A stretch of 32,646 bases of DNA, taken from positions 10,591 to 43,236 of the forward strand of contig PANM01000007.1 in assembly GCA_002708385.1 (NCBI GenBank). Reading direction: 5' to 3'. The DNA is from Methanobacteriota archaeon (GTDB taxonomy: Archaea > Thermoplasmatota > Poseidoniia > Poseidoniales > Thalassarchaeaceae). A model generated the notes under the pieces. The model was not told where the DNA came from, ran no database searches, and was given only the letters and a program-made list of their open reading frames with translations. Positions 1 through 32,646 of this stretch are shown piece after piece. The position numbers and the translations under genes are program-made. The number at the start of each line of letters is the position of its first letter. Positions within the stretch are counted from its first letter, which is position 1.

Positions 1-380
1 AACGAGCCGGACTCAACATTGACCCCCAGTGATTTTAGTAATCCAACTCCAGGTCCGGCTTCATAACGCTCAAAACCAGCTGAAAACAATCCTTGCATTG
101 TTCGCTTAGAATCTTCTGCCTCTTGCAACCAATTCCAAATTCGTGATTCAAGTAATCCATCCAAAGCCGCATTATGCCCTTCAGAGCCTAGTGAAACTTT
201 ACGGGATGAAGATTCCACTATTTGCACAAGTCCAGCATCACTCAATACCTGACCCGCACCTGCAACATGGACTTGATCTGTCCATTCCGTCACATCGAGA
301 ATCTCATTAAGGTTCCATTCACCTTCAGGATTCGAAAGGAGTGCCCTTAGCATTCTTTTCTCGTTGTTACCTAGAGTCAC
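1..380 (-). CDS. pheS: Phenylalanyl-tRNA synthetase alpha subunit, N-terminal part (truncated by window edge)
   Basis: Open minus-strand frame not in the ORF track; my translation is (V)TLGNNEKRMLRALLSNPEGEWNLNEILDVTEWTDQVHVAGAGQVLSDAGLVQIVESSSRKVSLGSEGHNAALDGLLESRIWNWLQEAEDSKRTMQGL..., resembling the winged-helix N-terminus of archaeal PheS. GTG start at about 380 or 383 with upstream GAGGTG. Confidence 0.6.
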   Translation of the reverse strand, partial: MTLGNNEKRMLRALLSNPEGEWNLNEILDVTEWTDQVHVAGAGQVLSDAGLVQIVESSSRKVSLGSEGHNAALDGLLESRIWNWLQEAEDSKRTMQGLFSAGFERYEAGPGVGLLKSLGVNVESGS

Positions 381-443
381 CACTTCACCTCGAGTTAGTC
401 CCTGACACCCTTTCGCTTTGATGCTTGCTTAGATTGTATTCTA

Positions 444-848
444 TTACTCCTCTTCTTCTATCCAAAGTTCTGTTTCACATTTTACACATTCATAAGAGGG
501 TGGTTTTCTTCCATTTACCCATTCTAAGTGACCACATCTACCACATAGAATTGAGGTTCTTATTGGAGGGTCTAATGAAGTGTCAATTCTGTACATCGCA
601 CGTCCTGCATCGGGCATTTTAACTGCATCCGGAGCCCAAGCCGCTAATTCTTCAGGATTGACTGAAGATTCGTCTGGAAGTCCCAATCCAAACATCAGCA
701 AAGCCGCGCCGGCGATAGACAGGGGAGTACCGACCGTGATAGCAAAGGTATTTCCAGCTGTTCCGAAAACTATCCCTGCACCTAACAGAATGCAGATCCA
801 TGCTGCAATTACAAGGTTCAATTTTCGGTTGGAAACAGGCTTTGGCAT
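444..848 (-). CDS. Small membrane protein with two predicted TM helices and a C-terminal zinc-ribbon-like CxxC...CxxC motif
   Basis: Two hydrophobic stretches (LVIAAWICILLGAGIVFG; AITVGTPLSIAGAALLMFGLGL) followed by CGRCGHLEWVNGRKPPSYECVKC. Confidence 0.6.
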   Translation of the reverse strand: MPKPVSNRKLNLVIAAWICILLGAGIVFGTAGNTFAITVGTPLSIAGAALLMFGLGLPDESSVNPEELAAWAPDAVKMPDAGRAMYRIDTSLDPPIRTSILCGRCGHLEWVNGRKPPSYECVKCETELWIEEEE

Positions 849-956
849 GGTAATCGATAGTATTCGGACTAGTAGTTAGCCATTCAACTTGGCCCTATAT
901 TTGCTGCTCCTCGAGGTGCAGGGTTCAAGAATCGAACGTGGGCAGCGGGGGGTGCT

Positions 957-1033
957 GCCTCAGTAGCTCAGACTGGTAGAGCATCTGATTTGTAATCAGA
1001 CGGCCGGGGGTTCGAATCCCTCCTGGGGCTCCA
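957..1033 (+). tRNA. tRNA-Thr (anticodon TGT), CCA encoded
   Basis: Acceptor GCCTCAG pairs with CTGGGGC (T-G allowed); anticodon stem-loop TCTGA-TTTGTAA-TCAGA; T-arm GGGGGTTCGAATCCCTC; 3' TCCA. Confidence 0.93.
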
Positions 1034-1108
1034 ATATTCTCCGTTCTGAGTGTCTCAGGAGGGGGCTATTCAGAAATGGTCAAGACTACTAAGCAAAGGG
1101 GTTAGGTT

Positions 1109-1984
1109 GTGAGTGCAGTAATACTCGATGGTAAGTCACTTGGATTACGAGTCGAGGCCAAGTTGGGCGATAGAGTTTCACAACTGAAAAAATCAGGAAT
1201 TGAACCACACCTAGCGGTAGTATTGGCCGGAGATGATCCTGCCAGCCATGTATATGTAAGAAACAAACAAAGAGCCTGTGAGCGTTGTGGAATAAAGAGT
1301 ACAAGGGTCGACTTGCCAAATAACGTCTCTCAACAAGAACTGATTCAAGTTGTCGAGCGACTTAATGCAGATGACTCAGTTCATGGTATACTAGTTCAAA
1401 GTCCTACTCCCGATGGCACTGATGAATTGGAAATAACCGAAACTATTGATCCATCAAAAGATGTAGATGGATTCCATCCCACAAATCTCGGAAGATTAGT
1501 TATGGGTCAAGTAGATGGTATGCTACCATGCACTCCCGCTGGAGTCATGGAATTGATCAAAGATGCAGGTATCGATTTAATTGGAAAAAAAGCAGTAGTT
1601 ATTGGTAGATCTAGAATTGTTGGAATGCCACTGTCGTTATTATTGGCTCAGAAGGGAATTGATGCCACAGTAACAATTGCTCATTCTAGAACGCACGATA
1701 TTGCGGAAATTTGTCGAGCTGCGGACCTAGTAGTGGCCGCTATTGGAAGGGCCGAAACGATTCAAGCTGATTGGATAAAGCCAGGAGCGACAGTAATCGA
1801 TGTTGGAATCAATCGTGTCGCAGATGACTCTAGAGAAAGTGGAAGTCGTCTTACTGGAGACGTAGAACCTGAAGCTGCAAAAAAAGCGGGATACATTACT
1901 CCGGTGCCAGGAGGGGTAGGCCCAATGACTATCTCGATGCTGATGAGTAATACCGTTAAGGCTGCAGAATTGCGTTTGAATTAG
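1109..1984 (+). CDS. folD: Methylenetetrahydrofolate dehydrogenase / methenyltetrahydrofolate cyclohydrolase
   Basis: GTG start. FolD motifs: AVVLAGDDPASHVYVRNKQRACE, GILVQSPTPDG, KDVDGFHPTNLGRL, VVIGRSRIVGMPLSLLL, TPVPGGVGPMTISMLMSNT. Confidence 0.95.
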   Translation: MSAVILDGKSLGLRVEAKLGDRVSQLKKSGIEPHLAVVLAGDDPASHVYVRNKQRACERCGIKSTRVDLPNNVSQQELIQVVERLNADDSVHGILVQSPTPDGTDELEITETIDPSKDVDGFHPTNLGRLVMGQVDGMLPCTPAGVMELIKDAGIDLIGKKAVVIGRSRIVGMPLSLLLAQKGIDATVTIAHSRTHDIAEICRAADLVVAAIGRAETIQADWIKPGATVIDVGINRVADDSRESGSRLTGDVEPEAAKKAGYITPVPGGVGPMTISMLMSNTVKAAELRLN

Positions 1985-2289
1985 AAAACTCCTAACTCGA
2001 ATTTCCCATCTTCAGTAGCATGGATTTTGGGATCCCAAAGTGGAGTAAAGGTGAGGTTTACGTGGGCGCTTTCTATACCATCTGTGGCGAGAGCCGCCCG
2101 GTGTACAGCAGCCATTAGTTCGGGTGCGACTGGACAACCTGGACTTGTCAGAGTCATATCAATTTCCGCGTGTTCGCCATCAATTTTGACTTCGTAAATC
2201 AGTCCTAAATCGATAACTGAAATTTTCATTTCAGGATCTTCTACATCGAATAGGGATTCACGAACCGATTTCTCGTCAGCCATATTCAC
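1981..2289 (-). CDS. sufT: MIP18/DUF59-family Fe-S assembly factor (SufT/PaaD-like)
   Basis: VEDPEMKISVIDLGLIYEVKIDGEHAEIDMTLTSPGCPVAPELM motif. Directly downstream of sufE/sufS. ATG at 2283 is the more likely start. Confidence 0.8.
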   Translation of the reverse strand: MNMADEKSVRESLFDVEDPEMKISVIDLGLIYEVKIDGEHAEIDMTLTSPGCPVAPELMAAVHRAALATDGIESAHVNLTFTPLWDPKIHATEDGKFELGVF

Positions 2290-2711
2290 AACATCCTCTC
2301 TGCTTCTGAGCGAACCCGTTCAAACATATTCAAAAAACCATTCGCTCGACTCGGAGTTAGGGAATTGCGAATCCCCATAGCATCTGCGTAATTTGGTGCA
2401 AATTTAGAGACCTTTTCCGGAGTCATGCCATTCACCGCCATTGCAGTCACGCACATCAGACCTTGAACGATTTGGGCATCTGCGCCACCGCGCATTAGGA
2501 ATTTACCTGATTCATCTATACTACAAACAACATGTGCTCTAGATTGACAGCCATGGACCTGATTTGATTCATTCCATTCCTCAGCAGGTAAGGGAGAAGG
2601 ATGTTTTTTTGCATATTCAAATAGTAACTCGTAACGTTCCATTGAATCGAAGCAGTCCTCAAACTCCTCGACCACCGGGTCAAGATGTTCTGGCCATTGC
2701 CTCTCGCTCAT
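2286..2711 (-). CDS. sufE: SufE-like cysteine desulfuration protein
   Basis: SufE signature NQVHGCQSRAHVV..., FLMRGGADAQIVQGLMCVTAMAVNGMTPEKV. Adjacent to sufS. Confidence 0.88.
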   Translation of the reverse strand: MSERQWPEHLDPVVEEFEDCFDSMERYELLFEYAKKHPSPLPAEEWNESNQVHGCQSRAHVVCSIDESGKFLMRGGADAQIVQGLMCVTAMAVNGMTPEKVSKFAPNYADAMGIRNSLTPSRANGFLNMFERVRSEAERML

Positions 2712-2762
2712 GTCAGGCCCTCATGATTGGCTCTATTCAATATGACGAGTGCCCGATCTACC

Positions 2763-3989
2763 TCAAGCAAATCGTTCACAGACATACTTTAGATGCTCCA
2801 CGAATGATTGCGCCTCATCAAGAGTATTGTATATCCAAAAAGATGCCCGATTAGTCGAAGGGACGCCTAATGCATCCATAAGAGGCTGAGCACAATGATG
2901 ACCCGTTCTTACAGCGAATCCACCCTCGTCCAATAGAAATGCTAGATCTTGCGATTGAATTGAGTCATGTAAGAACGATACTGCTCCGCTAGAGTCAGGA
3001 TGACTAGGATCTCCGAATATTCTAATTCCTGGAATTTCTAGCATTTGGTCTGCAGTCCATTCAGCAATGTCATGGATATGAGCATGGACTTCCCTCATAT
3101 CGAACTGACTGAGCCACTCTACTGCAGCTCCCCACCCAATTGCTTCAGCGATACGGGGTGTTCCAGTTTCGAACATTGCATGACCTTCTTGGAAAGTTGT
3201 ACCCTCTGTTGAGACTCTTCTAATCATGGAACCACCTGTCATAAATGGCCCCATCTCTGCCATAGCATCCGGTTTAACCAAAATGCAACCTATACCGGTA
3301 GGGCCAGCCATTTTATGTGCAGAAATTGCAACGAAATCCGCCCCCATATTATCGAAGAATATTCTTTCATGTGGAGCGCCTTGAGCACAATCGAGTAGAA
3401 CACGTGCCCCTGATTGGTGAGCTTTTTCGATAATCTCTTCAATTGGGTTACGAATTCCTAAAACATTGCTTGTGTGAACTACACATACCAGTTTTGCATC
3501 TTCAAGTGCAACTTCAAATGCATCCATGTCCAATGTGAAAGTTCTGGAATTAATCGGAACGTAGCGAACTTCTACTCCTTTCTCTTTGTTGAGTTCTTGC
3601 CATGGAACTATATCCGCGTGATGCTCCATTTCTGTAACGACAACTACGTCATCTTTCTGCAGATTGTATCTAGCCCACCCGTAGGCGACAAGGTTGATTG
3701 CTTCAGTGGCACCGCTTGTATAGATCATACTCTCTGGACTAGTTCCAAAATAACGTGAGATTTTGCTACGAGCTCCCTCTAAAGCGGTGGTTGCCTCATC
3801 AGCTAGTGTATGATTAGCCCGATGGGCATTTGAATTGTATTCCTCGTAAAATTTAGTCATTTCATCAATAACTACCTGAGGTTTCTGAGAAGTGGCGGCA
3901 TTGTCGAAATATACTAACTTCTTACCATTCGGTAAGACCCTATCTAGAATTGGAAAATCATTCCGAATTGCCTCGATATCCAAAGCCAT
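2763..3989 (-). CDS. sufS: Cysteine desulfurase SufS
   Basis: PLP class V aminotransferase: RNDFPILDR, LVYFDNAATSQKP, SAHKMAGPTGIG, and catalytic Cys in RTGHHCAQPLM. Confidence 0.95.
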   Translation of the reverse strand: MALDIEAIRNDFPILDRVLPNGKKLVYFDNAATSQKPQVVIDEMTKFYEEYNSNAHRANHTLADEATTALEGARSKISRYFGTSPESMIYTSGATEAINLVAYGWARYNLQKDDVVVVTEMEHHADIVPWQELNKEKGVEVRYVPINSRTFTLDMDAFEVALEDAKLVCVVHTSNVLGIRNPIEEIIEKAHQSGARVLLDCAQGAPHERIFFDNMGADFVAISAHKMAGPTGIGCILVKPDAMAEMGPFMTGGSMIRRVSTEGTTFQEGHAMFETGTPRIAEAIGWGAAVEWLSQFDMREVHAHIHDIAEWTADQMLEIPGIRIFGDPSHPDSSGAVSFLHDSIQSQDLAFLLDEGGFAVRTGHHCAQPLMDALGVPSTNRASFWIYNTLDEAQSFVEHLKYVCERFA

Positions 3990-4115
3990 GGCCTACCTCC
4001 TTGGAACACCGATTGGATACCACGATATCAATGGGTGGGATACATTCTCCAAACAATCCAAAAACTGATACGAAAATGACCATGTTTATCCACAGAGACC
4101 TACCTCGCAGAGACA

Positions 4116-4565
4116 ATGGCAGCAACCTCGGGGCAAGATGTGGTCGATTCTCTCGGAAGACGTGACCTGAATCAAGATGGATCGGTGATTAATCTCGCAA
4201 TAGTTGGAAGTAGTCGTTTTTATGACTTTGAAGTCTTCGAAAATGCAATTGATCAGTGGGTGAATAATAACGGATATCCCGATTTAGTTATTGTTGGGGG
4301 AGCAAGTGGTGTTGATTACATGGCGGAAAGATGGGCTGACAATAACTCAATCGAAATCGCTGTTTTTACAGAAGAATGGGGTGACCCCCGAAGGTCCCTG
4401 CACGATTCCGGAAGGCCCGAAGCAGGGAATTCGTTGACGCTGAAAATATTGAATGCAGCCAGTCATATCTTAGCAATGCCTTCGGCCACAAGTAAATGGA
4501 CAAGGATTGTAATTGACTTAGCAAAAGAAAAAGGCATTTCAACATCAATTATTGAAGTTCAGTGA
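4116..4565 (+). CDS. SLOG-superfamily (DUF2493 / YspA-like) putative nucleotide-binding protein
   Basis: INLAIVGSSRFYDFEVF, LVIVGGASGVDYMAERWA, RPEAGNSLTLKIL and PSATSKWTRIVIDLAKEKGI follow the DUF2493 order of glycine-rich motifs. Confidence 0.6.
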   Translation: MAATSGQDVVDSLGRRDLNQDGSVINLAIVGSSRFYDFEVFENAIDQWVNNNGYPDLVIVGGASGVDYMAERWADNNSIEIAVFTEEWGDPRRSLHDSGRPEAGNSLTLKILNAASHILAMPSATSKWTRIVIDLAKEKGISTSIIEVQ

Positions 4566-4604
4566 TACTTATCGGTTGAAGTACGGATAGCCCCTCGGGG
4601 CATC

Positions 4605-5102
4605 ATGGCAAACTTCCTGATGATTACTGCAACCTCTGGCACCAACCTCGAATTAGCCGAGAGATTTGCAGCGGTTGCTCGAGACAAAGGACATACGGCT
4701 GAGATTGTTGATTTAGCCGAGATGGATTTACCAATGTTCACAATTGCACGTTCCTCGGATTCTGAACAATCTCCAGATGTTTCAGATTTAACAGAACAAA
4801 TGATCGATGCTGATGCTTGGATTGTTCTTGCTCCAGAATACAATGGTTCCTTCCCACCTACATTGAACAATGCAATCGCTTGGCTTTCACGAGATTGGCA
4901 AAATTTCCGAAAGATGTGTACAGGCAAACCAGTAGGTCTTGCCACTCATAGTGGAGGCGGTGGTGCACACGTAATCATGGCAATGCGTAGTATGTTTTCA
5001 TTCATTGGAGCCGATGTGATCGGAAGAGCGTTGACTTCAGGAAGAAATAAGGAAGCAAATCCGGAAACAATGGACGCAATGGTAGAAAATCTTGCACGAT
5101 AA
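4605..5102 (+). CDS. NADPH-dependent FMN reductase family flavoprotein
   Basis: ATSGTNLELAERFAAVA flavin-binding loop and APEYNGSFPPTLNNAIAWLSRD motif. Confidence 0.85.
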   Translation: MANFLMITATSGTNLELAERFAAVARDKGHTAEIVDLAEMDLPMFTIARSSDSEQSPDVSDLTEQMIDADAWIVLAPEYNGSFPPTLNNAIAWLSRDWQNFRKMCTGKPVGLATHSGGGGAHVIMAMRSMFSFIGADVIGRALTSGRNKEANPETMDAMVENLAR

Positions 5103-5124
5103 ATTCAGAAAATTATCAGAAATT

Positions 5125-5201
5125 GGTGCTCCTGCCGGGATTTGAACCCGGGTCGCCGGGATGAAAACCCGGAATGATGGACCGTGCTACACCACAGGAG
5201 C
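5125..5201 (-). tRNA. tRNA-Glu (anticodon TTC), CCA encoded
   Basis: Reverse complement GCTCCTG...CCGGG-TTTTCAT-CCCGG...CCCGGGTTCAAATCCCGGCAGGAGCA CCA. Confidence 0.93.
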
Positions 5202-5247
5202 GATGGCCGTCCGAGATACAACTCACAAATAATCGAATTGGTTAGAA

Positions 5248-5847
5248 TCATTCTTCTTCATCGAGTAGACCTTTCCACCAACGAGCAGCTGGAATGACGA
5301 TTATTAAACCTACAATTGAAGCGAAACTGAATGTCATCCAATTCAATGATTCTAACATTTTATCACCATATAAACCGAGTAAAGCCCCAGGTATTCCGAA
5401 TCTTAATCCGCGGCCAAAAATACCTGAAGCGATGAATAATCGTAAATCCATTTTACCAGCCCCAGCCACCCATGCAAGAGCCTTGTAAGGTATTGGAGAG
5501 ACCGCAGCGATGAAAATCCCAGCAGAACCATACCTTTCTACCAGGACATTTAATCTTGCAATAGTGGAATTTGAAACGAATCTATCTAACAACCAGCCAC
5601 CTCCATACATACCAATTGCATAACCACCAAGTGCTCCAAAAACACTTGACAAGGTCGCTACCAAAACAATGACTGCAATAGTAAATCCGCTGTCTGCATC
5701 TAAGATCATGTTCCAAACCAATGGATCCGGGGGGATCGGTTGGAGGGCAGCCTCAGTAGATGATAGAATAGCAAGACCAGGTAAACCCAAACCGTCTGCC
5801 CAGTCGATTGCCGAATTGACAAGCCCCTCTGGTAGGATCTCCATCAA
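5248..5847 (-). CDS. VTT/DedA (SNARE-associated, YqaA-like) membrane protein
   Basis: Several hydrophobic helices; GALGGYAIGMYGGGWLLDRF and FIAAVSPIPYKALAWVAGAGKMDLRLF are VTT-domain-like. Confidence 0.8.
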   Translation of the reverse strand: MMEILPEGLVNSAIDWADGLGLPGLAILSSTEAALQPIPPDPLVWNMILDADSGFTIAVIVLVATLSSVFGALGGYAIGMYGGGWLLDRFVSNSTIARLNVLVERYGSAGIFIAAVSPIPYKALAWVAGAGKMDLRLFIASGIFGRGLRFGIPGALLGLYGDKMLESLNWMTFSFASIVGLIIVIPAARWWKGLLDEEE

Positions 5848-5922
5848 AGCCTTCCTCTAACCGGTTTGAGATGAAGGTTGCCGCCCGATGTCGCCTTGCA
5901 ACCACTCTACCCTACCCCTCAT

Positions 5923-6444
5923 ATGGTGTCCTGCATGTCAGCATACATGGCTGAGGCACGTGTGCTTGACACCGCCGCTTTAATAGCCTGGCCAATTGCT
6001 GAATTATCTGGCGGGCTAATAGTTCACCATCAGGAAGAAGAATTACGCCGAATTTCTCCCGACAGGGCTGCGATTTTGAGCAGTATCGGCCTAGACATTT
6101 GTCAGCCAAGTCAAGAGTTTCTGAATTCTGTGACACAAACCGCACAGCAGAGCGGTGATATCAGTGGAATTTCAGAAACTGACCTAGCTTTGTTATCCTT
6201 AGCCTTAGAAAGAGATGTAACCTTAGTTACAGACGATTACAGGATGCAAAATCTTGCTGAGATTATGAATATTCAATGGCTGGTCGTAAGTGAAACTGGA
6301 ATAAATGAAATTTGGTCTTGGGCATTGATTTGTTCTGGTTGTAGAAAAAAGTTCGATGCCCCAGAAATTACAAATTCTAGTTCGAAAGAATATGGAAATT
6401 GTCATGATTGTGGTTCTGAACTGAGGTTAAAGAGAGAAAAATGA
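5923..6444 (+). CDS. nob1: Nob1-like PIN-domain rRNA endonuclease with zinc ribbon
   Basis: PIN features: ARVLDTAALIAWP, SETDLALLSLALERDVTLVTDDYRMQNLAEIMNI. C-terminal zinc ribbon CSGCRKKF...CHDCGSEL. Start ambiguous among 5923, 5935 and 5947. Confidence 0.85.
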   Translation: MVSCMSAYMAEARVLDTAALIAWPIAELSGGLIVHHQEEELRRISPDRAAILSSIGLDICQPSQEFLNSVTQTAQQSGDISGISETDLALLSLALERDVTLVTDDYRMQNLAEIMNIQWLVVSETGINEIWSWALICSGCRKKFDAPEITNSSSKEYGNCHDCGSELRLKREK

Positions 6445-6451
6445 GGATTAA

Positions 6452-6709
6452 TTATTCATTCTCATTAGCAACATCATCACTGACACCGCCTCTATCCATG
6501 TCGATTTCTGCGCTTGATGGTGAGGTTACATCTGATATTCCAGCATGGAATTCTCCCTTTGCTCTACCCAAATTTCGAGCTAGGTCAGGTATTCTTTTTG
6601 CGCCAAACAGGAATATGGCCAATATTCCGATAATAATTAATTCAGTAGGTCCGGGCGCCATCTTTCTCAGTCCATGGGTGTGGCTTTCCTCTCTCAAAGT
6701 CTTCGGCAT
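6452..6709 (-). CDS. tatA: Twin-arginine translocase subunit TatA/TatE-like
   Basis: MAPGPTELIIIGILAIFLFGAKRIPDLARNLGRAKGEFHAG: N-terminal TM helix, FG hinge and amphipathic helix. Start 6661 or 6709; the ORF-track start at 6781 would overlap the upstream gene. Confidence 0.88.
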   Translation of the reverse strand: MPKTLREESHTHGLRKMAPGPTELIIIGILAIFLFGAKRIPDLARNLGRAKGEFHAGISDVTSPSSAEIDMDRGGVSDDVANENE

Positions 6710-6737
6710 AGAATCTAGTATTTTCATGGTTTTTTTG

Positions 6738-6995
6738 CTAACCGCCCGATACGGGAGGTAAGAAAGCGATTTCCGAAGCATCTGACAATTTTGTATCTAA
6801 ATCTGCTCCAACAACGCCATTAATTGCAATTCTGAGGCCCGATTGTAACATTGGAGTCAGGCGAAACCTGTCAATAAGGTCCATTGCGGTTGAGCCATGT
6901 AATAATGCGACCTCTATTTCGCGCTCTCCCATAGATTCGGCTAAAGGTCCGAAAAATAGCATTTTGACCTTGATTGCTAGGTCGCCTTCTTCCAT
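6738..6995 (-). CDS. MoaD/ThiS-family ubiquitin-like sulfur carrier (SAMP-like), C-terminal GG
   Basis: VKMLFFGPLAESMGEREIEVALLHGSTAMDLIDRF...LRIAINGVVGADLDTKLSDASEIAFLPPVSGG is the canonical MoaD architecture. Start set at the internal Met (MEEGDLAIKV). Confidence 0.88.
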   Translation of the reverse strand: MEEGDLAIKVKMLFFGPLAESMGEREIEVALLHGSTAMDLIDRFRLTPMLQSGLRIAINGVVGADLDTKLSDASEIAFLPPVSGG

Positions 6996-7078
6996 GTTTG
7001 TTCCGGATAGATGGTGGAAGATATAACCAACCCAACGACACGTAGAATCTAAACACCTTACTTGATGCACAAAACAAC

Positions 7079-7753
7079 ATGAGGGAAGTCAGGGCTGTGG
7101 CCTTCGATTGTGATGGGGTATTAGCTGCTAATGATTCATCGTGGCAGAATATTCACGACTACTTTGGAACTGAAAATAAAGAAATGCTTGCAAAATTTAT
7201 TCGTAAAGAAGTTACTGAGGAGGAATTCGTTTTAGATGATATTCGTCTTTGGAGAGATGTTCAGCCGGAAATTCATAGGGATGACATCATGAGATGTTAT
7301 TCCGGAATCAAATTGATGCCAGGAGCGAGAGAAGTCGTTGAAGAATTACAGAATCGCGGCATATTAGTTGCTATCGTCTCATCTGGGGTGGACCTACTAA
7401 TCGGAACGATCGCAAATATGCTCAAGGTAAACGATTGGGCTGCTAATGGATTTGAATGGGATGAAGAAGGCTGGTTAATTGGCTCCAAACCTACTGTTGT
7501 TCAATCTCACGACAAAGGAATAATGGTCAAAAAATTCGCTAACATAAATTCCATAGATCCTTCTCACATAGTTTCTGTTGGAGATTCAGGTCCTGACCTC
7601 TCAATGATGATTCCAGGTTCTAGATTCATTGGATTTAACCCTGCACCTAATAGGGGTGCGGAAGATTTTGTTAAGGCTGGAGTGCCAATTGTAGAAGGTC
7701 AAGATCTGAGGGGTATATGGGAGCCAATGTTTGGTGAGAAATTTCCAAAATAA
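7079..7753 (+). CDS. HAD-superfamily phosphatase, phosphoserine phosphatase-like
   Basis: VAFDCDGVLAANDSW-type motif I, VAIVSSGVD motif II, GDSGPDLSMM motif IV. Confidence 0.8.
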   Translation: MREVRAVAFDCDGVLAANDSSWQNIHDYFGTENKEMLAKFIRKEVTEEEFVLDDIRLWRDVQPEIHRDDIMRCYSGIKLMPGAREVVEELQNRGILVAIVSSGVDLLIGTIANMLKVNDWAANGFEWDEEGWLIGSKPTVVQSHDKGIMVKKFANINSIDPSHIVSVGDSGPDLSMMIPGSRFIGFNPAPNRGAEDFVKAGVPIVEGQDLRGIWEPMFGEKFPK

Positions 7754-7755
7754 AC

Positions 7756-9390
7756 TCAAGCGAATGGGATGCTTGCAGATTCATGAGTGTGTAGATTAAT
7801 CACAGTCAGAATGCATGGTTTTGGCTGAAAACCAAGCATTCTTTGATAATCTGTTTGATCTTGCCAAGTTGATGAATGAACTATCGTTGTTCCTTTATGA
7901 TTTCCTACATAGTGTCCATGTACGTGACCTGTGACAAAAATATCTGGAATTTGTTGGATTACCATTCTATCTTCCGGTTCCGGAGATAACGGAGTTTTTC
8001 CACCCCATGATGGAGCCAGGTGTCTTCTTTCTAACATGGCTCTCATCGCCATTTCAGGCTTGGAATATGTAACTGACCTAAGGCCGGCTACAAAATCATC
8101 TATGCTTTTTCCATGATAGGATAGAATTCGAACTCCGTGAAGGCTAAATTCACAGGGATTACCAACAAACACAGCGTCAGAATAATCCTGCTGCACTTCA
8201 GGGTCTAAGGCAGGTTGCGGTTCTGCAGGACGAACAGCGTCATGATTTCCTGGTAAAATTATGATATCCACCCAATCGGGCAAACCTTCCAATAGACGGG
8301 CTAATTCACCATATTGAGCAAATAAATCTGTAATTGCCAAATGTCTTTCTTGGCCAGGATAAATTCCTACTCCATCGACCCCATCTCCACTGAGAACAAA
8401 ATATTTCACTGTACGAGCTAATGGTTCTGAGTTGAACCACTGAATCATTTTCTCCCATTGGGGTGCTAGGAAGGTTTTCGAGCCAACGTGTACATCAGAA
8501 AGAAAAGCCGCCGAGACCGCAGAATCTTTTTCAGCGGTAGCCTTGGAATGTTGTTTCATAGGTGGAAGATGGATATTACTTGCAATAAATATCGGGCTTC
8601 TTTCTCCTAACAGGAAATGACCACTGATGCCCACTATGTCGTCATTCATCAGTCCATCCAAGGCAGGATGAAGAGGGCCTGCCCCGGAAGGAGGACGCAG
8701 TGAACATCTGATTTCCTGAGTTTCATCCTCGAGTACAAAACTCAGATTACCTGCACGTGTAAATCGAGATTCAGATGCTAGACCGACAATTGTAATCTCA
8801 TAATCCTTTGAGGTATGTCTTTGCCGATTACGCCAAGCTTCAGCAATACTAATTGGTCTACGAGGTAAAGCACCACCTGTGATTAGTTGGTTACGGATTT
8901 TTTTCAGTCTGTCGCCGAAAAAGGATTGGATATCTGTCATTTTGCCTTCCGTTTTTGATGAACCTGTGATATCGAAATGAATTTCAATTTCAGCGTCAAC
9001 ATCTGAGGCTAGCATTGGAAAATCCTCCATCCTATAGTGGTCCAATCCATGTGGCCTTGGAGCAGGAGATATTTCATTGGATTTTATCGGTGCTATAGTC
9101 CTACCAATCACCTCACCGGATTCTGGTCTTGCTAAAGTTGCCTGCAGTGATTGAAGAGTATGCTGAACCTGAGGATCAGGCACATCAAGCGTTTCTTCAG
9201 TTGGTACAATTGTTAGTAACTCATCGATAGTTTGACCTGTCAATAACCTAGTACTGCTAGCAGTGGCAGCTTCAATTAAAGGACCAAGGTTAGTTAATTT
9301 CTCAATCTTTAGTTGGGCATCTCTGCCCATCACAATCAATCCTGCGGCTGCTAGAGAACGACTCTTTTCAGCCCAAGACTCAGAGGTCAT
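7756..9390 (-). CDS. polB: DNA polymerase D (family D/PolII) small subunit DP1
   Basis: OB-fold region (ITIVGLASESRFTRAGNLSFVLEDETQEIRC) followed by calcineurin-like motifs FLSDVHVGS, VLSGDGVDGVGIYPGQ, LPGNHD, VTGHVHGH; archaeal DP1 arrangement. Confidence 0.93.
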   Translation of the reverse strand: MTSESWAEKSRSLAAAGLIVMGRDAQLKIEKLTNLGPLIEAATASSTRLLTGQTIDELLTIVPTEETLDVPDPQVQHTLQSLQATLARPESGEVIGRTIAPIKSNEISPAPRPHGLDHYRMEDFPMLASDVDAEIEIHFDITGSSKTEGKMTDIQSFFGDRLKKIRNQLITGGALPRRPISIAEAWRNRQRHTSKDYEITIVGLASESRFTRAGNLSFVLEDETQEIRCSLRPPSGAGPLHPALDGLMNDDIVGISGHFLLGERSPIFIASNIHLPPMKQHSKATAEKDSAVSAAFLSDVHVGSKTFLAPQWEKMIQWFNSEPLARTVKYFVLSGDGVDGVGIYPGQERHLAITDLFAQYGELARLLEGLPDWVDIIILPGNHDAVRPAEPQPALDPEVQQDYSDAVFVGNPCEFSLHGVRILSYHGKSIDDFVAGLRSVTYSKPEMAMRAMLERRHLAPSWGGKTPLSPEPEDRMVIQQIPDIFVTGHVHGHYVGNHKGTTIVHSSTWQDQTDYQRMLGFQPKPCILTVINLHTHESASIPFA

Positions 9391-9461
9391 CCAACGTAGG
9401 TCAGATAGGTCCGCTCATGATGATATCGCTCAAAACGGCTCGGAGAGACTATTTGCAAATC

Positions 9462-10148
9462 TCATTCATCCCAATCTGTAAGTGAAGCTAAATCTACCTT
9501 CCGATTCTCATCAGCTACGGTCTCTGTTTCCCAGTCAGCCCAAGATAGATTTCCCTGCCATTGCTCAGATTTAGGGTCCATTGATTCAGAATTGGCATGT
9601 TCATCGTTCGCGGTTCGGTTTTCCACTGCGGCAAGACGTTCTTCATCTTCAACGACCCTATCTAGGAGTTCGAGAGCTAATCTGAGTGCGAAAGAGACAA
9701 ATGATTTCTTGTTATCTAATCGATCGTTTTCACCAAAATCTCTACGGCGAACGATGAATTGGTCTCTGGCAGTTACAGCAACATGAACAAGGCCAACTTC
9801 TTTCTTAGGAGTGGCTCCTCCTGGGCCTGCAATTCCAGTAATAGCAATCGATACCTCAGCATCTGAACGATATCTAGCACCACGGGCCATTTGCAAAGCC
9901 ACTTGGTGGGATACTGCTCCTGCTTCCCCTTCATCAAATGCAGACTTTTCTACACCGAGTTCGCGCATCTTTGCTTCGTTATTGTAGACCACCCAACCTT
10001 GGTCGAACCAGTTAGTTGCACCGGAAATATCCGTAAAGGTAGATGCTAGTAATCCGCCAGTGTAAGATTCAGCAGTTGCAATGCTCCATTCCCTCTTGCG
10101 GAGTCTTCGGCTCAACCTCGAGGCGAGCGCTGCAGTCTCTTCGACCAC
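9462..10148 (-). CDS. pncC: CinA C-terminal domain family (nicotinamide-nucleotide amidase PncC) with C-terminal extension
   Basis: SIATAESYTGGLLASTFTDISGATNWF, GAVSHQVALQMARGAR, SIAITGIAGPGGATPKKEVGLVHVAV. Confidence 0.88.
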   Translation of the reverse strand: MVEETAALASRLSRRLRKREWSIATAESYTGGLLASTFTDISGATNWFDQGWVVYNNEAKMRELGVEKSAFDEGEAGAVSHQVALQMARGARYRSDAEVSIAITGIAGPGGATPKKEVGLVHVAVTARDQFIVRRRDFGENDRLDNKKSFVSFALRLALELLDRVVEDEERLAAVENRTANDEHANSESMDPKSEQWQGNLSWADWETETVADENRKVDLASLTDWDE

Positions 10149-10205
10149 GTTTGTTCGCTAGCCTTGTCCTTCTTGATTCTTTCACATCGGTGAAAAGCAA
10201 TTTTT

Positions 10206-10281
10206 TGGTGGGCCCGACCGGAATTGAACCGGTGATCTTCGCTTTGTAAGAGCGACGTCATAACCCCTAGACCACGGGCCC
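10206..10281 (-). tRNA. tRNA-Val (anticodon TAC), CCA encoded
   Basis: Reverse complement GGGCCCG TG GTCTAGGGGTTATGAC G TCGCT-CTTACAA-AGCGA AGATC ACCGGTTCAATTCCGGT CGGGCCC A CCA. Confidence 0.93.
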
Positions 10282-10349
10282 TCGGAGAGAACGCGGGCGC
10301 AATGTGTTCAAATGATTGGTGGTGCAATAACCTGTCTCGAGGAGAAGCC

Positions 10350-11339
10350 ATGAACCCCTTGCTAGAGCTCTTGGAAAGGATTCGAAAAAGTGGTATAACT
10401 CTTAAAAAAGAGGTTGCTGAAGCCATGCAGCAGGTCTACATCGGTTCGTTTACAGACTTTGAATTAGATCCATTTTGGCACGACAGACCTGTTCCCTTCC
10501 TAATTACCGACTATGGCGCTGCGAAAACAATATCTGCACCTCATATGATAGTCACTCTGTTACACCATCTGGAATTGAAAAAAAATCAACACGTTTTATT
10601 GATAGGAGCAAAAGCGGGGTATCTGTCTGCACTTATTGACCATATAGTTGGTGAGGCGGGAATGGTCACTATTGTCGAACCTCATCAAGAAGTTCTGTCC
10701 CATACGGAAGAGAGACTAGAGTTTCATGATTCGAAAGGCATAATCCGGATTTTACCTGTTGAAGCACTGGAAAATATTGACGTCAATTCTAGAGGAGTGG
10801 ACAGGGTATTGATTACAGGTGCAATAAAGGAAACACCTCTTATTGTTGCAGGCATGGTAGAGGAAGGAGGGTTTGTTCTGGGTCCATTTGGTGGTCCGAT
10901 ACAACAAACATTGCTAAAGAGAGAAAGACAAGGTGACCAATGGATGGATACCGAACTTGGAAATGTTGTTTTTGGTCCTATGGACTTTACCGAAGCAGAG
11001 CGGAATCCATTAGATCCACAGGCACTTGCTGACCACATAGAAGACGCTTTGAAACTCATAGTCGGTTTGATTGAGATTGAAGACGAAACAGTAGAACGAA
11101 TAGAAGAATTGGTGGAATCTCTAAGAGGAATGCCTCCCGACATGCCAACATTAGAAAAAGATGCTTCAGAGGACGATTTGGTAGAGCACCCGGTTTTTGA
11201 ATTATTGATGGCTGAGATGGAATGGTTACAACCAATGTGGCCTCTTTTCGAACAATTGTTATCCATCGATATAGATGCCCCTGCTGATTGGGATGATGAA
11301 CCTCCGATGGTTGGAGGACATGAGGACTTAGTTCCCTGA
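10350..11339 (+). CDS. Protein-L-isoaspartate O-methyltransferase-like protein with acidic C-terminal extension
   Basis: TISAPHMIVTLLHHLELKKNQHVLLIGAKAGYLSALI and GMVTIVEPHQEVLSHTEERL align with PCMT motifs. ATG at 10350 preceded by GAGGAGAAG. Confidence 0.75.
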   Translation: MNPLLELLERIRKSGITLKKEVAEAMQQVYIGSFTDFELDPFWHDRPVPFLITDYGAAKTISAPHMIVTLLHHLELKKNQHVLLIGAKAGYLSALIDHIVGEAGMVTIVEPHQEVLSHTEERLEFHDSKGIIRILPVEALENIDVNSRGVDRVLITGAIKETPLIVAGMVEEGGFVLGPFGGPIQQTLLKRERQGDQWMDTELGNVVFGPMDFTEAERNPLDPQALADHIEDALKLIVGLIEIEDETVERIEELVESLRGMPPDMPTLEKDASEDDLVEHPVFELLMAEMEWLQPMWPLFEQLLSIDIDAPADWDDEPPMVGGHEDLVP

Positions 11340-11403
11340 TAGATAACCAAATCATAATTTCGAATACGTAGTGTTCATGCCACCCCCTTGATTCGGACAG
11401 GTT

Positions 11404-12399
11404 ATGAGCGTCAGGCCAGCCTTGGCCAAACTGAACCATCAAGATGTTAGACAACGCCGAAGGGCAGTTAGACATTTATTCGAACTAAATGATCCTGAGG
11501 CATTGGTTGGATTCGAAAAACTATTGCAAGATCCTGACCCTTGGTTTAGAGAAAAAGCCCTTGAAGCAGTGAAAAAATGGGCAGCTAGTAAAGACCTCTC
11601 GCTGATTGAGAGACTTTCCAATTCTAAAGAAGATTCTAGGAGATTGTTGGCAGCGAGAATCGCACACAGGGCTGGGAAGGCAGGTCAACAAATTCTAATT
11701 CGACTTACCTCCGATAGTGAACCAAAGATTAGATTGGCTGCTTGGAAAGCAAGAATTAGTCTAGATGAAAATTCAATTTCAGAGGCACTTGAAATTGATG
11801 ATAGAGCGGTACGGAGAGCCGCTGCAGAACGAATTTTAGGCTTGGGCGATTGGAAACCTGGGGTAATCATACAACTTCTTTCAGATGAGTCCCAAGCAGT
11901 TAGAAACATAGCTATCAGAATTATTGAGCAGAGGGATTCTGCAACCGAGGAGGAAATTATTCATAGATTAAATGATTTAATCAATGATTCATCTGGTGAA
12001 CTAAAGTCTCGAATTGTAGGTATTCTACTAGTTTCATCTCCGAATCAAGTCAACGATTGGATTGGGGATTCTGATACAGCGTTTGTAAATCAATTTTCAA
12101 AAATCCTCAGAGATAAGGATTGGACATTGATTGAAAACTTACCCGATAAAATCAAGGAAGGGGGTTCTGAAATGTTGTTGATTAGATTATTACGAGGCGA
12201 TAGGAGTGAAATTGGGAGAAAATTACGTGAAGAATTGTTAAGCGATAATTCTCGCTCTGAAACAATGATATCACAACTAATCGAGGATTTAATCGGAAGG
12301 CCTATCGATGAATCTACGTTGTCTATAATCGAGAAACTGAAGGATTCTGAAAGTGAATTGATTTCTCAATCCGCAAATAATTTACTTGCAGAATTGTAG
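11404..12399 (+). CDS. HEAT-repeat protein
   Basis: Repeated degenerate helical units: DVRQRRRAVRHLFELNDPEALVGFEKLLQDPDPWFREKALEAVKKW, DSRRLLAARIAHRAG, EPKIRLAAWKARIS, QAVRNIAIRIIEQRD. Confidence 0.8.
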   Translation: MSVRPALAKLNHQDVRQRRRAVRHLFELNDPEALVGFEKLLQDPDPWFREKALEAVKKWAASKDLSLIERLSNSKEDSRRLLAARIAHRAGKAGQQILIRLTSDSEPKIRLAAWKARISLDENSISEALEIDDRAVRRAAAERILGLGDWKPGVIIQLLSDESQAVRNIAIRIIEQRDSATEEEIIHRLNDLINDSSGELKSRIVGILLVSSPNQVNDWIGDSDTAFVNQFSKILRDKDWTLIENLPDKIKEGGSEMLLIRLLRGDRSEIGRKLREELLSDNSRSETMISQLIEDLIGRPIDESTLSIIEKLKDSESELISQSANNLLAEL

Positions 12400-12405
12400 T
12401 CTTGT

Positions 12406-12819
12406 TTATTTCCCAATGGCTGGTTGTTTCAATCTAGACAACGGAATTGCGATTGGTGGCAGGTGATCTGAAAGACGATGTCTACTGGTTTTTGGATGCA
12501 TCAAATCACCGGAAAGTGCAGCATCAATTACATCTTGTTTTGAGATTGAATCCCTTCCACTGTTAGGCCATAAATCAAGTTCTATTGAGTCATCATCCAA
12601 ATAATCGATCAAAACACAAGGAACACATAGCAAACCGATCCTCTTTGCTACATTATATCTATGGTGTCCATCAAGTATTGTACCGGTTGCTCTATCAAGT
12701 AAGAGTGGCTTTGTGTAAGCGTTCCAGCGGTGAGTTATGCGTTCAAGTTGGTCCACCTTTTTTGGAAGAATTTGTTCATGAGGACGGAGCACTTCTAGTG
12801 GCACCAACTCGACCTCCAT
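12406..12819 (-). CDS. ParB-fold protein resembling archaeal free L-serine kinase SerK (compact form)
   Basis: LRPHEQ, TKPLLLDRATGTILDGHHRYNVAKRIG, VLIDYLDDDSIELDLWP and SKQDVIDAALSGDLMHPKTSRH correspond to SerK/ParB-like family blocks. Confidence 0.7.
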   Translation of the reverse strand: MEVELVPLEVLRPHEQILPKKVDQLERITHRWNAYTKPLLLDRATGTILDGHHRYNVAKRIGLLCVPCVLIDYLDDDSIELDLWPNSGRDSISKQDVIDAALSGDLMHPKTSRHRLSDHLPPIAIPLSRLKQPAIGK

Positions 12820-12893
12820 AACCCTCGGAAAAGGACATTACAGTTAGGCCTAATGCCCGACGGGTTGATGTTTGAACCATCAGGAGACCGATC

Positions 12894-14126
12894 ATGGAAG
12901 ACCTATCGAGCCAACTGTCTGACCCCGACAAGTTGGTCTTAGATAGGCTATGCGAGCGGGGTGAAGCTTGGGTAGTTGGTGGCTGGGTTAGGGATTCATT
13001 GGCAGGGAAAAGACCTACTGAAATGGATATAGCAACAACCTTGACTCCTCAAGTTATTAGTAGAATTTTTGAGAAAACAATTCCAGTCGGTGCAGCCTAT
13101 GGGACAATTTTGGTTATTGATGAAAAATCAGAGAAATCATGGGAAGTAACCACTCTGCGTAGTGACGGTTCATACGGAGATGGTAGAAGACCTGATCAAG
13201 TAAAATTTGGCGATGATATATACGAAGACCTAGCAAGAAGGGATTTCACGATTAATGCAATGGCATGGGAGCCAAAAACTGGTCAAATCATAGACATAGA
13301 TTCTGCCGGACAGAATGATTTGAAATTGGGTATTGTTCGTGCTGTTGGACTGCCAGAGGAACGAATTAAAGAAGACGGCCTGAGAATTTTGAGGGCTTTT
13401 CGATTCCTTGATGCCGGAGAGCCGAGACCTAGAAGATTGGAAGCAGATTTACAATCTGCGATTATAGAAAATTTACAAATGCTTGACTTGGTTTCTTCTG
13501 AACGAAAATGGGCTGAGTTATCGAAGATTTTTAAGGGGCAAAGAAGGAACGAAATTATTCAGTTGATGGATGATTGTAATGTGCTTAATCGACTAATTAA
13601 AAATACAAAATTCTCCATGAAATGCCAATTTTCCGGAATACCTTCAGTTGATATTGCGATACTCTGCTCTGAAGATGAACGTACGGGGATTGAGCTGGGT
13701 AACCATTTGAAAGAGCAGTTGAAATTATCAAATCTTGAGGCATCAACAATTCAATTTTTACATGACTTGAAATTGACCGACTTGAGATTAGAAATTACAT
13801 CACTTAGAAGATTTAACTCAGCATTATCCAACTCTATGAAAGATGAAGTAATGCAATATTTCGGAGAACAAGCAATTGAATTCATCGATGCTGCATCTCA
13901 AATTGAGCCTCTATCGATGGGGAACAAACCAATGGTAGCCGGAGAATACTTAATGGAAATCACCGGCTTGGAAGCCGGGGTTAGGCTTGGTCGGCTAAAG
14001 GGCTGGCTGCACCGAAGACAAATCGAAGAAGATTTACGAAGTACTGGAGAGATAATCTCTTTGTTGGATACTCTAGATTGGGAAAATGGAGAGCCAACAT
14101 CTTGGCCTTCTTTGAGTTGGCCCTAA
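12894..14126 (+). CDS. cca: tRNA nucleotidyltransferase / poly(A) polymerase family, bacterial-type class II CCA-adding enzyme
   Basis: VVGGWVRDSLAGKRPTEMDIATTLTPQVI, ARRDFTINAMAW, EDGLRILRAFRF, SSERKWAELSKIF: class II head and neck motifs. Confidence 0.92.
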   Translation: MEDLSSQLSDPDKLVLDRLCERGEAWVVGGWVRDSLAGKRPTEMDIATTLTPQVISRIFEKTIPVGAAYGTILVIDEKSEKSWEVTTLRSDGSYGDGRRPDQVKFGDDIYEDLARRDFTINAMAWEPKTGQIIDIDSAGQNDLKLGIVRAVGLPEERIKEDGLRILRAFRFLDAGEPRPRRLEADLQSAIIENLQMLDLVSSERKWAELSKIFKGQRRNEIIQLMDDCNVLNRLIKNTKFSMKCQFSGIPSVDIAILCSEDERTGIELGNHLKEQLKLSNLEASTIQFLHDLKLTDLRLEITSLRRFNSALSNSMKDEVMQYFGEQAIEFIDAASQIEPLSMGNKPMVAGEYLMEITGLEAGVRLGRLKGWLHRRQIEEDLRSTGEIISLLDTLDWENGEPTSWPSLSWP

Positions 14127-14633
14127 TCACAATTCTCCTAGATATTCGACATATTCATCCGCATCTAAGAATTGATCCTCATCAAATTCATGAGGTTTGA
14201 CAATCAAAAACCATCCATCTCCGTAAGCGTCATCATTTGCTAGGTCAGCATTATCTTCGACTTCACCGTTAAGTTCCAAAACCTTACAAGGGAATGGAGA
14301 ATTAATCAATACTCTATCTGAAACTGTCCTAACAGTTACCAGCAATTCACCAATACCAATTTCATCACCTGGGGAGGAGGATTCTGATCTTCCCTCTCCA
14401 TCGTCATTATCTCGGACTCCAGCGACTCCCTCATCGTCAAGAACAAACTCGCTAGTATCTTGTGGATGAGGTAGAATAACTCGAACTACGTCTCCATAAT
14501 CTGCGCGCAAAAATTCAGACATACCTACCTTAACGGTTCCATCCTTTTCATCTATCAATTGAAGCCATAGATGTTCAAGTGTATAACGGCGGTCGTGAGC
14601 GACTCCAAATTCGAAGTAGTCCGAGTCAGACAT
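14127..14633 (-). CDS. Glycine cleavage system H-like protein lacking the canonical lipoyl lysine
   Basis: N-term RRYTLEHLWLQLIDEKDGTVKVGMSEFLRADYGDVVRVILP, then LLVTVRTVSDRVLINSPFPCKVLELNGEVEDNADLANDDAYGDGWFLIVKP; GcvH layout with VRTVSD where GcvH has VKAxSD. Confidence 0.8.
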   Translation of the reverse strand: MSDSDYFEFGVAHDRRYTLEHLWLQLIDEKDGTVKVGMSEFLRADYGDVVRVILPHPQDTSEFVLDDEGVAGVRDNDDGEGRSESSSPGDEIGIGELLVTVRTVSDRVLINSPFPCKVLELNGEVEDNADLANDDAYGDGWFLIVKPHEFDEDQFLDADEYVEYLGEL

Positions 14634-14756
14634 ATCAATCCCCGAAAAGGCCGCCCATGGTCTCTGATTTGAATCATTCGTTCTGGGTATAAGCGGGTTA
14701 TGGCAACTTACGATGTATTAACAATGAATGGTTACTCGGTAGTGTGAGGATACAAT

Positions 14757-15932
14757 ATGGACTATGCTGAAACGGAAGAACAGAGTATGATTCGAGAAAT
14801 GGTTCGCGACTTTGCTGAGCAGGTTTTAGCACCTACTTGCCTTGAAAGAGATAGAGAACAAAAGCCACCTATAGAAGAATGGAAAGCCTTCTGTGAATAT
14901 GGTTTACAGGGAGTAACAATTCCTGAAGAATTCGGTGGCAATCCGATAGATGATATCTCCGAAGCAATTATTGTTGAGGAACTCGCACGGGTAGACCCCT
15001 CCTTTTCGGTTATGTATTGTGTTCATGTTGGTCTATGCTCTATGACAATCGCTTTGCATGGAAATCAAGAGCAAAAACAACGCTATCTTCCACGCTTGGC
15101 TGCAGGAGAAATCGGCGCTTACTCACTATCCGAAGCCGGAGCTGGGACTGATGCTGCAGCAATGAGTTGTAAAGCAAAATTGAGTGACGATGGGGCTCAT
15201 TATATCCTCAATGGAGAAAAAATGTGGGTGACAAATGGATCATCAGCGGACATTTATGTTCTATTTGCAAAAGATGTCGATCACCCAGATTTTGGTGTCA
15301 AAAAGCACGGTGGGACAACTGCATTTATTGTCGACTCAAGTATGGAAGGATTCAGTGTTGGAAAGAAAGAAGACAAGTTAGGGATTAGGTCTTCTGATAC
15401 CTGCGCTCTATTGCTTGAGGATTGTAAGGTACCAGTTGAGAACGTACTGAAAGATCGTGGAAAAGGATTCCCAATTGCTATGAACGCGCTAGACAATTCA
15501 AGAATTGGCATTGCTGCACAGGCTCTAGGAATTGCACAGGGTGCCTATGAGTCTGCATTGAATTACGCACATCAACGCGTTGCCTTTGGAAAGCCTATCG
15601 CTCACCACCAAAGTATTGGCAACTACCTGGCAGATATGGCTACTCAAACCGAGGCTGCCCGTCACATGGTCTACAAAGCAGCATGGGCAAAGCAAAGGCA
15701 TTACGAAGAAGATGGCTCAAGACATTCAATGGAAGCTAGCATGGCGAAATTGTTTGCAGGAGACACCGCAATGTGGGTGTCTGAAAGAGCTGTACAGGTA
15801 TTGGGAGGCTATGGGTACACTACTGATTTCCCAGTCGAGAGATTCTTCCGAGATGCAAAAATAACTCAAATTTATGAAGGGACTCAAGAGGTTCAAAGAA
15901 TTGTAATCAGCAGATCGATAGCCCCGGAGTGA
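14757..15932 (+). CDS. Acyl-CoA dehydrogenase
   Basis: YSLSEAGAGTDAAAMSCKA, NGEKMWVTNGSSADIYVLF, RIGIAAQALGIAQGAYESALNYAHQRVAFGKPI, QIYEGTQEVQRIVISR (catalytic Glu context). Confidence 0.95.
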   Translation: MDYAETEEQSMIREMVRDFAEQVLAPTCLERDREQKPPIEEWKAFCEYGLQGVTIPEEFGGNPIDDISEAIIVEELARVDPSFSVMYCVHVGLCSMTIALHGNQEQKQRYLPRLAAGEIGAYSLSEAGAGTDAAAMSCKAKLSDDGAHYILNGEKMWVTNGSSADIYVLFAKDVDHPDFGVKKHGGTTAFIVDSSMEGFSVGKKEDKLGIRSSDTCALLLEDCKVPVENVLKDRGKGFPIAMNALDNSRIGIAAQALGIAQGAYESALNYAHQRVAFGKPIAHHQSIGNYLADMATQTEAARHMVYKAAWAKQRHYEEDGSRHSMEASMAKLFAGDTAMWVSERAVQVLGGYGYTTDFPVERFFRDAKITQIYEGTQEVQRIVISRSIAPE

Positions 15933-15936
15933 TGCT

Positions 15937-17184
15937 ATGTCGGATTATCCGATAGAGATTATTCGCTCAAAATTTCCCGGGTTAAATCGAAGAGTCAATG
16001 ACAATCAAGCAATTTTCTTCGATGGGCCAGGGGGGAGTCAATCACCTGAGTCTGTCGGAGACGCCGTGAAACATTACTTGCTGCACCAAAATGCCAATGT
16101 CGGCATGTCATTTGCTACCTCTGTAGAAACTGATGAATTAATTGAGAGAACAATGGGCGCATGTGCAGATTTACTTGGTTGCCAAAATCATAAGGAAATT
16201 GTATTCGGACAGAATATGACGAGTTTAACAATTCAATTAGCCAATGCCCTTAGTCGAACTTGGGGGCCAGATGACGAGGTTGTGGTTACTCGCTCTGATC
16301 ATGATGCTAATGTTCGACCTTGGGTTTTAGCTGCAAAATGGTCAGGAGCCAAAATCAGATGGATTGAAATTAACCATAATGATTGTACACATAACATAGA
16401 TTCAATCGAAGAAAAAATCAACAAAAATACAGTATTGGTTGCAATAGGGGCGGCATCAAACTTCTCAGGAACAATAAATGATGTCAAAGGAATTTGTTCT
16501 AAAGCCAAGGCGGTTGGTGCTGAAGTATTCGTAGACGCGGTTCACTTCGCCCCCCACTCATTAATCGATGTCATCGAATTAGGTTGTGATTACCTTGCTT
16601 GCTCATCCTACAAGTTCTTCGGCACACATCAAGGAATCCTATGGGGCAGATATGAAAGATTGGCAGAACTACCTGTGGCAAAATTACGTGTTTCTTCAGA
16701 AGAAGTTCCATTTCGATGGATGACTGGCACCCAAAGTCACGAATCTATGGCAGGTACTCTTGCAGCGATCGAACACTTGGAATGGATAGGTCAAACCATT
16801 TCAAAACAGAATCTTTCCAGACGAGAGTCTCTAAGTGTAGCATTTTCTGCAATCGAAGATTACGAAAGAGAACTATGTTGGAAAATGATAGAAGGATTGA
16901 ATCAGATTGAGGGGGTGAAAATATGGGGTGTCACCGACCCATCAATGAAACAAAATCGAGCACCTACTGTCTCCTTTACTCATCCATCAATGACCGCTGA
17001 AGAAATTGGTTCTAAATTAGCAGACGAGGGTATTTTTGCTTGGGCTGGAAATTTCTATGCATTGGAACTCTCTGAAACACTCGGACTTGAGCCAGAGGGA
17101 GCACTTAGAGTCGGAATTTTACACTACAATACAGAGGAAGAAGTAGAACGATTCGTTCGAGTGTTAGATAAAATCCTGAGTTAG
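15937..17184 (+). CDS. Class V aminotransferase / cysteine desulfurase-like protein (VC1184-like), no canonical desulfurase Cys loop
   Basis: IRSKFPGLNRRVNDNQAIFFDGPGGSQSPESV, ANVGMSFATS, VDAVHFAPHS, SSYKFFGTHQGILWGR; C-terminus LRVGILHYNTEEEVERFV lacks the SufS-type HHCAQP. Confidence 0.85.
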   Translation: MSDYPIEIIRSKFPGLNRRVNDNQAIFFDGPGGSQSPESVGDAVKHYLLHQNANVGMSFATSVETDELIERTMGACADLLGCQNHKEIVFGQNMTSLTIQLANALSRTWGPDDEVVVTRSDHDANVRPWVLAAKWSGAKIRWIEINHNDCTHNIDSIEEKINKNTVLVAIGAASNFSGTINDVKGICSKAKAVGAEVFVDAVHFAPHSLIDVIELGCDYLACSSYKFFGTHQGILWGRYERLAELPVAKLRVSSEEVPFRWMTGTQSHESMAGTLAAIEHLEWIGQTISKQNLSRRESLSVAFSAIEDYERELCWKMIEGLNQIEGVKIWGVTDPSMKQNRAPTVSFTHPSMTAEEIGSKLADEGIFAWAGNFYALELSETLGLEPEGALRVGILHYNTEEEVERFVRVLDKILS

Positions 17185-17186
17185 TT

Positions 17187-18737
17187 CTACTCGAACCAAC
17201 TATACTCTCTATGGCCTTCTAGGTTACCTTCACGGCCAATGCCAACTAGGGCGAATTCCTTTGCAGGCGTCACTACAGAATCCTTTTGAGAACCCCTGTG
17301 TAATTTTTCATAGACATCCTTGTCTAATGGAGTTCTTGAGGACAACCTGTCGAAAAGAGAGAATCGAGCAGCTATTTCTTTCCATTCTGGTTGGACTATT
17401 CCTTCGAATACCTTGGCTTTAGCTCCCGAACCATATCCACATAGGCCTACTCTCTTTCCATCCATGTCTGTACCATCGAGATAATCAGATTCCATAGTCG
17501 ACATAAGAGCTAGGAAAATTGAACCAGTATATTGGTTTCCAATTAGACTAGAGGCCCTTTGTGTCTTCTCAATTCTCTGCTCAACAAATTGTTTGAATTC
17601 TTCCGTCTTTGAAATCAATCTTCTGTAGGAGTCATTTGCTTTTTCAAATTTCTCGTATCCTTCGGGTGTATCATCAAAATCTTCCGGGAATGGTTCAGAT
17701 CCAATCTCTGAAACTATATTTTCCCACATCGGAAGCTCACGCCTATCGTGACGGAAAACATCAGGGAACATCCTCTTTCCTTGAAATGCGTATGGGAGAT
17801 GGACGATGATTCGATCCCATTGTTCTGTTAATATCGTATCTTCATCTGGATCATAGCGCCCAGAGTTAATCGCCTTCTTTCTGAAATCTACAAAAGCGGT
17901 TTTTACTGATTCTGAATAGCACCGATTTGAGAATTGGCCATCGAAAACAGGAGTGTCTTTGTGAATTTTCAATGTGTGTGATTCAAACATTATATCGTCT
18001 TTCTTAGAGGATTTAGGTAAAATCGCGAGGATTTTCTCAACAAGTCCTTCCTTTCTTGGTTCACCAGCCTCTTCTGCGAGATCTAATACATTCTCAACTA
18101 CTGTTTTCATTTCTACTTCTCTTCTTGGCTTGAAGAAATCGTGAACGGGCATTGTAGAAACTCCCCAATTATCGGGAATTTCAATCAAACGTGGATTATG
18201 TCGAATTAAAATCGCACCTCCACCTGCTCCTTGAGTATATTCACCGGATGAGCCTAAATCGTATTTGGCATTGTCAGCGAAGACGACTATACCAATTCTA
18301 TCCTCTTTTTCTCCACCTCTGGCGACCCAATCCAAGGTGTTATGCATTGCATCAACAGCACCAATACAGGCGAAAGTGAGGTCAACTACGTCGCAATTTC
18401 TGAAGCAATCCTTACCGTATGTATCGTCGTATCGCTGTTCTAGCATATCCATGATGTAAGTTGCAGTTGGCTTTGCACCATCCAGTGCGGATTCGGTTCC
18501 AAGGTATATGCGACCTATTTTTGTTGGGTCTAATCGGTTCCTATCAATTAGTCTAGCACAAGCATTTGCTCCCATTGTAGCGGTATCTTCGTGTGCATCT
18601 GGAATTGCCATGGCAGACAGCCCCAAACCTTTGTTGAGTTTTCCAAAATCAGCACCACGAAATTCTGCAAAGTCCTTCATGTCAAAGTAAAGCTTAGGGA
18701 AATGAATCGCGATATCGTCAATTCCAACACCTACCAT
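17187..18737 (-). CDS. Hydroxymethylglutaryl-CoA synthase, long bacterial/eukaryotic-like form
   Basis: MVGVGIDDIAIHFPKLYFDMKDFAEFRG, VVDLTFACIGAVDAMHNTLDWV (active-site Cys), VHDFFKP, IIVHLPYAFQGKRMF, NQYTGSIFLALMSTME, KRVGLCGYGSGAKAKVFEG. Start at internal ATG (18735-18737). Confidence 0.88.
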   Translation of the reverse strand: MVGVGIDDIAIHFPKLYFDMKDFAEFRGADFGKLNKGLGLSAMAIPDAHEDTATMGANACARLIDRNRLDPTKIGRIYLGTESALDGAKPTATYIMDMLEQRYDDTYGKDCFRNCDVVDLTFACIGAVDAMHNTLDWVARGGEKEDRIGIVVFADNAKYDLGSSGEYTQGAGGGAILIRHNPRLIEIPDNWGVSTMPVHDFFKPRREVEMKTVVENVLDLAEEAGEPRKEGLVEKILAILPKSSKKDDIMFESHTLKIHKDTPVFDGQFSNRCYSESVKTAFVDFRKKAINSGRYDPDEDTILTEQWDRIIVHLPYAFQGKRMFPDVFRHDRRELPMWENIVSEIGSEPFPEDFDDTPEGYEKFEKANDSYRRLISKTEEFKQFVEQRIEKTQRASSLIGNQYTGSIFLALMSTMESDYLDGTDMDGKRVGLCGYGSGAKAKVFEGIVQPEWKEIAARFSLFDRLSSRTPLDKDVYEKLHRGSQKDSVVTPAKEFALVGIGREGNLEGHREYSWFE

Positions 18738-18825
18738 AGTCTCGTCTCCTTCGTTCGCCCGCTTGAGGGAAGGGTTATGATACCTGTGGCGTTTTTTCAA
18801 CAAAATGTACTGAACTGTAATCGCT

Positions 18826-19956
18826 TCACTGCGAGCCAGTAATGTCATTTACAGCGTCTAAAAGCCCACTATTTTCCTCAAAATGCTTTACAACTGGCGA
18901 TAGAACTTCGGTCAGTCCCCTCGCAACCGCCATTTTTGCGTCAAATGGATGTATTTCATCAGAAGCAACTGCTTCTATGAAAGAATCGATGTCGTTCCAG
19001 GTGCTAGGATTACCAAATTCTGGCTTTGGTTCGACTACTAATTTGTGATTATGGGGCATTACAATATGTTTGGCGATTTCGAAAACTGGAGATTCTGGAT
19101 TACCCACTTCGAGGAATGCTTTTCGGAACTTTTTCTCTATTTGTTTTGCAGTATCATGGACGAAAATCGCATTATTTGGATCTGATTTGGACATTTTGTG
19201 GTCAAATGAGTCCATACGGCCTGCACCATGTCCTTTCAGACCCGATATCATAGGGGTGTGGATACAAGTAGCCTTTGTCCAATTGTTTCTGTCTGCGACT
19301 TCTCGCATGTACATGTGGGCTTTACGCTGATCCATACCTCCAAAGGCAATATCTATTTTTAATTCGAAAATATCTGCTGCCTGCATTGCTGGATAAAAGA
19401 AAGCAGACAAATCGTCATCTGATGAATCCTCACTTCTACCCATGATACTGAACGTTCTTCGGGCTCGATTCAGACTCATACCTTTAGAACATCGTAAAAC
19501 CCTCTCCCAATAAGCTCCTGAATCCATTATTTCACTGGCACTTACAAATCGTAATTGACCTGGGCCATCGCCTTCTTCTGGGAAATTAAGAAGAACCCTG
19601 AAAACCTCTGACATGTACTGTCCTGCGATTGATATCTTCTCCATATCTCGACCAAATTTGTCATTCACCCATGCGTGCCAATCTGCAAGTAGAATCAATA
19701 CGTTGACACCTTCTGAAAGCATGTTACGAATGGTTTCTGCCAAAATTACCCAACCAAGGTGGGCTTTACCACTAGGTTCCAAACCAATGTATGCTCTAAC
19801 AGTAGAGTCACCGCCATGGCTATCGGAACCAGATAACACTCCCGAGAGGTGGTCTAATCCGACCACTTCCTCGACATTGGCGAACATTTTGTCAATAGAC
19901 GCACTGACCTCGGGGTCGAGAACATTTGGCGTCTCTCGGCTTGTCATATGTATCAC
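18826..19956 (-). CDS. tyrS: Tyrosyl-tRNA synthetase (archaeal type)
   Basis: AYIGLEPSGKAHLGWV (HIGH-like), ILLADWHAWVNDKFG, FYPAMQAADIFELKIDIAFGGMDQRKAHM, DHKMSKSDPNNAIFV (KMSKS). Confidence 0.9.
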   Translation of the reverse strand: MIHMTSRETPNVLDPEVSASIDKMFANVEEVVGLDHLSGVLSGSDSHGGDSTVRAYIGLEPSGKAHLGWVILAETIRNMLSEGVNVLILLADWHAWVNDKFGRDMEKISIAGQYMSEVFRVLLNFPEEGDGPGQLRFVSASEIMDSGAYWERVLRCSKGMSLNRARRTFSIMGRSEDSSDDDLSAFFYPAMQAADIFELKIDIAFGGMDQRKAHMYMREVADRNNWTKATCIHTPMISGLKGHGAGRMDSFDHKMSKSDPNNAIFVHDTAKQIEKKFRKAFLEVGNPESPVFEIAKHIVMPHNHKLVVEPKPEFGNPSTWNDIDSFIEAVASDEIHPFDAKMAVARGLTEVLSPVVKHFEENSGLLDAVNDITGSQ

Positions 19957-20544
19957 TCAGGAGTTTAGTAGTTTGTTGAGTTTCTCTCCTCTTCCTGCGG
20001 CTCGAGTATTATCATTGTCCTCGAGAGCAGCCTCGATTTCCGCAATTAAGTCCTCAGCTTGGACCTTGACATCGGCTGATAGATTCTGAGACATACCCAT
20101 GAAATGACGAGCCGCGGAAACCGCAGATTTTGCTTTTGATGCTTTCTTTGCCCATTCCTTTGCTTTATCGCCTCGTTGTTTGGAGTTGTAACCTGTGCAC
20201 TCATCTAGGAATGTGGTCCAACGCTTACGAGTATCCTGAGCACGAGCCATTGCATCAGAATCATCGAAATTTGGCGGGACATTTGTCACATCTACAATTA
20301 ATGCACCCTTATCTGAGTAATGACCATCAATTGAAGTCATGATGTCATGAGAGCCAGTAAAGGAGTTTTCACCATTTGCCTTAACTGCCTCAAAATGTTT
20401 GCTTGCTAGCGAAGCTAAACCTCCATCTGCAGTCACCTGTTTGATTAGTCCGCGCTTAACCTCGAATCGCTCCATGAAGTCTTGCGAAGCAGACTTGTTC
20501 TTGAATCCTGCCGCGAGTAAACCTACTCTTGCGTGCCATCCCAC
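19957..20544 (-). CDS. Conserved hypothetical protein (possibly DUF5611-like)
   Basis: Long ORF abutting tyrS. FEVKRGLIKQ... and DTRKRWTTFLDECTGYNSKQRGDKAKEWAKKA; domain name is from memory. Real start may be 20475 (MERFEVKRG). Confidence 0.55.
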   Translation of the reverse strand: MGWHARVGLLAAGFKNKSASQDFMERFEVKRGLIKQVTADGGLASLASKHFEAVKANGENSFTGSHDIMTSIDGHYSDKGALIVDVTNVPPNFDDSDAMARAQDTRKRWTTFLDECTGYNSKQRGDKAKEWAKKASKAKSAVSAARHFMGMSQNLSADVKVQAEDLIAEIEAALEDNDNTRAAGRGEKLNKLLNS

Positions 20545-20576
20545 ATACCTAAACCAAGTCCTCCGGTGGAGTTGGT

Positions 20577-21791
20577 ATGCATTGGGTTACTCGCAGACTG
20601 TTGGCAACTCTGATTATTGTCTTGATGACTACTCAGGGTGTCTTGGCAGTTTCTGCGGTTACTTTGGGAGAAAGTTTCTCTCTTTCAGATACCGATCTTG
20701 GATTAAATGGAGTCGCCCTGGATTCAGATACTGATACGGCACTTGTTTATGGCAACGAAGGATATGTCAGAGTTCTAGATGCTGTAGAACCGGGTAATCA
20801 AGTAGAAATGAACTGGGGTGGTACTGAGGAATTATTTGATGCGGATTTCCACCCAGGGGGTCAGACCGCATTAATTGTGGGGGAACGGGGAGTAGTCCTC
20901 AGGTACGCGAAACAAGATCAATCACTAGAAAGAGCTGCTTCTGATTTTGACCTCGATTATAGTAAGATGATATCCGTGGCTTGGAATACTGCTGGCTCTT
21001 GGGCCTATGTAGGAACCGATGAGGGACAAATATGGAGGATGAGAGCGGCAGAGGATGGTGGAGCGGAATTACATTCACTGTCAATATCAGCATCTGGTTC
21101 GATTGTAGCAATGGATTGCCATGATACAATCATGATGTGTGTTGTAACCTCGAATGTCGAAGGGATTGGTATAATCGAACGCGATCATACATTTACTTGG
21201 GTTGGCGGAACTGGATACATGTGGACTGGGATAGAATGCCCAAGCGGTGAAACCCCATATTGTGTAGCCGTTGCAAACGACCAAATTATTGCTCATATTG
21301 AGCTAAATCCTGAGGATATAGGAGCATCTGTCCCTACAATAACCAGAATTCAGAATTTTGACTATTATTTCGTAGGAATCGACTCCCAAAATGGAGATCG
21401 GGCCCTTATCGCAACTACACCAACAAGTCTGATTGAACATGATATAAGTCTCAACAATTCATTTCCTTGGCTAGAACATTCAGATATTGCAGATCTCAAT
21501 CTCTCTGGTGACAAAATAGTAGGCACTTGGGCTAGTGGATTTGACTCGGGTTGGATTGTGACCGAGCGAGGATATTTATTCGAATTTTACTCTACTTCCT
21601 CTGGCTCATCCGGGCTGCTTAATTTATGGATTGTAATTGCTATTCCAGCCGCTACGGGACTAGTTGTTCTTTGTCTTGTATATTTGGCATCACCCAAAGT
21701 GCAAGATTGGACTATTGAAAAAATGGGTAATGAAGATGAAAAAAAGGACCTAGCCCGACGGAAAGCAAAACAGAGAAGAAAGAATAGATAA
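20577..21791 (+). CDS. Exported, membrane-anchored beta-propeller-like protein
   Basis: Signal sequence RRLLATLIIVLMTTQGVLA, repeated DFHPGGQTALIVGERG / VAWNTAGSWAYVGTDEG units, C-terminal TM (LLNLWIVIAIPAATGLVVLCLVYLA) and basic tail. Confidence 0.7.
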   Translation: MHWVTRRLLATLIIVLMTTQGVLAVSAVTLGESFSLSDTDLGLNGVALDSDTDTALVYGNEGYVRVLDAVEPGNQVEMNWGGTEELFDADFHPGGQTALIVGERGVVLRYAKQDQSLERAASDFDLDYSKMISVAWNTAGSWAYVGTDEGQIWRMRAAEDGGAELHSLSISASGSIVAMDCHDTIMMCVVTSNVEGIGIIERDHTFTWVGGTGYMWTGIECPSGETPYCVAVANDQIIAHIELNPEDIGASVPTITRIQNFDYYFVGIDSQNGDRALIATTPTSLIEHDISLNNSFPWLEHSDIADLNLSGDKIVGTWASGFDSGWIVTERGYLFEFYSTSSGSSGLLNLWIVIAIPAATGLVVLCLVYLASPKVQDWTIEKMGNEDEKKDLARRKAKQRRKNR

Positions 21792-21820
21792 AAATGCTGC
21801 CAATATGCTTTGAATCACAT

Positions 21821-21835
21821 CGCGCCTATGGCGCG
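21821..21835. repeat. GC-rich perfect inverted repeat CGCGCC-TAT-GGCGCG
   Basis: Perfect 6-bp stem with 3-nt spacer in the intergenic gap between the beta-propeller gene and the GCDH-like gene. Confidence 0.6.
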
Positions 21836-21892
21836 GATTCCTAGAGCAGGCAACCTTCATGAGGGGCTTGCGTTGCGAGAAGCCTGAAACAT

Positions 21893-23065
21893 ATGCCATA
21901 CGAAGCTCTCGACTTTTATGATGTGGATTCATTATTGACCGAAGAAGAGCGCATGGTCCGGGACATGGTTCGAGATTTTGTTGATCAAGATGTGATCCCC
22001 AATATCGAACACGCTTGTAGAGAAGGAGTATTCCCTGATGAATGGAGGGTGACCCTAGGTGAAATGGGTGTTCTGGGAGCCCCGCTTGAAGGATATGGTT
22101 GTCCTGGTCTTTCTTACACCGCTTACGGTGTGATATGCCGAGAATTAGAACGAGGCGACAGTGGATTACGCTCGTTTGCTAGTGTTCAGGGCAGTCTTGC
22201 CATGTATCCAATTTGGGATTTCGGAAGTGAAGAACAAAAGCAAAATTATCTTCCAAAGATGGCAAGTGGAGAGTGGATTGGATGCTTCGGCCTTACAGAA
22301 CCTGATTACGGTTCAAATCCGGGAGATATGATTACCAAGGCCGAAGACATGGGTGACCACTACTTACTCAATGGGGCTAAAATGTGGATTACTAACGGAA
22401 CAATCGCTCAATTAGCAGTTGTTTGGGCTAAATTAGACGGAGTCATTCGTGGATTTATAGTCGAGAAAGACGACCCTGGTTTTAGCGCACCTGAGATGAA
22501 AGGAAAACACTCACTCAAGGCTAGTGTGACAAGCGAATTAGTATTCCAAGATTGCAAAATCCCCAAGGATAGAATTTTGCCTGGAGTTAAGGGATTGAGA
22601 GGTCCGTTTTCCTGCCTTAACAATGCTCGATATGGAATTTCATGGGGAGCAGTGGGGGCCGCACAGGCTTGCTTTGACTCAGCCAAGGAATATTCCCTAA
22701 GCAGAATTCAATTTACTCACCCAATTGCAAGTTATCAGTTGGTTCAAAACAAATTAGCATGGATGCTAAGGGAAATTACCAAAGCCCAACTTTTGGCTTA
22801 TCATTTGGGACAGAAAAAAGATGCAGGCACATGGATTCCTGAGCATATTTCCCTTGCGAAGATGAATAACGTAGATATTGCTCTTGAAATTGCAAGAGAG
22901 GCTCGAGATATTCATGGTGCAAACGGAATTCTTGACGAGTATTGCATCATGAGGCATATGGCAAACCTAGAATCTGTGAAAACCTATGAAGGAACCCACG
23001 ACATTCACAACCTTATAATCGGGCGACATATTACTGGAATTCAGTCCTTTACAAGAGAACTCTAG
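21893..23065 (+). CDS. Acyl-CoA dehydrogenase, glutaryl-CoA dehydrogenase-like
   Basis: MYPIWDFGSEEQKQNYLPKMASGEWIGCFGLTEPDYGSNPGDM, WITNGTIAQLAVVWAK, ARYGISWGAVGAAQACFDSAKEYSLSRIQFTHPI, KTYEGTHDIHNLIIGRHITG. Confidence 0.92.
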   Translation: MPYEALDFYDVDSLLTEEERMVRDMVRDFVDQDVIPNIEHACREGVFPDEWRVTLGEMGVLGAPLEGYGCPGLSYTAYGVICRELERGDSGLRSFASVQGSLAMYPIWDFGSEEQKQNYLPKMASGEWIGCFGLTEPDYGSNPGDMITKAEDMGDHYLLNGAKMWITNGTIAQLAVVWAKLDGVIRGFIVEKDDPGFSAPEMKGKHSLKASVTSELVFQDCKIPKDRILPGVKGLRGPFSCLNNARYGISWGAVGAAQACFDSAKEYSLSRIQFTHPIASYQLVQNKLAWMLREITKAQLLAYHLGQKKDAGTWIPEHISLAKMNNVDIALEIAREARDIHGANGILDEYCIMRHMANLESVKTYEGTHDIHNLIIGRHITGIQSFTREL

Positions 23066-23145
23066 GATAGATTCAATATTGACTACGAGGACTGCTAATC
23101 TTCATAGATGAAGTACGGTTGGAAGGAACATCAAGAGGTTATCGT

Positions 23146-23907
23146 ATGACAATCGCAGTTCTTCTAAAGCAAGTTCCGGACACAACTGCAAAGATCACAG
23201 TTAGTAATGGCCGAGTAGACGAGAATGCAGTTTCAAAATGGTCCTTCAGCCCCTATGACGAGTATGCCCTAGAAGCCGCTCTACAACTGAAAGAATCAAT
23301 GGGTGGGGAATTGGTAGCAATTACTGCGGGCCCCGCTCGTTGTGAAAAGTTACTTCGAGATGCTGCTGCAGTTGGCGCAGACAATTTAGTACACATATCT
23401 GCAGAAAATATCAACGATTTTGATTCTACCCAGATGCAGAAGCTATTAGCCGCAGCTGTTGAAAAATCGGGTTCATCGGTAGTATTCTGTGGAAAGCAAG
23501 CCGCAGATACAAATTCAGGTTCGACTGGACCAGGAGTTGCAGAACTAATTGGAGCATCCTGTATCACAATGGTTTCAGAAGTGATTTCTGACTCTGGTGG
23601 CTACCTAGCTACGCGCCCTAGTTCTTCTGGACACGAGAAGGTCGCAGTATCTGCACCTTGCGTTTTTGCTTTCGATAAAGGCGTAGTAGAAATGCGGCGG
23701 CCGAATGTCAGAGGAATTATGATGGCGAAGAAAAAGCCAATCGAAACCTGGTCTATAGAAGAACTAGGATTAGACCTAGGAACATCAGGAATTAGTATTG
23801 ATTCACATTCACCACCTGCGGAAAAACCCCCAGGTCAGAAATTTGAAGGTGCTGATTCTGTATCTACTGTAGTTGGCAAACTTCGAGATGAGGCAAACGT
23901 AATTTGA
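23146..23907 (+). CDS. etfB: Electron transfer flavoprotein beta subunit
   Basis: IAVLLKQVPDTTAKITV, SPYDEYALEAALQLKE, CGKQAADTNSGSTGPGVAELIG, MMAKKKPIE. Confidence 0.94.
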   Translation: MTIAVLLKQVPDTTAKITVSNGRVDENAVSKWSFSPYDEYALEAALQLKESMGGELVAITAGPARCEKLLRDAAAVGADNLVHISAENINDFDSTQMQKLLAAAVEKSGSSVVFCGKQAADTNSGSTGPGVAELIGASCITMVSEVISDSGGYLATRPSSSGHEKVAVSAPCVFAFDKGVVEMRRPNVRGIMMAKKKPIETWSIEELGLDLGTSGISIDSHSPPAEKPPGQKFEGADSVSTVVGKLRDEANVI

Positions 23908-23916
23908 GGAGGTAAA

Positions 23917-24834
23917 ATGATGCAGTGTACAGTTATCGCAGAAACAGTTGGTGATTCTCTTCACCCAATAACATCACAATTAATCGGTGCCGCAAGTTCT
24001 CTTGGAGCATCTCCAATCGTGGTTGTCCCTGGTGGAATTGGATCAGAAGAAGCCGCTTCCATTGATGGGGTTTCTAAGGTAGTATCAGTGGTCGGAGATT
24101 GCTTCTCAACCTTTGATGGGGGAGCTTGGGCAACGGCATTATCTCCCCAATGCAATGGTGTAATCATTACTGGAGCCACCTCTAATGGACGTGAAGTTGC
24201 AGCAAGGATTGCGGCCAAGCGAGGAGTTCCAATTATCCAAGACGTGACTGGACTTTCAGATGGAATCACTATCACTCGTCCTATCTATTCAGGTAAGGCT
24301 GTTGAAACAACTACAGTATCTGGAGATTGTGTAATTACACTAAGAGCAAATGCATTTGATTCCGCTGGTTCTGGTGGCAGCGCTGCAGTAAACGTGGTCG
24401 ACCAAAGTGTTGATGTTTCGATAGCGGTTAAAGAAGCAATAAACAAAGCAACTGAAAGGTTGGACGTTTCAGAAGCGGACATTATTATTTCGGGCGGGAG
24501 AGGTATAGGACAAAAGGAAAACTTCTCTCATCTAGAGGAAGTTGCAGACATTATTGGAGCAGCGGTTGGGGCCAGTAGAGCTGTAGTCGATGAGTGGGGC
24601 ATGCCTCACAGTATGCAAGTAGGACAAACGGGGAAGACTGTAACTCCTTCCCTCTACATTGCAGTCGGTATTTCAGGTGCAATTCAACACCTTGCTGGAA
24701 TGCGCTCATCGAAATACATTGTAGCAATTAATAAGGATCCAGAAGCACCAATTTTTGGTGTTGCTGATTATGGAATTGTAGCAACTTGGGAAGATGCAGT
24801 ACCTGCCCTAAAGGCTGCTCTATCCTCCCTTTGA
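23917..24834 (+). CDS. etfA: Electron transfer flavoprotein alpha subunit
   Basis: IISGGRGIGQKENFSHLEEVADIIGAAVGASRAVVDEWGMPHSMQVGQTGKTVTPSLYIAVGISGAIQHLAGMRSSKYIVAINKDPEAPIF. GAGGAGGT upstream of the start. Confidence 0.96.
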   Translation: MMQCTVIAETVGDSLHPITSQLIGAASSLGASPIVVVPGGIGSEEAASIDGVSKVVSVVGDCFSTFDGGAWATALSPQCNGVIITGATSNGREVAARIAAKRGVPIIQDVTGLSDGITITRPIYSGKAVETTTVSGDCVITLRANAFDSAGSGGSAAVNVVDQSVDVSIAVKEAINKATERLDVSEADIIISGGRGIGQKENFSHLEEVADIIGAAVGASRAVVDEWGMPHSMQVGQTGKTVTPSLYIAVGISGAIQHLAGMRSSKYIVAINKDPEAPIFGVADYGIVATWEDAVPALKAALSSL

Positions 24835-24839
24835 TTGTA

Positions 24840-26348
24840 TCATTGAATTCTCATAGTCACAATTGCTTTTGATGCTGCTCCGTTGTTATCGATTACGGTC
24901 AACTCAAATGAGTGAGTTCCCGCTCTTAGGCGAACTCTTACCTGAGCGGAATCCCCAATTACCTTGCCATTGGAATTTTGCCATGAATAATGTTCAATGC
25001 TACCGTCTGGGTCATAGGATCTGGATCCATCTAGAAGAATTATTGCTGTACCATCATCCTCAGCAGAAATCGTTTTGTCATCCCCAGCATCAGCTATTGG
25101 TGGCAGATTAATCGCTTTGGCGGATTCTGCCAAATCTTGCAATAAATCAGTCTTTGAGACTATTTTATTGTCAGAAATCAATTCAAGATCTTCTTCTAAA
25201 TCATTCATTAATCCCTCGGTTTCTACAGAAACACTTGGTGGTGCCTCAGCTTCGGCTACCTCCGCTTCGGTTAAACCACCAGTAAATTTCTGAGATTTGG
25301 AGGGATTGAAATCATAATCAAAAGTTTCAGATTCATATCTAATCGGCTGAGCATCGGGATCTATTAGAACCACAGAAGCCGGCTTTTCACCGGATGGAGA
25401 ACTGCCAATAACTGCAATAGTTTCAGAATTAATTGCAAATATATTGGAGACTAAACCTTCATGCTCATGAGTCCAAATGACTTCACCTTTTGATGAAACC
25501 CTCATACTATTGAACCACGTTCCCACAATAACATCTTCCCCCCACTGAATAATTGACGAAATTGGATGCTCGAGTATTGCTAGTTCCTCTACTTCCTCGC
25601 CGATTGTAAATCTCAATAATGAACCATTATTACAACCAACAATCGCCCCATTTTTAGTTGGTAGTATACTACTAGAAATTGCTGGCAATTCACTGATATG
25701 AAGAAGTCCTCGAACACTGTGCCAGCACTCTAATCGATTTTCGGGGCGATCGTCGAGAGTAAAACCCAACGAATCACGACAAGCAAGAAGAACGCCATCT
25801 TGTCTGAAACATATCTGGGATATTGTCTCTATATCAGATTCGTCGGCTGACGAATTTTGCAGTAAATCATTAGATGGTGTAGAGATAATCAGTGTACCGT
25901 CGGTTTTTGCAATAGCGAATAAATCACCATCTTTACTAGCGGCTAATTGATTTACATCTTCATGAAATTGTGAATAAATTTGCTTGCCTTCAGAATCAAT
26001 TACAACAACTTCTCCTTTGGAGTCAGAAAAAAATCCATACACTCCAGAGAATACAAAATTATCAATTCCCGAGGTTACGTTGAGTTTCCAGGTTGGAATT
26101 TTATCGAAACGCTGGACAAGACCCATGTTTGAGGCTGCAATTACACTCTCCCCATAAGGAAAAATAGATACAATTTCAGAACTTAAATCACTTTTACTGA
26201 CAAGATTATCCAACTCATAAATTAGCAACTTCCCTGAACTTGTGCCGAGAGCAAAGCTGGATTCGTGGATAGAACATGAGGCGGTGACATCCTCATGCAT
26301 CTCTATCTTAGCAAAGGCCTCAATCATCGGTAAACGGTCGTCCTTCAC
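24840..26348 (-). CDS. Beta-propeller (PQQ/WD40-like) protein with C-terminal PKD domain, no evident signal peptide
   Basis: Repeats such as SFALGTSSGKLLIYEL, VIAASNMGLVQRF, IVGCNNGSLLRF, VIVGTWFNSMRVSSKG; C-terminal PPIADAGDDKTISAEDDGTAIILLDGSRSYDPDGSIEHYSWQNSNG...GTHSFELTVIDNNGAASKAIVTMRI. Confidence 0.75.
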   Translation of the reverse strand: MKDDRLPMIEAFAKIEMHEDVTASCSIHESSFALGTSSGKLLIYELDNLVSKSDLSSEIVSIFPYGESVIAASNMGLVQRFDKIPTWKLNVTSGIDNFVFSGVYGFFSDSKGEVVVIDSEGKQIYSQFHEDVNQLAASKDGDLFAIAKTDGTLIISTPSNDLLQNSSADESDIETISQICFRQDGVLLACRDSLGFTLDDRPENRLECWHSVRGLLHISELPAISSSILPTKNGAIVGCNNGSLLRFTIGEEVEELAILEHPISSIIQWGEDVIVGTWFNSMRVSSKGEVIWTHEHEGLVSNIFAINSETIAVIGSSPSGEKPASVVLIDPDAQPIRYESETFDYDFNPSKSQKFTGGLTEAEVAEAEAPPSVSVETEGLMNDLEEDLELISDNKIVSKTDLLQDLAESAKAINLPPIADAGDDKTISAEDDGTAIILLDGSRSYDPDGSIEHYSWQNSNGKVIGDSAQVRVRLRAGTHSFELTVIDNNGAASKAIVTMRIQ

Positions 26349-26408
26349 GACCTTGACTACGAGTTGGTAGTTTTCACACTGTCGAATATTTGTTAGGAAT
26401 ATGTGTAA

Positions 26409-27899
26409 TCATGCTTTAGCAGAATCCTTTCTTTTTGCTTCAAGTGACTCCAAGTAATCCTGATCGATACTACCTGCAACATATCTTCCATCAAAACAGG
26501 AGCAATCGAAGTTTGCGATACGACTATCTCCTGCTCCCAAACATGACTCGACTAAATCATCAAGATTTTGATACATTAACCAATCTGCACCGATAGCTTG
26601 CCCTACTTCTTCAGTGGTGCGATTATGAGCCACATATTCATGCTTGGCAGGCATATCGATACCATACACATTAGGATGTACAACAGCAGGTGCTGCTGAG
26701 GCAAAGTAGACTTTCTTGGCACCAGCTTCCCTAGCCATCTCTACTATTCTTCTAGAGGTGTTTCCTCTGACTATGCTGTCGTCTACAATTAGGACATTTC
26801 TACCTTCAAATTCATGCCTAATTGTGTTCAATTTCTTCCGTACTGAATCTTTTCTAATTGCCTGACCCGGCATAATAAATGTCCTACCAATATACCGATT
26901 CTTGACAAAACCCTCGCGATAGGCAACACCCAGTTCTCTAGCTAGTTCCAGTGCTGCAATTCTACCGCTATCTGGAACTGGAATTACACAATCAATAGCA
27001 TGTTCTGGATATTCATTTGATATTCTATCTGCCAATTTAGCACCCATCGCTAACCTAGCACCATGAACTGAAACTCCATCGATTCGGGAATCTGGTCTTG
27101 CAAAGTAAACATACTCAAAGATACATGGATTATGGCTTACATTATTAGAGCATATTTGTGAACTTCTGCTCCCATCCATTCTGACAACTACTGCTTCCCC
27201 TGGGGCCACGTCTCTTTCTGTTTCGAAACCTAGTGCTTTCATTGCAACTGATTCTGAAGCGACCACGGTTTCGGTAAATCCATCAATATCACAACTACCT
27301 ATACAAAGTGGCCTGATTCCATGAGGGTCTCGGAAAGCAACCATACCCCAGCCTGTAATCATGGCGACAACGGAATACGACCCTTCGACCGTTTGATTAA
27401 TCGCGGTAACCGCCTTGAATACATCCTCTTCGCTAAGTGCATCCAAACCTCCTCTACGCCCATTGATAGAACGTTGAATTTCTGCGGCAAACAAATTGAG
27501 AAGAGCCTCCGAATCTGAACTTGTATTGATTCTGCGATGATCTCTTTCTAGTAACCTATCTATGATTTCATTTTGATTAGTCAAATTTCCGTTGTGAGCT
27601 AAACTAACTCCGAATGGCGAGTTGGTGTAGAATGGTTGAGCTTCGGCTGCAGATGAAGAACCTGCGGTTGGATATCTAACATGCCCCAAACCCATGGAAC
27701 CCTCTAATGCTTTGATGTGTCGGAGTCTGAAGACATCTCGGACTAGACCATTGGCTCTTCTGTGGGAAATATTGCTGGAATCGCTGATAACTATACCTGC
27801 AGCATCTTGTCCGCGATGCTGCAACACCAATAATCCATCATAGAGGGTTTTTCCAACTTGAGTGTCGGGATGCCCGACGAGACCAATGATGCCACACAT
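26409..27899 (-). CDS. purF: Amidophosphoribosyltransferase
   Basis: MCGIIGLVGHPD with nucleophilic Cys2, GHVRYPTAGSSSAAEAQPF, VIPVPDSGRIAALELARELG, VLIVDDSIVRGNTSRRIVEMAREAGAKKVYFASAAP. Confidence 0.97.
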   Translation of the reverse strand: MCGIIGLVGHPDTQVGKTLYDGLLVLQHRGQDAAGIVISDSSNISHRRANGLVRDVFRLRHIKALEGSMGLGHVRYPTAGSSSAAEAQPFYTNSPFGVSLAHNGNLTNQNEIIDRLLERDHRRINTSSDSEALLNLFAAEIQRSINGRRGGLDALSEEDVFKAVTAINQTVEGSYSVVAMITGWGMVAFRDPHGIRPLCIGSCDIDGFTETVVASESVAMKALGFETERDVAPGEAVVVRMDGSRSSQICSNNVSHNPCIFEYVYFARPDSRIDGVSVHGARLAMGAKLADRISNEYPEHAIDCVIPVPDSGRIAALELARELGVAYREGFVKNRYIGRTFIMPGQAIRKDSVRKKLNTIRHEFEGRNVLIVDDSIVRGNTSRRIVEMAREAGAKKVYFASAAPAVVHPNVYGIDMPAKHEYVAHNRTTEEVGQAIGADWLMYQNLDDLVESCLGAGDSRIANFDCSCFDGRYVAGSIDQDYLESLEAKRKDSAKA

Positions 27900-27955
27900 C
27901 GGGAATCGTCCTTTCCTGATTCAGTAAGGACTTAGCCATTTCCGGAGTGAAGTCT

Positions 27956-28144
27956 TCACTTCTTGTGGGCGCCCATGCTTCGATTTCTCTTGCTCCAACG
28001 GAATTTGCGAAGGCGTGATGTCTCCCCATATCCACAAGACGAGCAAACTCGCTTTTGCTTGTGATATGAGTGTCTACCACAGCGGCGGCATCGAATATGC
28101 GTGGATTTCTGCTTCTTGCCCATGCTTGGAGTTCCCTTGGACAT
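27956..28144 (-). CDS. rpl37e: Ribosomal protein eL37
   Basis: [54 protein letters not shown]; zinc-binding CxxC pairs; ATG at 28142-28144; upstream of purF. Confidence 0.95.
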
Positions 28145-28249
28145 GATAACCACCTTTTGAGACAACGCGGCGACCAACGGACTTGTTATGAGCGTTACCC
28201 ATAGGAAAGTAACAAACTTTGAGACAAAATAGGTTAAAATTCGAACCAG

Positions 28250-28621
28250 TTAATTCTCAGTCATTTCAATAAGTGGGTCAGGGGATGGTGTTCTTTTTGT
28301 CAGTGAAAACATCATTATTGTAGTCAAAGAGAGAATTATCGGCAACCACAAAAGAATCATCCCAGCACCCAAAGAGGTCAGTAAAAAGACTACTTCTAGC
28401 ATTTCTCCTATCGAAGTACTACCATCTGCTTCCATTGTAAGAAGAGTTACCGGGATTGTGCAAATTAGTATTGAACAAACAAGTGGGATAATGGGTCTGT
28501 GATAAGGATTCCACGTGACAATTAAATGCACTGAAAAACAGAATGATATGAAAAATAATCCAATGAAAATCATCGCTCCAAATGAGCTGATGCCATCAGA
28601 CAATAAATCGAATGTTGACAT
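28250..28621 (-). CDS. Hypothetical multi-pass membrane protein
   Basis: ORF with several hydrophobic segments (MIFIGLFFISFCFSVHLIV, LVCSILICTIPVTLL, VVFLLTSLGAGMILLWLPIILSLTTIMMF). Confidence 0.55.
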   Translation of the reverse strand: MSTFDLLSDGISSFGAMIFIGLFFISFCFSVHLIVTWNPYHRPIIPLVCSILICTIPVTLLTMEADGSTSIGEMLEVVFLLTSLGAGMILLWLPIILSLTTIMMFSLTKRTPSPDPLIEMTEN

Positions 28622-29221
28622 CTAGATTCGTCCTCCCAAGTTTCTTCTAATCATTTCAGTTACCAAACGCCGTTCTTTCTCATCTAGAGGAGCTGTTGGC
28701 GGGTCTTTGGGAGTTAGTTTCTCGGTAAACCGAACAATCCTGAAGAATAGATATAGAGATGCTAAAACACCCAGTACAAATGCCACCATCCAAAAGATCA
28801 CGTCTATTCGGGTATATGCCTCAAGGAACCATGGGCTTTGAGATATCGTCCACCATGAAAAACCCAATACAATCCACCCAGATGCCAATAAGGTAGGATT
28901 TCTTTCGGAGTAAATGCTTGAACCTTTAATTATTGCAAAACAAGCAAATATTGAGGAAAATAAGGAAATTATTGACCATTTTACAACATTAAGATATGAC
29001 TCTCTGCCATCATCGTTACAAAAAGATACCAACTCACATCTATGATAATCATTCTCGAAATAAAGTGGTTGCTCTGGCAAGAAAATTAATCCAGAAATCC
29101 CTATCAATGCGATTGGTCCTGCAAAACGACTTCGCTTGAATGCAGGACCCATCCTCCACATTGAGAAGGCTGCAATTAGCAGAGTGAAACTAAGAAGAGC
29201 CTGATTCACCCAGAAGACCAT
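28622..29221 (-). CDS. Hypothetical multi-pass membrane protein
   Basis: Hydrophobic segments FTLLIAAFSMW, IALIGISGLIFLP, WSIISLFSSIFACFAII, VIFWMVAFVLGVLASLYLFF; abuts the preceding membrane gene. Confidence 0.55.
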   Translation of the reverse strand: MVFWVNQALLSFTLLIAAFSMWRMGPAFKRSRFAGPIALIGISGLIFLPEQPLYFENDYHRCELVSFCNDDGRESYLNVVKWSIISLFSSIFACFAIIKGSSIYSERNPTLLASGWIVLGFSWWTISQSPWFLEAYTRIDVIFWMVAFVLGVLASLYLFFRIVRFTEKLTPKDPPTAPLDEKERRLVTEMIRRNLGGRI

Positions 29222-29288
29222 GCTTGATGCAAGATGGCTAGATTCTTTGAATTGACTGCTCTAAGACTAGCGTAAAATAGAATACATC

Positions 29289-29303
29289 CCCCTAAAGGGG
29301 GGC
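29289..29303. repeat. Short inverted repeat CCCCCTAAAGGGGGG upstream of rpl44e
   Basis: CCCCCT/AGGGGG self-complementary run in the divergent intergenic region. Confidence 0.6.
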
Positions 29304-29376
29304 TCCATCTCTCTCGACACAATCAAATATGGAACATAGGTGGGCGCGACGTCGTAAGACGCAGAGGTGCACTGGA

Positions 29377-29658
29377 ATGGTAAAGATGCCACGTAAAGTA
29401 ATGCGATACAGCCCCTCGGCTGGAAAGCATACAGAGCACACTGTTGAGAGAGTCAAAAAGCGACGCGCTTCTGAATTAAAATGGGGTCAGAGAAGGTTCC
29501 GTAAGGTGACTTCCGGATACAGAGGATTCCCTCGACCAAAACCCTCAGGTGACAAGCCGACCAAGCGAGTAAACCTACTATATCGTTGCTCGGAGACTGG
29601 CAAGGCTCACCAGCCAGCAGCACAGCGTGCAAAGAAATTCGAACTTGTGGAGAGATGA
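29377..29658 (+). CDS. rpl44e: Ribosomal protein eL44
   Basis: MVKMPRKVMRYSPSAGKHTEHTVERVKKRRASELKWGQRRF...LLYRCSETGKAHQPAAQRAKKFELVE. Confidence 0.93.
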   Translation: MVKMPRKVMRYSPSAGKHTEHTVERVKKRRASELKWGQRRFRKVTSGYRGFPRPKPSGDKPTKRVNLLYRCSETGKAHQPAAQRAKKFELVER

Positions 29659-29662
29659 TTTC

Positions 29663-29836
29663 ATGGGAGATGCAAAGTTTCTACGAGTAACCTGCCGAGA
29701 CTGCGGTCATGAGGCTATTATTTTCGAAAGGGCGTCAACCCAGATTCCCTGCTCGGTATGTGGAGCCACACTGGCTCGCCCAGCAGGTGGTAAAGCAGAG
29801 CTTGTTGGAAGCACAATAACAGACGTCCTAGAGTGA
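29663..29836 (+). CDS. rps27e: Ribosomal protein eS27
   Basis: MGDAKFLRVTCRDCGHEAIIFERASTQIPCSVCGATLARPAGGKAEL; zinc ribbon; follows rpl44e. Confidence 0.93.
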   Translation: MGDAKFLRVTCRDCGHEAIIFERASTQIPCSVCGATLARPAGGKAELVGSTITDVLE

Positions 29837-29852
29837 AGGGGACTGTCTGTGG

Positions 29853-30641
29853 ATGAGTGATGCTGACGATTTTTGGCCTGAAGAAGGCGAATTATTGGTT
29901 TGCACAGTCAGCAATGTAAGAGAAAACGGTGCTTACCTACGTCTAGACGGCTATGGGTCAAGAGAAGGTTTCGTTTTCGTAGGTGAGGTGGCTTCTGGCT
30001 GGGTCAAAAATATCCGTAATCACATACGAGTTGGTCAGAGAGTTGTTGCTAAAGTAATCAAAGTAAAGAAAAATCGTGAACGCGTTGACCTTTCAATAAA
30101 GAGTGTTTCAGAAGAACGCCGTAGAGACACTTTGCAATCCTGGAAAAATGAACAGCGAGCCAACCAAATTATGTCTGTCGTTGCAGAAAGAACAGGGTGG
30201 GATGAAGCAAAGACTTCCGATATTTCAGATGAAATGACGGAAATTTTTGGTACACTTTATGGCGCTTTAGAAGAATGTGCTATTTCTGAGACCGCGTTAT
30301 CCGACAACGGATTCTCAGGAGATTGGATGGCAACCGTCGTGGAATTGGCCATCGAGAACATTATCCCACCTTTCGTTGAGATTAGAGGGATATTCAATAT
30401 TGAAGTATGGGGGCCGGAAGGAGTTCATGCCATAAAGAGCGCATTAATCTCCGCTGAGAAAGTTTCTGAGGGAGAAGAAGAAGTCAGTTTAACCTGTCAT
30501 TATGACGGTGCTCCTGAATACAGAGTTGACATTCGCGCGCCAGATTACGACACTGCCGAGAGAATGTGGGAAGAAGCTCAGAAAGCCGCAGTGGAATCTC
30601 TTGCTTCGGTTGACGGCTCAATCGATATAGAACGCATGTAA
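29853..30641 (+). CDS. Translation initiation factor aIF2 alpha subunit
   Basis: S1 domain GELLVCTVSNVRENGAYLRLDGYGSREGFVFVGEVASGWVKNIRNHIRVGQRVVAKVIKVKKNRERVDLSIKSVSEERR. Confidence 0.94.
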   Translation: MSDADDFWPEEGELLVCTVSNVRENGAYLRLDGYGSREGFVFVGEVASGWVKNIRNHIRVGQRVVAKVIKVKKNRERVDLSIKSVSEERRRDTLQSWKNEQRANQIMSVVAERTGWDEAKTSDISDEMTEIFGTLYGALEECAISETALSDNGFSGDWMATVVELAIENIIPPFVEIRGIFNIEVWGPEGVHAIKSALISAEKVSEGEEEVSLTCHYDGAPEYRVDIRAPDYDTAERMWEEAQKAAVESLASVDGSIDIERM

Positions 30642-30706
30642 AGTCGCCCTTTGTATGCTACAACTTCAAAGACCTCTGAAAGTGGCTATGCCCCTGAGGA
30701 TTAGGG

Positions 30707-30919
30707 ATGGCTCGGACGAGATTGCAACGGTGCACTGTGTGTGGAGAATACGGACTTACTGAAGAATGCAAGAAATGTGGCGGAAAGATGGCTTCTGCCG
30801 CACCCCTGAAATTCTCTCCTCAAGATGCCCAAGGGGCACGTAGGAGACAGCGTCAGGACGCTGGAAGCGACAAATGGATCGAATCATTACCAACCCCGAG
30901 GAAGGAGGAAGATGAATGA
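30707..30919 (+). CDS. H/ACA RNP protein Nop10
   Basis: QRCTVCGEYGLTEECKKCGGKMASAAPLKFSPQD; typical Nop10 in the aIF2alpha-Nop10-PAC2 neighbourhood. Confidence 0.88.
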   Translation: MARTRLQRCTVCGEYGLTEECKKCGGKMASAAPLKFSPQDAQGARRRQRQDAGSDKWIESLPTPRKEEDE

Positions 30920-31668
30920 ATAGAACAAGGATTCATTGGTTAATTGGGGATTGCTTACCAGACCACGTAGCATTGTTAGAGGCGGTGCCAGGGGTGGGCA
31001 ATGTCGGAAAGTTGATTGTTGACGCTCTAATTGAAAAGCATCCTTCCACCCTTATTGCTAGAATTTTACATCCAGATATGCCACCTCATTCTACCATGGA
31101 TGACGAAGGTTTGCTAACTCCTCCCTCAATGCTTGTTCACCGGGTAATGTTACCTGACGGCAGATATGTAGTAACTGTTGGAGGGGATTTACAACCAATG
31201 ACTGCAGCTGGACAATACGAAGTTGCCGAAGCAATTCTAGAGATGGCAAACCCTACTCCACAACTTTTGGTTCTAGCAGGTCTTGCATCAGAAGTTGATA
31301 AAAATGCTATTCATGTGATCTGTTCAGATACAAAGGTTCGAAGAAATTTACAAGCAAATGACATAGAAGTCAGCGATTCACAACCGGAGGCAGGGATGAT
31401 TGGTGTCGCAGGTCTTTTGGTATCCTTATCACCGGTTCATCAAATTCCCGCAATAGCACTGGTGGCTGATACAGTTGGTGCTTCTGCAGATGTAATTGCG
31501 GCGGATAGGCTTGCTAAATGGATTGAAGAAGCACTCGAGTTACCTCTTGCACTTGACATAGACACAACCAAGGAAACGGCAAAGAAATTACTGGCGAGTG
31601 TTGAGGTAAGCGGTTCAATCGAAGATCATCTCGGAATGTCTGCAGAAGCAGATGATTTCTACGTCTGA
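30916..31668 (+). CDS. PAC2-family proteasome assembly chaperone-like protein
   Basis: LLEAVPGVGNVGKLIVDALIEKHPSTLIARILHPDMPPH, LLVLAGLASE, GMIGVAGLLVSLS; start overlaps the nop10 stop (ATGA). Confidence 0.88.
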   Translation: MNRTRIHWLIGDCLPDHVALLEAVPGVGNVGKLIVDALIEKHPSTLIARILHPDMPPHSTMDDEGLLTPPSMLVHRVMLPDGRYVVTVGGDLQPMTAAGQYEVAEAILEMANPTPQLLVLAGLASEVDKNAIHVICSDTKVRRNLQANDIEVSDSQPEAGMIGVAGLLVSLSPVHQIPAIALVADTVGASADVIAADRLAKWIEEALELPLALDIDTTKETAKKLLASVEVSGSIEDHLGMSAEADDFYV

Positions 31669-31680
31669 ATGGTGAAGTAA

Positions 31681-32409
31681 ATGCGTGCACTGCTAGGAAG
31701 TGGCGGAATAGGCACGGATGAACGAAGAACATTGTACCGTGACTTAATGTCAGAAAATTTTACTGATTGTGAAAGAGTTGTATTTATTCCATTTGCATCT
31801 AATGATTACGACGGATACACGCAAAGGATGCAAGAATTTGCGGGGCAATCTGGATACGAGCTAGTAGGCTTGCATGAATTTGAACACCCACTAGCCGCCA
31901 TTGAGGCAATGGATGGAATCTACGTTGGCGGAGGAAACACCTGGTTACTTGTCAGAGCACTACATGAAAGAGGTCTTATTGAACCAATTAGAGAAGCAGT
32001 ATTGCATAGAGGAGTGCCCTATGCTGGAGTTAGTGCAGGTGCAAATGTGGCTTGCCCAAGCATGCAGACAACCAATGATATGGCCGTTACAATGGTTCCT
32101 TCATTCGAGACTTTTGGCATTGTTCCATTCCAGATTAATCCTCACTATCACCCAGGAGGAATTTGGTATAGGGAGAGTGAAGGTGGAGAATTTCAGCAAC
32201 ACTTTGGAGAAACCCGTGCAAGAAGAGTCAGTGAATACCACCAAACCAACAATACCCCTGTCATTGGTTTGTATGAGGGGTCTTTCCTTAGATGCAGAAA
32301 TGATTCGTATGAACTGCTTGGAAACAAGGCTGACGTAATGCGGAAAAATGAGGAAATAGTCACACAAGAGCCAGGAACTATCCTTCGCGGAAACTTAACC
32401 GCCACTTGA
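31681..32409 (+). CDS. pepE: Peptidase E-like (family S51 dipeptidase)
   Basis: VFIPFASNDYDGYTQRMQEF, GIYVGGGNTWLLVRALHERGL, YAGVSAGANVACPSMQTTNDM (catalytic Ser), INPHYHPG. Confidence 0.9.
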   Translation: MRALLGSGGIGTDERRTLYRDLMSENFTDCERVVFIPFASNDYDGYTQRMQEFAGQSGYELVGLHEFEHPLAAIEAMDGIYVGGGNTWLLVRALHERGLIEPIREAVLHRGVPYAGVSAGANVACPSMQTTNDMAVTMVPSFETFGIVPFQINPHYHPGGIWYRESEGGEFQQHFGETRARRVSEYHQTNNTPVIGLYEGSFLRCRNDSYELLGNKADVMRKNEEIVTQEPGTILRGNLTAT

Positions 32410-32601
32410 TACTACAATTAGTTCGATTTCAATATCATCGGTAATCGTTGATGAATGGGGAACAATGGTTTCACCCAGTACGGCGAGTACAGTTGAACTT
32501 GCAATGTCAAGACTCTCCAATACTTCGGCGATTTTTATTGGTTCTTCACTCTCAACAATGCTGGAGCCACCATCTTCGTGGTTCACCGTGATACGCATCA
32601 A
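32395..32601 (-). CDS. ThiS/MoaD/SAMP2-like ubiquitin-like small modifier or sulfur carrier, C-terminal GG
   Basis: MRITVNHEDGGSSIVESEEPIKIAEVLESLDIASSTVLAVLGETIVPHSSTITDDIEIELIVVSSGG: beta-grasp length, hydrophobic pattern and GG end. Confidence 0.8.
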   Translation of the reverse strand: MMRITVNHEDGGSSIVESEEPIKIAEVLESLDIASSTVLAVLGETIVPHSSTITDDIEIELIVVSSGG

Positions 32602-32646
32602 CCTAAGGGAGCCTAGTCAGACTTATGACCAAATCGCAGGTGGCGG

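Follow-up and report, generated by a model that had tools for sequence, protein, structure and literature searches.

Relatives of the glycine-cleavage H protein (GcvH) have been described or proposed outside glycine cleavage. LbpA is a GcvH-like lipoate-binding protein of sHdr sulfur oxidation and has a strictly conserved lipoyl-lysine (PMC6067878). Simiate/Abitram (FAM206) of eukaryotes has been proposed to be an H-protein descendant with work outside glycine cleavage, and has been reported absent from bacteria and archaea (PMC3859600). We found no papers in the open-licence literature on a prokaryotic GcvH lacking the lysine, or on GcvH in Poseidoniales.

Here we describe such a Lys-less, GcvH-like protein, encoded in a window of 32,646 nucleotides (the whole stretch of DNA analysed) from a 1.14-Mb, 74.9% complete MAG of Ca. 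Thalassarchaeaceae (Poseidoniales; Marine Group II, MGII). Its gene (14127-14633, minus strand) encodes 168 amino acids plus a stop and, as first predicted, is a real GcvH-like open reading frame. Pfam GCV_H matches the product at E 5.9e-16 (58.9 bits; cut-off 22.2), and a Foldseek search with its AlphaFold (AF2) model returns solved H-proteins as the top matches (TM 0.79 by target length; best 1onl), so that by both routes the protein has the GCV_H barrel-sandwich fold. The model was built from 47 sequences, with a mean pLDDT of 68.7 and a pTM of 0.63. The frame is intact in every Lys-less ortholog that we read.

With canonical GcvH this protein shares the fold, the core length and the YT.EH.W and Y..GW landmarks, but it has no lipoyl-lysine, carries a Leu in place of the HEW Glu and has hydrophobic residues where the arm pocket has Ser and Asp. 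Its gene also lacks gcv linkage, and its score against the NCBIfam gcvH equivalog, 57.3 bits, lies under the cut-off of 115.85. It resembles LbpA in being a GcvH relative, LbpA having a role outside glycine cleavage (PMC6067878); however, LbpA keeps its lipoyl-lysine, whereas the Lys-less Poseidoniales family never does (93 orthologs). No shdr genes were recognised in the inspected neighbourhoods, part of whose genes were profile-scanned. GcvH-L of Streptococcus pyogenes (PDB 5a35) and the NCBIfam family not_gcvH (TIGR03077) are also GcvH-like and give weak profile or structure matches, but their matches to the window protein are much weaker than that of canonical GcvH. GcvH-L keeps the modified lysine. 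Simiate/Abitram would offer a parallel in its proposed H-protein ancestry and its proposed work in other processes.

The lipoyl-lysine hairpin and the arm pocket

The hairpin that bears the lipoyl-lysine in GcvH corresponds to 14301-14345 (minus strand). We set its register by MAFFT alignment with 12 canonical Poseidoniales GcvHs, by hhalign profile-profile comparison and by hmmsearch against solved H-proteins; in all three the hairpin aligns without gaps, with GELLVTVRTVSDRVLINSP of the window protein facing GEAVAVVESVKTASDIYAP of PDB 1onl. As the hairpin strands of the AF2 model run over residues 97-103 and 107-111, S105 (codon TCA, 14319-14321, minus strand) forms the turn, and it is this residue that occupies the lipoyl-lysine column. 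The register does not depend on the E. coli GcvH row of the alignments, since the rows of canonical archaeal GcvHs concur with the sequences from the PDB. The original prediction had placed R102 at the lipoyl-lysine position. Its codon, AGG at 14328-14330 (minus strand), was given correctly, but in the profile alignments, which have no gaps here, and by the geometry of the hairpin this residue lies three positions away, in the column of the conserved Glu that precedes the Lys. R102 is also only partly conserved (R in 57/93 orthologs, the others having mostly T or W). The main point of the prediction nonetheless stands, because the lysine is absent in the corrected register too.

Among 93 distinct orthologs, the residue in the Lys column is E (25), D (19), S (14), Y (10), F (9) or N (8), with Q, L, H, T or G in the rest and K in none; the same column is K in 12/12 canonical Poseidoniales GcvHs. 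Neither of the observations that the original prediction had named as counting against it was made: no relative has Lys at this column (0 of 93), and no other Lys at the hairpin tip is conserved across the clade. A sequencing error or one-off mutation was rejected, as the loss is shared by the orthologs of relatives. Having lost the lysine that holds lipoic acid, the protein is unable to act as a normal cofactor carrier, and it is presumably not lipoylated. A Lys two positions beyond the tip was considered as a substitute site and rejected for want of conservation across the clade: it is present in 12/13 sequences of the sister family and 8/80 of the window's family, and is Arg in the window protein. 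Separately, 13 orthologs carry a 4-residue insertion at the hairpin tip.

The pocket that protects the arm in GcvH is likewise absent, judging by sequence and by the residue roles described for the E. coli H protein, in which the HEW Glu together with Glu-12 holds the aminomethyl arm (PMC7733448). L22 (14568-14570, minus strand) stands in place of this Glu (E. coli Glu-14), and the column is L, I, V or M in all Lys-less orthologs that have it; the Ser and Asp columns at +3 and +4 after the tip are mostly V, L or I and L in these orthologs. Y17, H21, W23, N122, N133, Y137, G140 and W141 are common to the Lys-less protein and canonical GcvH, and in many columns where canonical GcvH is invariant the residue has been switched (canonical P5, L8, E15, R18, T29 and T37). 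We also note that C116, in PFPCKV (14286-14288), is Cys in 77/93 orthologs; its column is the Gly of APVSG in canonical GcvH, and most sister-family sequences have Gly there too.

The acidic stretch noted earlier was located correctly, at residues 66-91 (D66-E91; 14361-14438, minus strand), and overlaps residues 58-89, which AF2 predicts to be disordered (pLDDT below 50). This segment spans 21-34 amino acids in the window's family, with a mean of 37% acidic residues, 2 in the sister family and 2-4 in canonical GcvH. We rejected it as the core novelty, because it is variable, specific to one family and missing from sister-family orthologs. Comparison with close relatives gives a Nei-Gojobori dN/dS of 0.013-0.055 outside residues 60-89, where computable, and about 0.10-0.34 within them, where not saturated. 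The insert is thus a fast-evolving loop in a protein that is under strong purifying selection.

Distribution and genomic setting

The window protein was matched in 39/39 genomes of a search of relatives, and a Lys-less ortholog was scored in 97/98 Poseidoniales genomes (119 genomes sampled in the class), spanning two families and about 20 genera. The named loci with the family are MGII/Poseidoniales, several of the nearest bearing the label Ca. Thalassarchaeaceae or Thalassarchaeum. In genomes of the other family of the class the scores are far lower, and every GcvH or GcvH-like gene in the two that we read has the Lys. The 22 homologs that we read, from 16 Thermoplasmatota genomes outside Poseidoniales, likewise all keep it. 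Among the Thermoplasmatota sampled, then, the Lys-less paralog is restricted to Poseidoniales. In a tree, all 21 Lys-less proteins fall in one clade (support 100/100) on a long stem of 1.12 changes per column; as the tree was midpoint-rooted, it does not fix how old the duplication is in relation to the order. Other divergent paralogs were seen along the way. One locus of the other family of the class (L165, G039:C3, 1-1101) has a GcvH-like gene with an ESGKWVG motif besides canonical GcvH, and SGKW/SAKW-type paralogs, all with Lys, are also found in other Thermoplasmatota (L150, L155, L158 and L160).

Most relatives in the 39-genome search gave a second, weaker match to the window protein. 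All twelve of these that we translated are canonical GcvH with Lys, nine of them adjoining an RNase H-like gene, and in a single-contig genome (G024) the Lys-less gene and canonical GcvH occur together. Nearly all relatives have gcvP and gcvT; in the window's own genome these lie on one contig (G000:C40) and an LplA-family gene on another (C36). The Lys-bearing GcvH whose presence elsewhere in the genome the original prediction had proposed to check was not found in this 74.9% complete MAG, nor was the RNase H-like neighbour, in a search run without a positive control. The simplest reason is probably an assembly gap, which fits both the missing neighbour and the incompleteness of the MAG.

In the neighbourhoods of both families, we recognised no gcv or lipoylation gene next to the Lys-less gene. 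The earlier remark that gcvP, gcvT and a lipoate ligase gene are not nearby therefore holds locally, but all three are present elsewhere in the same genome, so that absent neighbours do not mean an absent glycine cleavage system. The Lys-less gene lies head-to-head with an acyl-CoA dehydrogenase gene (14757-15932, plus strand) throughout the order, with a gap of 102-139 bp in 84/84 scorable loci (77 of the window's family and 7 of the sister family). In the shared divergent intergenic region (14634-14756), a BRE/TATA-like element, CGAATNRTTNAAAT (14667-14680, minus strand), sits about 40 bp upstream of the Lys-less gene and is kept in most inspected loci of the window's family, which suggests an ordinary expressed gene. 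The divergent arrangement weakly suggests a functional link to the acyl-CoA dehydrogenase; such adjacency may be retained by genes that have no function in common, and others nearby are conserved as well.

On the other side, loci of the window's family have a CCA-adding tRNA nucleotidyltransferase gene (12894-14126, plus strand) lying tail-to-tail with the Lys-less gene, which in the sister family usually heads a cluster whose members we read from their sequences, the names being our own, as phosphoribosyltransferase-, Dph2-, Orc1/Cdc6-, S6e- and aIF2-gamma-like. Two further observations concern nearby genes. A 137-amino-acid ParB/SerK-like protein (12406-12819) is encoded near the CCA-adding enzyme in both families and scores 55 bits against a SerK cut-off of 380. 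An HMG-CoA synthase-like frame of 553 amino acids (17187-18848) matches its profiles over two stretches set apart from each other, which points to an insertion within the frame.

Competing readings and a proposed role

We lean towards the view that this is an ancient, Poseidoniales-specific GcvH paralog of single origin that has been maintained and now works, without carrying a cofactor, in binding or regulation. A paralog of the H protein would have arisen once in Poseidoniales, lost both the lipoyl-lysine and the pocket sheltering the loaded lipoyl arm, and been kept thereafter by strong purifying selection; its barrel-sandwich surface may now serve as an adaptor or regulatory subunit, binding rather than carrying. 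The original idea, that a GcvH scaffold closed to lipoylation at the canonical position has been repurposed, finds good support in the single old clade in which the Lys is never present, and is further backed by the loss of the arm-clamp residues, the strong purifying selection and the canonical GcvH found elsewhere in relatives.

Decay to a pseudogene, or an error in one MAG, would explain a missing Lys taken by itself, but the frame is open in every ortholog read, dN/dS is far below 1, the gene is kept across both families and their many genera, and the promoter-like element is conserved in the window's family; we regard this reading as ruled out by the order-wide distribution and the dN/dS values. 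It is also highly improbable that the protein is an unusual carrier with its group attached elsewhere. Both the Lys two past the tip, nearly constant in the sister family, and the PFPC Cys, common among the orthologs at the Gly column of APVSG, could be imagined as sites, but most of the window's family has R, T or V at the former column, most of the sister family has Gly at the latter, and the arm pocket is lost in all orthologs. Nor do we give much credence to an adaptor linked to RNA or translation. Such a role would suit a gene that lies upstream of the Dph2-, S6e- and aIF2-gamma-like genes (again by our own reading) in one family and beside the CCA-adding enzyme in the other, but these downstream neighbours differ between the families, and only the acyl-CoA dehydrogenase is common to both as an immediate neighbour.

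A more tentative question is whether the protein mimics GcvH within its old pathway, binding GcvP, GcvT, the L protein or LplA in GcvH's stead, free of cofactor, and so modulating glycine cleavage or lipoylation. Its derivation from the GcvH fold, the coexistence of gcvP, gcvT, LplA and canonical GcvH in the same genomes and the residues shared with canonical GcvH, from Y17 to W141, are all consistent with this. We nevertheless consider such mimicry unlikely: neither family has a recognised gcv or lipoylation gene beside the Lys-less gene, many invariant columns are switched, and the shared residues may merely maintain the fold. The absence of gcv linkage and the switched columns instead lead us to favour, if more weakly, a partner outside glycine cleavage, for which the divergent acyl-CoA dehydrogenase is the best candidate.

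A binding or regulatory protein is probably what the Lys-less copy has become, and the gene should not be annotated as GcvH, because the defining feature, the lipoyl-lysine, fails. In MGII, archaea that abound in surface oceans, the gene could be taken for a GcvH by annotation pipelines and in presence/absence surveys, although its product lacks the usual lipoate site. It is possible, though doubtful, that an order-wide, cofactor-free H-protein acts in MGII as a dedicated regulator or adaptor tying in acyl-CoA oxidation, glycine cleavage or both; by a similarly speculative analogy, it might be to carriers what a pseudoenzyme is to enzymes. If it is indeed a binding-only derivative of the H protein, it would be a natural case of a swinging-arm carrier without its arm, its scaffold held under strong selection.
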